Shown piece after piece: positions 1-64,000 of a DNA stretch of 64,000 bases. Every line of letters begins with the position of its first letter. Position 1 is the first letter of the stretch. The translations under genes were made by a program, and so were the position numbers. The DNA is from Tenacibaculum sp. 190524A02b (GTDB lineage Bacteria; Bacteroidota; Bacteroidia; Flavobacteriales; Flavobacteriaceae), in assembly GCF_964036645.1 (NCBI RefSeq), contig NZ_OZ038525.1, forward strand, positions 1,039,501-1,103,500, given 5' to 3'. The notes beneath the pieces are model-generated. The model was not told the origin of the DNA. It searched no databases and saw only the letters and a program-made list of their open reading frames with translations.

Positions 1-985
1 TTATATTTTGAGAGAGATCTAAACTGGTAAGCTTATTCTTAGAGCAAAACAGATCTTTTAAATTAATAAAAGCTTCAATACCAGTTAGGTCAGTTATGTT
101 TTTGTCTTCGATACTTATTGAGCTTCTATAGTTATTGGCTTCATAAACTTGAATTTCTGAATCTCCATTAATATTTATAGAAGTATTATTTACAAGATAA
201 GTTTTAAAATTAGCGTCCGGAATGTTTACAATATTATCGTTAGAACAATTGTCACTGTATGCTGTTTTATAATCCTTTTGCCAGTAGAAACTTGTTGGGG
301 CTACAAAACCATTGTCTAATTGAATACAAAACAGGTTAGGGTTATTTTTTAAAAACAATGTATGTAGATTAGTATTATTCCCGTTGGCAACATTAATGCT
401 ATTTGACAGAGTATTATTTTCTAGGGACAAATGTGTTAAGGAACTAAGTTGAGAAGCATCAAAAGAAGTAATTTTATTTTCATTTAAAAATAATTGCTTT
501 ACATTTGAGGGGATTACAGTTATTGCAGTTAATAAATTTTTACTTAAAAATACTTCCTCTAAAAGAGTATTATTACTCAGATCAATATTAGTTATTTTAT
601 TATTATTAAGGTTTATTCTAATAAGGGCTGTATTATTAGAAAAGTTTACCGTTTCTAATAAATTATCATAGGCATGTACTGTTTTTAATTTGGTGTTTTT
701 AGATAAATCTAAATTTGTAATCTTATTCTTTGTAATAGATAAAGAGGTGATGTTAATGAAGGCTTCTAAACCAGTTAAATCTTCTATATCACCTTCACCA
801 ACCCCTAAATTACCTGTGAAGTTTTCAGCTTCAGAAACTTGAATTTCGCCATCACCATTAGTATCTATTGTATCATGATGATTTATTAAAGCACTTTTAA
901 AACTAGCATCCGGAATGTTAACAATTTGTGCATTCATTAAATATGAAGCAAATAAAAAAAGGAGAAAAACATAATGCTTTTTCAT
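1..985 (-). CDS. Secreted leucine-rich-repeat protein (3' end outside window)
   Basis: The frame opens with ATG at 985 and is still open at the window edge, so the C-terminus is missing. The N-terminus is a signal peptide (MKKHYVFLLFLFASYLMNAQ). It is followed by two blocks that each begin with NIPDA(S/N)FK and an acidic DTNGDGEIQ or NGDSEIQ segment, then leucine-rich repeats of the form LxxLxLxxNxIT. Flavobacterial proteins of this build are usually surface or secreted LRR proteins, often with a C-terminal type IX sorting domain, which would lie beyond the window. No enzymatic domain is visible. The role may be adhesion or protein binding, but this is only inferred from the fold. Confidence 0.85.
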   Translation of the reverse strand, partial: MKKHYVFLLFLFASYLMNAQIVNIPDASFKSALINHHDTIDTNGDGEIQVSEAENFTGNLGVGEGDIEDLTGLEAFINITSLSITKNKITNLDLSKNTKLKTVHAYDNLLETVNFSNNTALIRINLNNNKITNIDLSNNTLLEEVFLSKNLLTAITVIPSNVKQLFLNENKITSFDASQLSSLTHLSLENNTLSNSINVANGNNTNLHTLFLKNNPNLFCIQLDNGFVAPTSFYWQKDYKTAYSDNCSNDNIVNIPDANFKTYLVNNTSININGDSEIQVYEANNYRSSISIEDKNITDLTGIEAFINLKDLFCSKNKLTSLDLSQNI

Positions 986-1046
986 ATGTATGTAGGTTTA
1001 AATAAATTAAGGAGCGAAAGTATTAATTTTTACCTTAGATAAAATA

Positions 1047-1085
1047 AAAAAGAAGGTATAATTGTTAAAATAGTACCTTCTTTTT
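1047..1085. terminator. Bidirectional intrinsic terminator between LRR gene and queE
   Basis: Perfect 12-bp inverted repeat, arms AAAAAGAAGGTA and TACCTTCTTTTT, with a 15-nt loop and a T-run on either strand. It lies just past the queE stop codon on the minus strand. Confidence 0.8.
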
Positions 1086-1112
1086 ATAAAATGTATAGCG
1101 AAACCCGAGTGA

Positions 1113-1742
1113 TTAAGGGATATTCAGATATTTATGCGTTTGTAAAGAAATTCGCCATTTTGGGTTTTTCATCACATAATCAATGATTAAAGGTGTCATT
1201 TTTTCCTTTTTACTCCACTCAGGTTGTAAAAATAATTTACAGTTAGCATTAACTTTTTCTGCTTGTTCTTCAGCAAATTTAAAGTCATTTTTATTATGAA
1301 TAATCATCTTTAACTCATCAGCTTCTTCATAAGATCGTTGTAATGGAAGTTTAGTCTTTTTAGGTGACAGACAAAACCAATCCCATGTACCTGAAAAGTC
1401 ATAAGCTCCAGAAGTCTCTATGTGAGTTTTAATATTATTTTTTTGTAATTCACTAGTAATATAATCTAAGCTCCACATAAGCGGCTCTCCACCAGTAATT
1501 ACTACAGTTTCAGCATGCTTTTTAGCATTGTTTACAATAATATCGGTTTGTGTTGGTGGATGTAATTTTGCATCCCAGCTCTCTTTAACATCACACCAAT
1601 GACAACCTACATCACAACCACCAATTCTAATAAAATAAGCGGCAGTGCCTGTATGGGAACCTTCACCTTGTATGGTATAAAACTCTTCCATTAAAGGAAG
1701 CATTTCTCCTTTATTAATTAATTCTTTCGTCTGTAAATCCAT
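1113..1742 (-). CDS. queE: 7-carboxy-7-deazaguanine synthase QueE (radical SAM)
   Basis: Radical SAM enzyme of queuosine and 7-deazapurine synthesis. It converts 6-carboxy-tetrahydropterin to 7-carboxy-7-deazaguanine. The motif FYTIQGEGSHTG near residue 21 and the cysteines at about 43, 47 and 50 (CDVGCHWC, the CxxxCxxC that binds the 4Fe-4S cluster) are diagnostic. ITGGEP near residue 83 is the SAM-binding glycine-rich stretch. At 209 residues it is the expected length. I start at the ATG at 1742 rather than the TTG one codon upstream. No other queuosine gene is next to it. A -7-like TACCTTTG lies upstream at 1791-1798 on the minus strand. Confidence 0.95.
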   Translation of the reverse strand: MDLQTKELINKGEMLPLMEEFYTIQGEGSHTGTAAYFIRIGGCDVGCHWCDVKESWDAKLHPPTQTDIIVNNAKKHAETVVITGGEPLMWSLDYITSELQKNNIKTHIETSGAYDFSGTWDWFCLSPKKTKLPLQRSYEEADELKMIIHNKNDFKFAEEQAEKVNANCKLFLQPEWSKKEKMTPLIIDYVMKNPKWRISLQTHKYLNIP

Positions 1743-1790
1743 CAACTGCGTTACATTAATTAAAATAATACGATTCTAAAATAATTTTTG

Positions 1791-1798
1791 CAAAGGTA
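1791..1798 (-). promoter_or_regulatory. Candidate -7 box upstream of queE
   Basis: The minus strand reads TACCTTTG, matching the Bacteroidota -7 consensus TAnnTTTG, about 49 nt before the queE ATG. I see no TTG at the usual -33 distance, so support is partial. Confidence 0.4.
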
Positions 1799-1841
1799 CT
1801 TGTTGGAATATTAATTTGAGTTGTTTTTTCAAAAAAAGTAA

Positions 1842-1868
1842 AAAAAGACCTTTTTAAAAGGTCTTTTT
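1842..1868 (-). terminator. Intrinsic terminator after the 1891-2538 gene
   Basis: Arms AAAAAGACCTTTT and AAAAGGTCTTTTT form a 13-bp hairpin with T-runs, 23 nt beyond the stop codon of the minus-strand gene at 1891. Confidence 0.8.
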
Positions 1869-1890
1869 AAATCATAAATAAAATTACAAA

Positions 1891-2538
1891 CTAGTTATCT
1901 AATTCTTTTCCTAAAACTTCTATTTTTTTTATTTTTAAAATATGATTTATATTTTTTGATTTAAGTACAACTTTTACTTGTATTTTTCCAGGAGTTGTAA
2001 CTGTAAGGTCTTTATGAATTTTAATAGCCTTGTGACAATCTTTATTTGTGTTGCCTACAAGTGTATGACCCGAATCATTTCTATTAATTAGTATAAAGTT
2101 TCCAAGATTTACCACTTTCCAATAAACGTCAATATATTCATCATTTTCAAGATTTCCTTCAGTTTCTATAACAACAGAAAGATGTGTTTGTGGAAAGGCA
2201 GATACATCAATTTCTTCTGAAGTCCAAGCTAATTCTCCTTCAGTATTTGCTACATTAAAGCTAGGATTAAAAATGGTTTCATCTGTAAAGTTATTAACAG
2301 CTGATAGTAAGGTGTTTGATGTGTTTATAGCTGTAGCATCAATAGTCCATTTAGTAAAAGAATCAGTATAGTCTCCTTTTTTCTCTATAGAGCCGTTGGT
2401 AATATCAATACCAGTTCCGTTAGAATATGTAGAGAAATTTTCAACCCAAATTTGTTTAGATGGTTTAAAAAAATCTGTTGTTTGAGCTGTTAAATTTGTT
2501 GTAATTATGATAGCAATAAAATATATTATTTTTTTCAT
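1891..2538 (-). CDS. Secreted protein of unknown function, paralogue of the next gene
   Basis: A 215-residue exported protein with a signal peptide ending in LTAQ. I recognise no named domain. It is clearly a diverged tandem copy of the protein at 2553-3527. Both share an N-terminal W(V/E)ENF block, then GDYT/KD/ESFTKWTIDA, then a segment ending near VLGK or VFGK, which suggests one beta-sandwich domain. Unlike its paralogue it stops right after that domain and has no type IX sorting tail, so it would stay periplasmic or follow another route. The 14-nt gap between the two genes suggests co-transcription. Function unknown. Confidence 0.8.
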   Translation of the reverse strand: MKKIIYFIAIIITTNLTAQTTDFFKPSKQIWVENFSTYSNGTGIDITNGSIEKKGDYTDSFTKWTIDATAINTSNTLLSAVNNFTDETIFNPSFNVANTEGELAWTSEEIDVSAFPQTHLSVVIETEGNLENDEYIDVYWKVVNLGNFILINRNDSGHTLVGNTNKDCHKAIKIHKDLTVTTPGKIQVKVVLKSKNINHILKIKKIEVLGKELDN

Positions 2539-2552
2539 TTTGATTAGAGTCT

Positions 2553-3527
2553 TTATTGAATAACTAGTTTGTTTACTTGTTCTGAAGTACTGGTTTTTAC
2601 TTTAATTAAATAAATTCCTTTACTTATATTTGAAAGTGATACCTGGTTGTTTGGAGTACCAACTTTTCTTTTTTCAATAACTAATTGACCTCTTACATCA
2701 TAAATACTAATACTTTTAATTATTTCTTGAGTATTGATAGTCAATTGTTGATTACCAGTTATTGGATTTGGATAAATGGAAACTACATCTAAAGAATCTT
2801 CATCAACTTTTAAAGTTGATTGTTTTCCAAAAACTTTTACATCATCTAGAATGAAATTTTCACTACTAGCGCCATTTTTAAAAGTCACTTTAATCTTTAA
2901 AGAATTTGAACTGTTAGGAATACTGAAATAGACCTTTTGAAATTTAAAATCTCCATCTTTGTCGCTTGTATTACAAAATTCATCGTTTATAGTATCTCCT
3001 TGTAAAGTATGAATATCACTCCCAAAGCCTTTCCAATTTTTAATTAAAGTATAATTCATGCCATTATCAGTACTATAACTTACATTTATATAGTCAGAAG
3101 TTTCATGGTCTCCTGTTTCATCGATTGACATACTAACACTAACGTTGGTAAAACCACTAATATCAATGGTTTCGGTAATCCAGTTAATATGACCACCTTC
3201 GGGGGTTTTTATTTCAGAACCATGTGTGTCTTGAACTCTGAAATGAGGATCTAAGTAATCTCTAGTTCTAAAAACAGCAGCATAATCTGAGAAGTTTTGT
3301 AGAGAAGCATTAGAAGCATCAATAGTCCATTTAGTAAATGACTCCTTATAATCTCCCATATAAAGCCATTTGTTGGTAGTTCCTGTGGCGCCATCGTCAC
3401 TTTCTCCTTCAATTCCAGAAGGAATTTGATAGTTATTAAAGTTTTCTTCCCATATAGTTTTAAAACTTTGTTGGGAATACCCTGTCAAGGCACCTATTAA
3501 GGCACCACATAGTAATAGTTTTTTCAT
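2553..3527 (-). CDS. T9SS type A sorting domain-containing secreted protein
   Basis: A 324-residue protein with a signal peptide (MKKLLLCGALIGALTGYSQ), a beta-rich body of about 220 residues, and a C-terminal domain of about 75 residues. The C-terminal domain starts at VSIYPNP and ends in GIYLIKVKTSTSEQVNKLVIQ, the standard type A sorting signal of the type IX secretion system. It is therefore predicted to be exported across the outer membrane and either released or anchored. The body resembles jelly-roll or carbohydrate-binding-like domains, but no catalytic motif is visible. It precedes its shorter paralogue by 14 nt and is probably the first gene of that pair. Confidence 0.88.
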   Translation of the reverse strand: MKKLLLCGALIGALTGYSQQSFKTIWEENFNNYQIPSGIEGESDDGATGTTNKWLYMGDYKESFTKWTIDASNASLQNFSDYAAVFRTRDYLDPHFRVQDTHGSEIKTPEGGHINWITETIDISGFTNVSVSMSIDETGDHETSDYINVSYSTDNGMNYTLIKNWKGFGSDIHTLQGDTINDEFCNTSDKDGDFKFQKVYFSIPNSSNSLKIKVTFKNGASSENFILDDVKVFGKQSTLKVDEDSLDVVSIYPNPITGNQQLTINTQEIIKSISIYDVRGQLVIEKRKVGTPNNQVSLSNISKGIYLIKVKTSTSEQVNKLVIQ

Positions 3528-3787
3528 GTTAATAATTGATTTGAATTAATTGTAACAAGTAAAACAAACAAAAATTAGTTTACCCTATCTGTATGGGTAG
3601 TATTTTTACTACATCGAATTACTTAAACCGATATAAAATTGTATTTTATATTTTAAAAATTGTTGAAAACCAAATAAATATGTACCTTGTTTTTCATCAG
3701 AAAAAAAAGTGTGTTTTTTTTATCATGCAAAATCCTTTTTTATTTAATGATATTTGCTTTTTTTTGAAATAAATTATTACGGTTACT

Positions 3788-5308
3788 ATGAGTGATTCAA
3801 CTAAATTTTTAAACTATATAAATCAAGGATATAGTTGCAAAGGAGATTTTATTACGTTAGGAGCAGGAATGCTAGGGGAGGATACAATTACAAATGCGCT
3901 AGTAAATATTCCTTTAAAAACGTTGAATCGGCATGGATTAATAGCTGGAGCTACTGGTACTGGAAAAACAAAGACATTACAAGTTTTAGCTGAAAATATG
4001 TCGGAAAAGGGGATTCCAGTTTTGTTAATGGACGTAAAAGGAGATTTAAGTGGTTTAGCACAGGCTAGTCAAGGACATCCTAAAATAGATGAACGTCATG
4101 AAAAAATAGGAATTCCATTTAATGCTAAAGAGTTTCCTATTGAAGTTTTAACTATTTCAGAACAAGATGGGGTTCGATTAAGAGCAACTGTTTCTGAATT
4201 CGGGCCTGTACTATTATCCAGAATTTTGGATTTAACTGAGACACAATCTGGTATTGTAGCTATTATTTTTAAGTACTGTGATGATAATCATTTGCCATTG
4301 TTAGATTTAAAGGATTTTAAAAAAATGCTTCAATTTATAACTAACGAAGGGAAAGAGGAAATTCAAGAAGAATACGGGAGAATTTCCACAGCAAGTACGG
4401 GCGCTATTTTACGAAAGTTAGTAGAGATAGAACAACAAGGAGGTGATTTGTTTTTTGGGGAAAAATCTTTTGAGGTTGATGATTTAACTCGTATTGATGA
4501 AAATGGAAGAGGAGTGATATCTGTATTGAGATTGACAGATATTCAAGATAAACCAAAGCTGTTTTCAACTTTTATGCTACAGTTGTTAGCAGAAGTATAT
4601 GAGACTTTTCCAGAACAAGGAGATAGTGGAAGACCAGAATTGATAATTTTTATTGATGAAGCTCATTTAGTTTTTGATGAAGCTTCTAAAGCATTGTTAA
4701 GCCAAATTGAAAGTATTGTAAAATTAATCAGGTCTAAAGGAATAGGACTTTATTTTGTAACTCAAAACCCTAAAGATGTGCCAGAAGATGTCTTAGCGCA
4801 ATTAGGGATGAAAATTCAGCATGCATTAAGAGCTTTTACAGCCAAGGATAGAAAAGCCATTAAATTAGCAGCTGAGAATTACCCAGATTCTGAATATTAC
4901 GATACAAAAGAAGTATTGACACAACTAGGGATTGGTGAAGCATTAGTGTCTGTACTTAATGAAAAAGGAATTCCAACGCCATTGGCTAGAACCATGTTAA
5001 GAGCTCCTATGAGTAGAATGGATGTGTTAACAGAAAAAGAATTACAAGAAGTATTAGATAATTCTAAGTTAATTTCAAAGTATAACAAACTAGTTGATAG
5101 AGAAAGTGCTTATGAATTATTGAATGATAAAATAAAAAGAATAAATAAAGAAAAGTCGGAAGAAGATGAAAGAAAAGAAAGAGAAAAAACAAGAAAAAAA
5201 TCTTCTTCAACAAGAAGTAGAAGCACAAGAATGAATCCTGTAGTTAAAGTTTTAACTAGTGCTACTTTTATTAGAAGTGTCTTTGGGATATTAAAAAAAG
5301 TACTTTAA
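3788..5308 (+). CDS. HerA-like/DUF853 ATPase (YjgR family)
   Basis: A 506-residue P-loop ATPase of the DUF853 (YjgR) branch of the HerA/FtsK superfamily. Walker A is GATGTGKT at about residues 54-61. Walker B is ELIIFIDEAHLVF near 285-297. An arginine-rich segment, KLIRSKGIGLYFVTQNP, follows, as in hexameric translocases. The C-terminus (about 440-480) is a highly charged helix, then a short basic tail. Family members are about 500 residues long, so the gene is full length. The cellular role of this family is not settled; DNA or protein translocation is assumed from the fold. A lipoprotein gene starts 47 nt downstream on the same strand. Confidence 0.9.
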   Translation: MSDSTKFLNYINQGYSCKGDFITLGAGMLGEDTITNALVNIPLKTLNRHGLIAGATGTGKTKTLQVLAENMSEKGIPVLLMDVKGDLSGLAQASQGHPKIDERHEKIGIPFNAKEFPIEVLTISEQDGVRLRATVSEFGPVLLSRILDLTETQSGIVAIIFKYCDDNHLPLLDLKDFKKMLQFITNEGKEEIQEEYGRISTASTGAILRKLVEIEQQGGDLFFGEKSFEVDDLTRIDENGRGVISVLRLTDIQDKPKLFSTFMLQLLAEVYETFPEQGDSGRPELIIFIDEAHLVFDEASKALLSQIESIVKLIRSKGIGLYFVTQNPKDVPEDVLAQLGMKIQHALRAFTAKDRKAIKLAAENYPDSEYYDTKEVLTQLGIGEALVSVLNEKGIPTPLARTMLRAPMSRMDVLTEKELQEVLDNSKLISKYNKLVDRESAYELLNDKIKRINKEKSEEDERKEREKTRKKSSSTRSRSTRMNPVVKVLTSATFIRSVFGILKKVL

Positions 5309-5355
5309 TAATATACTTTTAAATTAGGAAAAACGTTATAATTAAAATAAATTTC

Positions 5356-5916
5356 ATGATTAAACTATATAGAATAATAGCCATACTACTAGTGTCTATA
5401 GCTTTTGTGCAATGTAGTAAAAATAAATATGACATTACAAAAGGTAAAGTAGGCGCATTAACAACTAAAACAACAATTACAGAACTAGAAAAAATGTTTG
5501 CAAATGATTCTGTGGTTAAAGTACTGAGTGAAGGGGCTAAAGGAGAAAACTTTTTTCAAGAAGATGATAAATATTTCATTTATGAAAAAGGAGGTAAGCA
5601 TTTGTTAACTATCATCCCAAAAGAACAATTAGACTCAACATCAACAATTAAAAGTATTGAAATTTTTGATGATAGATACCAAACAAAATCAGGATTAAAT
5701 ATAAATTCAACCTTTCAAGAGATAAATGCTAATAATAAAATTAGTAAGGTTGAGTCTACATTTTCTTCTGCAACATTGTTTATTGATGAGTTAAATGCTA
5801 CTATGGCAATTGATAAAGAAGAACTAGGATTAAAAGATTTTAGTACACAAAAAGTAAGTATAGAACAAATTCCAGATTTAGCAAAAATCAAATCCTTTAC
5901 AATTTGGTTTAACTAA
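5356..5916 (+). CDS. Hypothetical lipoprotein
   Basis: A 186-residue protein with a type II signal peptide: a hydrophobic stretch, then VSIAFVQCSKN, in which the Cys near residue 21 would be lipidated. The mature part contains a repeated LEKMF / FxxIN type helix-strand arrangement, but I do not recognise a named domain. It is probably anchored to the periplasmic or outer-membrane side. It sits between the DUF853 ATPase and a terminator hairpin at 5933. Function unknown. Confidence 0.75.
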   Translation: MIKLYRIIAILLVSIAFVQCSKNKYDITKGKVGALTTKTTITELEKMFANDSVVKVLSEGAKGENFFQEDDKYFIYEKGGKHLLTIIPKEQLDSTSTIKSIEIFDDRYQTKSGLNINSTFQEINANNKISKVESTFSSATLFIDELNATMAIDKEELGLKDFSTQKVSIEQIPDLAKIKSFTIWFN

Positions 5917-5932
5917 CTAAATAATATAAAAG

Positions 5933-5962
5933 CCGAAAATTAAGTTTTTCGGTTTTTCTTTT
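5933..5962 (+). terminator. Intrinsic terminator abutting the cupin start codon
   Basis: Arms CCGAAAA (5933-5939) and TTTTCGG (5946-5952), followed by TTTTTCTTTTTT. It lies 17 nt after the lipoprotein stop, and its T-tract runs directly up to the ATG of the next gene at 5965. Confidence 0.75.
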
Positions 5963-5964
5963 TT

Positions 5965-6333
5965 ATGAGAAAAAAATATACAATTCAAACAAGTCCATTT
6001 ATCGTTCCTACAACGGATGGTAAACTAATTGCTGAACACTTTGGTAATGCAACTACTAAAGAGTCAAAAATTAGTATTGCACACATGAAAGCCCCAGCTG
6101 GTTGGAGTGAACCTTTTCAAACACCAAAATTTGATGAATACACATTCATTATTAAAGGAAAAAAACAATTTAATATTGATGGTGAAATTGTAACTTTAGA
6201 GGCAGGGCAGTCTATAAAAATAGAAAAAAACGTTAGAGTTCAATATTCAAACCCGTTTAGTGAACCATGTGAGTATTTGGCTATTTGCTTGCCAGCTTTT
6301 TCTCTAGACTTGGTAAATAGGGAAGAAGAGTGA
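5965..6333 (+). CDS. Cupin domain protein
   Basis: A 122-residue single-domain cupin. The two cupin motifs can be traced: FDEYTFIIKGKKQFNIDGE as motif 1, in which the usual HxH is replaced, and the strand QSIKIEKNVRVQYSNP as motif 2. The lack of clear histidine metal ligands (only E and Y in motif 1) makes metal binding uncertain. It could be a small-molecule-binding or sugar-isomerase-like cupin. The ATG at 5965 follows immediately on the terminator T-tract, so the mRNA would have almost no leader unless it is read through from the lipoprotein gene. It converges with the ZIP transporter gene, with a 4-nt gap. Confidence 0.8.
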   Translation: MRKKYTIQTSPFIVPTTDGKLIAEHFGNATTKESKISIAHMKAPAGWSEPFQTPKFDEYTFIIKGKKQFNIDGEIVTLEAGQSIKIEKNVRVQYSNPFSEPCEYLAICLPAFSLDLVNREEE

Positions 6334-6337
6334 CCTG

Positions 6338-7024
6338 TTATAGAGTAAAGATAGTTAATAAAATACCTAATAGTATCACTGCAAATTTCTGAAAATTAAA
6401 CTTATGGTTTTCTGAACTTTCAAATAAAATAACTGTAGAAATATGTAAGAAAATTCCTATTGTAAAAGCCATTATTTGAGAATGGAAGTTATGAAAGAAA
6501 TCTACTTTTTCTGAAATTAAAATACCTAAAGGACTCATTAAAGAAAAGACACCAATAAAGGCAATCATTGTTTTTATAGAATATTTAGCTTTTACTAAAA
6601 AGGTAGTTAAAACAATTGCGATAGGTATTTTATGTATAAAAATAGCCCATAGTAAATTATGTTCATGATCACCATGGTCATGTATAGGTAATCCTTCTGT
6701 AAAGGCATGAATACATAAACTAACAAATAACAACCAAGGAAATTTATTTTGATTTTCATTTACATGAACATGTCCATGTTCTGCGCCTTTTGAAAAAGAT
6801 TCTAAAACTGATTGTATTAAAATTCCTATTAAAATTAAAATACCAATTTGTTTAACATTGTTAGTGTGATTATAAACTTCAGGTAATAAGTGTAAAACGG
6901 TAACAGATAGTAAATAAGCTCCACTAAAAGCTAATAATAAACGTACAAATTTATTAGAAGGTTTAAGAAATAGTACAAAAATAGAACCGATTAATACAGA
7001 TATAATTAATAACAATGAACTCAT
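6338..7024 (-). CDS. ZIP family metal transporter
   Basis: A 228-residue inner-membrane protein with about seven or eight hydrophobic segments. ZIP-family hallmarks are present: VLHLLPEVYNH in the second segment, a histidine-rich loop (EHGHVHVNEN and HDHGDHEHN), and the metal-site helices HAFTEGLPI and HKIPIAIVLTTF with the His/Glu ligands of the transport path. The probable substrate is zinc or another divalent cation, taken into the cytoplasm. Its ATG overlaps the stop of the upstream methyltransferase gene (ATGA), so the two are translationally coupled. No metal regulator is nearby. Confidence 0.9.
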   Translation of the reverse strand: MSSLLLIISVLIGSIFVLFLKPSNKFVRLLLAFSGAYLLSVTVLHLLPEVYNHTNNVKQIGILILIGILIQSVLESFSKGAEHGHVHVNENQNKFPWLLFVSLCIHAFTEGLPIHDHGDHEHNLLWAIFIHKIPIAIVLTTFLVKAKYSIKTMIAFIGVFSLMSPLGILISEKVDFFHNFHSQIMAFTIGIFLHISTVILFESSENHKFNFQKFAVILLGILLTIFTL

Positions 7025-7749
7025 TCGGCAATTAGTATAAGTCTATCAGAAGTGTTAACATTAAAATTATCTAAGTTATAGTTTCCAAAAACATGTCTTA
7101 TTTTCAAGTCTGCCTTGTTAAAGTAATCTTGCATTTTTTCTAGACTTAAAAACTTAACCTTTTCGGTATAAGTATGGTTTTGTCCATTGGCATGAAAAGA
7201 AATATGTTTTAATATAAAACCATCTATAATTTCTTTTTTAATAGAAAACTCTATTCCATCTATTAATTTTGTTTCTTGTGGTACTAGAGAGGATTTAACT
7301 TTTTCAACATTTAAAAAGTCTAAGACTAAAACACCGTTAGACTTTAAACCATTTTTAAAATTAGATAATACAAGGATGTCATCCTTGTCATCGTCAAAAT
7401 AACCAAAACTTGTAAATAAGTTGAAAATAGCATCATATTTATTCTCTATAGGTTTTCTCATGTCCCATTCTTCAAATTTTAATGATTCATTTTCAAATTT
7501 TTTTGCATGAAAAATACTATTACTGCTTAAGTCACCACCTCTTACATTAAATCCCAGAGAATTGAGATATACTGAGTGTCTACCTTTACCACAAGGAACA
7601 TCAGCTATAAAGCTATTTTTTTTCAAATTTAGAAAAGAAGTAATATTTCGCATAAAAAATTGCGCATCATCATCATTTCTATGTTTATATAAAATATGAT
7701 AGTATGGTGTGTTAAACCAAGAAGTAAACCAATCCTTTTTTGTATCCAT
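7021..7749 (-). CDS. Class I SAM-dependent methyltransferase
   Basis: A 242-residue Rossmann-fold methyltransferase. Motif I is FIADVPCGKGRHSVYL, and the conserved acidic residue of motif II follows in GGDLSSNSI. Motif IV is in NLFTSFGYFDD, a pattern typical of bacterial methyltransferases annotated only at family level. The substrate is unknown. I start at the ATG at 7749 (MDTKKDWF) rather than the earlier in-frame ATG at 7776, because the -7-like TATTTTTG on the minus strand at 7764-7771 would place transcription start just before 7749. It overlaps the ZIP gene by 4 nt. Confidence 0.85.
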   Translation of the reverse strand: MDTKKDWFTSWFNTPYYHILYKHRNDDDAQFFMRNITSFLNLKKNSFIADVPCGKGRHSVYLNSLGFNVRGGDLSSNSIFHAKKFENESLKFEEWDMRKPIENKYDAIFNLFTSFGYFDDDKDDILVLSNFKNGLKSNGVLVLDFLNVEKVKSSLVPQETKLIDGIEFSIKKEIIDGFILKHISFHANGQNHTYTEKVKFLSLEKMQDYFNKADLKIRHVFGNYNLDNFNVNTSDRLILIAE

Positions 7750-7763
7750 AATTAAAGAGTCTG

Positions 7764-7771
7764 CAAAAATA
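7764..7771 (-). promoter_or_regulatory. Candidate -7 box for the methyltransferase-ZIP pair
   Basis: The minus strand reads TATTTTTG (TAnnTTTG) 14 nt before the chosen ATG at 7749. No clear -33 TTG. If used, it gives a leader of only a few bases. Confidence 0.4.
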
Positions 7772-7831
7772 AGCAAATCTTACGTTTTAAAAGAGGAAAG
7801 AATAAAAATTCATAACTACATAAATAAGCAG

Positions 7832-7839
7832 TACTTTTG
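7832..7839 (+). promoter_or_regulatory. Candidate -7 box for the THUMP methyltransferase
   Basis: TACTTTTG matches TAnnTTTG, 22 nt before the ATG at 7862. No TTG lies at the usual -33 distance. Confidence 0.5.
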
Positions 7840-7861
7840 CATTGAAATTTTACAACAATTT

Positions 7862-9022
7862 ATGGAGAAAGATTTTAAAATGACTGCTATTACTATGGCA
7901 GGACTTGAAGGCGTATTAGCCGATGAATTAAGAGCATTAGGGGCGAGAGAAGTAAAAGAAGGAATTAGAAACGTTGCTTTTAGAGGTGATAAAGGGTTTA
8001 TGTATAAGGCAAATATAGCTTTAAGAACTGCTATTAGAATTTTAAAACCAATAAAAAGAAGTAAAATTTTTGATGAAGAAGATTTGTATGAAGCTATTCA
8101 GCGTATAAAATGGGAGCGTTTTATTGATGTAGAAGGAACGTTTGCTATAGGTGCTGTTGTAAACTCAAGAAATTTTACATCTAATTCTCATTACATTAGT
8201 TTAAAGTCTAAAGATGCTATTGCAGATTATTTTGTTCACAAATATAAAAAGCGCCCGAATGTAGATTTGAAATATCCTGATGTTAAAATTCACATTCATA
8301 TTCATAAAGAATGGTTAACAATATCATTAGATTCCTCTGGAGATTCATTACATAAAAGAGGGTACAGAAGTGCCACTAATATTGCACCTATAAATGAAGT
8401 TTTAGCAGCAGGTTTGTTACTTTTATCAGGATATAAAGGTGAAGAAAATTTTATAGATCCAATGTGTGGTTCTGGTACAATTTTAATAGAAGCAGCAATG
8501 ATAGCAAATCATATTCCTGCTAATATTAACAGAAAACATTTTGGTTTTGAAAATTGGAAAGATTATGATGAAGATTTATATTTTGTTATTCAAGATTCTT
8601 TATTAAAGAAAATATCAAGTTCACATTTTAAAATTATGGGGTTTGATAAAGCTCCGTCAGCGGTTAGGAAAGCTCAGCAGAATATTATTAATGCAAATTT
8701 AGAAGAGTTTATAGGAGTACATCATGTAAACTTTTTTAACTCAAAAAAAGAAGTTTTTGGTAAAACAACTATTCTGTTTAATCCACCATATGGAGAGCGT
8801 TTAAATATAGATGTAGAAGAGTTTTATAGAAAAATAGGAAACACTTTAAAAAATAATTATAGTAATTCAACAGCATGGTTAATAACATCAGATATTCAGG
8901 CTTTAAAATATGTTGGATTAAGAACTTCTAAAAGAATTCCTTTAAAAAATGCTGATTTAGATTGTCGTTTTGTAAAATATGAATTGTATGAAGGAAGTAA
9001 AAAAGTAAAAGAAGATAGATAA
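7862..9022 (+). CDS. THUMP-domain RNA methyltransferase (RlmL/YpsC-like)
   Basis: A 386-residue RNA guanine-N2 methyltransferase of the COG0116 group. The N-terminal ferredoxin-like and THUMP region covers about residues 5-160 and ends in the conserved LHKRGYR. The Rossmann domain follows, with motif I DPMCGSGTILIEA near 197 and the catalytic NPPYGERL near 309. The family methylates 23S rRNA; the exact base modified here cannot be told. Length is normal for the short YpsC-type form, which lacks the RlmK half of E. coli RlmL. I start at the ATG at 7862, because the 51 upstream codons of the open frame overlap the divergent gene and its promoter. Confidence 0.9.
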   Translation: MEKDFKMTAITMAGLEGVLADELRALGAREVKEGIRNVAFRGDKGFMYKANIALRTAIRILKPIKRSKIFDEEDLYEAIQRIKWERFIDVEGTFAIGAVVNSRNFTSNSHYISLKSKDAIADYFVHKYKKRPNVDLKYPDVKIHIHIHKEWLTISLDSSGDSLHKRGYRSATNIAPINEVLAAGLLLLSGYKGEENFIDPMCGSGTILIEAAMIANHIPANINRKHFGFENWKDYDEDLYFVIQDSLLKKISSSHFKIMGFDKAPSAVRKAQQNIINANLEEFIGVHHVNFFNSKKEVFGKTTILFNPPYGERLNIDVEEFYRKIGNTLKNNYSNSTAWLITSDIQALKYVGLRTSKRIPLKNADLDCRFVKYELYEGSKKVKEDR

Positions 9023-9036
9023 AGAGTTATAAAAAT

Positions 9037-9062
9037 AAAGACCACTTAGCTAAGTGGTCTTT
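9037..9062. terminator. Bidirectional terminator between convergent genes
   Basis: A 26-bp perfect palindrome, arms AAAGACCACTTAG and CTAAGTGGTCTTT, between the convergent methyltransferase and pentapeptide-repeat genes. Confidence 0.85.
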
Positions 9063-9068
9063 ATTTTA

Positions 9069-9842
9069 TTATTTATTTTTTAAAAGATATTTGTTAAAGC
9101 TATTGCCATTTATACTAGTATATTTAGCATCAATGTCAAAACCAACATCCATATTGGTAATGTCAAATGTACCATGTACTTTAGTATATTTAATATTTAG
9201 GTCTTCTTTAAATTTTACATTTCTAAAAGAAACTCCATCATTAAACTCGGTATATTTAAAAGTAGCGCTTTCATTAAAAATAGCATCTTCAAAACTTACA
9301 AATTCTTTAAAGTCAGTGTATTTGAATGTTGCAGGCTCTTCAAAGTTTGTGTTTTTAAAAGATATTTTTCTTTCAAATTTAGCATATTTAAAAGTAGTAT
9401 CATTTTTAAAATCACAATTAGCAAAATTAGCATCTTTTTCAAAATCAGAATATTTAAACATGGCTTTTTGAGAGAAAGTACAGTTTTCAAAAATAGCAAG
9501 ATCTTCAAAGTTAGCTACAAAAGTATAACCACTATTTTCATGTGGTATATAAGCTAAAACATCGTCTTTGAAAGTACAGTTTTTAAAAACCACTTTATTT
9601 GTAATTTGGTTTTCAACAGTATTAGAACCACCATTATTCCACCATTTTTTACGTTTTGGTAATTTAGGTAGCTTTTTGTCTATAAATGTAAAGTCAATAG
9701 TTCCTTCAATGGTAACGTTAGAATATTCTATAGCTTCTTTGGCCTCTAGTTTTTTCATGATCTCAGAAGCATTAATTGTTTTCTGAGAAAAAACAGTAAC
9801 TGTGCAAAGAGTAAAAACTAGAAGAGTAAATATATTTTTCAT
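9069..9842 (-). CDS. Secreted pentapeptide-repeat protein
   Basis: A 257-residue exported protein with a signal peptide ending at VFSQ. From about residue 85 on, nearly every fifth residue is Phe. The pentapeptides are arranged in a higher-order 20-residue repeat in which each turn begins (T/M)FKY, for example ATFKYTDF, TTFKYAKF, ATFKYTEF. This should fold into a right-handed quadrilateral beta-helix. The 72 residues before the helix include a lysine-rich loop (KKLPKLPKRKKWW). No catalytic residues are evident. Known pentapeptide proteins range from gyrase-protecting factors to structural proteins; a periplasmic location argues against the former here. Confidence 0.85.
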   Translation of the reverse strand: MKNIFTLLVFTLCTVTVFSQKTINASEIMKKLEAKEAIEYSNVTIEGTIDFTFIDKKLPKLPKRKKWWNNGGSNTVENQITNKVVFKNCTFKDDVLAYIPHENSGYTFVANFEDLAIFENCTFSQKAMFKYSDFEKDANFANCDFKNDTTFKYAKFERKISFKNTNFEEPATFKYTDFKEFVSFEDAIFNESATFKYTEFNDGVSFRNVKFKEDLNIKYTKVHGTFDITNMDVGFDIDAKYTSINGNSFNKYLLKNK

Positions 9843-9913
9843 GATAAGTAATGTTTTAATATCTATTTGAAAGACACAATAACTTTTTGTTTTGTGACAC
9901 TCTTGAATAAAAA

Positions 9914-9944
9914 AAACAGTATTTAGCTAACCTAAATACTGTTT
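9914..9944 (-). terminator. Intrinsic terminator downstream of HU gene
   Basis: Arms AAACAGTATTTAG and CTAAATACTGTTT with a 5-nt loop, 24 nt beyond the HU stop codon on the minus strand, with a T-run on that strand. Confidence 0.8.
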
Positions 9945-9967
9945 TAGTATGAATATGATTTAAAATC

Positions 9968-10240
9968 TTAGTTTACTGAATCACTTAAACCAGCACCAGC
10001 TTTAAACTTAACAACATTCTTTGCAGCGATTTTAATTTCCTTACCAGTTTGTGGGTTTCTTCCTGTTCTAGCAGCTCTTTCAGATACAGACCAAGTTCCC
10101 CATCCAACTAAAGCAACTTTACCACCATCTTTTAATGTATTAGTAACGTTGTTAGTTAATGATTCTAATGCAGCTTTAGCAGCAGCTTTTGAAATTCCTG
10201 CGTCAGCAGCCATAGCATCGATTAAATCTGATTTGTTCAT
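9968..10240 (-). CDS. HU family DNA-binding protein
   Basis: A 90-residue histone-like nucleoid protein that binds and bends DNA as a dimer. The N-terminal helices [20 protein letters not shown] and the DNA-contacting arm [30 protein letters not shown] (written here in two familiar blocks: [12 protein letters not shown], then VKFKAGAGL) match the family throughout and at full length. It stands alone between its own strong promoter (10292-10321) and terminator (9914-9944), so it is a single-gene unit, as expected for an abundant nucleoid protein. Confidence 0.96.
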
Positions 10241-10291
10241 AATTTTAATGGATTTTAAAAATTAATTTATATTTTTTGCTAAATAGCTCAA

Positions 10292-10321
10292 CAAATATAG
10301 ACGGAATGCGGGATTGTGCAA
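10292..10321 (-). promoter_or_regulatory. Bacteroidota-type promoter of the HU gene
   Basis: On the minus strand TTG (10321-10319) is followed after 19 nt by TATATTTG (10299-10292). This fits the TTG-N17-23-TAnnTTTG consensus. It lies 51 nt upstream of the HU ATG. Confidence 0.8.
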
Positions 10322-10425
10322 GATTTAAGGTTAAAAAAACATAGTTTTGTTAATAAAAACCACTGAATTGTTAATAACCCTACTTGTTTATTTGTTTAAA
10401 AGTGTAATTCCTTATAAATAAAGGG

Positions 10426-11370
10426 CTAGAGCGCTATTGCATCTGATGAAAATTGATAACCGTTTAACAAACTTCTTGAGTCCATTAATTTTTTACCAGA
10501 AAGTTTAATTTCATCTATGATTAAAAAACCATCAGATACGGCTATTTTTATATCAGATTTAGTGGTTATTATTTTACCTATTTTATATTTATGATTCCCC
10601 AACTCTTTAGAAACCTTATAAATTTTGGCTGTAATTTCTTTCTCATTATTGTATATTGAGGTCCAAGCAGCAGGATAAGGATTTAAACCTCTTATGTGAT
10701 TGTATATATCATTTAAAGATTTTGACCAATCTATTTTACAGTTATGAGGAAATAGTTTATAAGCTGTTTTCTCTTCCAAATCTGGCTGTTTAGTAGTTGT
10801 TACATTTCCTTTAGCTATTAAATCAACAGTTTCTTTAACTAAATCAGCACCCAAATACATAAGAGTGTCGTGTAATTCTCCTACGGTTTCATCTTCTCTA
10901 ATACCAACTTCTTTTTGAAGAATTATTTCTCCTGTATCAATTTTATCATCAATAAAAAAGGTAGTAACACCAGTTTTCTTTTCTCCGTTTATAATAGCCC
11001 AATTGATAGGAGCAGCGCCTCTATATTCAGGTAATAAAGATGCATGTAAATTAAAAGTACCATATTGAGGCATATCCCAAACAGATTTAGGTAGCATTCT
11101 AAAAGCTACAACTATTTGAAGATTAGCATTCCATTTTTTTAATTCATTTTGAAAATCTTCGCTTTTTAAATTTTTAGGCTGAAGCAAAGGTAAATTTTGA
11201 GATAAAGCATATTTTTTTACTGCAGATTGATTCAATTTTCTACCTCTTCCTGCGGGCTTATCGGTAGCAGTAATAACTCCAACAACATTATAGTTGTTTT
11301 CTACTAAGTGTTTTAAAATGGTTACAGCAAAATCAGGTGTTCCCATAAAAACGATACGTAAATCTCTCAT
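10426..11370 (-). CDS. fmt: Methionyl-tRNA formyltransferase
   Basis: Formylates the amino group of Met on initiator tRNA, using 10-formyltetrahydrofolate, in translation initiation. The 314-residue protein starts with RIVFMGTPDFAV and carries the catalytic and folate-binding stretch NLHASLLPEYRGAAPINWAI with its Asn and His. TGVTTFFIDDKIDTGEI follows with the catalytic Asp. The C-terminal OB-fold domain that contacts tRNA follows the FPHNCKIDW linker. Length is normal. The stop of recQ is 2 nt upstream of its ATG, so recQ and fmt are probably co-transcribed with the ATPase gene at 13276. Confidence 0.96.
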   Translation of the reverse strand: MRDLRIVFMGTPDFAVTILKHLVENNYNVVGVITATDKPAGRGRKLNQSAVKKYALSQNLPLLQPKNLKSEDFQNELKKWNANLQIVVAFRMLPKSVWDMPQYGTFNLHASLLPEYRGAAPINWAIINGEKKTGVTTFFIDDKIDTGEIILQKEVGIREDETVGELHDTLMYLGADLVKETVDLIAKGNVTTTKQPDLEEKTAYKLFPHNCKIDWSKSLNDIYNHIRGLNPYPAAWTSIYNNEKEITAKIYKVSKELGNHKYKIGKIITTKSDIKIAVSDGFLIIDEIKLSGKKLMDSRSLLNGYQFSSDAIAL

Positions 11371-11372
11371 TA

Positions 11373-13268
11373 TTATTTTATATAAAATTTATTGTAGTCA
11401 GTGATACCGATAATTTCATCGGCTAGTAATTTTCGCAAATTTATTAAAATGTCTTCTTCTTTTTCAGGAATAATAGTACAGATTTCTTTGGATGAAAGTT
11501 CAGTATGTTTCTTTATGCATTTTAATAAATCATTTTTTAAGTCTTTAATTGTGCTATTTTTTTGTTGTAAACAAACATCACAAATACCACATTTACCATT
11601 ATTCTTTTCATCAAAATAACTTAATAACTGAATACTTCTACAAATAGTATCGTTTTTTACAAAATGAATTAAATCAGTAGTTTTCTTCTTTTTCTGATTA
11701 AAATACGCTTTTACATTTTTAGAAATTCTGTTAATAGTTAAATCATCTTCTCTTGGAATTAAAAAATGAAGGTTAACATTTTTAGAGGCTCTGTTGTAAG
11801 TTATGTATTCTTTAGTTTCTAAGCTTTCTAATTGATTGATAACCATTGAGGAAGTAACTCCTGTTTTTTTAGCAATATAAAACTCATTGATTTTAATTGG
11901 TTGTTCAAAAACACCACCATACATTCTTAATAAAGGTTGGATTATTTTTTTAGTTTTTTGATTGTTATTACAATAGTTAATGATTTGTTGACTTGACGTT
12001 AAAAATTGAATGGTTGAGTTTTTGGTGTAAAAATTTTCTAGTTCTATGATACCGTTAGCTATTAAAACTTGTATTGTTGTAGAAACTTTATTGGGTACAA
12101 AATTATATTTTGAACAAAAAGCTGAAAAATCAAAATCAAAAGAATCTAAATTATGTTCACCTTTAGCTATTTGAAAGTGTTGATATAATTTTTGATGAAT
12201 AGTTTTTATCTCTTTTATAGTTGGATAGTTAGTTTGTTGATACTCTTCAAAAGAATCAATATCTGTTTTATTAGTTAAAATTACTGAAAACGCTTTTTTT
12301 TGATCTCTACCAGCTCTACCAGCTTCTTGAACATAATTTTCTATAGAAGAAGGGAGGTTTAAGTGAATAACAACTCTAACATTTGCTTTATCAATTCCCA
12401 TTCCAAAAGCATTAGTAGCAACCATAATAGGTGTTTTATTTTGCATCCATTTTTCAAAAGCTATTTGTTTTTCATCCAAAGATAATCCACCATGATAAAA
12501 ACTAGATTTATAGCCTTGAGCATTTAAATAATTACTAATTTCTCTTGTTTTATTTCTAGAGCTGACATAAACAATACTAGGGGATTTTATTTTTTTAAAG
12601 ATTTGTTGCAGTTTATATAGTTTATCATCAGTAAAAAATACTTGATATGCCAAATTCTCTCTAAAAAACGACTTTTTAAAAGTAACAGGAGTTTCTAATT
12701 GTAAATGGTTTGTTATGTCAGAGAGAACCTTATTGTTAGCTGTAGCTGTTAAAGCTATAAAAGGTACATTAGGTTGTATTTCTCGTATCAGTTTTATATC
12801 TAAATATGAGGGTCTAAAATCATGACCCCATTCAGAAATACAATGGGCTTCATCAATGGCTACTAAATTAACATTTAACTGCTTTATCTTATCTTGAATA
12901 AACTTTGATTGTAACCGTTCAGGAGATAAATACAAAAATTTATAGTTTCCAAATCGTATATTATCAAACAACGTAATAATCTCATCTTGTGAACTACCCG
13001 ATTTAATAGTTACAGCTTTTATATTTTTTTGCAATAAAGCTTCAACTTGATCTTGCATTAGTGCTATAAGAGGAGATACTACAATACAGGTTCCTTTTTT
13101 TAATATGGCAGGAACTTGGAAACAAATAGATTTTCCTCCACCAGTAGGTAATAAAGCAATAGTGTCTTTACCTTCTAAAACACTGGTGATTATCTCATTT
13201 TGAGGCTTTCTAAAATTATCATATCCCCAATAATTTCTTAAAATTTGTAGCGCCTCATTTTTGAGCAT
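11373..13268 (-). CDS. recQ: ATP-dependent DNA helicase RecQ-like
   Basis: A 3'-5' superfamily 2 DNA helicase for repair and recombination. Walker A is LLPTGGGKSICFQ near residue 41. DEAHCISEWGHDFRPSYL holds the DExH box and the aromatic-rich loop. Motif VI is QEAGRAGRDQ. Near the C-terminus CRSIQLLSYFDE and CGICDVC supply the four zinc-binding cysteines, followed by a winged-helix-like end. There is no recognisable HRDC domain, and the 631-residue length fits the short RecQ forms common in Bacteroidota. Flavobacterial genomes often carry more than one RecQ, so the symbol marks the family rather than one specific paralogue. Confidence 0.93.
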   Translation of the reverse strand: MLKNEALQILRNYWGYDNFRKPQNEIITSVLEGKDTIALLPTGGGKSICFQVPAILKKGTCIVVSPLIALMQDQVEALLQKNIKAVTIKSGSSQDEIITLFDNIRFGNYKFLYLSPERLQSKFIQDKIKQLNVNLVAIDEAHCISEWGHDFRPSYLDIKLIREIQPNVPFIALTATANNKVLSDITNHLQLETPVTFKKSFFRENLAYQVFFTDDKLYKLQQIFKKIKSPSIVYVSSRNKTREISNYLNAQGYKSSFYHGGLSLDEKQIAFEKWMQNKTPIMVATNAFGMGIDKANVRVVIHLNLPSSIENYVQEAGRAGRDQKKAFSVILTNKTDIDSFEEYQQTNYPTIKEIKTIHQKLYQHFQIAKGEHNLDSFDFDFSAFCSKYNFVPNKVSTTIQVLIANGIIELENFYTKNSTIQFLTSSQQIINYCNNNQKTKKIIQPLLRMYGGVFEQPIKINEFYIAKKTGVTSSMVINQLESLETKEYITYNRASKNVNLHFLIPREDDLTINRISKNVKAYFNQKKKKTTDLIHFVKNDTICRSIQLLSYFDEKNNGKCGICDVCLQQKNSTIKDLKNDLLKCIKKHTELSSKEICTIIPEKEEDILINLRKLLADEIIGITDYNKFYIK

Positions 13269-13275
13269 TCTTTTC

Positions 13276-13806
13276 TTATAATGAATTCAATATAAAGTTA
13301 CAACGTTCTTCTACAGTCCCAAAAGGAACATCAACTATTTTATAACCAACTTCTTGGTAAGCTTCTCTAAGGTATTTATCTATCTCTACAGCTTGTTCAA
13401 ATGACTCGTAACGCTCATTATCAGAAACATATATTTCTTTCCAAGGAGCTAGCATAAAAACTTTATCGTATAAATATTTATTACTTTTTTCTTTATAAAT
13501 AGTAGGATAATCAGTTTTTAAATAATTCATATACGCATGAACATCAGGAATTCCTCTGTCAAAAAAAATAATTTTATTACTCTCTTTACAGGCATTTGTA
13601 AATTGTTCTTCTCTACCTTCTAAAAGCATTTGACTAAAAAGTAGCGGTTGCTCTAAAAATAATTGGTCAATACCTTCTTTTTGAGCTTTTAATGTTACCT
13701 CTCTAGAAATTTCAGGCATACATAAATACCCTCTCTTAATAAATTCATTTAGCACAGATGATTTCCCTGTGCCAGGACCTCCTATAAGAACTATTTTTTG
13801 TTGCAT
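13276..13806 (-). CDS. NadR-like AAA ATPase/kinase
   Basis: A 176-residue P-loop protein. Walker A is IGGPGTGKSS at the very N-terminus, and a later FFDRGIPDVHAY resembles the lid and acidic motif of the AAA_28 (NadR C-terminal kinase-like) family. Homologues are described as predicted ATPases or nucleoside kinases, with no settled substrate. The gene begins 7 nt upstream of recQ on the same strand, so the three genes (ATPase, recQ, fmt) look like one operon. The -7-like box at 13811-13818 ends only 5 nt before the ATG, which would make the transcript leaderless. Confidence 0.85.
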   Translation of the reverse strand: MQQKIVLIGGPGTGKSSVLNEFIKRGYLCMPEISREVTLKAQKEGIDQLFLEQPLLFSQMLLEGREEQFTNACKESNKIIFFDRGIPDVHAYMNYLKTDYPTIYKEKSNKYLYDKVFMLAPWKEIYVSDNERYESFEQAVEIDKYLREAYQEVGYKIVDVPFGTVEERCNFILNSL

Positions 13807-13810
13807 TGGG

Positions 13811-13818
13811 CAAAAATA
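13811..13818 (-). promoter_or_regulatory. Candidate -7 box immediately upstream of the ATPase gene
   Basis: The minus strand reads TATTTTTG (TAnnTTTG), ending 5 nt before the ATG at 13806. The predicted transcript start would fall at or near the start codon. No -33 TTG recognised. Confidence 0.4.
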
Positions 13819-13850
13819 GAAGTTTCAATTAATAAATTTAATAAATAGTG

Positions 13851-13858
13851 TAATTTTG
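13851..13858 (+). promoter_or_regulatory. Candidate -7 box for the DUF493/PPIase operon
   Basis: TAATTTTG matches TAnnTTTG, 52 nt before the ATG of the DUF493 gene at 13911. No clear -33 element. Confidence 0.45.
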
Positions 13859-13910
13859 TGTTTGATCTAATTTTTAAGAATTTTAAAAAAATATACTAAA
13901 CAGTATAATT

Positions 13911-14192
13911 ATGTCGGATAGAGAAGCGTTTTATAAAAAGTTAAAATCACAATTAGAAGAAACAAGTAGTTTTCCTACAAAATATTTATATAAATTTATT
14001 GTTCCTACTGATGGTAATCAAGTGGAAGAAGTTAAAAGCTTATTTGATAAAGGTGGTGCAGTTATAGATACCAAAAAATCAAGAACAGGAAAATATATAA
14101 GTATTTCGATTCATATAAAAGTTAATAGCTCAGACGAAGTTATAACATATTATAAACAAGCAGAATCAATTAAAGGAATTATTTCTTTATAA
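13911..14192 (+). CDS. DUF493 (YbeD-like) protein
   Basis: A 93-residue small alpha-beta protein of the DUF493/YbeD family. The family pattern FPTKYLYKFIVPTDGNQVEEV and the strand KYISISIHIKVNSSDEVI are visible. The fold resembles ACT-like regulatory domains, and the biochemical role is unknown. It is the first gene of a tight run with three peptidyl-prolyl isomerase-like genes (gaps of 11 and 16 nt, then an overlap), so it is probably expressed with the envelope-chaperone operon. Confidence 0.88.
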   Translation: MSDREAFYKKLKSQLEETSSFPTKYLYKFIVPTDGNQVEEVKSLFDKGGAVIDTKKSRTGKYISISIHIKVNSSDEVITYYKQAESIKGIISL

Positions 14193-14203
14193 AACTAAAC
14201 TTT

Positions 14204-15808
14204 ATGAAAAAACAAATTTTAGGTGCAGCTCTATTGTTCAATGCCTTTCTAATAACAGGTCAGAGCAAAAATGAGTTATTTAGTATTAATAACAAATCAA
14301 TCTCAGTAGCAGAATTCAAAAGAGTTTATGAGAAAAATTTATCACTTGTGGTTGATAAAGACTCCAAGGATATTGATAAATATTTAGATTTATATATCAA
14401 TTATAAACTAAAAGTAGGTGAAGCTTACGCTTTAGGATTGGATACTATTAGTACATATAAAAGGGAGTTAGAAGGTTATAAAAAGCAGTTAATAGCCCCA
14501 TACTTACAAGATAAAGAGTCTATAAAAAAATTAGTAAATGATGCTTACTACAGAACAAAAAATGAAGTTAGAGCTAGCCATATCCTAATACGTTTTACTC
14601 AAAAAGGAAAAGAACAAGATACAGTAGCAGCTTTTAATAAAATAAAAGAAGTAAGAAAAAGAGTGGTAAATGGAGAAGATTTTAAAAAAGTAGCTAGAGA
14701 AGTTTCTGAAGATCCTTCAGCAAAGTTTAATGCTGGAGACTTAGGGTATTTTTCAGCTTTTAGAATGGTGTTTCCGTTTGAAGAAAATGCTTATACAACT
14801 AAAATAGGTGAAGTTTCTGAACCATTTAGAACGCGTTTTGGGTACCATATTTTAAAAGTTACAGGAAAAAGAGAGTCAAAAGGACAATTTGAAGTTGCTC
14901 ATATTTTACGAAGAGACCAGTCTATTGTTGGGAAAGTAAAAATAGACTCTGCCTATCAAAAATTACAAAAGGGTGTGGCTTTTGAAAGTGTAGTGAAAGA
15001 ATATTCTGAAGATGTAGGAACAGCTCAACTAGGAGGAAAGTTACCTAAATTTGGAACAGGAAGTATGGTAGAGAGTTTTGAAAAAGCAGTACTAGAACTT
15101 AAAAAAGAAGGAGAATATAGTAAACCGTTTAAAACTAAATATGGTTGGCATATAGTAAAACTTCTTAAAAATTACCCTATTGCTTCTTTTGATGAAATGA
15201 AACAAGAGTTAGAAAAAAAAGTGAAAAAGTCAGCAAGAATGGGGTTATCAAAAGATGCAGTAATCAGCAAACTAAGGCAAGAGTATAACGTTAAGGTTAA
15301 TAAAAAAGCATTAGTAGATTTTAAAAATAACTCAAAAGAAGGTTTAGCAACTCAAAAACTTGATAAAATTCTATTATCAATAAATAAAAAACAAATAACT
15401 CAAAAGAAATTTTATGATTTTATCAAATATAGAAGTTATAAAAATGTAGATAAGCTTTTTAAGGACTTTAAAAACAAAGAAATTATTGATTATTTTAAAG
15501 ATGATTTAGTTAATAAGGAGCCAGAATATAAATATACTTTGTTAGAATACAAAGAAGGTTTATTATTGTTTGAGTTAATGCAACAAAAAATTTGGAAAAA
15601 ATCATCAAATGATTCAATTGGATTAAAAAAGTTTTATGCTAGTAATAAACCTAAATACAGTAAAGAACTGGAAGAAATAAAAGGAGAAGTAATAAGTGAT
15701 TATCAAAAGCAATTAGAAGATAATTGGATAAGTGAACTTAGAAAAAATAATGTAATTAAGGTTAAAAAGAAAGCATTAAAGAAGCTTAAAAAAGTATATA
15801 ATCAATAA
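14204..15808 (+). CDS. Periplasmic peptidyl-prolyl isomerase with two parvulin domains
   Basis: A 534-residue exported protein (signal peptide ending ITGQ) that should act as a periplasmic folding factor for outer-membrane proteins. The first parvulin domain runs from VRASHILIRF to FGYHILKVTGKR (about 120-225). The second runs from FEVAHILRR to YGWHIVKLLKNY (about 229-325). Both keep the GDLGYF- or GGKLPKF-type loop and the closing YH/WH. The region after residue 330 is lysine-rich and helical and carries no further parvulin motif. Two further SurA-like genes follow, 16 nt away and then overlapping, which points to co-expression. Confidence 0.9.
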   Translation: MKKQILGAALLFNAFLITGQSKNELFSINNKSISVAEFKRVYEKNLSLVVDKDSKDIDKYLDLYINYKLKVGEAYALGLDTISTYKRELEGYKKQLIAPYLQDKESIKKLVNDAYYRTKNEVRASHILIRFTQKGKEQDTVAAFNKIKEVRKRVVNGEDFKKVAREVSEDPSAKFNAGDLGYFSAFRMVFPFEENAYTTKIGEVSEPFRTRFGYHILKVTGKRESKGQFEVAHILRRDQSIVGKVKIDSAYQKLQKGVAFESVVKEYSEDVGTAQLGGKLPKFGTGSMVESFEKAVLELKKEGEYSKPFKTKYGWHIVKLLKNYPIASFDEMKQELEKKVKKSARMGLSKDAVISKLRQEYNVKVNKKALVDFKNNSKEGLATQKLDKILLSINKKQITQKKFYDFIKYRSYKNVDKLFKDFKNKEIIDYFKDDLVNKEPEYKYTLLEYKEGLLLFELMQQKIWKKSSNDSIGLKKFYASNKPKYSKELEEIKGEVISDYQKQLEDNWISELRKNNVIKVKKKALKKLKKVYNQ

Positions 15809-15824
15809 ATAACTAATAATCATA

Positions 15825-16682
15825 TTGAAAACCATTTATATATTATCTTGTTTATTTGTATTTGTTTCTTGTGATTTAATTAAGTTAAAAAAGCAAAGAA
15901 CTAAAGCAGAGAGACCTATAGCTACCGTTTATAATGTGCATCTTTATAAAAAAGATGTAGAAAGCTTATTGCCTAAAAATTTGTCAAAACAAGATAGTTT
16001 AGTTGCTGTAAAAGGTTTGATAAACTCATGGGCAAAACAACAACTTTTTCTTAAAAAAGCGGAAGAAAATATATCGGAAGTTAATAGTATTGAAATAGAA
16101 AAGTTAGTTAACAGTTATAAATCAGGGTTGTATATAAATGGTTACAAAGAAAAATTAATAAAACAACAGTTAGATACGATTGTTTTAGAAAGAGAAATTG
16201 CAGATTATTATAACCACCATAAAAATAATTTTAAGTTAAATAATGAATTAGTTCAGTTTGATTATATTATTTACGGTAAAGATTTTTTAGATACAAAAGA
16301 TGTTATAAAAAAGTTTAAGTCTGATAAAGAGAAAGATAACGAAGAATTAGAAAACTACTTGTTAAGTTTTAAATCTTATAGGTTACAAGACACAACATGG
16401 GTAACATTAGATTATTTAAAAGAAAAAATTCCACCATTTCGTAGGTATTCTAAACAAAAATTGTTAAAAAAATCCAAATTCATACAAAAAGAAGACAGTT
16501 TAGGAGTATATTTGGTCGCTGTAAAAAATATTTTGCGAAAAAACAAAACAGCTCCATTGAGTCATGTTAGTAATAGAATTAAGCAAATTATTTTACATAA
16601 ACGGAAACTAGAATTAATAAGAGAGATTGAAAAAACGCTGATTAATGATGCTATTAAGAACAAAAATTTTAAAGAATACTAG
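15825..16682 (+). CDS. SurA/PpiC-like periplasmic lipoprotein
   Basis: A 285-residue protein starting at a TTG codon (15825). It has a lipoprotein signal (LFVFVSCD, Cys near residue 16), followed by a chaperone-like N-domain (VYNVHLYKKDVESLLPKNLS and a SurA-N-like helix pair) and a weakly recognisable isomerase-like region. It is the middle member of three adjacent folding-factor genes. The catalytic parvulin signature is not clear, so it may act as a chaperone only. Its last 38 nt overlap the start of the next gene, indicating translational coupling. A downstream ATG would cut into the signal peptide, which supports the TTG start. Confidence 0.8.
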   Translation: MKTIYILSCLFVFVSCDLIKLKKQRTKAERPIATVYNVHLYKKDVESLLPKNLSKQDSLVAVKGLINSWAKQQLFLKKAEENISEVNSIEIEKLVNSYKSGLYINGYKEKLIKQQLDTIVLEREIADYYNHHKNNFKLNNELVQFDYIIYGKDFLDTKDVIKKFKSDKEKDNEELENYLLSFKSYRLQDTTWVTLDYLKEKIPPFRRYSKQKLLKKSKFIQKEDSLGVYLVAVKNILRKNKTAPLSHVSNRIKQIILHKRKLELIREIEKTLINDAIKNKNFKEY

Positions 16683-18015
16683 CCTAATATTAGTATGTTT
16701 ATTAACCCAGCTTACTGTAAACGCTCAAACTAAAGTAGATGGAGTGGCAGTAGTAGTAGGAAAAAATATTGTATTAGATTCAGATATTGATAAGTTTAAA
16801 CAAGAAGTAAAGCTAAGAAGTGAAGGAAAGGTAGATATTTCTAATTGTGAAATGTTAGAAGAATTGATGCAACAAAAATTATTAGCTCATCACGCAATAA
16901 TTGATAGTGTCACAGTAAGTCAAAATGAAATAGATAGTCGAGTTCAAAGAAGTATTGCTTTTTTTACTAATGAATATGGAAGTGAAAAAAAAGTAGTAGA
17001 AGCTTATGGATTTAATGATATTGAAGACCTTAAAAAAGAATTGTCTAGAGTTCAAAGAGAAAACGTTCTTATAGAAAAAGAACAACAAAAAATTACGGAA
17101 ACTATTGACGTAACACCAGAAGAGGTAAGAGTTTATTTTAATGGATTAAAAGAGAAAAATGAATTACCAGAAATACCAGCTGAAGTAGAATTAGCTCAGA
17201 TAATATTATACGCAAAAGCTACAAAGGAAGAAAATGAAAGAGTTTTAGAAAAACTTAAAAAATTAAAGAAGGAGATAGAAGAAGGAGCTAGTATTAAACT
17301 AAAAGCAATTATAAACTCAGATGATCCTGGAGTATCTCAAAACGGAGGAAAATATACTATAACTAAAGACAGCCCTTTTATTAAAGAATTTAAAGAAGTT
17401 GTGTTTTCATTAGATGTAAATCAGGTATCTGAGCCATTCAAATCTGCTTTCGGTTATCATATTATTCAATTACATAAGATAAAAGGAAATCAAAGAGTTG
17501 CATCACATATTTTAATGCAACCTGAAATATCGGATGAAAAGTTAAAAGAAACGAAAGAAAAATTAGAAAAAATAGTAACTGACCTAAAGGATAAGAAAAT
17601 AACTTTTGAAGAAGCAGTAAATAAATACTCAGAAGATAAGGAAACTAAAAATAGTGGAGGTATACTAGTAAACCCTTATACACAAGAAACAACTTTTGAG
17701 TTAACAAGAATGCCTCCAGATTTATTTGGTCGTATTAGTGAATTAAAGCAAGGTGAATTATCTGACGTTTTTTATGATGAAGAAAGAGGAGGAGAGAAAA
17801 TGTATAAAGTTATTTATATGAGAAAAAGAACAGACACACATAAAGCTGATATTGTAGATGATTACGTGAGAATGCAGCAATTTGCTTTAGCTAAGAAAAA
17901 AGAAGAGTCAATAACTAAATGGTCTAAAGAAAAGATTCAAGAAACTTATATTAAATTAGGTGCTGACTATAAAAAATGTGAGTTTAAAAAAGATTGGAAA
18001 AAGGAAAATAAGTAG
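16645..18015 (+). CDS. SurA-like periplasmic peptidyl-prolyl isomerase
   Basis: A 456-residue exported folding factor (signal peptide ending TVNAQ). The N-terminal SurA helical domain (DGVAVVVGKNIVLDSDIDKF) leads to two parvulin domains. The first spans about VELAQIILYA to FGYHIIQLHKIKG, the second RVASHILMQP to MYKVIYMRKR. This is the common flavobacterial SurA type, expected to escort unfolded beta-barrel proteins across the periplasm. The start could be either of two adjacent ATGs (16645 or 16648), both inside the preceding gene. A hairpin at 18040-18083 follows as terminator before the MoxR gene. Confidence 0.93.
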   Translation: MMLLRTKILKNTSLILVCLLTQLTVNAQTKVDGVAVVVGKNIVLDSDIDKFKQEVKLRSEGKVDISNCEMLEELMQQKLLAHHAIIDSVTVSQNEIDSRVQRSIAFFTNEYGSEKKVVEAYGFNDIEDLKKELSRVQRENVLIEKEQQKITETIDVTPEEVRVYFNGLKEKNELPEIPAEVELAQIILYAKATKEENERVLEKLKKLKKEIEEGASIKLKAIINSDDPGVSQNGGKYTITKDSPFIKEFKEVVFSLDVNQVSEPFKSAFGYHIIQLHKIKGNQRVASHILMQPEISDEKLKETKEKLEKIVTDLKDKKITFEEAVNKYSEDKETKNSGGILVNPYTQETTFELTRMPPDLFGRISELKQGELSDVFYDEERGGEKMYKVIYMRKRTDTHKADIVDDYVRMQQFALAKKKEESITKWSKEKIQETYIKLGADYKKCEFKKDWKKENK

Positions 18016-18039
18016 TTAATAATTGAAAAATAAATATAG

Positions 18040-18091
18040 ATCCACTTAAATTAATGATTCTTAAATCTTATTTTTGAGTGGATACTTTTTT
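18040..18091 (+). terminator. Probable terminator after the SurA operon
   Basis: Arms ATCCACT (18040-18046) and AGTGGAT (18077-18083) are separated by about 30 nt and followed by ACTTTTTT. The long loop makes it a weaker candidate. Confidence 0.5.
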
Positions 18092-18108
18092 ATAAAATAA
18101 AATTTAAT

Positions 18109-19062
18109 ATGTCTGACGTTATAGCAGTAGATGCACTAGTAAAAAAATACACTCAATTACAACAAGAAATAGGTAAAGTTATTATAGGACAACAAGAAGC
18201 CGTTAACTTTACATTGTTATCTGTTTTTTGTGGAGGACATTCTCTGTTAATAGGGGTTCCTGGATTGGCAAAAACATTATTAGTAAATACAGTATCTAGT
18301 GCTTTGGGCTTGAATTTTAAAAGAATTCAATTTACACCAGATTTAATGCCGTCTGATATATTAGGTAGTGAAATTTTAGATGAAAATAGACAGTTTAAGT
18401 TTATTAAAGGTCCTATTTTCTCAAACATTATCTTAGCGGATGAAATTAACCGTACACCACCTAAAACACAAGCAGCACTTCTAGAAGCCATGCAAGAAAG
18501 GTCAGTTACAGTTGCAGGTCATCATTACAAGCTAGATTTACCTTTTTTTGTTTTAGCTACTCAAAACCCAATTGAGCAGGAAGGTACATATCCACTTCCT
18601 GAAGCGCAATTAGATAGGTTTATGTTTTCAATTAATTTGGAGTATCCAACCTTTGAGGAAGAGGTACAAGTGGTAAAAAACACAACTTCAGAGGTAAGTC
18701 AAAAGGTACAATCTATATTTTCAGCTTCTGAAATAATAGAAATTCAAAAATTAATTCGTAAAATTCCTGTAGCAGATAATGTAGTGGAGTATGCTGTAAG
18801 ATTGGTTGGTCAAACTAGACCAAAATCAGAGAGTGCAAGTGAATATGTGAGAAACTATATTGATTGGGGTGCAGGACCACGTGCCTCTCAAAACTTAATA
18901 TTAGCAGCAAAAGCTCATGCTGCAGTTTCAGGAAAATATTCTCCAGATATTGAAGACGTACAAGCTGTTGCTGTACCTATTTTATCTCATAGAATTGTGA
19001 AAAATTACAAAGCAGAAGCAGAAGGAGTTACTATAAAAGACATTATAACTTCACTTTTTTAA
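18109..19062 (+). CDS. MoxR family AAA+ ATPase
   Basis: A 317-residue AAA+ ATPase of the MoxR group. Walker A is LLIGVPGLAKTLLVN near residue 47. Walker B is IILADEINRTPPKTQAALLEAMQE. Sensor 1 is FFVLATQNPIEQEGTYPLPEAQLDRF. The C-terminal lid ends with the conserved GAGPRASQNLILAAKA. MoxR proteins usually act as chaperones for assembly or metal loading of partners, encoded next to DUF58 and von Willebrand-type proteins. No such partner is downstream here, because the next gene is a phosphatase 99 nt away, so the client is unknown. Confidence 0.93.
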   Translation: MSDVIAVDALVKKYTQLQQEIGKVIIGQQEAVNFTLLSVFCGGHSLLIGVPGLAKTLLVNTVSSALGLNFKRIQFTPDLMPSDILGSEILDENRQFKFIKGPIFSNIILADEINRTPPKTQAALLEAMQERSVTVAGHHYKLDLPFFVLATQNPIEQEGTYPLPEAQLDRFMFSINLEYPTFEEEVQVVKNTTSEVSQKVQSIFSASEIIEIQKLIRKIPVADNVVEYAVRLVGQTRPKSESASEYVRNYIDWGAGPRASQNLILAAKAHAAVSGKYSPDIEDVQAVAVPILSHRIVKNYKAEAEGVTIKDIITSLF

Positions 19063-19161
19063 TTTTAGGGTAATACTTCTAAAGGAAGATTGATTTTACT
19101 TTCATACTATTCATAATTTTATTGTTTCTTTGCATTTGCTAAGAGGTATAAAATTGTTATT

Positions 19162-19734
19162 ATGAATAAAAAAAAGTTAATAATCCTAGATTTAGATGAA
19201 ACACTTATACATGCTACAGAAAAACCAATAGATAATAATTGGAACTTTGAGCTATTTAGTTATAAAGTTTATAAAAGACCTTTTCTAATTACTTTTTTAA
19301 AAGAATTAATTAAATATTATAGAATAGCTGTTTGGTCATCCGCTTCAGATGATTATGTACATCAAATAGTTTCTAAAATTTTTCCTGAAAATTATCCTTT
19401 AGAGTTTGTATGGGGTAGATCAAAATGTACTTTAGAATTAAATTACACTAGTATTAACGAGTTTGGCTATCTAGATTATGATGATCATCTTAACTATACT
19501 AAAAAATTAAAAAAGGTAAAAAATAAAGGTTATGGAAATTTAGAAGAAATATTAATTATAGATGATACACCTATGAAGTGTAAACATAATTATGGGAATG
19601 CCATTTATCCAAAAGAATTTTTGGGAAATCAACAGGATAATGAATTAGAACTTTTGTTAAGTTACTTAATAAAAATACATAGAGAAAAGAACTTTAGAAA
19701 GTTAGAAAAACGATTTTGGAGAAAAGAAATTTGA
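19162..19734 (+). CDS. FCP1/NIF-type HAD phosphatase
   Basis: A 190-residue HAD-superfamily phosphatase of the FCP1/NLI-interacting-factor type, better known from eukaryotic CTD phosphatases. The nucleophile motif is LDLDETLIHA near residue 9. VWSSASDDYV is motif II. IIDDTPMKCKHNYGNAI supplies motif IV with its acidic pair. The substrate is unknown; protein dephosphorylation is possible by family. It stands alone between MoxR and an outer-membrane barrel gene, with gaps of about 100 and 150 nt. Confidence 0.88.
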   Translation: MNKKKLIILDLDETLIHATEKPIDNNWNFELFSYKVYKRPFLITFLKELIKYYRIAVWSSASDDYVHQIVSKIFPENYPLEFVWGRSKCTLELNYTSINEFGYLDYDDHLNYTKKLKKVKNKGYGNLEEILIIDDTPMKCKHNYGNAIYPKEFLGNQQDNELELLLSYLIKIHREKNFRKLEKRFWRKEI

Positions 19735-19837
19735 TTAAATGTTAAAATTTAATCTGTAACTATTTGTTAATAAGGTTTGTTGTGCTTTTTGAGTTTATTT
19801 AGAATATTTCCATGCCTTTTTTATTCGAAAATATAAG

Positions 19838-19845
19838 TAGTTTTG
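19838..19845 (+). promoter_or_regulatory. Candidate -7 box for the barrel-protein gene
   Basis: TAGTTTTG matches TAnnTTTG, 43 nt before the ATG at 19889. No TTG at the usual -33 distance. Confidence 0.45.
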
Positions 19846-19888
19846 CTCGCTCAAAAAATAACAATTATTTAAAGTTAAGATTAAAATT

Positions 19889-20416
19889 ATGAAAAAATTA
19901 TTACTATTAGGAATGATGGCTTTTGGATTAGCCGTAAATGCACAAGAGGCTAATGGGCAAACTGAAAAAGGAAAATGGTTAATTGAAGCAAACACTAATT
20001 TTGGTGGAGGACATGCAGCAAATACAGGGTTTAGTTTAAATACACTTGATACTCCTGGTGGTTCAGTAACAAGTTGGAGTTTGGGAGCTGAAGGAGGTTA
20101 TTTTGTAATGGATGATTTAGCTGTTAAAGTAGGTTTAGGTTATAGAGATTCAGGAATTAATAATGCCGATGGAACTTTTTCGTATAAAGTAGGAGCTAAA
20201 TACTATATTAATAGTATGATTCCTGTGCAATTAGATTTATCAGGAACTACACCTGAAGGAGTTAGTCCAATGTGGTTAGGGTTACAAGGAGGTTATGCTA
20301 TTTTCTTAGGAGATAATGTAAGTATTGAACCTGGTGTAAGGTATAACTTAGGAATTGGTGATGCAGAAGACGTAAATACTTTCCAGTTTAATGTAGGTTT
20401 CGCAGTACACTTATAA
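19889..20416 (+). CDS. Small outer-membrane beta-barrel protein
   Basis: A 175-residue protein with a signal peptide (GMMAFGLAVNAQ). Alternating amphipathic strands end in an aromatic or hydrophobic residue (FNVGFAVHL), as in 8-stranded OmpA/OmpW-like barrels. Glycine-rich turns and the strand motifs VGLGYRDSG and LGLQGGYAIFL support this. It is probably an outer-membrane protein of the porin-like family; its ligand is unknown. An IS3-family element sits 12 nt after the stop codon, between this gene and a hairpin that was probably its original terminator. Confidence 0.85.
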   Translation: MKKLLLLGMMAFGLAVNAQEANGQTEKGKWLIEANTNFGGGHAANTGFSLNTLDTPGGSVTSWSLGAEGGYFVMDDLAVKVGLGYRDSGINNADGTFSYKVGAKYYINSMIPVQLDLSGTTPEGVSPMWLGLQGGYAIFLGDNVSIEPGVRYNLGIGDAEDVNTFQFNVGFAVHL

Positions 20417-20428
20417 TAATTAAATGAC

Positions 20429-20449
20429 TAGTCCTAAATAACCGTTACA
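20429..20449 (+). repeat. Left terminal inverted repeat of the IS
   Basis: Begins TAGTCCTAAATAACCGTTAC. It pairs with the right end at 21781-21801, with four mismatches in the 19-bp core. Confidence 0.8.
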
Positions 20450-20470
20450 GTTATTTATTGATTAAATATA

Positions 20471-21370
20471 TTAAACATCATCTAAAGTTATAGCTTTAGA
20501 TGATGTTTTTTTTCGATATGATTTTATTTTCATAATGTTTTGTTGATGTGCTTGGTCAGGAGTTTTAAAATGACATGACCAATGCGGTCTTTTAGAGTTA
20601 TAAATAGTTATTGATTGTTTTACTATTTTCTCCATTATCTTAATATCTAGATTTGTAGTATTGGTAAAGAACTCTTGTTTCAAGATTCCATTAACCCTTT
20701 CAGCTATGGCATTTTGATATGGATCATATGATTCTGTTATACTGCATTTAAGCTTTTGTTTTGACAAAATATCTTGATAGATGTTACTACAGTACTGTAT
20801 CCCTCTATCTGAATGATGGATAAGTTCCTTCTCTGGATATACTCTGTTTTTTATAGCCATGACCAAGGCTTTTACAGTTGAGTTCACCGCTAAAGTTTTA
20901 TCCAAATGGTATCCCACAATTTTCTTAGAATATGCATCTGTAATTAATGATAAATACATAGGTTTTTTACGGCTCCCTAAATAAGTAATATCTGCTACCC
21001 ATACTTGTTCTGGTCGATTTACTTCCAAAGTTTCAATAAGATTAACATGTTTTCTAAAACGATGATGTGAGTTGGTTGTAATATGGTAACTTTTTTGTCG
21101 TTTTATCAATAGTTTATTAGCTCGTAAAATATCAAATAATCGATCCCTTCCTACACCTAAACTGCCTAATTCTTCTGAAAGAATATAATACAGTTTTCTT
21201 GTTCCAATTCTTGGCTGTTCCATTCTTACATCCTTAACCAACTCAACAACCTTATTGGCTATGGTGTGAGCTTTGGTAACTCTATAATTAGCTCGATAAT
21301 ACACCTGCCTACTAAACCCGAGTAATTTACAGGTGGAAGAAATACTTTCTTTCTTTTGTAAAACAAACAT
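20471..21370 (-). CDS. IS3-family transposase OrfB (DDE integrase domain)
   Basis: A 299-residue integrase-fold transposase. An HTH-like N-terminus (STCKLLGFSRQVYYR) is followed by the rve core. The first catalytic Asp is in VWVADITYLG, the second in HHSDRGIQYCS, and the Glu in DPYQNAIAERVNGILKQEF. Together with OrfA it should give the active OrfAB fusion by -1 frameshifting at 21391-21397. OrfB reads open from the heptamer into the ATG at 21370, with no stop between. The last codons form one arm of a hairpin that faces the barrel-protein gene. Confidence 0.93.
   Translation of the reverse strand: MFVLQKKESISSTCKLLGFSRQVYYRANYRVTKAHTIANKVVELVKDVRMEQPRIGTRKLYYILSEELGSLGVGRDRLFDILRANKLLIKRQKSYHITTNSHHRFRKHVNLIETLEVNRPEQVWVADITYLGSRKKPMYLSLITDAYSKKIVGYHLDKTLAVNSTVKALVMAIKNRVYPEKELIHHSDRGIQYCSNIYQDILSKQKLKCSITESYDPYQNAIAERVNGILKQEFFTNTTNLDIKIMEKIVKQSITIYNSKRPHWSCHFKTPDQAHQQNIMKIKSYRKKTSSKAITLDDV
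20473..20513 (+). terminator. Hairpin with T-run at the left end of the IS
   Basis: A 15-bp perfect stem, arms AAACATCATCTAAAG and CTTTAGATGATGTTT, with a 6-nt loop and eight T on the plus strand. It overlaps the orfB stop codon and would stop plus-strand transcription arriving from the barrel-protein gene. Confidence 0.75.
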
Positions 21371-21375
21371 ATCAA

Positions 21376-21765
21376 TTACTCGGTTTTGGAGTTTTTTCTG
21401 ATAGGAATCTTATACTCTTTCTCAGCTAAATCAATCATCATATCAAATAGTATCGCTTTCTTCTCTACTGCTGCTGCTTGAGCTTTTAAACGATTATTTT
21501 GCTTTTCTAATTGACGTAATTTTTGTTCTAACTCTAATAGTTTTTGTTCTGGTGATTTTGGCATAGTAGATGGTGTTTGATGATCCCAATCAAAGTTACC
21601 ATATTTTCTTAACCATACTAAAACAGTGCTACGACCTTGAATCCCATATTTAAGTTGAGCCTGTTTGTAAGTTAGTTCGCCTTTTTCTACTTCCGATACA
21701 ACCGAAAGTTTAAAACTCATAGTATAATCTTTCTGTGTACGTTTGCGGTAAATATTGTCATTCAT
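21376..21765 (-). CDS. IS3-family transposase OrfA
   Basis: A 129-residue DNA-binding subunit. The N-terminus has a helix-turn-helix (LTYKQAQLKYGIQGRSTVLVWLRKYG). It is followed by a leucine-zipper-like coil, LLELEQKLRQLEKQNNRLKA, typical of IS3 OrfA. Its final codons contain the slippery heptamer A_AAA_AAC in the correct phase. It terminates 5 nt before the orfB ATG. Confidence 0.92.
   Translation of the reverse strand: MNDNIYRKRTQKDYTMSFKLSVVSEVEKGELTYKQAQLKYGIQGRSTVLVWLRKYGNFDWDHQTPSTMPKSPEQKLLELEQKLRQLEKQNNRLKAQAAAVEKKAILFDMMIDLAEKEYKIPIRKNSKTE
21391..21397 (-). promoter_or_regulatory. Programmed -1 ribosomal frameshift heptamer
   Basis: The minus strand reads A AAA AAC in the orfA frame (codons AGA AAA AAC). 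After a -1 slip the new frame continues CTC CAA AAC CGA GTA ATT GAT ATG, entering orfB without a stop. This is the standard route to the OrfAB transposase. Confidence 0.85.
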
Positions 21766-21780
21766 AATGTTACATAATTG

Positions 21781-21801
21781 TGTAACGCTATTTCAGGACG
21801 A
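21781..21801 (-). repeat. Right terminal inverted repeat of the IS
   Basis: Read inward on the minus strand it begins TCGTCCTGAAATAGCGTTAC, the partner of the left end at 20429. Confidence 0.8.
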
Positions 21802-21827
21802 GACAAAACATTATATTTAAAAATAAT

Positions 21828-21862
21828 AAAAAGAGGAAGTAATTTTACTTCCTCTTTTTATT
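21828..21862. terminator. Bidirectional terminator after the DUF937 gene
   Basis: Arms AAAAAGAGGAAGTAA (21828-21842) and TTACTTCCTCTTTTT (21845-21859), a 15-bp perfect stem with a two-base loop. It lies directly past the DUF937 stop and probably served the barrel-protein gene as well before the IS inserted. Confidence 0.85.
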
Positions 21863-21877
21863 TTATATAGGCTAAGA

Positions 21878-22528
21878 TTACTTTTTTCCAAATAAACCAC
21901 CTAGTAGTCCACCTAATAACCCACCGCCAGATTTTTGTTGATTACCACCACCTAAAACCATTCCAGCTACATCATCAATAACACTACCATCACCATCTGC
22001 ATCTAAAATTTGCTCTAAAAAGCTTTGCTCTTTTTGTGTAGAACTACCACCTAATAAACCACCTAAAAGACCTCCAAGATCACCAGAGTTACTTATTCCG
22101 TTTTGCCTACTTTGTTTTCCTAATACACCCATTAAAATTGGTGCAGCAGTTTTTAAAATATTAGCAACAGCTCCAGCGTCTATTCCTGCTTTTTGACCAA
22201 TTACTTGCTCAACTCCTTGTTGTTTGTTTCCTAAAACATGACCTAAAATTTTTCCTCCATCCTGAATAACATCAGCATTAACACCTCCATTAAATAAATC
22301 TCCAAGATTATCTAAAATACTTCCATCATGTTTGTTTGATAAAGCTCCCATTAACCCTTCAGCTCCTTCAGGTGTTGCAGCATTACGTTGCATTGCTTTC
22401 ATTAAAACGGGTAACGCCATAGTTAAAACATTACTAGTTTTACTAGTATCTTGTCCTGTTGAACCTGCAACACCAGATATTATTGTTTTACCTAAGTCGC
22501 TTCCTAAAATGTCTAAAATTCCTGCCAT
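21878..22528 (-). CDS. DUF937 family protein
   Basis: A 216-residue protein with DUF937 features. The hydrophobic helix VLTMALPVLMKAMQRNA and its partner ILKTAAPILMGVLGKQ are each followed by glycine-rich stretches. It ends in a low-complexity tail of GGLLGGLLGG blocks and a DADGDGSVIDDV segment. Homologues are widespread in Bacteroidota and annotated only as DUF937 or YidB-like; function unknown. There is no signal peptide. It converges on the IS and on the shared terminator at 21828. Confidence 0.88.
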   Translation of the reverse strand: MAGILDILGSDLGKTIISGVAGSTGQDTSKTSNVLTMALPVLMKAMQRNAATPEGAEGLMGALSNKHDGSILDNLGDLFNGGVNADVIQDGGKILGHVLGNKQQGVEQVIGQKAGIDAGAVANILKTAAPILMGVLGKQSRQNGISNSGDLGGLLGGLLGGSSTQKEQSFLEQILDADGDGSVIDDVAGMVLGGGNQQKSGGGLLGGLLGGLFGKK

Positions 22529-22661
22529 GTTTTTGATTTATTGTTATTAAGATTAGTAAAAATATGTTCTCATTAAGTTCAGACACAAGTTACAAATTTT
22601 AAGTCACATTTTTTTAAATAATTATTTATACTTTTAGCCTTTTAAACATTAACCTATATTT

Positions 22662-23987
22662 ATGAAAAAATTAGCACTACACTGGCAAATCTTAATAGGA
22701 ATGCTTTTAGGAATTTTGTTCGGTTTAGGAATGACATTTATTGAAGGAGGTTCAACTTTTGTTGGTAATTGGATAAAACCACTAGGTACAGTATTTGTAA
22801 AATTACTTAAATTAATAGCGGTACCTTTAATTATAGCTTCTTTAATAAAAGGAATATCTGATTTAAAAGATATTTCAAAATTCAGAAATATAGGTTTGCG
22901 AACAATTGTTACTTATGTAGGTACAACAGTAATAGCTATTACAATTGGGTTACTATTAGTAAACATTGTAAAACCAGGAGATGGAATTTCTGAAGAAACA
23001 ATCACAAAATTAACAGAAACCTATGCAAGTAGTGGAAGTGTAAAAGCAAAAATAGCTGAGGCAACTAAACAAAAGTCTAGTGGTCCATTACAGTTTTTGG
23101 TTGATATGGTCCCTGATAATGCTATAAAGGCAATGGGAAGTAACAAGTCTATGTTACAAGTAATCTTCTTTACTATATTTTTAGGTATTTCTATGTTATT
23201 AATAGGAGAGGAGAAAGCTAGTCCTCTAAAAAACTTTTTTGACTCTTTAAACGAAGCTGTTTTAAAGATGGTAGATTTAATAATGTTGTCAGCACCATAT
23301 GCTGTTTTTGCATTATTAGCCAATGTAGTAGTGTCTTCTAATGATCCCGATTTATTATTAGCACTGTTAAAATATGCATTAACAGTTGTAGTAGGATTAT
23401 TATTAATGGTTGCCTTTTATATGATTTTAGTAAGTGTATTTACTAAAAAGAACCCATTGTGGTTTTTAAAACAAATTAGTCCAGCTCAATTATTAGCATT
23501 CTCAACGAGTTCAAGTGCAGCAACACTACCAGTAACAATGGAAAGAGTTGAAGAGCATGTTGGGGTTGATAAAGAAGTATCTAGTTTTGTTTTGCCTGTT
23601 GGAGCTACTATTAATATGGATGGGACTAGTTTATATCAAGCAGTTGCAGCAGTATTTATTGCACAAGCATTGAGTTTTGATTTAACTTTTGGAGATCAAT
23701 TGACAATTATATTAACTGCTTTATTAGCATCAATTGGGTCTGCTGCTGTACCAGGAGCAGGGATGGTAATGTTAGTTATTGTTTTAGAAGCTGTAGGTTT
23801 TCCTTCAGACAAATTAGCTATTGGTTTGGCCTTAATTTTTGCGGTTGATAGACCTTTAGATATGTGTAGAACTGTAATTAATGTAACTGGAGATGCTACA
23901 GTATCAACATTAGTTGCAAAATCTGTAGGGAAACTTGGAAAGCCAAATCCTAAAAATTGGGATGATAACTATGATGAAGTCAAATAA
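22662..23987 (+). CDS. Dicarboxylate/amino acid:cation symporter (DAACS family)
   Basis: A 441-residue inner-membrane symporter of the GltP/DctA/SLC1 family that takes up glutamate, aspartate or C4-dicarboxylates with sodium or protons. The serine-rich hairpin FSTSSSAATLPVTM (HP1), the NMDGTSLYQ motif in TM7, GAAVPGAGMVML-type HP2 (here SAAVPGAGMV) and VDRPLDMCRTVINVTGDA in TM8 are all intact. The TM8 arginine near DMCRT is the position tied to acidic amino acid binding, which favours glutamate or aspartate as substrate. It lies 73 nt before the ATP-grasp operon and may feed it. Confidence 0.95.
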   Translation: MKKLALHWQILIGMLLGILFGLGMTFIEGGSTFVGNWIKPLGTVFVKLLKLIAVPLIIASLIKGISDLKDISKFRNIGLRTIVTYVGTTVIAITIGLLLVNIVKPGDGISEETITKLTETYASSGSVKAKIAEATKQKSSGPLQFLVDMVPDNAIKAMGSNKSMLQVIFFTIFLGISMLLIGEEKASPLKNFFDSLNEAVLKMVDLIMLSAPYAVFALLANVVVSSNDPDLLLALLKYALTVVVGLLLMVAFYMILVSVFTKKNPLWFLKQISPAQLLAFSTSSSAATLPVTMERVEEHVGVDKEVSSFVLPVGATINMDGTSLYQAVAAVFIAQALSFDLTFGDQLTIILTALLASIGSAAVPGAGMVMLVIVLEAVGFPSDKLAIGLALIFAVDRPLDMCRTVINVTGDATVSTLVAKSVGKLGKPNPKNWDDNYDEVK

Positions 23988-24060
23988 ACTTCAAGTTTTA
24001 GAATTAAAATATTAAATTTAAAGAAGAAATTTTACATTTAAACTCTACCATTTTAGTCAG

Positions 24061-25092
24061 ATGAATATATGTTTTTTAATGTATCCTTGGGAGGAAATAA
24101 ACCCAGAAAAAGATTCTACATTAACACTTATCCATGAATGTGCCAAACGAGGTCATGGAGTAGCTATTTGTACACCTTCAAATTTAACAATTCGTAATAG
24201 TGTAACTAATGCTTTTTGTTCCATAATTGGAAGGATGGATAAAGTACCTTCAAGTATAAAATCATTTTACAAAAAAGCCGTTTTAAGAGAAGAAATGCTT
24301 CCTCTGGCTGGGTTTGACGCCATTTTTATGAGAGGAAATCCTCCTTTAGATCCACTAATGTTAAATTTTTTAGATTCTGTTAAGGATGATGTATTTGTTA
24401 TCAATTCTGTAGAAGGAATGCGTGAAGCAAATAATAAATTATATACAGCTGTATTTGAAGATCCAGATAATGAGGTAATTCCTGTTACTCATGTATCAAA
24501 AAACAAAAGTTATTTAATAAAAACAATTGAAGAATCTGAGGCGGATAAAATGATATTGAAACCATTAAATGGATACGGTGGTTCAGGAGTAATATTAATA
24601 GAAAAGTCAGCAATGAGTAATATAAACTCTTTATTAGACTTCTATATTAACAAGAGTGATGGAGCTTCAGATTATGTAATTCTTCAAGAATATATAGAAG
24701 GAGCAGATAAAGGAGATGTTCGTATCTTATTATTAAATGGTATTCCTATAGGTGCAATGAAAAGAATACCAGGAGATAAAGATCATAGATCTAATATAAC
24801 AGCAGGAGGTAGAGTAGAAAAACACAGATTAACTCCAGCCGAGAAAAAACTTTGTAAAAAGATAGGTCCTAAACTAGTAAAAGATGGACTGTATTTTGTT
24901 GGTATTGATGTAATAGGAGGTAAATTAGTAGAAGTAAATGTAATGAGCCCTGGAGGGATTACATATATAAATAAAGTTTCTAAAGTTAAACTTCAAGAAA
25001 AAGTCATAGACTTTTTAGAGAGCAAAGTGTTAGAAAAAAATGCTGCATTTAGAAGAATGACGGATTTAAAACGCAGAGTTGATGAAGCTTAA
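24061..25092 (+). CDS. ATP-grasp ligase, glutathione synthetase-like
   Basis: A 343-residue ATP-grasp enzyme with the GshB-type pre-ATP-grasp domain (NICFLMYPWEEINPEKDSTL) and ATP-grasp core. Landmarks are DKMILKPLNGYGGSGVILI (ATP-binding Lys and glycine loop), DYVILQEYIEGADKGDVRILLLNG, and VEVNVMSPGGITYIN with the Mg-binding Glu and Asn. The family joins an amine to a carboxylate through an acyl phosphate. No gamma-glutamylcysteine ligase gene is nearby, so true glutathione synthesis is unproven. Its neighbours (sulfurtransferase, N-formylglutamate amidohydrolase-like protein, QEGLA peptidase) suggest a peptide or amide product. It overlaps the next gene by 11 nt. Confidence 0.9.
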   Translation: MNICFLMYPWEEINPEKDSTLTLIHECAKRGHGVAICTPSNLTIRNSVTNAFCSIIGRMDKVPSSIKSFYKKAVLREEMLPLAGFDAIFMRGNPPLDPLMLNFLDSVKDDVFVINSVEGMREANNKLYTAVFEDPDNEVIPVTHVSKNKSYLIKTIEESEADKMILKPLNGYGGSGVILIEKSAMSNINSLLDFYINKSDGASDYVILQEYIEGADKGDVRILLLNGIPIGAMKRIPGDKDHRSNITAGGRVEKHRLTPAEKKLCKKIGPKLVKDGLYFVGIDVIGGKLVEVNVMSPGGITYINKVSKVKLQEKVIDFLESKVLEKNAAFRRMTDLKRRVDEA

Positions 25093-25927
25093 AGTAAATA
25101 CTCCAATTGTAGAAGCTCAATGGCTTAATAAAAATATAGAAGCAAAAAATTTAATCATTCTTAATGCTACAATAAAAAAGGTAGGAACTACAGAGAAAAA
25201 TAATAAGAAAGCAAAACAAATACCTAACACCATTTTTTTTGATTTAAGAAATGTGTTCCTAGATATAGATGCAGCTTATCCTAATACAATACCAACTGAA
25301 GAGCATTTTCAAAATGAAGTTCAAAAATTAGGGGTAAATAATGATAGTTGTATTGTTGTGTATGATGAAATAGGAACTTATTCATCACCTAGAGTTTGGT
25401 GGCTTTTTAAGGTGTTCGGATTTAATAATATAACAGTATTAAATGGAGGTTTACCTAATTGGGAACAAAAAGGTTATACTGTTGTTAAAAATAGTGAAAG
25501 TACTATCTCAACAAAAGGTAATTTTCAAGCAAGATACTCAACTGAAAAAGTTAAGTTTATAAATGATATCCAAAAAGCTATAAATGAAGAGAATACAACC
25601 ATTCTTGATGCAAGATCTTATAATAGATTTAAAGCTATAGAACCTGAACCGAGAAAAGGTTTAAAGGGCGGACATATCCCTACATCAAAAAGTTTAGCCT
25701 ATACAAACCTTCAAAATGAAGGGAATATGAAGTCAAAAGAAGAGCTAAAAGCTTTATTCCAAGAAAAAGATGTAATAAATAAACCAATTATTTTTACTTG
25801 TGGATCTGGAATTACAGCTTGCATTTTAGCATTGGCATCAGAAATAATAGATATAAAAAATTACGCAGTCTATGACGGTTCTTGGACCGAATGGGCCAGT
25901 ACACCAAACTTACCTATTGAAAAATAA
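25082..25927 (+). CDS. Sulfurtransferase (3-mercaptopyruvate/thiosulfate type)
   Basis: A 281-residue two-domain rhodanese-like enzyme. The N-terminal inactive domain carries the VVYDEIGTYSSPRVWWLFKVFG stretch (shortened here to its recognisable parts, VYDEIG and SPRVWWLF). The C-terminal catalytic domain has TILDARSYNRF and the active-site loop CGSGITAC. The CGSG(V/I)TA loop favours 3-mercaptopyruvate over thiosulfate as sulfur donor. It starts at the ATG at 25082, inside the ATP-grasp gene, implying coupling. Acting with an ATP-grasp enzyme it could supply sulfane sulfur for a product or protect cysteine-derived intermediates; this is inference. Confidence 0.92.
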   Translation: MKLKVNTPIVEAQWLNKNIEAKNLIILNATIKKVGTTEKNNKKAKQIPNTIFFDLRNVFLDIDAAYPNTIPTEEHFQNEVQKLGVNNDSCIVVYDEIGTYSSPRVWWLFKVFGFNNITVLNGGLPNWEQKGYTVVKNSESTISTKGNFQARYSTEKVKFINDIQKAINEENTTILDARSYNRFKAIEPEPRKGLKGGHIPTSKSLAYTNLQNEGNMKSKEELKALFQEKDVINKPIIFTCGSGITACILALASEIIDIKNYAVYDGSWTEWASTPNLPIEK

Positions 25928-25930
25928 CAA

Positions 25931-26257
25931 ATGAATACTTGGACAAAAGAAGAATTTAGAACCTATGTGCTTTTATTTGTAGCGCATTGTAATTATATAG
26001 AAGCTAAAGAGGAAAGTGATTATATAATTTCTAAAATAAATGAAGAACAGTATAATAAAATCCATACAGAAATTGTAATGGATGAAGATGAAAATGTGAA
26101 GCTTGAGAAGATTAAAGATTATCTTCTAGAAAATAAATACTCAGAAGAAGACAAAAAAGAGTTAATTCAAGATGTTAAAAATGTAATCTTTGCAGATGGA
26201 ACTGTTGATGCTTTAGAGAAAAAGGTATTTAACTTCTTGAAAAAGATTTTAGCATAA
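25931..26257 (+). CDS. TerB-like small helical protein
   Basis: A 108-residue all-helical acidic protein. The C-terminal FADGTVDALEKKVFNFLKKIL matches the metal-binding helix-loop-helix of TerB-like domains (acidic loop DGTVD and an invariant E). The N-terminal half (LLFVAHCNYIEAKEESDYI) would be the matching first repeat. TerB-type domains are found in envelope stress and conflict systems, but this short form has no proven role. It starts 3 nt after the sulfurtransferase stop and its last base is the first base of the next gene, so it is clearly part of the operon. Confidence 0.7.
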   Translation: MNTWTKEEFRTYVLLFVAHCNYIEAKEESDYIISKINEEQYNKIHTEIVMDEDENVKLEKIKDYLLENKYSEEDKKELIQDVKNVIFADGTVDALEKKVFNFLKKILA

Positions 26258-27087
26258 TGGAAAAGCTTTCAATTATACAAATAATTGAGAAAATAGAAAA
26301 AGAACAAGCTTTTGAAGCAGTGACATCCGATTATTCTTTTATGCTAAAGATAGAGGAGTATGTACCTTATGTTTGCGCAGCAATCCATGATGGGCACCAA
26401 TTTAGAAAAGAGTTGTGGCATAAATGTACTCATACTGAATATGAACGATGGTATGAAGAAGATCCAGCAACAAAATATATGATTCACTCACATCCAATTG
26501 TTATTACAGGGTTAGATTCTAGATTTGAATATGATTTAAATAGAAGCCCAGAAACAGCTATATATAATGATGCTTGGGGTAAACAATTATGGCATATTCC
26601 CTTAACAAAAGAGGAAAAAAATAAAAGCTTACAAAAGCATATGGGGTTTTATAGAGTTGTAGAAGCTTTGATAAAAAAAATAGAAAGTAAGTTTACAACA
26701 TGTTTAGTCTTTGATATGCATTCTTATAACTGGAAACGTTGGGAAAGAACGGTGCCAACATGGAATATAGGCACCGTAAATATAGATAATAAAAAATACG
26801 AGGATGTTATTGAAAAATGGAGAGCTACGTTAAATAGTTTTCACCTTCCAAATAAAATTGAATCATCAGCTAAAATCAATGATACTTTTCAAGGAAATGG
26901 ATATTTTTTAAAGTTCATAACGCAAAACTTTAAAAATACCTTGGTATTAGCAACTGAAATAGCTAAAGTCTATTGTGATGAGTTAACTCAGATTATGTAC
27001 CCAGAAGTAATAAATTCGGTAGAAAAGTCTTTAAAAATAGCAATAAAAGAAAACGCAAAATCTTTCTATAAACAACATAAGCTCTAA
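26257..27087 (+). CDS. N-formylglutamate amidohydrolase-like protein
   Basis: A 276-residue zinc hydrolase of the HutG/N-formylglutamate amidohydrolase family. The metal site can be traced: AAIHDGHQFR, the DLNRSPETAIYN stretch, and VFDMHSYNWKRW. The usual substrate is N-formyl-L-glutamate from histidine breakdown, but there is no hut gene near. In this setting it is more likely to cleave an N-acyl or amide bond of the operon's product. The ATG overlaps the stop of the TerB-like gene by one base (TAATG-type junction), and the QEGLA gene follows after 14 nt. Confidence 0.88.
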   Translation: MEKLSIIQIIEKIEKEQAFEAVTSDYSFMLKIEEYVPYVCAAIHDGHQFRKELWHKCTHTEYERWYEEDPATKYMIHSHPIVITGLDSRFEYDLNRSPETAIYNDAWGKQLWHIPLTKEEKNKSLQKHMGFYRVVEALIKKIESKFTTCLVFDMHSYNWKRWERTVPTWNIGTVNIDNKKYEDVIEKWRATLNSFHLPNKIESSAKINDTFQGNGYFLKFITQNFKNTLVLATEIAKVYCDELTQIMYPEVINSVEKSLKIAIKENAKSFYKQHKL

Positions 27088-27101
27088 ATACATTTAACAA
27101 T

Positions 27102-28256
27102 ATGGAAGTAAGTAAGGTAAATAAAGAATTACTTAAGATTGATAAACAAGTTGACAAATTAGTTAAGAAAATTGAGCTTTTAAGTTATATAAACCCAATA
27201 AATATAGAAGAACAAAAAGAGCAATTCTTTAGATCAAAGTATCTTACTGATCCAGTTTTTATATACCCAGAAACAGATTTTGATAAGTTTAAAATTCATC
27301 AAAAATTTTTTACACAACCCATTGAAAATATAGAAGACGAGATTATTAGGAATTTATACGAAGATGTAATTTACTATTACTCAGGCGTAGTTCAATGTAT
27401 AGAAACCATAGGAAAAGGAAAAAAATTTTACTATAATAGTTTACATTCATTTGGTACACCAACAGAACAAGATGTTGAAAATGCTAAATTCATTTTACAT
27501 TTTGAAGAAGAAGATAGTAACGATGAAATTTTTAAACCAGCTTATACAGCTAAACAAGCAGAAACTTTTTTTGAAGATTATGGTAAACGATATGATTTTT
27601 CTTTTCACATAAAAGAATCTTCAGCAATGGGAGCCATCGCTATGGTACTTAATAATATCCAAACATTAGTACTAAATAGCAATCATACTTTTTCTAAAAA
27701 TGAAATGGGAATTTTAACTAATCATGAAATAGGAGTACATATGGTGACCACTATGAATGGTTTACTACATAAGTTAAAAATATTTTCCCATGGTTTCCCA
27801 AATAATGTTGAAACCCAAGAAGGCTTAGCTGTTTTTAGCGAATATATGTCAGGAAACTTAACAATTAAACGTTTAAAAGAATTAGCTTATAGGGTAATTG
27901 CAGTAGATAGTTTGGCTAAAGGATATTCGTTTTCTAGAACGTTTAGATTGTTACATAATTTTTACGATTTAGGAAAGGAACAAGCTTTTTACATAACAAC
28001 AAGAGTGCATAGAGGTGGAGGTTTTACTAAAGATTACCTTTATCTAACAGGACTGAAAAAAGTGTATGATTTCTATAAATCAGGGCAAGATTTAAGTTTA
28101 TTATTAACAGGTAAAGTTTCTTTAGAATACTTAGAAGAAATCAAACATTTATTGAAAAGTAATTACGCAGTCCCTTCAAAATACATAACGGATTCATATG
28201 CTAAAAACTTAAACTCTAATACTAAATTAGATTTTATTCTTGAGAATTTAAAGTAG
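27102..28256 (+). CDS. QEGLA-motif (DUF1704) putative metallopeptidase
   Basis: A 384-residue protein of the DUF1704/QEGLA family, often named flavohemoglobin expression-modulating protein. The zinc motif HEIGVH (HExxxH) lies in LTNHEIGVHMVTTMNG, and the name motif is in ETQEGLAVFSEYM, supplying the third ligand. Eukaryotic relatives with the same HExxxH act as tubulin carboxypeptidases, which supports peptidase chemistry here. The N-terminal third is a helical domain. It is the last gene of the operon that starts with the ATP-grasp ligase and meets a convergent small gene 2 nt beyond its stop. Confidence 0.88.
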   Translation: MEVSKVNKELLKIDKQVDKLVKKIELLSYINPINIEEQKEQFFRSKYLTDPVFIYPETDFDKFKIHQKFFTQPIENIEDEIIRNLYEDVIYYYSGVVQCIETIGKGKKFYYNSLHSFGTPTEQDVENAKFILHFEEEDSNDEIFKPAYTAKQAETFFEDYGKRYDFSFHIKESSAMGAIAMVLNNIQTLVLNSNHTFSKNEMGILTNHEIGVHMVTTMNGLLHKLKIFSHGFPNNVETQEGLAVFSEYMSGNLTIKRLKELAYRVIAVDSLAKGYSFSRTFRLLHNFYDLGKEQAFYITTRVHRGGGFTKDYLYLTGLKKVYDFYKSGQDLSLLLTGKVSLEYLEEIKHLLKSNYAVPSKYITDSYAKNLNSNTKLDFILENLK

Positions 28257-28258
28257 TT

Positions 28259-28618
28259 TTAATTAATTTCCGAATTTGATTTTACTCGAAAACATTTTTC
28301 TTCACCTAAGAACATAGGATTTCCATGTTTTTCAGACCAAAAACCATCCAAGATGTCTTTAGTAAGGCATTTATAAACTACCACACCTTTATAAGTTTCA
28401 TTATCATCTCCTAAATAATTGAAATTAATAACAAGAATAGCATCTTTATAAAAACCAGTTCCATGTTGTTCCTGATTTCCATTAATCAACCAATGAGCAT
28501 TAATTCTCTTATTCTCGTCTAAAGCCAAGGTTAAAGTTCCTTTATAGGTGTTGTTATCTGCGTTTTGATTACTACCAATTAAGTTAAAAGTGCCAACTAA
28601 ATCTTCAATTAAAACCAT
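28259..28618 (-). CDS. Hypothetical small protein
   Basis: A 119-residue cytoplasmic protein with no signal peptide. The strand-rich pattern (VGTFNLIGSNQNADNN, then LALDENKRINAHWLING, then AILVINFNYLG) looks like a small beta-barrel or lipocalin-like fold. I recognise no family. It stops 2 nt from the QEGLA gene on the other strand and is separated from the ABC-F gene by a terminator hairpin, so it appears to be a single-gene unit. Confidence 0.65.
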   Translation of the reverse strand: MVLIEDLVGTFNLIGSNQNADNNTYKGTLTLALDENKRINAHWLINGNQEQHGTGFYKDAILVINFNYLGDDNETYKGVVVYKCLTKDILDGFWSEKHGNPMFLGEEKCFRVKSNSEIN

Positions 28619-28628
28619 TATGAATTGT

Positions 28629-28666
28629 ATAAAGAAAAAGGGAAGTTCTAGTAAAGAATTTCCCTT
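28629..28666 (-). terminator. Intrinsic terminator after the ABC-F gene
   Basis: Arms AAGGGAA and TTCCCTT with an inner TTCT/AGAA pairing. On the minus strand the stem is followed by TTTCTTT. It lies 33 nt past the ABC-F stop codon. Confidence 0.65.
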
Positions 28667-28699
28667 AAAGTATCTATTTATAAATTTTATAGTATTGAA

Positions 28700-30427
<1,728 letters not shown>

Positions 30428-30504
30428 TTAACAACGAATTAACAGGTAAGTATATAATAGATATTTATTTTTGACTGTTGCTTTAATATGCACTGGATAC
30501 AAGT

Positions 30505-31875
30505 ATGAATAGAATTTTAGCCGCTTTTATATTAATGGTATCGATAACCCTCATAGGGTGTGGTGATAATGCTACCAAAATAAAACCTACTTGTTTTGGA
30601 GGTAAGATTATAAACCCTAAAGGAAAGTATGTTACGCTATCAAACAATAAAGATTTTACGGATACTATTTATTTAAAGAATGATAATACTTTTTTTGCTA
30701 AATATAAATCTATAAAAAAAGGTTTGTATTACTTTGAACATGGTCCGGAATATCAATTCATTTACCTAGAACCTAATGATAGTTTGTTATTACGTCTAAA
30801 TACATGGGATTTTGATGAGTCTTTAGTTTATACAGGTAAAAATGCAGAAAGAAATAATCTTCTAATTGAAGCCTTTTTAGAACATGAACAAGACGACAAA
30901 GTATTTTCAAAAAGTTACTATTCATCAGAAAGTGTTTTTGTAGCTAAAATAGACTCACTTCTATTAGTTAAAGAGGAAGTATTAAAGAATTATGTAAATA
31001 AATACGCTGATAATTCTAAAGAATTTTTATCTATTCTTGATATTGCATTAAAATACCCTGTATATACAAAGCTTGAAAGGTTTTCTATAAAGAATATAAT
31101 AAAAAACGATTCATTAAATTTAAGTGATTCTTATTTTGATTATAGAAAAAAATTAAAACTAAAAAGAGACTCATTAATATTTTATGGCTCATATTATAGG
31201 TATGTTCTTGAGAAAATATATAATGATGCTTTTTTAAAAGGGTATTCAGAAGAATCTGAAGACTTTGTTGTTCAGTTATTGCATAATATTGATGAGGAGA
31301 TAGAGGATGAGACTACTAAAAATAAAGTTTTATACAGAACTATTAGACATCACTTTAATAAAAGAGTAAAAGGAAATTTAAGTAATAAAGCCTTTTTTAC
31401 CTTCTTTAAATTAAATACAAGTATAGAAGATAAAAAGAATATTCAACGATTAATAAATGATATTAAACAAGTAGAGAATAATAAGAAAATGATGGATTTT
31501 AAGTTAGAGGCACCTACAGGTAATTGGGTAGATGCTTCTAAAATTATTAGAAATAAAAAATCTATTATTTATTTTAAAGATCCAAAAGCAAAATCAAGTG
31601 ATTGGATTGCCTCTCGCTTTAACTATTTAGTTAAAAAATATCCAGACATAAACTTTGTATATGTAAATCCTAAAACTAAAGGGAGTTGCTTTACTAAGAA
31701 AATTCCGATTAAATATCAATATAAACTTCCTGAAAATAGTTTGGCTTATAATTTTTTAACTAGTAAGTTTTCTAGGTTAATTATTGTAGATAAAGATAAT
31801 GTTGTTCAAAATGGTTACTCTAATTTATCAGCTTACGATATTGAAGAGCAGTTAAAAGAATTACAAAAAAATTAA
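30505..31875 (+). CDS. TlpA-like lipoprotein lacking the CxxC motif
   Basis: A 456-residue lipoprotein (LIGCGDN, lipidated Cys near residue 19). After the signal comes a DUF4369-like beta-domain (GGKIINPKGKYVTLS up to DSLLLRLNTWDFD), a helical middle, and a C-terminal thioredoxin-like fold beginning at about LEAPTGNWVDASKII. In active TlpA/thioredoxin proteins a CxxC follows the KSIIYF strand. Here the sequence is FKDPKAKSSDW, with no cysteine pair, so it cannot be a standard disulfide reductase. It may act in binding or signalling. Inferred as periplasmic and membrane-anchored. Confidence 0.75.
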   Translation: MNRILAAFILMVSITLIGCGDNATKIKPTCFGGKIINPKGKYVTLSNNKDFTDTIYLKNDNTFFAKYKSIKKGLYYFEHGPEYQFIYLEPNDSLLLRLNTWDFDESLVYTGKNAERNNLLIEAFLEHEQDDKVFSKSYYSSESVFVAKIDSLLLVKEEVLKNYVNKYADNSKEFLSILDIALKYPVYTKLERFSIKNIIKNDSLNLSDSYFDYRKKLKLKRDSLIFYGSYYRYVLEKIYNDAFLKGYSEESEDFVVQLLHNIDEEIEDETTKNKVLYRTIRHHFNKRVKGNLSNKAFFTFFKLNTSIEDKKNIQRLINDIKQVENNKKMMDFKLEAPTGNWVDASKIIRNKKSIIYFKDPKAKSSDWIASRFNYLVKKYPDINFVYVNPKTKGSCFTKKIPIKYQYKLPENSLAYNFLTSKFSRLIIVDKDNVVQNGYSNLSAYDIEEQLKELQKN

Positions 31876-31886
31876 GAACACAGCTT

Positions 31887-31913
31887 TTGTTTAGATAAAA
31901 TAGTGTACTTTTG
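31887..31913 (+). promoter_or_regulatory. Promoter of the DEAD-box helicase gene
   Basis: TTG at 31887-31889 and TACTTTTG at 31906-31913, spaced 16 nt, fit the Bacteroidota consensus within one base of spacing. The resulting leader to the ATG at 31999 is about 80 nt and is structured. Confidence 0.65.
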
Positions 31914-31923
31914 CGCCGTCCAA

Positions 31924-31983
31924 ATCTCGTATAGAGATAGTTATTAGTTAATTACGAATTCATAGATGGGCATCTGTGGATTC
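31924..31983 (+). promoter_or_regulatory. Structured 5' leader of the DEAD-box helicase mRNA
   Basis: Two hairpins: arms ATCTC/GAGAT (31924-31938), and a 12-bp stem with arms GAATTCATAGAT (31956-31967) and ATCTGTGGATTC (31972-31983), with two G-U pairs and a GGGC loop. The second ends 15 nt before the start codon. Confidence 0.6.
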
Positions 31984-31998
31984 ATTAAAATTCACAAC

Positions 31999-33765
31999 AT
32001 GTCAACATTTTTAGAATTAGGCCTAAAAGAGTCTATTAATAAAGCTTTATTGGATTTAGGTTATGAAACTCCAACAGTAATCCAGCAAAAAGCAATTCCA
32101 CAAATCATTGATTCTAAGCAAGATTTAAAAGCATTTGCACAAACTGGTACAGGTAAAACAGCAGCTTTTAGTTTACCTATTGTTGAGTTAATAAATACTG
32201 AAGAAAAAGTTACCCAAGCTATTATCTTATCTCCAACAAGAGAGTTGGCAGTTCAAATAGGAAAAAATATTGAAGATTTTGCGAAATATATTCCTGAATT
32301 AAAAACTGTAACGGTATATGGAGGTACTAACATAGAGCAACAAATAAAACAATTAAAAAAAGGAGCTCATATAGTAATAGGTACTCCTGGTAGAACAGTT
32401 GATTTAATTAAAAGAAGATCATTAAAATTAGGAGATGTTAAATGGTTAGTATTGGATGAAGCTGATGAAATGCTTAATATGGGGTTTAAAGATGAACTAG
32501 ATAAAGTTTTAGAAGCAACACCAGAAACTAAGCAAACCTTGTTATTCTCAGCTACATTTCCAAGAGAAGTAGAAGCTATTGCAAGTAACTACATGAATAA
32601 CCCTGCTGAAATTTCTTCAGGACAAAAAAATCAAGGATCTGATAATGTTACTCATGAATATTATTTAGTAACTGAAAAAACACGTTATCCAGCTTTAAAA
32701 AGAATTGCAGATATAAATCCTAATATATATGCTATTGTTTTTTGTAGAACAAGAAGAGAAACTCAAGAAATAGCCGATTATTTGATACGTGATGGTTATA
32801 GTGCAGATGCTTTGCATGGAGATCTTTCCCAAGCTCAGCGTGATAGCGTCATGGAAAAATTTAGAAAGAAAAACATTCAGATGCTTGTGGCTACAGATGT
32901 TGCAGCTAGAGGATTGGATGTTGATAACTTGACCCATGTAATTAACCATAAGTTACCAGATCAAATTGAAAACTATAACCATAGAAGTGGAAGAACAGGT
33001 AGAGCTGGGAATAAAGGAATATCTACGGTTTTAGTAACAAAGAAAGAAAAAGGAAGATTACGTCCAATAGAACGTATTTTAAAGAAACAGTTCATTCATA
33101 CGCCAGTACCATCTGGTAAAGAAATTTGTAAAAAACAATTATTTCATTTAATTGATAGAGTAGAAAATACAGAGGTAAATGAGAGTCAAATTGATACCTT
33201 TTTACCAAGTATTTATGAAAAATTAGAAAACTTAACTAGAGAAGAATTAATACAAAAGTTTGTTTCTATTGAATTTAATAGCTTTCTATCTTATTATGAA
33301 AATGCTCCAGATTTAAATGATTTAAATTCAAGAGAAAACAGTAGAGGAAGGTCAACTAATGAAAATATGACTCGTTTCTTTATTAATTTAGGAAGAAAAG
33401 ATAAATTAAATCCTGCAAAATTAATAGGTTTAATTAATGAGCAAGGTATTGGAGATAAAGTTGAAATTGGAGCAATTGATATTTTAGATACTTTTTCATT
33501 TTTTGAAATAGATAAAAATTTTGAGTCGAAAACCCTTGAGGCTTTTGGAGATAACGAACCTGATTTTAATGGTAGGAATGTAAACATTGAAATAACCAAG
33601 AGTGATAGAGGAGGAGGAAGACGAAGAAAAAGAAACAATGGAGGGTTTAATAAGTCTAGAAATGGATCTTCTTCAAATAATAAAAAGTTTGGAAGACGAA
33701 GATCATCAGATAATGGAGCTCCTAAAGCACATTCTGGCTTCGGAAGAAGAAGACGTAGTAAATAA
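31999..33765 (+). CDS. DEAD-box RNA helicase with DbpA-type RNA-binding domain
   Basis: An ATP-dependent RNA helicase, probably for ribosome assembly or cold adaptation. All core motifs are present: Q motif (PTVIQQKAIP), Walker A (AQTGTGKT), PTRELA, VLDEADEML, SATFP, and HRSGRTGRAG. After the helicase core, MTRFFINLGRKDKLNPAKLIGLI starts a DbpA-like RNA-recognition domain. The last 50 or so residues are an Arg/Gly/Asn-rich tail ending GFGRRRRSK. I start at the ATG at 31999 (MSTFLELGL). The longer frame from 31966 would begin inside a leader hairpin and adds residues not seen in this family. A terminator follows at 33773. Confidence 0.95.
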   Translation: MSTFLELGLKESINKALLDLGYETPTVIQQKAIPQIIDSKQDLKAFAQTGTGKTAAFSLPIVELINTEEKVTQAIILSPTRELAVQIGKNIEDFAKYIPELKTVTVYGGTNIEQQIKQLKKGAHIVIGTPGRTVDLIKRRSLKLGDVKWLVLDEADEMLNMGFKDELDKVLEATPETKQTLLFSATFPREVEAIASNYMNNPAEISSGQKNQGSDNVTHEYYLVTEKTRYPALKRIADINPNIYAIVFCRTRRETQEIADYLIRDGYSADALHGDLSQAQRDSVMEKFRKKNIQMLVATDVAARGLDVDNLTHVINHKLPDQIENYNHRSGRTGRAGNKGISTVLVTKKEKGRLRPIERILKKQFIHTPVPSGKEICKKQLFHLIDRVENTEVNESQIDTFLPSIYEKLENLTREELIQKFVSIEFNSFLSYYENAPDLNDLNSRENSRGRSTNENMTRFFINLGRKDKLNPAKLIGLINEQGIGDKVEIGAIDILDTFSFFEIDKNFESKTLEAFGDNEPDFNGRNVNIEITKSDRGGGRRRKRNNGGFNKSRNGSSSNNKKFGRRRSSDNGAPKAHSGFGRRRRSK

Positions 33766-33772
33766 AATATTT

Positions 33773-33799
33773 AAAGGCATCTGAAAAGATGCTTTTTTT
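33773..33799 (+). terminator. Intrinsic terminator after the DEAD-box gene
   Basis: Arms GCATC (33777-33781) and GATGC (33788-33792), extended by AAAG/CTTT and followed by seven T. Confidence 0.75.
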
Positions 33800-33914
33800 A
33801 CGGGATAAAAATAATAAGGGTAGATACTTTTCTATAAAAAACTCTAAAGTTAAAAGTGCTTAGATAGGTATCTACCCCGTTTCCCCTAAATTAAATATTT
33901 TGATATAACTTTAC

Positions 33915-34655
33915 TTATCTTATAATTGGTGATGTAAAAATTGTTTTGATTCTATCTATAATTCCTTGTAAAACAGTAAAAATTGCATCCGAAGAGAAAC
34001 CACCTATTAAAGCGAGTATACTCTTACTAAATAAATTAATACTTTTAGGATCTGAAGAATAAAAAGAAATAATTTCAGATAAAATTAATCCGGCAATAAT
34101 GCCTAAAATAATTTGAGCTATATATGATATAGATTCTTCAGGAACCAATGTGCAACTCTTTAATGAGTCACTAACTTTTTTTAATAAAAAAAACAAAACA
34201 CCTAAACCAGCAACAGAAGATAAAAAAGCTAAATTTAGTAGTAGTGAAATGCCATTATTATTCATAATTCCTTCATCTAAAGAATGATTGTTTACTTGTG
34301 GAGATAACCCTGTAATTATGAAAAGTAGAAGAAAGGTTAACGCTAATAAGATTAAATTTCTAACTAACGGAAGCTTATTAAAAATAGATTTTTTAGTTTC
34401 AGAAGAGCGTAATCTTTTAGTAAATTCTATAGATTTTGGTGTAGCAGGAGAGATGTTTTTTGCTAATAAATTATGTGCATTAATTAAATCATCAACACTA
34501 CTATTCTGAATCAAGCTATTCACTTCTGTATTGATAATAATACCGTTGTAAATAGCATAAGAAAGCATATTGTTAATTTCTTTACTTAATTCATTAACAA
34601 TTTGAGGTGAAATTCCTTTAACTAAATCTGAAGTTGGTTTGGTAGCTGTAGTCAT
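33915..34655 (-). CDS. Hypothetical membrane protein
   Basis: A 246-residue protein with an N-terminal helical cytoplasmic part of about 95 residues (KGISPQIVNELSKEINNML) and then four predicted membrane helices: LILLALTFLLLFIITGL, LLLNLAFLSSVAGLGVLFFL, YIAQIILGIIAGLILSEII and LFSKSILALIGGFSSDAIF. No recognised domain. The next gene on the minus strand (34779) lies 123 nt upstream with its own terminator between them, so they are probably separate transcripts, though their proximity may reflect a shared role. Function unknown. Confidence 0.7.
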   Translation of the reverse strand: MTTATKPTSDLVKGISPQIVNELSKEINNMLSYAIYNGIIINTEVNSLIQNSSVDDLINAHNLLAKNISPATPKSIEFTKRLRSSETKKSIFNKLPLVRNLILLALTFLLLFIITGLSPQVNNHSLDEGIMNNNGISLLLNLAFLSSVAGLGVLFFLLKKVSDSLKSCTLVPEESISYIAQIILGIIAGLILSEIISFYSSDPKSINLFSKSILALIGGFSSDAIFTVLQGIIDRIKTIFTSPIIR

Positions 34656-34725
34656 AATTGTTAAGTTTTATTAAAATTAACTTATTTACACTAAATATAT
34701 AAGACTTTTACATTAATAATTAATA

Positions 34726-34753
34726 GAAAATCACTCTTTTAAAGAGCGATTTT
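34726..34753 (-). terminator. Intrinsic terminator after the 34779-35192 gene
   Basis: Arms AAAATCACTCTTT and AAAGAGCGATTTT. In minus-strand RNA the one non-complementary position is a G-U pair, and a T-run follows, so it works in that direction. Confidence 0.7.
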
Positions 34754-34778
34754 CCCGTCGTTTAATTAATTGAATGAA

Positions 34779-35192
34779 TTATTCTGCAGATTTTACAGGA
34801 ACATCATTTACTTCATGACTTCCATATGTAAACCCACCAATTCCATTCCAACTATTATCAATATCCATATAAGCTGTGAATTTTTCTAAGTAGCTTCCAA
34901 TTGCTGGTGGTGGCACAGATACTACATATTCACCAGATAAGTTTACTATTTTAGTAACTTTACCGTAACCTGTAGCTCTGATAGTACCAGCTACATTTAC
35001 TTTAATGCTAGGTCTATCAATTGCTTGAGTGATTTCAACAATACCAGAAACAGTGTTTCTTGATGGAGATACAACTAATGAAAAATGTGCTACAGGAGCT
35101 CCGGGTAGCCCAACATTTCCAATAGTTCCTTTAGCTAAATAAGCATCAGCTAAAGCTTTAGTTGCAGAAGAAGTTTCGTTTACAGTACTCAT
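34779..35192 (-). CDS. Small beta-rich protein, resembles DUF1842
   Basis: A 137-residue protein without a signal peptide. The stretch HFSLVVSPSRNTVSGIVEIT, then QAIDRPSIKVNVAGTI, resembles proteins I know as DUF1842, small beta-sheet proteins of unknown role; this assignment is tentative. The N-terminal 20 residues are helical and Ser/Thr/Ala-rich. It has its own terminator and no obvious partner except the membrane protein gene downstream. Function unknown. Confidence 0.65.
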   Translation of the reverse strand: MSTVNETSSATKALADAYLAKGTIGNVGLPGAPVAHFSLVVSPSRNTVSGIVEITQAIDRPSIKVNVAGTIRATGYGKVTKIVNLSGEYVVSVPPPAIGSYLEKFTAYMDIDNSWNGIGGFTYGSHEVNDVPVKSAE

Positions 35193-35408
35193 AATTTTAA
35201 AGTTTTTAAAATATTCCTACTCTTTTAAGTTGGTTTTTCGGATATCACCATTAAAAATCATAGTGTAGCTACGTAATGATTCATGAATTTCTTACTCAAA
35301 TATATTTTTTATTCTATAACTTTTTATATTATTATCCTTGAACGTTAGTGATTTAAGTATGAGTGTAAACTTAGATATTAATATAAAATAATATTTATTT
35401 AAAATAAA

Positions 35409-35425
35409 TCCAAATAAAATTTGGA
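35409..35425 (+). promoter_or_regulatory. Candidate operator over the iron-locus promoter
   Basis: A 17-bp inverted repeat, arms TCCAAAT and ATTTGGA around AAA, covers the -33 TTG at 35421-35423. A second, AT-only inverted repeat (ATTTATTT/AAATAAAT, 35393-35409) abuts it. This is a typical position for a repressor, with Fur the natural candidate, but the sequence is not a proven Fur box. Confidence 0.5.
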
Positions 35426-35450
35426 GATTACAATTACTTGTATAATTTTG
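35421..35450 (+). promoter_or_regulatory. Promoter of the DUF4856-imelysin locus
   Basis: TTG (35421-35423), 19 nt, then TAATTTTG (35443-35450): a full match to the Bacteroidota consensus, 35 nt before the ATG at 35485. Confidence 0.75.
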
Positions 35451-35484
35451 CCATTGAATTTTATTAAAATTAAATCTAAATAAA

Positions 35485-36666
35485 ATGAAGAAGGTTATAT
35501 TATCGATGTTAGCAGTATCCGCAATGGTATTTACATCATGTTCTGATGATAATAACGATCCAGGACCAACAAAACAAGAAGTTGTAGCACCAGCAACGTA
35601 CGACTTTAGTGACGTTAAAGGAAATTCTAATGTGAGTTTTTCAGGGCAAGTAGCTCGTTTAAAAATGATTAACGAGTTAAAATCTGTTTTAGGGAAAAAT
35701 ACTAAAACTGAAGCTCAATTAGTTGAAATGTTTACAAATGGAACTGGTTTTCCAGATGAATTAGGAGTTAACGATTCAGGTAAAAAATTAAGAGAAACAG
35801 TTGCAGCAGCTACAAACTCTAATACTTCTTCTGTTGAAGAAGACGCTTTAAGAGTAAAAATTGATGGATGGTTAAAAGATCATGCTACAACTTTATATGC
35901 TAACTGGGATAAAGATGCTTCTGCTGGTATTGCAGGAAAAGTAGTTACAGGTTCAAGAACTGCCTATGTAAATGCTAAAGGTGTTGAATATAACCAAGCT
36001 TTTGCTAAAACATTAATAGGGTCTGTGATTGTAGATCAGGTAGTTAATAAATATGTATCACAAAAATATCTTGAGGATAACAAAGCTGGACATGAAGCAG
36101 GGACACCGTATAAAAATGATGATACTAAAAATTATACCGCTTTACAACATGGTTGGGATGAAGCTTATGGATATGTTTTTGGATTAGAAACTGATACTAA
36201 ATCACCTTCTAGAGAAGGAGGTTCTTTATTAAATAAATATTTAAAGAAAGTAGAAGGAGGTAAAAAGTTTAAAGGTATTTTTGATGAAGTATACAATGCT
36301 TTTAAATTAGGTAGAGCAGCAATAGATGCTAAAGATTATGAGTTAGTTAATAAACAAGCTGAGATAATTAGAACAGAAATTTCTAAAGTTGTTGGGGTAA
36401 TGGCTGTTTATTATTTACAAAAAGGTAAAGGTACTAGAGACGCTAATAAATTACATTCTTTATCGGAAGGATATGGTTTTGTAAAGTCATTACGTTTTGT
36501 TCATATTAATGGAAAACAAGTAGAAGAAAATCAAATTAAAGCATCAATAGAAGCTTTAGAAGCTGATAATGGATTATGGTCTGTAACTGATGATAAGCTA
36601 CAAGAAATAGCTGATAGGTTAGCTAGATATTTTGGTTTCACAGCCGCTGATGCACTTAGTTTATAA
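35485..36666 (+). CDS. DUF4856 domain lipoprotein
   Basis: A 393-residue lipoprotein (VFTSCSDDNND, Cys near residue 19). The body matches DUF4856, with the opening YDFSDVKGNSNVSFSGQVAR and helical repeats such as LQHGWDEAYGYVFGL. DUF4856 proteins are found beside imelysin and TonB receptor genes in Bacteroidota, where an iron-related role is assumed. That is exactly the context here. It is the first gene of the locus and has a consensus promoter. A terminator-like hairpin separates it from the imelysin gene, which may set their ratio. Confidence 0.9.
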   Translation: MKKVILSMLAVSAMVFTSCSDDNNDPGPTKQEVVAPATYDFSDVKGNSNVSFSGQVARLKMINELKSVLGKNTKTEAQLVEMFTNGTGFPDELGVNDSGKKLRETVAAATNSNTSSVEEDALRVKIDGWLKDHATTLYANWDKDASAGIAGKVVTGSRTAYVNAKGVEYNQAFAKTLIGSVIVDQVVNKYVSQKYLEDNKAGHEAGTPYKNDDTKNYTALQHGWDEAYGYVFGLETDTKSPSREGGSLLNKYLKKVEGGKKFKGIFDEVYNAFKLGRAAIDAKDYELVNKQAEIIRTEISKVVGVMAVYYLQKGKGTRDANKLHSLSEGYGFVKSLRFVHINGKQVEENQIKASIEALEADNGLWSVTDDKLQEIADRLARYFGFTAADALSL

Positions 36667-36682
36667 AATCAATTTTTAGATG

Positions 36683-36702
36683 TTGACAAACAATTTTGTT
36701 AA
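36683..36702 (+). promoter_or_regulatory. Inverted repeat upstream of the imelysin gene
   Basis: Arms TTGACAAA and TTTGTTAA around a 4-nt centre, 7 of 8 positions matched. It may be an operator. It lies before the hairpin at 36721. Confidence 0.3.
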
Positions 36703-36720
36703 TATTATTTAGAATAAATT

Positions 36721-36753
36721 AAAAATAGCTATGTCTTTACATAGCTATTTTTT
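36721..36753 (+). terminator. Terminator or attenuator between DUF4856 and imelysin genes
   Basis: Arms AAAATAGCTATGT and ACATAGCTATTTT form a 13-bp stem with a 4-nt loop, followed by a T-run. It sits inside a locus that otherwise looks like one operon. Confidence 0.7.
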
Positions 36754-36760
36754 ACTTTTG
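36753..36760 (+). promoter_or_regulatory. Candidate -7 box for the imelysin gene
   Basis: TACTTTTG matches TAnnTTTG directly at the end of the upstream T-run, 30 nt before the ATG at 36791. No clear -33 TTG. Confidence 0.45.
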
Positions 36761-36790
36761 TCAACGTTTTCAAAAGAAAAGCAATTAATT

Positions 36791-37900
36791 ATGAAAAAAA
36801 TATTCTTTTTTAGTTTTCTTTTTGTGTTATTGAGCTGTGGTGGCTCTGACTCAAATGGAGGAGGAGAGACAGGAGAAGGGAATCCTGATAGTTTTAACAG
36901 AAAGGAAATGTTAGCCTTTTGGGCAGATCAAATAATTATTCCTGCGTATACTGATTTTAATAGTAAAACAAATGAGTTAAATAACTCAGTACAAGATTTT
37001 ACGAAAACTCCAACTCAAAGTAACTTAACAAATACAAGAAGTGCATGGCAAGCTGCTTATGTTTCTTGGCAAAAAGTAGCTTTATTTCAAGTAGGTAAAG
37101 CGCAGCAGTTAAATATGGTTGGTAATATAAATACGATTCCAACTGATGTAGATAAGATTAAATCTTATGCTGAATCTGAATCGTACAATTTAGAATCTCC
37201 TAACTTAACAGCAGTACAAGGTTTACCTGCCTTAGATTATTTACTAAATGGATTAGGTACTGATCAAGAAACTATTGATTTTTATACTACAGCTACAGAT
37301 GCAGCAAAGTTTAAAAATTATTTAAAAGACATTACTGAAAGGTTAAATAAGTTAACTAAAATGGTTTATGATGACTGGAAAGGTGCTTATAGAAATGAGT
37401 TTGTAAATAATGACGGGTATACAATTACTAGTAGTGTAGATAAGTTAGTAAACTTCTATGTAGTAGATTTTTATGAAAAACAATTTAGAGACCCTAAAAT
37501 AGGTATACCAGCAGGTACCAAAACAGGGATAGCTGTACCAGAAAAAGTAGAAGCTTTCTATAAAAAAGATATTTCTAAGTTATTATATACAACTAGTTTA
37601 ACTGCTATTAAAAATTTCTTCCAAGGAGTTTCATATTCTGGTAGTAAAGGAACTAGTTTACAACAATATTTAGAGTTTTTAAAACGTAAAGATTTAGCTG
37701 ATGTTATAAACACTAAGTTCAATGCGTTAGAACAAATGTCAGATAAACTAAAAGATAATTTTCATGGCCAAATTCAAACAGAAAAAGTGGTGTTTTTAAA
37801 TACTTATGATGCAATACAAGCAATATTAAAAAGCTTTAAGCCAGATATGATGAGTGCTATGAGTGTGATGAACACTTCTACGGATACTGATAATGACTAA
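36791..37900 (+). CDS. Imelysin family lipoprotein
   Basis: A 369-residue lipoprotein (LLSCGGSDSNGGG, Cys at about residue 16) of the imelysin family. The N-terminal MLAFWADQIIIPAYTDFN and the GLPALDYLL motif, the family's signature GxHxxE-like segment in variant form, identify it. Imelysins are surface or periplasmic proteins tied to iron uptake, and despite the peptidase name most lack protease activity. The start is placed at the ATG at 36791, because the longer frame adds residues before the signal peptide. It overlaps the HTTM gene by 8 nt. Confidence 0.9.
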   Translation: MKKIFFFSFLFVLLSCGGSDSNGGGETGEGNPDSFNRKEMLAFWADQIIIPAYTDFNSKTNELNNSVQDFTKTPTQSNLTNTRSAWQAAYVSWQKVALFQVGKAQQLNMVGNINTIPTDVDKIKSYAESESYNLESPNLTAVQGLPALDYLLNGLGTDQETIDFYTTATDAAKFKNYLKDITERLNKLTKMVYDDWKGAYRNEFVNNDGYTITSSVDKLVNFYVVDFYEKQFRDPKIGIPAGTKTGIAVPEKVEAFYKKDISKLLYTTSLTAIKNFFQGVSYSGSKGTSLQQYLEFLKRKDLADVINTKFNALEQMSDKLKDNFHGQIQTEKVVFLNTYDAIQAILKSFKPDMMSAMSVMNTSTDTDND

Positions 37901-39263
37901 AATTAGTATTCAAAAATACTTACAAAAAAATACGGATTCAGCTCCATTAGCTGTATTCCGTATTTTTTTTGGTTTATTAATGTTTATAAGTTTATTGCGG
38001 TTTTGGAGCAAAGGTTGGATTGAAGATTTATACATTAAACCAAAATTTTTCTTTTCTTTTTATGGTTTTGAATGGGTTAAACCTATAGGAGAATATACAT
38101 ACTTGCTATTTATAATATGTATAATAGCTTCTATTTGTATAACCATAGGGTATAAGTATCGCTTAGCTATTATTTCATTTTTTTTGTGTTTTACCTATAT
38201 AGAATTAATGGATAAAACACACTATCTAAATCATTACTACTTTGTATGTATCATTAGTTTTCTTTTAACACTGTTGCCAGCCAATGCGTATTTTTCTTTA
38301 GATGCCAAATTAGATAAAAAAAAAGCTTTTCAAGAAATACCACGATGGACTATTGATAGTATTAAATTAATGCTATGTATTGTTTATTTTTATGCAGGTT
38401 TAGCTAAATTAAATTCAGATTGGTTATTGAGAGCTTCACCGCTTAATATATGGTTACCAATAAGAAATACAATTCCAATAATAGGAGAATTCATGCCTAA
38501 AACATGGTTTCACTTTGCCATGAGTTGGTCAGGAGCTATATATGACTTGACTATCCCTTTTCTTTTGATTTTTAAGCGAACACGAAAAATTGGATTCATT
38601 TTAGTAGTAGTATTTCACATATTTACAAGAATATTATTTTCTATAGGAATGTTCCCTTATATAATGATTGTAGCAACAATTATCTTTTTTGATAAGAAAG
38701 TACATCATAAAATTTTAGAGGTAATTTCTTCGTTATTTAAAATATCAAAAGAATGTTTTGATACTAATAAGGCATATATAAGTTCCAGAACTCAAAAAAT
38801 AACTATTATTGCACTCGCAATATTTTTTACGATTCAATTACTTTTTCCTTTTCGATATTTACTATATCCAGGAGAACTTTTTTGGACTGAAGAAGGTTAT
38901 CGTTTTTCTTGGAGAGTAATGTTAATTGAAAAAGCCGGATATGCCGAATTTAAAGTGATTGATAAAGAAACAAAGCAACATATATATATAGATAATCAAG
39001 ATTATTTGACCAAAATACAAGAGAAGCAAATGAGTTTTCAACCTGATTTTATATTAGAATATGCTCACTATTTGGGGGATACTTTTAAAAAAAAGGGAAT
39101 GAAATCGCCACAAGTTTTTGTAGATAGTCATGTAACATTAAATGGAAGGTTAAGTACTCGTTTTATAGAGCCTACCATAGATTTATATCAACAAAAAGAT
39201 AGTTTTAAACATAAAAATTGGATTATACCTTTTAATCATGAAATTAAAATTAAAGGATTATAG
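37893..39263 (+). CDS. HTTM-domain membrane protein (VKG carboxylase-like)
   Basis: A 456-residue inner-membrane protein of the HTTM family, related to vitamin K-dependent gamma-carboxylase. Several membrane helices can be traced, for example LAVFRIFFGLLMFISLLRFW, YLLFIICIIASICITIGY and ILVVVFHIFTRILFS. The family stretch MDKTHYLNHYYFVCIISFLL, conserved in HTTM proteins, is intact, followed by the GLAKLNSDWL motif. The C-terminal part is extracytoplasmic and holds LLYPGELFWTEEGYRFSWRV. It is coupled by short overlaps to both imelysin (8 nt) and the TonB receptor (26 nt), so it should act in the same process; its reaction is unknown. Confidence 0.9.
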   Translation: MTKISIQKYLQKNTDSAPLAVFRIFFGLLMFISLLRFWSKGWIEDLYIKPKFFFSFYGFEWVKPIGEYTYLLFIICIIASICITIGYKYRLAIISFFLCFTYIELMDKTHYLNHYYFVCIISFLLTLLPANAYFSLDAKLDKKKAFQEIPRWTIDSIKLMLCIVYFYAGLAKLNSDWLLRASPLNIWLPIRNTIPIIGEFMPKTWFHFAMSWSGAIYDLTIPFLLIFKRTRKIGFILVVVFHIFTRILFSIGMFPYIMIVATIIFFDKKVHHKILEVISSLFKISKECFDTNKAYISSRTQKITIIALAIFFTIQLLFPFRYLLYPGELFWTEEGYRFSWRVMLIEKAGYAEFKVIDKETKQHIYIDNQDYLTKIQEKQMSFQPDFILEYAHYLGDTFKKKGMKSPQVFVDSHVTLNGRLSTRFIEPTIDLYQQKDSFKHKNWIIPFNHEIKIKGL

Positions 39264-41712
39264 TATTATTTTCATTTTACTTTTCACTATAGCTAGTTCG
39301 AGCTATAGTCAATACAAAATTTTTGGTAAAATAACTGATAATGAAGGAAAAGCTATTAGTAATGTAGAAGTTTACGTTGACGGAAATGGAAAAACAACTA
39401 TTTCAGATAAATTAGGAGAATACGAAATAACTAATCTTTCAAAAGGGAAACATGAATTACTTTTCTTTTCATTTAATTATGAAATTTCAGAGAAAGTAAT
39501 TGATCTAAGTAAAGCAAATACAAAGTTAAATATAACTTTAGAGAGGTTAGATGAACAGTTGTCTGAGGTTTTAATAAACCAACGTAAAAGAAAAATATTT
39601 AGCATGAAAAGTTTAAAACCAGTTGAAGGAACAGCTATTTATGCAGGTAAAAAGACAGAAGTAGTCCTTATAGGAGAAACAGTAGGAAATAGAGCAGCAA
39701 ATAATGCACGCCAAATATATAGTCAAGTAGTTGGTTTGAATATTTATGAAAATGATGATGCGGGGTTACAATTAAATATTGGAGGAAGAGGATTAGATCC
39801 AAATAGGACATCAAATTTTAATACAAGGCAAAACGGTTATGATATTAGCGCAGATGTATTAGGGTATCCAGAAAGTTATTATACACCTCCTGCAGATGCT
39901 CTTGAAGAAATTCAGGTAATTAGAGGAGCTGCATCATTACAATATGGAACTCAGTTTGGAGGTTTATTAAATTTTAAGTTTAATAAACCTAATAAAGATA
40001 AGGAGTTCGAGTTAATTACAAGGCAATCTATTGGTTCTTATGGATTATTTAATTCATTCAATAGTGTAAGTGGTACTGTTGATAAAACGGGGTATTATGG
40101 GTACGCAAATTATAAAAGAGGAGACGGATTTAGACCCAATTCAAACTTTGAATCAATTAATATCTACGCGCATGCTGAACATCATTTTACAAACAAAACC
40201 TCTTTAACAGTAGAGGCTACTTATTTAAATTATTTAGCAAAACAAGCGGGAGGTTTAACAGATACTATGTTTAAAGAAGATCCTTTACAAAGTAATAGAG
40301 ATAGAAACTGGTTTAGAGTAAACTGGAATTTATGGGCTTTAAAATTTAAACATAGTTTTACAGAAGATTCTAAAATGAGTATTAATCTGTTTGGATTAGA
40401 TGCTTCAAGAAAAGCATTAGGCTATAGAACAGTGCCAATTACGAGTCCGGATGTTTTTGAAAATGGGCAATATGTATATAATAGAGATCTAATTTCTGGA
40501 ACTTATAAAAATTGGGGAGCTGAAGCACGATTTTTATCAAAATATGATATTGGAAATCAGTCAAATCCATTTTTAATAGGATTCAAATATTATCAAGCTA
40601 ATAATTCAGAACAACAAGGAGCTGGAGCAGATGGAGTAGAAGCAGACTTTACATTTAAAGATAATGAGTATCCAACTTATGATAATAAATCAAATTTTAA
40701 GTTCCCTAATTTGAATTTAGCTTTATTTGGAGAGCAGATATTTAATATTACAGATCATTTTTCTATAACACCAGGGTTTAGATTTGAATATATTAAAACT
40801 GAAGGTAGTGGTACCTACAGAACTATTTTAAGAGATGGAGCAGGAAATCCATTACCAGGTGGAATTTTCAATTATGAAGATAATAGACAAAAAGAAAGAA
40901 AATTTGTTTTATTAGGAGTAGGAATGAGTTATAAACCAATAAAAGAAGTTGAACTGTATGCTAATGCTTCTCAAAACTATCGTTCAGTTACTTTTAATGA
41001 TATTCGTACTGTAAGTCCAACATTTGTAGTAGATGAAAATATTGATGATGAAAAAGGAGGAACAGCAGATATTGGAATTAGAGGAAAATTAAAAGATTAT
41101 ATAATTTATGATGTAAGTGGTTTTGCTTTATTCTACAACCAACGAATTGGAGTTTTTTGGGTAACAGAAGGTCCTAATAAAGGAGACCGATTAAGAACCA
41201 ATACAGGAGATGCTTTTATTTACGGGTTGGAAAGTTTTGTAGATGTAAATTTGGCTAATGTTTTTAATGTACCTTCTAAAAACTACATTCTAAATTCTTT
41301 TATTAATTTGGCTGTAACAGAATCTGAGTATACTAAATCTAAAGAAAAGTCAGCGTTAGGAAATCAAGTAGAGTTTATTCCTCAAATTAACTTAAAAACA
41401 GGGCTTAAATTTGGATATAAAAACTTTTTAGGAAGCCTTCAGTATACTTATTTATCAAAACAATATACAGATGCTACACATGCAGAAGTTGATGCTTCAC
41501 ATCCAAGTTATGGTACTATAGGACCAATTCCAGCTTATTCAATTATGGACGCTTCTTTTTCATATTCTTATAAAAAATGGAAATTTGAAACAGGTGTAAA
41601 TAATTTATTAAATGAAAGTTATTTTACTAGAAGAGCAACAGGATACCCAGGTCCAGGAATCATACCTTCATCACCTAGAAGTTATTATTTTACATTGCAG
41701 TTTAAAATTTAG
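39238..41712 (+). CDS. TonB-dependent outer-membrane receptor (FecA-like)
   Basis: An 824-residue receptor. After the signal peptide comes a carboxypeptidase-regulatory-like domain (KIFGKITDNEGKAISNVEVY). Next is the plug, with IQVIRGAASLQYGTQFGG, and then the 22-stranded barrel ending in SPRSYYFTLQFKI. The plug motif NIGGRGLDPNRTSNFNTRQNG is of the FecA type, so a ferric chelate is the likely ligand. The gene overlaps the HTTM gene by 26 nt and closes the DUF4856-imelysin-HTTM-receptor locus. Iron regulation is inferred from the gene content, not shown. Confidence 0.94.
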   Translation: MKLKLKDYSIIFILLFTIASSSYSQYKIFGKITDNEGKAISNVEVYVDGNGKTTISDKLGEYEITNLSKGKHELLFFSFNYEISEKVIDLSKANTKLNITLERLDEQLSEVLINQRKRKIFSMKSLKPVEGTAIYAGKKTEVVLIGETVGNRAANNARQIYSQVVGLNIYENDDAGLQLNIGGRGLDPNRTSNFNTRQNGYDISADVLGYPESYYTPPADALEEIQVIRGAASLQYGTQFGGLLNFKFNKPNKDKEFELITRQSIGSYGLFNSFNSVSGTVDKTGYYGYANYKRGDGFRPNSNFESINIYAHAEHHFTNKTSLTVEATYLNYLAKQAGGLTDTMFKEDPLQSNRDRNWFRVNWNLWALKFKHSFTEDSKMSINLFGLDASRKALGYRTVPITSPDVFENGQYVYNRDLISGTYKNWGAEARFLSKYDIGNQSNPFLIGFKYYQANNSEQQGAGADGVEADFTFKDNEYPTYDNKSNFKFPNLNLALFGEQIFNITDHFSITPGFRFEYIKTEGSGTYRTILRDGAGNPLPGGIFNYEDNRQKERKFVLLGVGMSYKPIKEVELYANASQNYRSVTFNDIRTVSPTFVVDENIDDEKGGTADIGIRGKLKDYIIYDVSGFALFYNQRIGVFWVTEGPNKGDRLRTNTGDAFIYGLESFVDVNLANVFNVPSKNYILNSFINLAVTESEYTKSKEKSALGNQVEFIPQINLKTGLKFGYKNFLGSLQYTYLSKQYTDATHAEVDASHPSYGTIGPIPAYSIMDASFSYSYKKWKFETGVNNLLNESYFTRRATGYPGPGIIPSSPRSYYFTLQFKI

Positions 41713-41794
41713 AAGAGTTTTAAATAAAAGCTATTTTAAATACAGTTTTTAGCTTACTGATTTTATAAGTATCTTTATACCAAACAAAATCGGT

Positions 41795-42514
41795 ATGTTA
41801 AAACCTATCAATTTAAAAGATGAATTAGTAAAAATTAGAGGTAGAGAGTTTACCAATACTAATGTTTTAAATTGGGTAGAAGAAGTTTTTAATGATTTAG
41901 ATAATCAGTATCAAAATATAAAAAATAGATTAGAGAAAAATTCACAAGTAATCAATAATGAGCTTCTAAAACAAAAATTAGAAGTTGACTCCATTTTTCA
42001 TATTAATCAAATACAAAAAATCTGTATTGATTATCGTTTACGATTTTTAGATACTCATTTATTTAAAGGCGAATTTCCTATTGAAGCAATTACAAAAATA
42101 AGACAGCTGGAAAAAGACCATCAAATAACATTAAAAGGATTTAAAATAATTGCTCCTTCTAAATTATTTAAATTAAAAAAAGCAGATGATCCATTATTAT
42201 TTGTACCTATAAGAAATGACTATTATTACTTAATACATCAATGGGGAAAAGACTTACATCCATTGAGAAAGTTAAAATACTGGTCAGTTAAAAATATTGA
42301 AAATTTAGCATTAACACTATTTATAATTAGTAGCATATTAACGTTAATTACCTATCCTATTTTTTTTAGAGATAAAGCAACCTTTGTTTATATTCTATTA
42401 CTTTTTATGTTTTACTTAAAAGGAGCAATAGGTTGGGCATTGTTTTACGGAATTTCATCAGGTAAAAACTTTAGTAAGTACGCCTGGAATAGTAAATACG
42501 ATAAAATTTCATAA
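41795..42514 (+). CDS. Hypothetical protein with two membrane helices
   Basis: A 239-residue protein. The first 160 residues are soluble, helical and charged. They are followed by two hydrophobic segments, LALTLFIISSILTLITYPIFF and FVYILLLFMFYLKGAIGWALF, with a short tail. No signal peptide and no known domain. It lies alone between the TonB receptor and guaB and appears to have its own unit, though no clear promoter was found. Function unknown. Confidence 0.65.
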   Translation: MLKPINLKDELVKIRGREFTNTNVLNWVEEVFNDLDNQYQNIKNRLEKNSQVINNELLKQKLEVDSIFHINQIQKICIDYRLRFLDTHLFKGEFPIEAITKIRQLEKDHQITLKGFKIIAPSKLFKLKKADDPLLFVPIRNDYYYLIHQWGKDLHPLRKLKYWSVKNIENLALTLFIISSILTLITYPIFFRDKATFVYILLLFMFYLKGAIGWALFYGISSGKNFSKYAWNSKYDKIS

Positions 42515-42582
42515 CTCTATCTTTTCTCTAAAACTATAATTCCTTAACATAAGCTTAAACTATGTTATAAAAATAATTATAG

Positions 42583-42590
42583 TATATTTG
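42583..42590 (+). promoter_or_regulatory. Candidate -7 box for guaB
   Basis: TATATTTG matches TAnnTTTG, 60 nt before the ATG at 42650. No -33 TTG recognised. The leader contains a short GCTCT/AGAGC hairpin at 42618-42633. Confidence 0.5.
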
Positions 42591-42649
42591 CACGTAATTA
42601 ATTTTTAACAACACACAGCTCTCTTAAAAGAGCAAAATTGATTACATAT

Positions 42650-44125
42650 ATGAACGCCCACCAATCAAAATTTGTAGGAGAAGGATTAACATATGATGAT
42701 GTACTGTTAGTTCCAGCCTATTCAGAAGTACTGCCAAGAGAAGTAAGTATTCAAACAAAATTTACTAGAAATATTACGATAAATGTGCCAATAGTATCAG
42801 CTGCAATGGATACTGTAACTGAATCTGCAATGGCTATTGCTATTGCTAGAGAAGGAGGTATTGGGGTTTTACATAAAAATATGACTATTGAGCAACAAGC
42901 TCAAGAAGTTAGAAAGGTTAAAAGAGCCGAAAGTGGTATGATAATAGATCCAATTACGTTACCACTTACTGCAATTGTATATGATGCAAAAGCAGCCATG
43001 AAAGAGCATAAAATTGGAGGAATTCCTGTGGTTGATGAGAATGATACGTTAGTAGGAATTGTAACCAATAGAGATTTACGTTTTGAAAAAGATAATCAAC
43101 GTCCTATTATAGAAGTAATGACTTCTGAAAAACTAATCACTGTAGCTGAAGGAACTTCATTGAAAGATGCTGAAGTTATCTTACAAAAGAATAAAATTGA
43201 AAAATTACCTGTTGTTACTGAAGATTACAAATTAGTAGGTTTAATAACCTTTAGAGATATTACTAAACTTACATTAAAACCTACGGCAAATAAAGATCAA
43301 TACGGTAGGCTAAGAGTCGCTGCTGCTTTAGGTGTTACTGCCGATGCTGTAGATAGAGCAGAGGCGTTAGTAAATGCAGGTGTAGATGCTGTTATTATAG
43401 ATACTGCACATGGACATACTCAAGGAGTAGTTACAGTTTTAAAAGAAGTAAAAAATAAATTTCCAGAATTAGAAGTAGTTGTAGGAAATATTGCCACGCC
43501 AGAAGCAGCTAAATTTTTAGTTGAAGCTGGTGCAGATGCTATAAAAGTTGGTATCGGTCCTGGTTCAATTTGTACAACAAGAGTGGTAGCTGGAGTAGGA
43601 TTTCCACAGTTTTCAGCAGTATTAGAAGTAGCTGCAGCAGTTAAAGGAACAGGTGTACCTGTAATAGCAGATGGAGGAATTCGTTATACAGGGGATATTC
43701 CAAAAGCTATTGCTGCTGGTGCCGATTGTGTAATGTTAGGGTCTTTACTAGCTGGTACAAAGGAATCACCTGGTGAAACTATTATATATGAAGGTAGGAA
43801 GTTTAAGTCATACCGAGGAATGGGATCAGTAGAAGCTATGAAAAAAGGTTCTAAAGATAGATACTTTCAAGATGTAGAAGATGATATTAAAAAACTAGTT
43901 CCTGAAGGAATTGTAGGTAGAGTACCTTATAAAGGCGAGTTATATGAAAGTATTCATCAATTTGTAGGAGGATTACGTGCTGGAATGGGATATTGTGGAG
44001 CAAAAGATATAGATACTTTAAAAAATACAGGAAAGTTTGTTAGAATTACATCTTCAGGTATTAATGAAAGCCATCCACATGATGTAGCCATTACAAAAGA
44101 GGCTCCAAACTATAGTAGGAGGTAA
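42650..44125 (+). CDS. guaB: IMP dehydrogenase
   Basis: Catalyses the NAD-dependent oxidation of IMP to XMP, the committed step of GMP synthesis. The 491-residue enzyme begins [20 protein letters not shown]. It has two CBS domains at about 95-205. The active-site loop [17 protein letters not shown] follows, with the catalytic Cys in SICTT. The flap region includes [10 protein letters not shown] and the KYFQ-like DRYFQD, and the C-terminus ends in the usual lysine-containing loop. I start at the ATG at 42650, which is the family start, not at the TTG at 42638. A strong terminator follows at 44153. Confidence 0.96.
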
Positions 44126-44152
44126 TTTATATTTATAAAGTTTTAAATATTA

Positions 44153-44189
44153 AAAAACAGACTAAGGGTTAACCCTTAGTCTGTTTTTA
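44153..44189 (+). terminator. Intrinsic terminator after guaB
   Basis: A 36-bp near-perfect palindrome, arms AAAAACAGACTAAGGGTT and AACCCTTAGTCTGTTTTT. A diverged copy of its core (ACTAAGGG/CCCTTAGT) recurs at 44516-44536, inside the duplicated unit. Confidence 0.85.
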
Positions 44190-44324
44190 TGTAAATGTAT
44201 AAAAAAATAAAAAGTTACATTTTGGCGTTGTAGTAATTATACCTATAAGCCCTTAGTTTTTTTTCAGGGGTATTGGGTATCTAAAAATATACGTTTTTTA
44301 ACATAATATATTCCTAAACTATTA

Positions 44325-44332
44325 TACATTTG
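44325..44332 (+). promoter_or_regulatory. Candidate promoter of small RNA copy 1
   Basis: TACATTTG (TAnnTTTG) lies 7 nt upstream of the first hairpin and is matched by TATATTTG in copy 2. No -33 TTG is evident, but the upstream tract TTTTTTAACATAA is shared by both copies. Confidence 0.55.
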
Positions 44333-44335
44333 TAA

Positions 44336-44412
44336 CAGATTTAGGAGACGTCCTAAATTCTTTTCTTTTTCATAGCAATTTTCCCGCTCAATTTTTTGAG
44401 TGGGTTTTTTTT
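44336..44412 (+). ncRNA. Putative small RNA, copy 1
   Basis: A predicted transcript of about 75 nt. Hairpin A has arms ATTTAGGA (44339-44346) and TCCTAAAT (44351-44358) with a GACG loop. A single-stranded linker TTCTTTTCTTTTTCAT spans 44358-44373. Terminator hairpin B has arms CCCGCTCAA (44383-44391) and TTGAGTGGG (44396-44404), followed by eight T. There is no open reading frame of note. I do not recognise an Rfam family. The linker is complementary to the common flavobacterial gene start ATGAAAAAG, which suggests base pairing with start codons of MKK-type secreted-protein mRNAs; this is inference. Confidence 0.6.
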
Positions 44413-44677
44413 ATATCTAAAGTTTACAAAAGCAACATATATTTTAGTTAATTAGAAGGGTTTTCCGCTGAAGCTATTAATAAATTTCCAAATAAATTAT
44501 AGTTAAATATTTTAAACTAAGGGATAACCCTTAGTCTTTAATGTGTTTATTGTTTGATTATTAGTTTTTTAAAAAACCATATATTCTTTTGAGTACGCAA
44601 AAACCCTAAGTATTGATTAAGGGGTTTTAGGTATATAAAAACATGTTTTTTTAACATAAAATACTTCTAAACTATTA

Positions 44678-44685
44678 TATATTTG
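44678..44685 (+). promoter_or_regulatory. Candidate promoter of small RNA copy 2
   Basis: TATATTTG, the exact positional counterpart of TACATTTG in copy 1. Confidence 0.55.
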
Positions 44686-44688
44686 TAA

Positions 44689-44764
44689 CAGATTTAGGAG
44701 ACGTCCTAGATTCTTTTCTTTTTCATAGCAATTTTCCCGCTCAATTTTTTGAGTGGGTTTTTTT
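44689..44764 (+). ncRNA. Putative small RNA, copy 2
   Basis: Same structure as copy 1. Hairpin A has arms ATTTAGGA (44692-44699) and TCCTAGAT (44704-44711), where the single change keeps pairing as G-U. Hairpin B has arms CCCGCTCAA (44736-44744) and TTGAGTGGG (44749-44757), followed by seven T. It ends 76 nt before the aroQ start codon, so it is a separate terminated transcript rather than an aroQ leader. Confidence 0.6.
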
Positions 44765-44840
44765 ATGCTTAAAAATTGTTTATAAGCTAAACAATCTAAT
44801 TGCATTACAATTATTACATTTACCAACAGAATAACAACAC

Positions 44841-45257
44841 ATGAAGAAAATAATAATAATAAACGGTCCTAACTTGAACCTTTTAGGAAAAAGAGAACCT
44901 ACTATATATGGAAATAACTCTTTTGAAGAATATTATAAAGATTTACAAAAGAAATACAGTAATTGTAACTTAGAATATTTCCAATCAAATATAGAAGGAG
45001 AATTAGTAAATAAGTTACACGAAGTTGGGTTTGATTTTGATGGGATTGTATTAAATGCGGCTGCATATACACATACATCCGTAGCTATTGCAGATGCTGT
45101 TAAAGCGATAACTACTCCAGTAGTTGAAGTTCACATATCTAATGTATATGCAAGAGAACAATTCAGGCATAAAAGCTATTTAGCTCCAAATACGAAAGGA
45201 ATAATTACTGGTTTTGGTTTATTAAGTTACGAATTAGCTATTCAAAGTTTTTTATAG
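44841..45257 (+). CDS. aroQ: 3-dehydroquinate dehydratase, type II
   Basis: Catalyses dehydration of 3-dehydroquinate to 3-dehydroshikimate in the shikimate pathway. The 138-residue type II enzyme shows NGPNLNLLGKREPTIYGN at the start, with the catalytic Tyr in the flap. It continues with YFQSNIEGELVNKLHE, and NAAAYTHTSVAIADA supplies substrate contacts. VEVHISNVYAREQFRHKS holds the catalytic His and Arg. Length and motifs are complete. It converges with the DUF4105 gene, overlapping it by 20 nt at the 3' end. Confidence 0.96.
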   Translation: MKKIIIINGPNLNLLGKREPTIYGNNSFEEYYKDLQKKYSNCNLEYFQSNIEGELVNKLHEVGFDFDGIVLNAAAYTHTSVAIADAVKAITTPVVEVHISNVYAREQFRHKSYLAPNTKGIITGFGLLSYELAIQSFL

Positions 45258-46422
45258 ACTTCAAAGTATAGAAATATCGAATAGCTAAAAGAACAAAAAA
45301 ACTAGCAAAAGGAATAGGAAATAATTGAAATTTAGTAATCCAAACAATAGGAATACAACATAGTAAAATTAATAATCCTGAAACATATTTAGAAATCCAC
45401 TTTGGTGGATTTTTTTTACGGATAAAAAAGGCCACAATAAAGTTTGGGGCAAAAGCCCATAAAAAGTTAAAATTATTCGGAGCTGTAGAATGATTGGTAA
45501 AAAACCATAGAAAAACTATTAGAATACCAAAAAGCCCAGTAATTAAAAACAAACTAAAATCAAACCAGGTTGAACGTGTATTATTTTTGTAATCTTTATA
45601 AGTAATAAAAGTACCTAAAAAGAGTAGGAGTAGAAATATAAGAAACGGATTCACAGTATCTCCATGCAACTCTTTTTCTTTAAAATCTAAAAGCGTATTT
45701 GTTTGTAATACTAAATTCTCTTCTTTACCATCTTTTATAACCTTAGCAACTTCTAAAGCATTAAAAACATAATCGGGTAAGTATAAATATTCATAAGCAC
45801 TAGCAATATTATCTAATTTACTACCTAGAGCAATATTAATTCCTAAACTTCCCCATGTGTTAGTATGTATTTCTTTATTCATTAATTGTCTAAAGGAAGC
45901 ATCTTCTTTTACAAAATCATCATTATAAATAATAGCTTTTCCTAACGCTTCTTTTATAACATCTCTTGGTTTGGTAGAACAGTTGTTAAAAAAAGGATCA
46001 TAAAAATAGCTTGCTTTTTCTGGTTGAGCATTTTCTTCTAAATACTTAAAAACAGCATTTTTTTGCGATCTAGTTAAGTTTAAAACCTGCTCTTTAACCC
46101 AACGTTCATCTTGTCCATATAATTTTAAAGACCTCGGAAATGAATATCTAGCCAATTTATATCTCATAAATCCTTTGGTAAAATTCACATAAAAATTAGC
46201 TTCATCTAAATCAAAAATACCATAGTTATATACCAAATCAAATTGAAACATAGGATCTTTAATTCGGATAGCGGTATGCCCAAATTTTTCATACAAAGCA
46301 TCTCCTGGACCGTATGTGATTATACTTACCTGAGAAAATTTAGAAAGCTGAATTTGTTGTGCTATTGAAAAACCAAAAAAAGAAAAAAAGAAAAGTAAGG
46401 TAAGGTATTTTTTTATAATCAT
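45238..46422 (-). CDS. DUF4105 (Lnb-type) membrane protein
   Basis: A 394-residue protein with a signal peptide (FGFSIAQQ), an N-terminal DUF4105 domain, and a C-terminal half with several membrane helices (FLIFLLLLFLGTFIT, SLFLITGLFGILIVFLWFF, and others). The DUF4105 catalytic-like residues are visible: the His of FGHTAIRI and the Cys of FNNCSTKPRDVI. This arrangement resembles papain-like NlpC/P60 hydrolases of the cell envelope, so a periplasmic amidase or peptidase activity is likely. It overlaps the PorV-like gene by 4 nt (ATGA), suggesting co-expression. Confidence 0.88.
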   Translation of the reverse strand: MIIKKYLTLLFFFSFFGFSIAQQIQLSKFSQVSIITYGPGDALYEKFGHTAIRIKDPMFQFDLVYNYGIFDLDEANFYVNFTKGFMRYKLARYSFPRSLKLYGQDERWVKEQVLNLTRSQKNAVFKYLEENAQPEKASYFYDPFFNNCSTKPRDVIKEALGKAIIYNDDFVKEDASFRQLMNKEIHTNTWGSLGINIALGSKLDNIASAYEYLYLPDYVFNALEVAKVIKDGKEENLVLQTNTLLDFKEKELHGDTVNPFLIFLLLLFLGTFITYKDYKNNTRSTWFDFSLFLITGLFGILIVFLWFFTNHSTAPNNFNFLWAFAPNFIVAFFIRKKNPPKWISKYVSGLLILLCCIPIVWITKFQLFPIPFASFFVLLAIRYFYTLKSIKNFE

Positions 46423-47510
46423 TTTCTAAAAAAACTATAATCAAAGGTAATAGAAAAAATATTAGAATATAAAGCATTTCCTACACTACCAATATTCGTT
46501 AAAGCATAATCAATTTGAACACCTCTATATTTGAATCCAACACCAAAATTAGGTTGAATAGCAGTTGAAGAGCTTCCGTCAAGTTCTAAAGTTTTTTGGA
46601 TATTTCCTACTCCTAAACGTAAAAAAGCCATTTTTTCATAATCTAATTGTAATCCTAAAGAAGGTTCAATACTCACAAAATTGGTAGCAATAATATCATT
46701 AGTTTTAGCAAAACGCATGGTTAAATCAACTTCAGCTAACAAAGTAAAGTCTCTATTAAAAGAAAAACGTTTAGCCGCTCCTACTTGCAATTTAGGCTTG
46801 GTAATTTCAGTAGTTTCAGGTAATTCTTGATTCTTTCCAGGAATAGCATTTTTAACTTTTTCAAACTCGGTTTCGTTAATAGCCCAAGTATTAAAAGTAG
46901 TGGTAATATCACGTACCATTAAACCAAATTCCCAACCATTTCTTTTAAACTGAACTCCAGCATCAAAGCCAAATCCCCAAGAAGTAGCAAAATCACCAAT
47001 AATTCTACGAACAATTTTAGCATTTACTCCAAATTGAAAACCATCCAATATCATTTTTCTAGCATAAGCTACATTAAATGCATAATCAGCAGCAGAAAAG
47101 AGGCTAATTCTATTATAATCAATATTTCCTTGACTGTCTATTAACTCAGTAGTGTTTAAAATATCATCTACTCCAAAACGGATAATAGCCAATCCTAAAG
47201 CACTTTTTTGGTCAACAGGCATTGCAAAAGAAGCAAAATTATAACTAGCAATACCTGCAAAATAAGAAGCATGCATTAACGATCCTTGATAATCTTCAAC
47301 GGCAACTAATCCAGCAGGGTTCCAATAAACAGAATTAACATTATTACTTGTTGCTACAACTGATTTACTCATTCCTAAAGCAGCAGCATCTACACCAATA
47401 TTTAAGAATTCATTAGAATAATTTCTAAACTGAGCTTGGGCAGAAGTAACAAAAAAAACTGCAAAAAATAAAAAACGTGTTTTCAATAGTCTAATTTCTA
47501 TGATGTACAA
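46419..47510 (-). CDS. PorV/PorQ-like type IX secretion barrel protein
   Basis: A 363-residue outer-membrane barrel protein of the PorV/PorQ (UPF0164) group. The signal peptide ends AQAQ. The family opening GVDAAALGMSKSVVA and NSVYWNPAGLVAV, the FadL-like N-terminal hook, is clear, and the protein ends with a strand closing in Phe (FSITFDYSFFRK). PorV shuttles type IX cargo to the attachment complex; which paralogue this is cannot be settled without a search. An alternative TTG start at 47486 would give a cleaner signal peptide. It is translated just before the DUF4105 gene. Confidence 0.85.
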   Translation of the reverse strand: MYIIEIRLLKTRFLFFAVFFVTSAQAQFRNYSNEFLNIGVDAAALGMSKSVVATSNNVNSVYWNPAGLVAVEDYQGSLMHASYFAGIASYNFASFAMPVDQKSALGLAIIRFGVDDILNTTELIDSQGNIDYNRISLFSAADYAFNVAYARKMILDGFQFGVNAKIVRRIIGDFATSWGFGFDAGVQFKRNGWEFGLMVRDITTTFNTWAINETEFEKVKNAIPGKNQELPETTEITKPKLQVGAAKRFSFNRDFTLLAEVDLTMRFAKTNDIIATNFVSIEPSLGLQLDYEKMAFLRLGVGNIQKTLELDGSSSTAIQPNFGVGFKYRGVQIDYALTNIGSVGNALYSNIFSITFDYSFFRK

Positions 47511-47590
47511 ATATCTAAAAATACTAACAACATAACTATGTTTTTTAATAGATATTGCTTTTTTAACAATGCCAATAACATTCTAAGCCA

Positions 47591-48565
47591 TTAACTCAAA
47601 TCAACTTTATCATTAATAAAATGAATAATTTGCTGTTCTAACCAATTGTTATTTTCAACTGAAAAAGAAGACAAAAAGCCAACGTGTCCACCATAATGTG
47701 GTGTTAATAAATGAAAATTAGTAGAATTCCTAGCTTCATCATATGGATAACATTCTTCAGAAAGAAAACTATCATCTAAAGAATTTATCAATAAAGCAGG
47801 ATGTTTTATTTTAGGTAAATAAGGTTTAGAGCTAGCCTTTAGCCAATAATCTTCAGAACTTTTAAACCCAAAAACAGGTACCGTATATTGTTTTTCTATA
47901 TGTCTAAACTTAGTAGCCTTAAAAAGTAACTTTTTATCTAGTTTAAAATGCGGATGCTTCTCTGCTTTCTCCAGCAATTTTAATTTCATAGAACGTAAAA
48001 ACTCTGTTAGGTACAATTTATTCTTAATTTTTTGTAATTCAGCTTGAGAAGAAGTCAAATCTACAGGTACAGAAACAGCCACAGCTCCTTTAACTTTAGC
48101 AGGTATTGTATTATACTCTCCTAAATATTTTAAAGTTAAGTTTCCTCCTAAACTAAAACCAATAAGTAAAATATTGTTGTAAGAATATTTATTACATAAA
48201 TATTGTACAATAAAATCTACATCATCAGTTTTACCGCTATGATACGTTTCTAATAGTAAATTATCTTCACCACTGCAACCTCGCAAATTCATACAAACGG
48301 TATCAAATCCATTTTTATTTAGCTCATTAGAAGTAGTAATCATATAATTAGAATTTGCACTTCCTTCTAAACCGTGAATTAAAAGCACTATTGATTTTGA
48401 TCCAACCATAGAAAAATCCAAATCAATAAAATCATTATCCCATGTAGTTACTCGCTTTCGTTGATAATTAATAGTATCATTTTTAAATAAAGGTCTGTAT
48501 ATGGTACTGAAGTGTGGGTTTCTAAAAGGTAGGTTAGGTATGAAATCAGTAGTTAATATTGGCAT
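47591..48565 (-). CDS. YheT-like alpha/beta hydrolase
   Basis: A 324-residue alpha/beta hydrolase of the COG0429/YheT group. The oxyanion-associated LIHGLEGSANSNYM, the nucleophile elbow GFSLGGNLTLKYLG, and the later DSFLSEECYP and HYGGHVGF (Asp and His of the triad) are all in place. The family is a predicted hydrolase or esterase with poorly known substrates. No signal peptide. It is separated from the PorV-like gene by 80 nt and probably has its own promoter; none was recognised. Confidence 0.9.
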   Translation of the reverse strand: MPILTTDFIPNLPFRNPHFSTIYRPLFKNDTINYQRKRVTTWDNDFIDLDFSMVGSKSIVLLIHGLEGSANSNYMITTSNELNKNGFDTVCMNLRGCSGEDNLLLETYHSGKTDDVDFIVQYLCNKYSYNNILLIGFSLGGNLTLKYLGEYNTIPAKVKGAVAVSVPVDLTSSQAELQKIKNKLYLTEFLRSMKLKLLEKAEKHPHFKLDKKLLFKATKFRHIEKQYTVPVFGFKSSEDYWLKASSKPYLPKIKHPALLINSLDDSFLSEECYPYDEARNSTNFHLLTPHYGGHVGFLSSFSVENNNWLEQQIIHFINDKVDLS

Positions 48566-48802
48566 AAATTAAACGTTTGGCAGCTGTTTTTTAATTATTG
48601 AACAACCAAAAGTCAATACTTCTAACTTTTTATAATGTGGAAACTTAGTATTGGAAATAATTGGTTAATTCTTTGATTCTCTACATAACAAAATGCAGGT
48701 ATACACAAATATGATAAAAAATAAACAAAAAGTAAAGTAAGAATGAATGCTTTTTGAAGAAAGATTTACTTTTACAATAAATAAGAATTTGAATCTTTAA
48801 AA

Positions 48803-49381
48803 ATGTTAAAAGCGACAGTATCAGACAAAAATCAAATAGTTACAATTTTATGCGATGCTTTTGAAGAAATAACGATTCCTAATTCCATAAATTTTGTAGT
48901 AAAACAGGATCAATACAGAAAAAAACGCTTAAAAGTGTTAATGGAGTATTTGGTAGATACTACTTTTCTGTTTGGAGATATCTATTTATCAGCTTCTAAA
49001 AATACCTGTTTATTAATTCAATATCCACATTTAAAAAAGACTACTTTAAAAACAATACTTTTTGATATACGATTAGCTTTTAAATGTATAGGAATATTTA
49101 GAATATTTAAAGTTTTAAAAAGAGAAATAGTACTTAATAAATGCCATATAAAAGAACCACATATTCATCCTATTATAATGGCTACAAAATATAATAATAA
49201 AGGAAAGGGTAGTGGTTATCGGTTAATTAAACAAGTATTAGAAAAATATCAAAGTAATAAACTACCCATAATCATTGAAACTACTACACTAGAAAATATT
49301 AAGTTATACGAACACTTTGGATTTTCAATTTTCAAAAAAACAAATCAATTTGATTATCCTTTGTACTTTTTAAAGAAATAA
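48803..49381 (+). CDS. GNAT family N-acetyltransferase-like protein
   Basis: A 192-residue protein. The C-terminal part has the GNAT acetyl-CoA-binding pattern KGKGSGYRLIKQVLE (Q/RxxGxG/A-like) and the following LENIKLYEHFGFSIFKKT, a typical motif B end. The N-terminal 80 residues differ from well-known GNATs and include a helical insert. The substrate is unknown. It stands alone, 95 nt before the MarR gene, and could be regulated with the hydrolase cluster, though nothing shows this. Confidence 0.82.
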   Translation: MLKATVSDKNQIVTILCDAFEEITIPNSINFVVKQDQYRKKRLKVLMEYLVDTTFLFGDIYLSASKNTCLLIQYPHLKKTTLKTILFDIRLAFKCIGIFRIFKVLKREIVLNKCHIKEPHIHPIIMATKYNNKGKGSGYRLIKQVLEKYQSNKLPIIIETTTLENIKLYEHFGFSIFKKTNQFDYPLYFLKK

Positions 49382-49488
49382 TAATACAATATAAATTTGA
49401 TGTTTTGAGGATGATATAAGTCTTCTATTCATTAATTTCATTTTTTAAGTATTCATATTTAAATAAAAGTTGTATATTGCAACTAATT

Positions 49489-49929
49489 ATGATGAGTAAA
49501 AAAAATAATGTCTATAACTCAACTCCAAGGTTGATAAGTGTTGCTGAGAGAGTTTTTTCAAGCAAATTGCAAAAAAAATTAATAGAAAATAATATTGATA
49601 TTACAGTTGAACAATGGCGAATTTTATTTTATTTATGGCAAAAAGATGGTATAAACCAGCAAGAACTTGCTCGTAGAGCTAAAAAAGAAAAAAGTACAAT
49701 TACTCGCAAAATTAATGCTATAGAAAAAAAAGGGTTAATTGTTCGGAAAAGTTTACTTGAAGATAAAAGAAATAAACTAATCTTTTTAACCGAAAAGGGG
49801 ATCAAAATAAAACATCAGGCTCTTGAAATAGCACATTCTATTACTATGAAAGCAGAACAAAACATACCTAGTGAACATATAAAAATTCTTAAAGATACAA
49901 TAAACAAAATAATGAAAAATCTTGAATAA
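49489..49929 (+). CDS. MarR family transcriptional regulator
   Basis: A 147-residue winged-helix regulator. The recognition helix region is QQELARRAKKEKSTITRKIN, and the wing is LIVRKSLLEDKRNKLIFLTEKG with the signature D(K)R. The dimerisation helices flank this. MarR proteins usually repress a neighbouring operon and release DNA on binding a small phenolic or other ligand. The next four genes in the same direction encode exported hydrolases, 108 nt downstream, and are the obvious candidates for its target. I start at the ATG at 49489; the frame upstream begins with TTG at 49477. Confidence 0.9.
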   Translation: MMSKKNNVYNSTPRLISVAERVFSSKLQKKLIENNIDITVEQWRILFYLWQKDGINQQELARRAKKEKSTITRKINAIEKKGLIVRKSLLEDKRNKLIFLTEKGIKIKHQALEIAHSITMKAEQNIPSEHIKILKDTINKIMKNLE

Positions 49930-50037
49930 ATTTCATCCTATAAGGTTCTTTCTTATTTAGTATAATTTTTTAAAATATAGAGCTTTATATATATAGTTGT
50001 ATTAAGCAACCAATTTTTAATTTAAAACTAATTGAAA

Positions 50038-51285
50038 ATGAATAGTAAAATGAAAAGATCGAAACGAAGAACATTTATAAAAACAATGGGGTTAACAACT
50101 ATTGGTTTAACATTATCATCTAACCTTACAAGCTGTCAGAATAACAAGTCTAAAAAAAGTTATTTAACTATTGATGATATGGAGGTAAATGATTCTCTAG
50201 GAAACATTATTAAATTAACAGACTATTCAAAAAAAACTGTACAACTAGTAAAAGAAGCTAGTTGTATTGATATGTTAAGTAGTTATAAAGATTTTTTTCA
50301 TAAAAGAAATAATATTCCTCTAAGTAATCATTGGAGTTCTATCCCAAATTCATTTACTAGAGAAGATCACAGTTTTGTAATGAATTGTGGTGTTAACGTT
50401 TTTGGTTGGGGGAGTATGAAGCCCACTTATGAGAGTATGTTACAATTTATAGCAGATCAAAATAGTATTATAGCTTCTAATCCAGATTATTTTTTGAGAA
50501 TTGATACAAAAAAGAGACTCGAAAGTGTAAATAAATCAGGAAAGATAGGAATGCTAATCACCAATCAAAACTCTAATCATTTCCGTACACTAGACGATAT
50601 TAAGATGTTTTATGGATTAGGTCAAAGAGTTTCTCAACTTACTTATAATGATAAAAACAGGTTAGGTTGTGGAGCTTTTGTTGAAAAAGATACAGGTATT
50701 ACTAATTATGGGAAACAAGTTGTTCAACGAATGAACGAAGTAGGAATGGCTGTAGATGTATCTCATTGTGGAGATAAAACCACTTTAGATGCAATAGGAT
50801 CTAGTTCCAAGCCTGTACTGATTACCCATGGTGCATGTAGAGCATTAGCTAAAGGTGTAACTCGAGCTAAAACTAATGAAGCCATCAAAGCATTAGCTAA
50901 ATCTGGTGGAGTTATAGGTATTCCTATTTTACGTTTTATGATTAGTAATAATGAACCAGTGACTATTGATCATTTTTTTAATCATATAGACCATATAATA
51001 CAAATGGTAGGTGTTGAACATGTAGGTATTGGAAGCGATCAGGGTTTATATACAGAGGATTATGGAGAGAAAAGTTGGAGAAAGCTACGTTTAGAAAACG
51101 CTCCATCAAAATACCAAACACATACAAATAAAGACTTCCTTTTAACTATTGAAAAGCTTAATCATCCTTATAGAATATATGACATAGCAGAAGGACTTAT
51201 AAAAAAGGGATATACGGATGAACATGTAAAAATGGTGTTAGGAAATAACTTTAAACGTGTATTAATAGAAATTTTTAAGCATTAG
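50038..51285 (+). CDS. Peptidase M19 (membrane dipeptidase)-like exported protein
   Basis: A 415-residue exported protein. The N-terminus has a twin-arginine-like RRTFIKTMG and a lipobox-like LTSCQ, so it is a probable Tat lipoprotein. The M19 fold is shown by FYGLGQRVSQLTYNDKNRLG, VGMAVDVSHCGDKT (zinc His), VLITHGACRAL (second His) and HVGIGSDQGLYTED (Asp). The usual N-terminal HxD pair is absent, replaced by CIDMLSSYKD, and the bridging Glu region reads TNQNSNHF. The dimetal site may therefore be incomplete or altered. It is the first hydrolase gene of the MarR-linked cluster. Confidence 0.85.
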   Translation: MNSKMKRSKRRTFIKTMGLTTIGLTLSSNLTSCQNNKSKKSYLTIDDMEVNDSLGNIIKLTDYSKKTVQLVKEASCIDMLSSYKDFFHKRNNIPLSNHWSSIPNSFTREDHSFVMNCGVNVFGWGSMKPTYESMLQFIADQNSIIASNPDYFLRIDTKKRLESVNKSGKIGMLITNQNSNHFRTLDDIKMFYGLGQRVSQLTYNDKNRLGCGAFVEKDTGITNYGKQVVQRMNEVGMAVDVSHCGDKTTLDAIGSSSKPVLITHGACRALAKGVTRAKTNEAIKALAKSGGVIGIPILRFMISNNEPVTIDHFFNHIDHIIQMVGVEHVGIGSDQGLYTEDYGEKSWRKLRLENAPSKYQTHTNKDFLLTIEKLNHPYRIYDIAEGLIKKGYTDEHVKMVLGNNFKRVLIEIFKH

Positions 51286-51302
51286 ATTAAATCAAGAATT
51301 AA

Positions 51303-52274
51303 ATGAAAAAATATATTTTCCTCCTTTTTATAATTTTTGCTTCCTCTTGTATAAGGAAAAATTCTTCTTCTAAACCAGAAAAAAATAGCACTAAAAATCT
51401 AGGAGATAACTCTATATCCATAGTCATACTAGGAACTATTCAAGATGCAGGTTCTCCTCAAATTGGCTGTAAAAAAAAATGCTGTGATACACTTTTTAAG
51501 TCACCTAAGAATGATAGAATGGTAAGTTCAATAGGTGTAATAGATAATATAAATAATAAATCTTACCTATTTGATGCAAGTCCAGATATAGCTAAACAAA
51601 TAGATTTATTATTACAGTATAAAAATATAAATATCAACAAAATGGTAGACGGTATTTTTTTAACTCATGCTCATATTGGACATTACACAGGCTTGATGTT
51701 TTTGGGTAAAGAAGCGATGAATGCTAATAAGGTTCCAGTTTTCACAATGCCAAGAATGAAGGAATATATTAAAAGTAATGGGCCATGGAATCAGTTGGTT
51801 AGGCTAAATAATATAACTCTCAAAGAATTAACGAATAATAATATAGTTAAACTATCAAATGAGGTTGAAGTAATTCCATTTTTAGTTCCTCATAGAGATG
51901 AATATTCTGAAACTGTTGGTTACAAAATTATAGGGCCTAATAAGAGTGCATTATTTATACCAGATATAGATAAATGGGAAAAATGGGAAAAGGATATTGT
52001 AGATGAAATCAAAAATGTAGATTATGCTTTTTTAGATGCTACATTTTATAGTGGTAAAGAGATTAATAATAGAGACATTTCTCAAATTCCTCACCCTTTT
52101 GTTATTGAAAGTCTTAAAAAATTTGAAAAAATTAGTAAAGAAGATAAAAGCAAAATAGTTTTTATTCATTTCAACCATACAAATCCTTTAATTAATGATA
52201 ATAGTGATGAAACTAAAAAACTTATCAATTTAGGATTTAGAGTAGCTAATATTAATGATGTTTTTGAATTATAA
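51303..52274 (+). CDS. PqqB-like MBL-fold hydrolase, lipoprotein
   Basis: A 323-residue lipoprotein (FASSCIRKN, Cys near residue 16) with a metallo-beta-lactamase fold of the PqqB/PhnP-like branch. LGTIQDAGSPQIGC opens the domain, THAHIGHYTGL is the metal motif (the usual HxHxDH with Gly in place of Asp), and VPHRDEYSETVGYKI and IHFNHTNP follow. The CxxxxCC stretch (GCKKKCC) near the start resembles a zinc knuckle of the family. The substrate is unknown; PQQ synthesis is unlikely, as no pqq genes are near. It starts 17 nt after the M19 gene. Confidence 0.85.
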   Translation: MKKYIFLLFIIFASSCIRKNSSSKPEKNSTKNLGDNSISIVILGTIQDAGSPQIGCKKKCCDTLFKSPKNDRMVSSIGVIDNINNKSYLFDASPDIAKQIDLLLQYKNININKMVDGIFLTHAHIGHYTGLMFLGKEAMNANKVPVFTMPRMKEYIKSNGPWNQLVRLNNITLKELTNNNIVKLSNEVEVIPFLVPHRDEYSETVGYKIIGPNKSALFIPDIDKWEKWEKDIVDEIKNVDYAFLDATFYSGKEINNRDISQIPHPFVIESLKKFEKISKEDKSKIVFIHFNHTNPLINDNSDETKKLINLGFRVANINDVFEL

Positions 52275-52297
52275 CAGAGTAATAAAAATTAAAATAA

Positions 52298-53851
52298 ATG
52301 AGAACAAATATAATAATCTTAATAACTATTTTTTTTTCTATAGGAAACGTAAAAGCCCAAATACCAAATAGAATAAAACAATCAATACTACAATTTATAA
52401 AAAAAACAGATAAGCTTAACAACTCAGAAAGCATTAAAAGCAAAGTTGCAAAATTTAGTAGCAATGCTCCCAATGAAAAAGTAAAATACGAAGCTTTAAA
52501 ACTTATGCTTGAAAAGAGTAATTCAGATTTAGTAAAAAAGGTTTTAAAAGAATTATTAAAAAATAAAAAAGTTATAAGAAATAATACTCAAAAAATACCA
52601 CCTAAAAAAGAAGATTCATATACTTTATTGAAAGGAGCAATAGTAATTGATGCCGTTAGTGATATAGGTAAAAAGGGAGATATTCTTATTATGAACGATA
52701 AAATCGTAGCAATAAGTTATAATAACACTATTAAAACTCCAGAAAATACAGAAGTATATAACTTAGAAGGAAAGTATATTATACCAGGTTTGATTGATGG
52801 TCATGTACATATTACTCATGGAACTTTAAAAGAAGGACAGAAAAAATTAGAACTAGCATTAAAGCAAGGTGTAACTGGAGTTAGAGATATGGGGGGAGAT
52901 GGTAGAATGTTAGCTTTATTAAAGAGAAATATGAAAATTGAAGAATATAAAGGGGCAGATGTGTTTTTTTCAACTATTCTTGCCGGCCCTAATTTTTTTA
53001 AACACGATAATAGGCCTCAATCAGTTGCAAAAGGAGCTATAGCAGGTAAAGTATCTTGGCAAATGTCAATTACTAATCAATCAGATTTTAGGGATATTAT
53101 TTCTCAGGTTAAAGGTCTTGGTGCTACAGCAATTAAAGTTTACCAAGATGTAGATAAACATGTGTTTAAAAAAGTCGCTAACGAGGCTCATAAGCAAGGT
53201 TTAAAGGTGTGGGCTCATGCAGTTATACGACCAGCAAAAGCTATAGATGTAACTAATGGAGGAGCTGATGTTATGTCACATGCTTCTGATTTGATTCAAT
53301 ATGAATTTTTACAAGAAGGAGTGAAACAACGTCATGAGTTTTCTTCTAGAGAAGAAGCAAGAGCATATGCAAAAAAACTAAATAGTTATTCATGGGATAA
53401 AAACACATATGAAGTAAAGCAATTATTTAAAGCCATGAAGAAGAATAATAGCATTTTAGATGCTACTTTGTTTGTAAATTATTATACTTCTAAGCCTACA
53501 GATTCATTACGATATAAAAAAGCCGTAAAAAACACGAAAATAGCTTATGATATGGGGGTTAAGATTAGTGCTGGTTCAGATCATATCTTATCAATTAAAG
53601 AAGATAATATACCATTTATAAATATTCATAAAGAATTAGAATTATTAGTTAATGCTGGATTAACTAATATAGATGCTTTAAAAGCAGCGACTATTATAAA
53701 TGCAGAAGTATTGGGAGAAGAAAAAAATATAGGATCTATAGAAAAAGGTAAACAAGCTAATTTAGTTATACTTAATGCTAACCCTCTTGACAATATTACA
53801 AACACAAAAAAAATAAAAATGGTAATTAAAAGAGGAAAAATTATAAACTAG
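52298..53851 (+). CDS. Exported amidohydrolase (imidazolonepropionase-like)
   Basis: A 517-residue protein with a signal peptide (GNVKAQ), an N-terminal helical region of about 80 residues with no domain match, and a metal-dependent amidohydrolase domain. GLIDGHVHITHG supplies the first HxH, KVWAHAVIRP and DVMSHASDLI carry the later His ligands, and SAGSDHIL the Asp. KGKQANLVILNANPLDNI closes the fold. Exported relatives act on dipeptides, such as prolidase-like enzymes, or on amides. It lies 23 nt after the PqqB-like gene and 6 nt before the gluzincin gene. Confidence 0.88.
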   Translation: MRTNIIILITIFFSIGNVKAQIPNRIKQSILQFIKKTDKLNNSESIKSKVAKFSSNAPNEKVKYEALKLMLEKSNSDLVKKVLKELLKNKKVIRNNTQKIPPKKEDSYTLLKGAIVIDAVSDIGKKGDILIMNDKIVAISYNNTIKTPENTEVYNLEGKYIIPGLIDGHVHITHGTLKEGQKKLELALKQGVTGVRDMGGDGRMLALLKRNMKIEEYKGADVFFSTILAGPNFFKHDNRPQSVAKGAIAGKVSWQMSITNQSDFRDIISQVKGLGATAIKVYQDVDKHVFKKVANEAHKQGLKVWAHAVIRPAKAIDVTNGGADVMSHASDLIQYEFLQEGVKQRHEFSSREEARAYAKKLNSYSWDKNTYEVKQLFKAMKKNNSILDATLFVNYYTSKPTDSLRYKKAVKNTKIAYDMGVKISAGSDHILSIKEDNIPFINIHKELELLVNAGLTNIDALKAATIINAEVLGEEKNIGSIEKGKQANLVILNANPLDNITNTKKIKMVIKRGKIIN

Positions 53852-53857
53852 TAAAAA

Positions 53858-54676
53858 ATGAAAAATACTTTATTAATAATATTAATCTTTTCCTTTTGCA
53901 GCTTTTCATTTTCACAAAATAAAATTGATTTGAAATTCAATTGGAATATAATGCAAAATAAGATTTCCAATGAGAGTAAACAAGAATGGGAAGAAGGAGT
54001 TGAACAAATTTATAAATACTTTATCAAAAATTTTGATTACAAACCTAATAAGCTAGAAATAAATATATTTTATTTTACCAATCAAAAATCCTTTGAAAAA
54101 TATCAACTTCAAAATCTTAAAAGAAAAAGAATCAGTAGAACAGGTTTTTATTCTCCTCAAAAAGGAAGTTTTTACATGATAAATAAAAATAATAACTCTC
54201 CAATAGCTAAGAATATATTTTTGCATGAATCAATTCATCGGATTTTTAATTCAGAAATTATGGGGGAAGCTATTCTTTTAAATGAAGGAATGGCTACGCT
54301 ATTTCAAACTATCTATAAGGACAATAATGATTTTTATGTTGGTATAAATCAAAAACAGGAAAAATCACTTAAAGATATAATAAGAAATAAAGAGTTGTTT
54401 GATTTAAAAACATTTTTCAGTATCTCAAACTTAGATTGGCAAAAAAATAATAAAATAAGTTATCCTCAATCAAATTCATTAATATATTTTTTATTAATCT
54501 ATAATCCAAACTTATTGAACTTAATTGTTAAGGATTATAAAAAACAACCTAATAAAAGAAAAGGTTATGAGAAAATTATAGAAGAAAATTATATAAATGG
54601 AATGGAAGGATTTGAAAAAAAATGGAAAAAATGGATTTTAAAGGAAAATAAACAACCAGTTAAATTGAATGTATAA
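53858..54676 (+). CDS. Exported HExxH metallopeptidase (gluzincin-like)
   Basis: A 272-residue exported protein (signal peptide FSFCSFSFSQ). It carries the zinc motif HESIHRIF, followed after about 15 residues by LLNEGMATLFQ. The NExxA spacing is typical of Peptidase MA and other gluzincins, with Glu as the third ligand. There is no further recognised domain and the tail is lysine-rich. It is the last gene of the MarR-linked cluster, separated from the amidohydrolase by only 6 nt. The substrate is unknown; by motif it should cleave peptides. Confidence 0.8.
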   Translation: MKNTLLIILIFSFCSFSFSQNKIDLKFNWNIMQNKISNESKQEWEEGVEQIYKYFIKNFDYKPNKLEINIFYFTNQKSFEKYQLQNLKRKRISRTGFYSPQKGSFYMINKNNNSPIAKNIFLHESIHRIFNSEIMGEAILLNEGMATLFQTIYKDNNDFYVGINQKQEKSLKDIIRNKELFDLKTFFSISNLDWQKNNKISYPQSNSLIYFLLIYNPNLLNLIVKDYKKQPNKRKGYEKIIEENYINGMEGFEKKWKKWILKENKQPVKLNV

Positions 54677-54828
54677 ACTTTAGCATCTAAAAAAAACTCC
54701 AAAACAGTCCTAAAAACTGCAAAAAAGCATAATAAACTTTATAAAACACATTTCTGTTATAAATCATTAAATCTTTTTTTTATTAATGGTTTAGGTGTTG
54801 TTTTGGTTGAACGGTAAACTTAAAATAT

Positions 54829-54866
54829 GTCCAGAAACTTGCAATTTAGATGTTTCTGGACTTTTA
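54829..54866 (+). terminator. Intrinsic terminator after the hydrolase cluster
   Basis: A 10-bp perfect stem, arms GTCCAGAAAC (54829-54838) and GTTTCTGGAC (54852-54861), then a T-rich run, about 150 nt past the gluzincin stop. Confidence 0.75.
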
Positions 54867-54917
54867 CTTTTTGTTTGCAGTTTAATTTTGAAAGTGTAGC
54901 CAAAATTAAAGTTAGGA

Positions 54918-55702
54918 ATGAAGAAAATACAATTCATAGTGTTGATAATTTTATATAGTCAACACACTTTCAGTCAAAATGAAGATTTATTTAAAAGATT
55001 AAGAGTTATTAAAAAAGAAAAGTTTCTAAAACTACAGATACTACTCTTAATTTTAAAAATTATAAAGTTACCAAAAAAGAGAAATTAAGAGGAGGAGGTA
55101 CAATTATTAGAAATATTTACATCACTGAAAATAAAGAGAATATTATAGAAATTTATGCTTTTAATTATTTAAATAAAATAAAAGGAAAGAATTTTGAATA
55201 TAAAATGATAAAACTCATTCGTGCCAATAAAGTACCAAAAACATGTTATAATTCTTTAGATTTAAGTAAAGTCAACTTTGTAGGGAGAGAATTAAAACTA
55301 GGTGTTTCTTGTAGGTGGATGGGAATAAATAAATGTTCAATGTCCTTATTATGGACAAATGAATTGGTCGCTTCATAAAAGAAAAGAAAGTGCAGATATT
55401 GCAGTTAAAAATCAGTTTGAAATGACGAAATCTAAAAAGGGAGTTAAATTAATTTCAGAAGAGGAGCAAACCATTATTTTGAAGGTGCTCCTACAAAAGT
55501 TAAAAAAGTAGTCTTCAAATTAAAAGGATTAAATAAATTATTAGCATCTACTTTATCTGGTGGAAAAAGTTTAACGGTTTATTATGTATCAGCAAAAGTT
55601 AGAGAGAATTTTATTAGTTGTGTATTAAGTCACTGGGATAATGATGTTATGAACCCCAGTGGACTACCACCTTTATTGGATAGTGTAATGCGTATTGATT
55701 AA
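54918..55702 (+). pseudogene. Frameshifted remnant of a secreted protein gene
   Basis: The ATG at 54918 begins with an intact signal peptide (KKIQFIVLIILYSQHTFSQ) but the frame ends after 56 codons. Reading continues in another frame from about 55020 (SKTTDTTLNFKNYKVTKKEK up to LWTNELVAS), shifts again near 55360 (NWSLHKRKESADIAVKNQFE) and once more near 55485 (GAPTKVKKVVFKLKG up to DSVMRID). Each piece is good protein-like sequence, so at least three indels separate what was one reading frame of roughly 260 codons. I do not recognise the family. Sequencing indels cannot be excluded. Confidence 0.75.
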
Positions 55703-55795
55703 AATTGTTGTGATGCTTTTCAATCCCTATTTTAATAAACGTTAAAGTCTTTATTTTAATTTAGTCTTAGTAGTTTTTTTGTTAATATTGTACTA

Positions 55796-56107
55796 TTGAA
55801 AAACTATAAAAAACATATTACAATAATTTGCCTATTACTTTTTATAAGTAGTAAGTTTTTGAATATCCATATATTAACTCATGATTTGAATGACCATAAT
55901 GATGATTGTGAAGTTTGTGAGTTTGTGATTACTACCAATAAAGTATTATTAACAACTGATATTTTGCTTAGTTATAATCTGCTTATAAGTAAGCAAATAT
56001 TCAGTAAAAATATAATATCAGAATACGTTTGTATTGTTATTATAAACAACAAATACAATTCATTATTTGGAAGGCCTCCACCTATGAAGTACACTTACCT
56101 TTTATAA
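55796..56107 (+). CDS. Small membrane-anchored or secreted Cys/His-rich protein
   Basis: A 103-residue protein from a TTG start, with an N-terminal hydrophobic helix (HITIICLLLFISSKFLNI). A short HxxxxHxxDCxxC cluster follows (HDLNDHNDDCEVCEF), and the C-terminus has GRPPP. Small proteins of this kind precede metal-related TonB receptor or transporter genes in flavobacteria, so metal (copper) binding is a reasonable guess. Here the next genes are an ABC transporter. The start is weak; an alternative would be an internal codon. Confidence 0.55.
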   Translation: MKNYKKHITIICLLLFISSKFLNIHILTHDLNDHNDDCEVCEFVITTNKVLLTTDILLSYNLLISKQIFSKNIISEYVCIVIINNKYNSLFGRPPPMKYTYLL

Positions 56108-56182
56108 AAAATACTAAGATTAAACTTTGATACAAGGTTTACAAAAACAGTATCAATTTATATACCAACAAACTTTAACACT

Positions 56183-56896
56183 ATGATTACTACCAAAAAC
56201 ATCACCAAGAAATATGGTGATTTTACTGCTGTAAATAACCTTTCATTAAAGGTAAATCAAAGCGAAATATTATGCCTTTTAGGAGCAAATGGAGCAGGGA
56301 AGTCAACTACTATAAATATGCTTTTAAATTTCACACAACCTACCTCAGGAACTGCTGAAATTAATGGATTAAATGTAGCTAATAATCCTATAAAAACTAA
56401 AAACTCGTTAACGTATATTCCGGAAAATTTAATGTTATATCCAACATTAACCGCTGTTGAAAATTTAGATTATTTTACAAAACTATCAGGTAAAAAATTT
56501 GATAAAACAGAATTAAAACTATACTTGTCTGAAGCAGATTTACAAGAAGAAGCGCATGATAAACGAGTAAAAACTTTTTCTAAAGGAATGCGTCAAAAAG
56601 TAGGAATTGCTCTAGCAATAGCAAAAGATTCTAGTGTATTATTACTAGATGAGCCTACTTCTGGATTAGATCCAAAATCAAGCAATGATTTTATTGAATT
56701 GTTAACTAAAATGAAAAATAACAATGTGGCTATTTTAATGGCTACTCATGATTTATTCAGAGCTAAAGAAGTAAGTACACATATTGGAATTATGAGAAAA
56801 GGTAGCTTACAAAGCTATTCTAATGCCTCTGACTTATCATTAAAAGAGCTAGAAAATATTTACTTAGATATTATGAACTTTAAAAATGTAAGTTAA
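56183..56896 (+). CDS. ABC transporter ATP-binding protein
   Basis: A 237-residue ATPase subunit. Walker A is [10 protein letters not shown] near residue 34, the signature is FSKGMRQKVG, and Walker B is VLLLDEPTSGLD, with the switch His in ATHD. It resembles ABC-2 type exporter ATPases such as those in NosF/CcmA-like systems. It starts 75 nt after the small Cys/His-rich gene, and the permease gene begins 1 nt after its stop, so the three-gene transporter is one unit. Confidence 0.94.
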   Translation: MITTKNITKKYGDFTAVNNLSLKVNQSEILCLLGANGAGKSTTINMLLNFTQPTSGTAEINGLNVANNPIKTKNSLTYIPENLMLYPTLTAVENLDYFTKLSGKKFDKTELKLYLSEADLQEEAHDKRVKTFSKGMRQKVGIALAIAKDSSVLLLDEPTSGLDPKSSNDFIELLTKMKNNNVAILMATHDLFRAKEVSTHIGIMRKGSLQSYSNASDLSLKELENIYLDIMNFKNVS

Positions 56897-56897
56897 T

Positions 56898-58301
56898 ATG
56901 AAAACTATAATTTTTAAAGAACTAAAAGAATTAACGAGAGAAGGTAGGTTTAAAATAGCCATTTCCATTTCATTAGTTCTTTTGGTAATTGCTACAATTA
57001 CAAGTATTAATCAATACAAAAAAAACAACGAACAGTATGTAGCCTCTAAAGCTAAAGAACGAACTATATGGGAAACACAAGGAGAGAAAAACCCACATTC
57101 AGCAGCTCACTACGGAACGTATGCATTTAAACCTAAGTTTGCGTTATCACTCTTTGATTATGGGGTAACGAAGTATACAGGGAATACTGTTTTTTTAGAA
57201 GCACATAAAAGAAACGAAGCTGCTTTTAATGAAGCCAGTGATCAAACAAGTTTAGCACGTTTTGGAACACTTTCAATCAATTTTGTACTCATTTATTTAT
57301 TCCCTTTAATTATTATTTTAATAGGATATAATGCGTATACCAAAGAAATTGAACATAAAACCTTTACCTTACTAAAAAGTCAAGGAGTTTCACCTATAAA
57401 ACTAGCTTTAGGAAAATGGATAGCTATGTATATTCCTGTTTTTATTCTTACGCTAATTGTTTTTTTAATTACAGGTATTGTATTATCCAACATAGAAAAC
57501 TTAGCTTTTTTTAGTTGGAATAGTTTGTTAGTCCTTTTAGGTATTTATCTATTGTATTATCTAATTATAACCACTATTACAGTACTAATTTCTATGTGGA
57601 GTAAATCTTCAGGAATGGCATTGGTAAGCAGTTTAATTGTATGGATTGTATTTAGCTTTATTACACCTAAAATAGCAACAAATTTCGCAAATACTAGTCA
57701 TCCATATCCTTCAAAATCAGAATTTAATTCACTAATAGCAAAAGATAAAAAGAATGGATTAGACGGACACAACCCTTGGAATGAGGCTGCTAAAAAATTA
57801 AAAGAAGCAACCTTAAAAGAATATGGAGTTGACAGTATTAGCCAATTACCATTTAATTATGATGGATATAGAATGCAAAAAGGTGAGGAGCATGAAGCTA
57901 AAATTTATGAAAAACATTACAATATCTTAAATACGATAGCTTTAAAACAAAATAATACCTATAAAAAGTTATCCTTTATTTCGCCGTTTATACCTGCTAG
58001 GTTTTTATCAATGGATATTGCCAATACTAGTGATAATTTGCATTGGAAATTCACCAAAGCTGCTGAAAAATATCGTATTGAAACACAAAAGTTTTTGAAC
58101 TATGACTTTAAAGACAATTCAAAAACAGGAGATTGGAGCTATAAAATGAGTGCTGATAAATTTAAAGAACTACCAACGTTTGAGTTTGTTCCGCCTACTT
58201 TATCTCAAATTATAAAAGAGAATACGCAAAACCTATTGTTTTTATTACTATGGTTTTTAATACCATTCATTGGTTTAATTAGCTCATCAAAAAAAATATA
58301 A
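56898..58301 (+). CDS. ABC-2 type permease (DUF3526), first copy
   Basis: A 467-residue membrane protein with an N-terminal helix, a long extracytoplasmic loop, and a cluster of helices such as FVLIYLFPLIIILIGYNAYTK, IAMYIPVFILTLIVFLITGI and LLVLLGIYLLYYLIITTITV. A further periplasmic loop and a last helix follow. The layout and the KEIEHKTFTLLKSQGVSPIKL loop match ABC-2/DUF3526 permeases that act as a pair with the next gene. Substrate unknown. Confidence 0.9.
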   Translation: MKTIIFKELKELTREGRFKIAISISLVLLVIATITSINQYKKNNEQYVASKAKERTIWETQGEKNPHSAAHYGTYAFKPKFALSLFDYGVTKYTGNTVFLEAHKRNEAAFNEASDQTSLARFGTLSINFVLIYLFPLIIILIGYNAYTKEIEHKTFTLLKSQGVSPIKLALGKWIAMYIPVFILTLIVFLITGIVLSNIENLAFFSWNSLLVLLGIYLLYYLIITTITVLISMWSKSSGMALVSSLIVWIVFSFITPKIATNFANTSHPYPSKSEFNSLIAKDKKNGLDGHNPWNEAAKKLKEATLKEYGVDSISQLPFNYDGYRMQKGEEHEAKIYEKHYNILNTIALKQNNTYKKLSFISPFIPARFLSMDIANTSDNLHWKFTKAAEKYRIETQKFLNYDFKDNSKTGDWSYKMSADKFKELPTFEFVPPTLSQIIKENTQNLLFLLLWFLIPFIGLISSSKKI

Positions 58302-58304
58302 GTA

Positions 58305-59735
58305 ATGTTTATCAATAATTTATCCTACGAAATAAAGCTACTAATACGCAGTAATTGGTTAACCTTTTTACTTATTAGTAGTATACTGTTTTTTGCTTTT
58401 GCCGCTTTCAATGGTAAGAAAAACGTATCAAAAAGATTTAACGATATTGCTAAAATGCAAGAAGACTTGCAGAAAAAAGATAGTACCATGTTGGCACTAT
58501 TATCCAAAATAGAAAAAGGCGAAAAAGTAGACGTTCCTTATTGGCAATTACCATCAGAACCAATGACAGTTGGGTATCGTTATCCACGTTTAGCAATCAT
58601 GCAACCAGATAACTTATCCTTTATAGCTACGGGACAAAGTGATATGTACACGCATTTTAAAAGTCCAACAGTATATGGAAATAATTTTGCGTTAGATTAT
58701 GCTGAAATGGTGAATCCTATACAATTGCTATTTGGTAATTTTGATTTAGCTTTTGTTATTATTTACATTTTACCTTTATTAATAATAGCATTTACATTTA
58801 ATATTTTATCAAAAGAAAAAGAACTAGGAACCCTACGTTTATTAGGTACACAACCCATATCAATAATACAATGGTTGTTACATAAAATGGCAATAAGGTA
58901 TATAGTACTTACCTCTATTGTAATACTTGTATTAGTAACTATCATTGGAATTTTTACACCTGAGGCGTTTACTAATGTATCCAACCTATTAGGCTTATTA
59001 TTAATAGTAGCTGGCTATACATTATTTTGGTTTGCAGTTGCTTTTATCATTAATATTAAAATTAATAATTCCTCTAAAAATGCTTTGACCTTAGTAGGTG
59101 TTTGGTTGTTAATAGTTTTGGTTCTACCAGCAACGATTAATCAATTAGGAAACTCATTATATCCTACACCATCACGTTTAAAAATGATTAATGAAATTCG
59201 TGATATTAAAAAGGAGAATGAAGAAAAACAAAATAAAATTTTAAAAGAGTATTTACGTAACCATCCAGAATTAGCACAAGCTAAAAAAGATCAAAAATTT
59301 GGATTTTGGCACAACTATTTTGCCTCTGAAAAAGTAATGGAAGAAAAAACAAAACCATTATTAGCAGAATACAATCAGCAATTGCAAAAACAACAGCAAT
59401 TAATAGGAATGTTTAAATACGTATCTCCAGCTATTTTAATGCAACAATCATTAAATAATTTAGCAGGAACCTCTGAAAAACATTACAACGATTATAAAAA
59501 ACAAGTTTTTGAATTCTCAGAAGAATGGCGAAATTATTTAGTCCCAATGTTATTTAAAGGACAAAAATTCACCAGTAAAAATTACAAGGAATTACCTAAA
59601 TACACCTATAAAAACAGAATAATCAATACTATTTGGAAGAATGGTATAATTCTATTAATACTTAGTTCAGTAATGCTTTTGGTGATAATGGGAACAAATT
59701 CAAAGAATAAATTAATCCAAAATATATCAGAATAA
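58305..59735 (+). CDS. ABC-2 type permease (DUF3526), second copy
   Basis: A 476-residue paralogue of the preceding permease with the same order of helices. The coupling loop KEKELGTLRLLGTQPISIIQW corresponds to the one in the first copy. The large loop is predicted to be periplasmic and contains a coiled-coil-like stretch, AEYNQQLQKQQQLIGMFKYV. The two permeases and the ATPase should form one heterodimeric exporter. The start is 3 nt after the first permease. The downstream 5'-nucleotidase genes may or may not be part of the unit. Confidence 0.9.
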   Translation: MFINNLSYEIKLLIRSNWLTFLLISSILFFAFAAFNGKKNVSKRFNDIAKMQEDLQKKDSTMLALLSKIEKGEKVDVPYWQLPSEPMTVGYRYPRLAIMQPDNLSFIATGQSDMYTHFKSPTVYGNNFALDYAEMVNPIQLLFGNFDLAFVIIYILPLLIIAFTFNILSKEKELGTLRLLGTQPISIIQWLLHKMAIRYIVLTSIVILVLVTIIGIFTPEAFTNVSNLLGLLLIVAGYTLFWFAVAFIINIKINNSSKNALTLVGVWLLIVLVLPATINQLGNSLYPTPSRLKMINEIRDIKKENEEKQNKILKEYLRNHPELAQAKKDQKFGFWHNYFASEKVMEEKTKPLLAEYNQQLQKQQQLIGMFKYVSPAILMQQSLNNLAGTSEKHYNDYKKQVFEFSEEWRNYLVPMLFKGQKFTSKNYKELPKYTYKNRIINTIWKNGIILLILSSVMLLVIMGTNSKNKLIQNISE

Positions 59736-59860
59736 ATAAAGGAATTGATTATTTTTCGATAAGATTAATGAATGTAATTAAATCTAATGGTCAGGGTTTT
59801 TTAACTCTTTTTCACAGTATAGAATTTATAACCAAAACTATTATAAAAAAAGAAAACACT

Positions 59861-60616
59861 ATGTTTCAATCAAAATCACTGTATTTTATTTTTATATTTC
59901 TAGCCATGTTTTCCTGTAAAAAAAAGGAGACACAGCTAACTAAAATAACAGCAAAAAATATTGCTGTAGATACTAAAATACAAGCATCATCTACAATTGA
60001 TAGTGTCATTAACCCTTATAAAGAAAAGCTAGAAGCACAAATGCAACAAGTATTAAGTTATACTCCTAAAGATTTAGTGAAAACGGATGGAGAAATGCAA
60101 AGTAGCTTAGGAAACTTATTAGCAGACCTGTGTTTTGATATTGCGAACCCTATTTTTAATAAACAAACAAATGAGTTTATTGATTTTGCAATGTTTAATC
60201 ATGGAGGAATGCGAGCTAGAATCTCAAAAGGAGACATTAGAGTTAATGATGCTTTTAAGTTAATGCCTTTTGAAAACGAATTGGTTGTAGCAGAAATAAC
60301 AGGAGAAAAAATGATGGAGTTAGTCAAGTATTTTAAAGAAAGTAAAAGAGCACATCCATTATCAAATAATATAGAGCTATCCATTAATCAAGCTGATTTT
60401 AACTTAAAAATAAACGGAAAAAAATTTGATAAAAACAAAACCTACAAAGTATTAACGTCTGATTATTTACAAAATGGAGGAAGTAATATGGTTTTCTTTA
60501 AAAATCCTAAAAAGCTAAGCATAATAGACTGTAAAGTAAGAGATGCAATCATCAGTTATTTTAAGAAAGTAGATACCATAAAAACCACTATTGACAACCG
60601 TATAACCATTAAATAA
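59861..60616 (+). CDS. 5'-nucleotidase C-terminal domain lipoprotein
   Basis: A 251-residue lipoprotein (LAMFSCKKKE) holding only the substrate-binding C-terminal domain of UshA-type 5'-nucleotidases. Its landmarks are SSLGNLLADLCFD, FAMFNHGGMRA, LMPFENELVVAEITG and TSDYLQNGGSNMVFF. The catalytic phosphoesterase half is encoded by the next gene, starting 8 nt on. The order is the reverse of the fused enzyme. I place the start at the ATG at 59861 (MFQSKSLYF); the earlier ATG at 59768 adds 31 residues before the lipoprotein signal. Confidence 0.9.
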   Translation: MFQSKSLYFIFIFLAMFSCKKKETQLTKITAKNIAVDTKIQASSTIDSVINPYKEKLEAQMQQVLSYTPKDLVKTDGEMQSSLGNLLADLCFDIANPIFNKQTNEFIDFAMFNHGGMRARISKGDIRVNDAFKLMPFENELVVAEITGEKMMELVKYFKESKRAHPLSNNIELSINQADFNLKINGKKFDKNKTYKVLTSDYLQNGGSNMVFFKNPKKLSIIDCKVRDAIISYFKKVDTIKTTIDNRITIK

Positions 60617-60624
60617 TATAATCA

Positions 60625-61539
60625 ATGAAAAGAAGAAACTTTATTAAGAAAGTAGGAGGGATGTCTACATTAGCAATGGTTGGAGGTTTAACATTACCAT
60701 CATTTGTAAGCGATTCAAAAAAGCACATTACTATTTTACATACCAATGATACGCATAGTCATATAGAGCCTTTTGAAGGTAATCATAGACGTTACGCAAA
60801 TAAAGGAGGTGTAGCTAGAAGAGCCATATTAATAGAGCAGATACGTAAAGAAAACCCCAATACATTATTATTAGATGCTGGAGATATTTTTCAAGGAACA
60901 CCTTATTTTAATTATTATGGAGGTGAGCTTGAGTTTAAGCTAATGAGCATGTTAAAATATGATGTTGCTACCATAGGAAATCATGATTTTGACAATTCAA
61001 TAGACGGATTATACAAACAATTACCCAATGCAAAGTTTGATTTTGTTTCTGCCAATTATGATTTTAAAAATACGGTATTAGATACGCATGTAGCGCCTTA
61101 TAAAATAATCGTAAAAAATGGGATTAAAATAGGAATATTTGGTTTAGGTATAGAGTTAGAAGGCTTGGTGGATAAAAAAATGTATAAAGAAACCGGGTAT
61201 TTAAATCCAATAGAAATAACACAAGATATCACAGAAGAGTTAAGAAACGTACAAAAGTGCGATTTAATAATCTGTTTATCACATTTAGGGTATTACTATA
61301 AAAGTAATCCTCAAAAAATATGCGATTTAAACCTAGCTAAAGCCACTAAAAACATAGATTTAATTATTGGTGGACACACGCATACTTTTTTACCAAAACC
61401 AACCATTGTAAAAAATATAGCCGATAAAAACATGCTGGTAAATCAAGTAGGTGCTTATGGTGTTAATTTAGGTAGAGTAGATTTTTATTTTGATGAACAA
61501 AACAACCAAACTGCAAAAGGAACTACGATACTAGTTTAG
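60625..61539 (+). CDS. 5'-nucleotidase catalytic (metallophosphoesterase) domain protein
   Basis: A 304-residue Tat-exported protein (KRRNFIKKVGG, twin arginine). Calcineurin-like phosphoesterase motifs are complete: ILHTNDTHSHIEPF, LLDAGDIFQGTPYF, ATIGNHDFDNSI, LSHLGYY and IIGGHTHTF. It is the N-terminal half of UshA-like 5'-nucleotidase or 2',3'-cyclic phosphodiesterase and should act in the periplasm on nucleotides. It works with the C-terminal domain protein encoded just before it. A terminator is seen at 61653. Confidence 0.93.
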   Translation: MKRRNFIKKVGGMSTLAMVGGLTLPSFVSDSKKHITILHTNDTHSHIEPFEGNHRRYANKGGVARRAILIEQIRKENPNTLLLDAGDIFQGTPYFNYYGGELEFKLMSMLKYDVATIGNHDFDNSIDGLYKQLPNAKFDFVSANYDFKNTVLDTHVAPYKIIVKNGIKIGIFGLGIELEGLVDKKMYKETGYLNPIEITQDITEELRNVQKCDLIICLSHLGYYYKSNPQKICDLNLAKATKNIDLIIGGHTHTFLPKPTIVKNIADKNMLVNQVGAYGVNLGRVDFYFDEQNNQTAKGTTILV

Positions 61540-61652
61540 TTAAAGGTTAGGCCTATTTGTCAATAAAACGAAGTCAAAGATCAAATCTTGCTATATTAAC
61601 AAGAGTGTCAAAGCAAGCGCAATCGAGATTTAGTTTGCTTACATTAATAGAA

Positions 61653-61682
61653 AAAGGTTCTTCATTAAGGAGAGCCTTTTTT
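61653..61682 (+). terminator. Intrinsic terminator after the 5'-nucleotidase genes
   Basis: Arms AAAGGTTCT (61653-61661) and AGAGCCTTT (61671-61679) with one G-U pair, then six T. It lies 114 nt past the stop codon. Confidence 0.7.
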
Positions 61683-61717
61683 AATAAAAACAGAAGCTTG
61701 TTACACTGGTGCATGGC

Positions 61718-61890
61718 GGTTCTGTAAGTTTACAATTTGATGTTTCCCCGTGCAGGAAGGTTCTGCAAGTTTACAATTTGATGTTTCCCTGTGCAGGAAG
61801 GTTCTGTAAGTTTACAATTTGATGTTTCCCCGTGCAGGAAGGTTTTGCAAGTTTACAATTTGATGTTTCCCCATGAAGGAAGGTTCTGTA
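61718..61890. repeat. 41-bp tandem repeat array, four units plus a partial
   Basis: Units at 61718-61758, 61759-61799, 61800-61840 and 61841-61881, followed by a 9-nt partial. Units 1 and 3 are identical. Units 2 and 4 share a C in place of T (GGTTCTGC versus GGTTCTGT), giving an 82-bp higher-order period. The last unit is the most diverged. The unit is richer in G and C than its surroundings, and its length is not a multiple of three, so it is not coding. Confidence 0.9.
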
Positions 61891-62132
61891 GTGTTAATCA
61901 CGAAATAGTATACTGGTAGATTAAAATATTCATACAACCATCAATGTATTCAATATTTTGGATACCAACATCGAGTGAATTTATAGAGATTGAGTTTATT
62001 AAAACCAAAATAAACGCCACTACTACCAATCAAAGCAAAAAAGAGCTAAAAAAATAAGCACTTACACTTTAAAAACTAAAAAACAATACTATTTTTAAAG
62101 ATTAAATATTAAAATGACGGTATAAAAAGAAG
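61891..62132. other. Intergenic stretch before the Roco gene
   Basis: AT-rich, no clear promoter. It contains one short open frame (61944-62057, 37 codons, MYSIFWIPTSSEFIEIEF...) of unknown meaning, possibly a gene remnant. Nothing else was recognised. Confidence 0.4.
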
Positions 62133-64000
62133 ATGAAAGACAACGAAACCAAACCAGAAGCAATAAAAGAGTTAGAAAAGAAGTATAACATTATTCTAAA
62201 AGAAGTAGAAACTCAAAATGAGATTACTGGCTATGGAAAAGAGAATATATTTCTTCTAAATAATCAAAAGGAAATAATAGGTTTAAAAATAGTAGCTTGT
62301 AATCTAGTAGATATACCAATATTGGAAAGTCTTAATAAGATAAAGTATTTAAATTTAAGAAACAATGAAATCGCTGAGATAAAGAATTTAGGTACATTAA
62401 CTAATTTAACTACTCTTGATTTAAGTGGTAATCAAATTACCGAGATAAAGAACTTAGATGCATTAACTAAGTTAACTACTCTTGATTTAAGTGCTAATCA
62501 GATTACAGAGATAAAAAATCTATATGAATTAATTTATTTAACAGCTCTTTATCTAAGTGGTAATCAAATTACCGAAATAAAAAACCTTGAAGCATTAACT
62601 AGTTTAACTGATCTTGTTTTAAATTTTAATCAAATTTCTGAGATAAAAAATCTAGATACATTAGCTAAGTTAACTACTCTGTTTTTGGGGCATAATCAAA
62701 TTACCAAAATAAAAAACCTAGATGCATTAACAAGTTTAAGGATTATTTTTTTGTCTGAAAATCAAATAACTGAAGTTAGTGGTCTAGGTACATTAATTAA
62801 GTTGACAACTCTTTTTTTAAGTTATAATCAGATTACTGAGATAAAAAATTTAGATATCTTAATTAATTTAGATACTCTTTATTTAAATGATAATCAAATT
62901 TTCGAGATAAAAAATATAGATAACTTAATTAATTTAACTACTCTTGATTTAAGTGATAATCAAATTACCGAGATAAAACAATTTAATCAATTGTCAAACT
63001 TAAAAAAATTAAACATAGGAAATAACCCTATAGTAGCAAAGTATAATATCAAATTAGAATCAGGAGACAATTATTTACCCATTATTCAAAAAATCTTAGC
63101 AGAAGAAAAACTAAAACAAGATAAATTAACAACGGCAACCTTACCCGTTAAAGTTTTATTATTAGGAAATCATGCAGCAGGGAAGTCGTCTTTTTTACAT
63201 TATATAGTTCATAAAACACTACCAGATGCTAATTATAGCAATTCTACGCATATTTTAAACATTAAACAATGTGCCTTAAAAGAGAAAATAACCGCTAATT
63301 TTTACGATTTTGGAGGGCAAGATTATTACCATGGTATTTACAAAGCCTTTTTAACCAATGATTCTATTAATGTTATTCTATGGAATCAAAACACTAATAA
63401 AAATGAAAAAAATGCTCCAGACACTAATAATGTGGGAACTATAAACTTTCATACGAATTATTGGTTGCACCAACTGCAACACTATTATACTTATACTAGA
63501 AAAGAAGAAGAGTCAGAACCTATTTTATTAGTGCAAACTAGAGCAGATGTATCTGAAGAAAAAAGAGAAACTACCAATCAAAATACGGAATCTTTAAACA
63601 TTAAAAATGAGTTTTTTATATCCTTAAATAAAGAAGTAGTAGCACAAAATGAAAAACTACAAGCTAGTTTAGCTTATACAAAAGCAGCACTCATTGAGCT
63701 AATAGTTGCAAAAACAGAAGATAAAAATATTCCTCACTATGAAGCAGAATTAATCAATTTTATAACTTCTTTTAAAAATGATGGAAGAAGAAAAACCCCT
63801 AAATCAATTACTTTAGAAGAATTAAAAGCACATTACCCAGCCCCTGAAAAAGACAGAGATAGTTATTTAAGGACAAGTTTAAATCAGCTTTGTAAAAAAG
63901 GCGTAGTATTGTATTATCCTAATGAACCTACTTTAGAGAATATAGCATGGTTAAACCCAGTATTGGTGGTAGAGTTTATTTATAAAAACATACTTACTAA
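62133..64000 (+). CDS. LRR-Roc-COR (Roco) GTPase, 3' end outside window
   Basis: The open frame runs from the ATG at 62133 past the window end, so it is partial (over 620 residues). About 11 leucine-rich repeats of 22 residues (NQITEIKNL type, residues about 70-310) are followed by a Roc GTPase domain. The P-loop LLGNHAAGKSS lies near residue 345, switch II DFGGQDYYHG near 392, and the base-specificity motif QTRAD near 470. Then comes the start of a COR domain (LCKKGVVLYYPNEPTLENIAWLNP). This is the Roco family, which includes LRRK2. Bacterial members are dimeric GTPases of largely unknown role. No signal peptide. Confidence 0.93.
   Translation, partial: MKDNETKPEAIKELEKKYNIILKEVETQNEITGYGKENIFLLNNQKEIIGLKIVACNLVDIPILESLNKIKYLNLRNNEIAEIKNLGTLTNLTTLDLSGNQITEIKNLDALTKLTTLDLSANQITEIKNLYELIYLTALYLSGNQITEIKNLEALTSLTDLVLNFNQISEIKNLDTLAKLTTLFLGHNQITKIKNLDALTSLRIIFLSENQITEVSGLGTLIKLTTLFLSYNQITEIKNLDILINLDTLYLNDNQIFEIKNIDNLINLTTLDLSDNQITEIKQFNQLSNLKKLNIGNNPIVAKYNIKLESGDNYLPIIQKILAEEKLKQDKLTTATLPVKVLLLGNHAAGKSSFLHYIVHKTLPDANYSNSTHILNIKQCALKEKITANFYDFGGQDYYHGIYKAFLTNDSINVILWNQNTNKNEKNAPDTNNVGTINFHTNYWLHQLQHYYTYTRKEEESEPILLVQTRADVSEEKRETTNQNTESLNIKNEFFISLNKEVVAQNEKLQASLAYTKAALIELIVAKTEDKNIPHYEAELINFITSFKNDGRRKTPKSITLEELKAHYPAPEKDRDSYLRTSLNQLCKKGVVLYYPNEPTLENIAWLNPVLVVEFIYKNILT

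Follow-up and report, generated by a model that had tools for sequence, protein, structure and literature searches.

Results

The window, a 64,000-nt stretch of the genome of Tenacibaculum sp. 190524A02b, contains guaB (IMPDH) and aroQ (type II dehydroquinase), both assigned with Pfam, and between them a tandem duplication with a unit of ~354 nt (44161..44764, + strand). A repeat search found a direct repeat of 118 nt (44294-44411 and 44647-44764; 96% identity) with an offset of 353 nt, and a palindrome pair (44161-44182 and 44516-44537) with an offset of 355 nt, in agreement with the spacing of 353-355 nt given in an earlier note on this DNA. The first palindrome lies within a perfect 18-bp palindrome with A/T runs on its flanks (44153..44188, no strand assigned; -23.6 kcal/mol), probably the terminator of guaB, as we infer; 44516-44537 is a shortened copy of it and part of the duplicated unit. 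In the relative G002 guaB and aroQ are adjacent, without the unit and without TTTTTCATAG, and are separated by ~120 nt, versus 715 nt here; 1.5-kb pieces upstream of aroQ from three other relatives gave no guaB match and no TTTTTCATAG. With these four relatives compared by sequence and others by listed positions, guaB-aroQ looks like a derived position for the pair.

Each repeat holds a putative sRNA gene on the + strand, consisting of a 5' hairpin, a single-stranded core and a terminator. Copy 1 (44337..44411) is matched by R1, a covariance model of 38 sequences, with 82.3 bits (E 3.9e-13), and copy 2 (44690..44764) with 80.6 bits (E 8.4e-13). Each 79-nt unit is predicted to form a hairpin of 9 bp, with GACG as its loop, and a 9-bp terminator hairpin (z -5.1 for copy 1 and -4.9 for copy 2), and 0/200 shuffles folded as well. 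The 5' hairpins, supported by folding and, for copy 1, covariation, lie at 44338..44359 and 44691..44712, and the intrinsic terminators at 44383..44412 and 44736..44764; the latter correspond to helix 3 of an alignment of homologues (A3, below), in which 98.4% of cells are paired. Between them is the near-invariant core, CTTTTTCATAGCAATTTTCCC in copy 1 (44365..44385; proposed seed TTTTTCATAG, 44366-44375), found in copy 2 at 44718..44738 (proposed seed, 44719-44728). The TAnnTTTG (-7) box, the pyrimidine-rich linker and the intrinsic terminator described earlier are present in each copy, the boxes being TACATTTG (44325..44332) and TATATTTG (44678..44685), and the one change reported within the unit, A to G in the 3' arm of the hairpin of copy 2, indeed keeps pairing (A-U to G-U). 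The loop of the hairpin had also been read correctly as GACG; its length had been given as 8 bp, whereas the predicted hairpin has 9 bp.

The two repeats are almost certainly, judging from sequence, members of a large multicopy sRNA gene family that extends across many flavobacteria. Fifteen places in the same genome, arranged as three tandem pairs and nine single copies, match copy 1 at E 0.0018 or better (the next match has E 0.15), and a sixteenth, degenerate place was found with a second model, R2, of 108 sequences (E 3.9e-5). The pair described earlier as a tandem duplication is real, but it is no stand-alone duplication; the earlier note had missed the dispersed family, dnaJ as its commonest neighbour, the apparently derived position of the guaB-aroQ pair, and the fact that it is the single-stranded core, and not the hairpin sequence, that is constant. 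An upstream element, AGGG-TTT-AGGTATA together with TTTTAACAT, is common to four of the 15 aligned own-genome copies, the two in the window (~44264-44324 and ~44617-44677) and both members of a second tandem pair, on L039; it is possibly a common activator site. Beside that second pair lies an ORF (L039:2004-2432, - strand) that by eye we take to resemble an IS3-type OrfA; it has no Pfam domain at E 1e-8.

All 35 genomes of the same genus have a match at E 5.9e-8 or better, and the best match among 23 genomes from other families of the order has E 0.0039. The exact 21-nt core occurs in at least 118 stretches of GTDB species genomes; among the 80 matches listed, most belong to Tenacibaculum, Polaribacter, Lutibacter, Flavicella, Aureibaculum, Lutimonas and unnamed Flavobacteriaceae. 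R1 matched 251/299 sampled genomes of Flavobacteriaceae at E 0.001, mostly once each, and at E 0.01 it matched 11/395 genomes of the class, namely ten Flavobacteriaceae and one genome (G405) with a weak match to a sequence that lacks the core. At E 0.001 R2 matched 34/296 genomes of the order; 31 of these are in Flavobacteriaceae and three, matched weakly, outside it (E 9.9e-6 to 9.9e-4), and in one large genus of Flavobacteriaceae 41/81 genomes matched at E 0.01, some weakly. Since stricter filters lose weak matches, the genome counts from the large samples are lower bounds, and since the copies are related by descent none of the counts represents independent events. In Tenacibaculum sp. MAR_2009_124 (L128) four exact core matches lie ~2 kb apart; these copies have a common ACTTAAGAGACGTCTTAAGT hairpin and none of the three promoter types described below. 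An origin from phages or plasmids was rejected, since searches of 50,697 phage and 72,556 plasmid records gave nothing at E 0.001.

Alignments of homologues support the 5' hairpin. In alignment A2 changes on both sides of a pair occur at 7/10 pairs of the hairpin, and the structure as a whole reaches a covariation score of 0.358, compared with 0.098 for shuffled alignments and at most 0.156 for slid versions of the structure; RNAalifold predicted both hairpins independently from the same alignment. In alignment A3 (108 sequences, 100 distinct), which was fitted to the model and so leans towards the structure, both sides change at 10/10 pairs of the hairpin, and over the whole structure 583 cells are changed on both sides, versus 180 after shuffling and no more than 155 for slid versions. 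The sequence of the stem is free and its pairing is kept. Together with the TAnnTTTG boxes described below, these homologues strongly support the earlier proposal of a structured RNA kept by selection.

The reverse holds for the single-stranded core, CUUUUUCAUAGCAA, which is near-invariant across the family. Fourteen consecutive model positions, CTTTTTCATAGCAA, are identical in 34/34 rows of the family-wide search, rows that were found by R1 and include second copies of some genomes as well as genomes of the window's own genus. As the sequences of R1 and R2 were fetched by similarity, this constancy is partly a selection effect. The seed is predicted to be unpaired, with a mean P(unpaired) of 0.89 over 221 copies (8 of the 229 copies of the promoter analysis were dropped). 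A hairpin of -3 kcal/mol or lower lies within 14 nt of the core in 168/172 copies; this loose rule was dropped as evidence because shuffled upstream stretches pass it often (467/860), and the energies, with a mean of -9.6 versus -3.9 kcal/mol for shuffled stretches, were used instead, together with covariation. The 172 copies may include a few chance matches. Three exact core words without hairpin or terminator (L114, L143 and L156) were judged to be chance occurrences. In one ECF-type copy of the window's own genome (L048, 672675-672751, - strand) the seed word occurs twice in tandem, TTTTTCATAGTTTTTCATAG, with an unrelated hairpin.

The nearest upstream ORF on the same strand belongs to the DnaJ cluster in 100/216 distinct copies, a set that is no random sample of genomes and may include L114, L143 and L156; a motif rule assigned a dnaJ neighbour to 95 copies. 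The DnaJ locus of the window's own genome, confirmed by Pfam, has a tandem sRNA pair, directly downstream of which lies RNase P RNA (L040:3054-3363). Copies that are not behind dnaJ are preceded by varied genes, and in 27/110 of them the upstream neighbour is on the opposite strand, which argues for autonomous units.

To describe the promoters we used 229 copies, leaving out L114, L143, L156 and copies with <110 nt of upstream sequence. TAnnTTTG ends 15-50 nt before the core in 174/229 of them (shuffled mean 12, maximum 21). Eight of the other 55 copies have an ECF-type motif, G(T/C)AAG-N15/16-CG(T/A)CT(T/A) (shuffled mean 0.005), rising to 10 copies with a relaxed rule (shuffled mean 0.17) and including the own-genome copy at 672674. 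Three have a sigma-54-type motif, TTGGCA-N8-GC (shuffled mean 0.03), which corresponds to the sigma-54 consensus GG-N10-GC; the ECF pattern likewise follows the known layout of such promoters. Both patterns were written after viewing the sequences and the shuffles keep base composition only; moreover, the ECF-type copies include groups that share a neighbour (L104/L151/L244 behind msrA; L107/L108/L153), and two of the three sigma-54-type copies share a hairpin. None of the three rules fits 42-44 of the 229 copies. The motifs suggest that one RNA body stands behind sigma-A-like, ECF-like and sigma-54-like promoters, the sigma factor being inferred for each. The sigma factors of Flavobacterium psychrophilum include one sigma-54 and seven of ECF type, and its SM6 promoters, one of which precedes the sRNA Rfp11, are of ECF type with a CGT box in the -10 region, according to the available excerpt of PMC9723704.

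The earlier note had not recognized a named family, and Rfam agrees: at gathering score the only match in the whole window is a DUF805b RNA (RF02914; 35214-35251, - strand), none falls at the sRNA locus, and the best sub-threshold match there is trpB, with 24.4 bits versus a cutoff of 59. The closest described counterpart is FopS, a paralogous sRNA family of Bacteroides with 14 members in B. thetaiotaomicron, whose RNAs bind near the susC mRNA start codon and repress translation (PMC11697453, available excerpt). The present RNAs resemble FopS in being multicopy siblings (here at 15 places) with housekeeping promoters (here TAnnTTTG in 174/229 copies) and a terminator, and UUUUUCAUAG occurs both in their core and in the extended-seed query given for FopS in the excerpt of PMC11697453. 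They are, however, no members of it. FopS RNAs consist of a single-stranded 5' part followed by the terminator, whereas here a covarying 5' hairpin comes first; the sequence after UUUUUCAUAG differs; only TTTTTCATAG is common to the FopS seed (GTGTTTTTCATAGTATTAGATTTAAGG...) and the flavobacterial core; and some promoters here are of ECF or sigma-54 type. The FopS model RF04319 matched 0/36 genomes at E 0.001, the window's own included, and at gathering score it had no match in L040, L025, L220 and L104 and matched L377, L378 and L382. The 24-nt FopS seed with at most 2 mismatches is absent from the window's own genome and present in 9/295 genomes, none in Flavobacteriaceae. An RRM_1 domain of the RbpB type was not matched in the own genome, while a control Bacteroides genome was positive. 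Membership of FopS was ruled out on these grounds of model, seed, architecture and RRM_1. FopS-like seeds in G577 and G460, from other families of the class, have TTTTTCATGG in place of TTTTTCATAG and keep the CAT part.

Other known sRNAs were compared by description. Rfp11, Rfp13, Rfp15 and Rfp18 of F. psychrophilum are likewise structured sRNAs whose conservation extends beyond the species; Rfp11 is given with an SM6 promoter, with its ECF-type CGT box, and Rfp18 differs in having a third stem-loop, described as pairing with target mRNAs, compared with two hairpins here (PMC9723704, excerpt). Our literature search found no description of the present sRNA family, though one of the Rfp RNAs may belong to it. 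MicA and RybB are envelope-stress sRNAs that depend on Hfq, whereas no Hfq was found in the 36 genomes searched here. By description, MicA/RybB and LhrC/Qrr resemble the present RNAs in copy number or proposed role, being envelope-stress or multicopy sRNAs that act on mRNAs; LhrC and Qrr are sibling sRNAs (PMC11697453, excerpt).

The core contains UUUUUCAU, which is antisense to AUGAAAAA. In the window's own genome ATGAAAAA (AUGAAAAA as mRNA) is the commonest octamer of start regions, present at 79 of 574 gene starts (longest-ATG calls made in this analysis). It ranks first also in 4/4 carrier relatives sampled and, once tied, in 3/4 genomes in which no copy was found; the preference is thus not confined to carriers. 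Together, the 8-mers of the core occur in 98/574 start regions, versus a mean of 31 for dinucleotide shuffles, 13/300 of which reached 98. Signal-like N-termini, called by a simple home-made hydrophobicity rule, are found for 82% of 77 genes starting with ATGAAAAA versus 24% of 497 others.

Tests by duplex energy, extended pairing and codon avoidance did not support such targets, and the overall case for them is mixed and indirect. Strong duplexes of the core (-10 kcal/mol or lower) are predicted for 33 genes, no excess over the average of 32.6 among 30 dinucleotide-shuffled cores. The core pairs slightly more strongly with gene interiors than with starts (-6.42 versus -6.23), and the lean towards starts is slightly above that of shuffles (difference 0.19 for the real core versus 0.64, sd 0.45). 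A ranking of targets by duplex energy was rejected for the lack of excess in strong duplexes over shuffled cores and because its 30 best-pairing genes are 23% signal-like, below the average of 32%. Targets of an extended core were rejected as well, since of 79 near-perfect sites in the own genome 15 are the sRNA copies, leaving 64, compared with 62 sites of the reversed pattern. A CT preceding ATGAAAAA would lengthen the duplex, but across five carrier genomes it shows no enrichment (5/165 versus 49/1020 other starts). At codon 3 after ATGAAA the own genome has 57 AAA to 1 AAG; an avoidance of ATGAAAAAG at gene starts did not replicate in five carrier genomes (110:10 versus 165:24 after other second codons, p = 0.27) and was dropped.

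Discussion

What the DNA itself shows is a family with a defined structure and a near-invariant core, promoter-like motifs before its members, and copies dispersed over the genome. On balance we think it somewhat probable, arguing from sequence and from the analogy with FopS, that these RNAs act as FopS-like sibling sRNAs that block the start codons of envelope-protein mRNAs. The repeats would then be autonomous genes for sRNAs of ~75 nt, presumably transcribed, within a multicopy family of sibling sRNAs in Flavobacteriaceae. What would matter in the 5' hairpin is pairing alone, and the hairpin probably serves to protect the RNA or to present it; the active part would be the exposed core, UUUUUCAUAGCAA. 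This core may pair with translation starts that read AUGAAAAA, which encode the MKK/MKN beginnings typical of exported proteins, and such pairing would prevent initiation in much the same way as FopS in Bacteroides, making the presumed direction of regulation repression. One copy is widely retained behind dnaJ, and in the clade of the window copies have arisen behind further promoters (housekeeping, ECF-type and sigma-54-type), so that different signals, putatively including stress, could release the same repressor.

A less probable but still plausible explanation is that the core is the site of an RNA-binding protein, titrated or recruited by the many copies, with mRNA pairing secondary. The core exceeds a minimal seed in both length and constancy, multiple copies would suit an effect of dosage, and the pairing tests are mostly without support. 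Any such partner would be a different protein, since the 36 genomes searched gave no Hfq and the window's own genome no RRM_1. A pure protein site, however, would have no need of an exact complement to the commonest start-region octamer, and the word from the FopS seed query in the core would be superfluous.

It is rather unlikely that the RNA pairs with a few specific targets instead of the broad class of AUGAAAAA starts, its match to AUG being partly coincidental. Such a restricted action would fit the energy ranking, which shows no broad preference over the 574 start regions, and the words taken from the GCAATT segment of the core, which are rare or near background at starts. Against it, the density of ATGAAAAA and TATGAAAA in start regions is 13 and 12 times that in gene interiors, partly by construction as each start region contains ATG. 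That the repeats are only a dispersed 3'-UTR or terminator module, or a small mobile repeat, with no regulatory function in trans is very improbable: the aligned copies do have a terminator, 100/216 follow dnaJ on the same strand and one own-genome pair lies beside the ORF that is transposase-like by eye, but the copies have their own promoter boxes and a covarying hairpin, 27/110 of those not behind dnaJ have their upstream neighbour on the opposite strand, and that ORF has no Pfam domain at E 1e-8.

With start-codon blocking by sibling sRNAs as the preferred reading, the finding brings to light a conserved sRNA family, present in multiple copies, in a large group of bacteria (Flavobacteriaceae) on which our literature search found one sRNA transcriptome study (PMC9723704). 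Translation in the group of F. psychrophilum does not rely on Shine-Dalgarno sequences, according to the available excerpt of that study, and antisense to AUGAAAAA offers a precise rule for how an sRNA may act where no Hfq was found and initiation does not rely on Shine-Dalgarno sequences. More speculatively, and as a possibility to which we hold only tentatively, Bacteroidota without Hfq and without Shine-Dalgarno initiation may use sibling sRNAs throughout the phylum, controlling translation by antisense of the AUG-Lys-Lys start (UUUUUCAU); FopS would be one branch, and Flavobacteriaceae, the other, would wire one effector to housekeeping, ECF and sigma-54 promoters and so shut down envelope-protein synthesis as a class. 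If true, one RNA body behind three promoter types would mean that the same genes are repressed under different signals.
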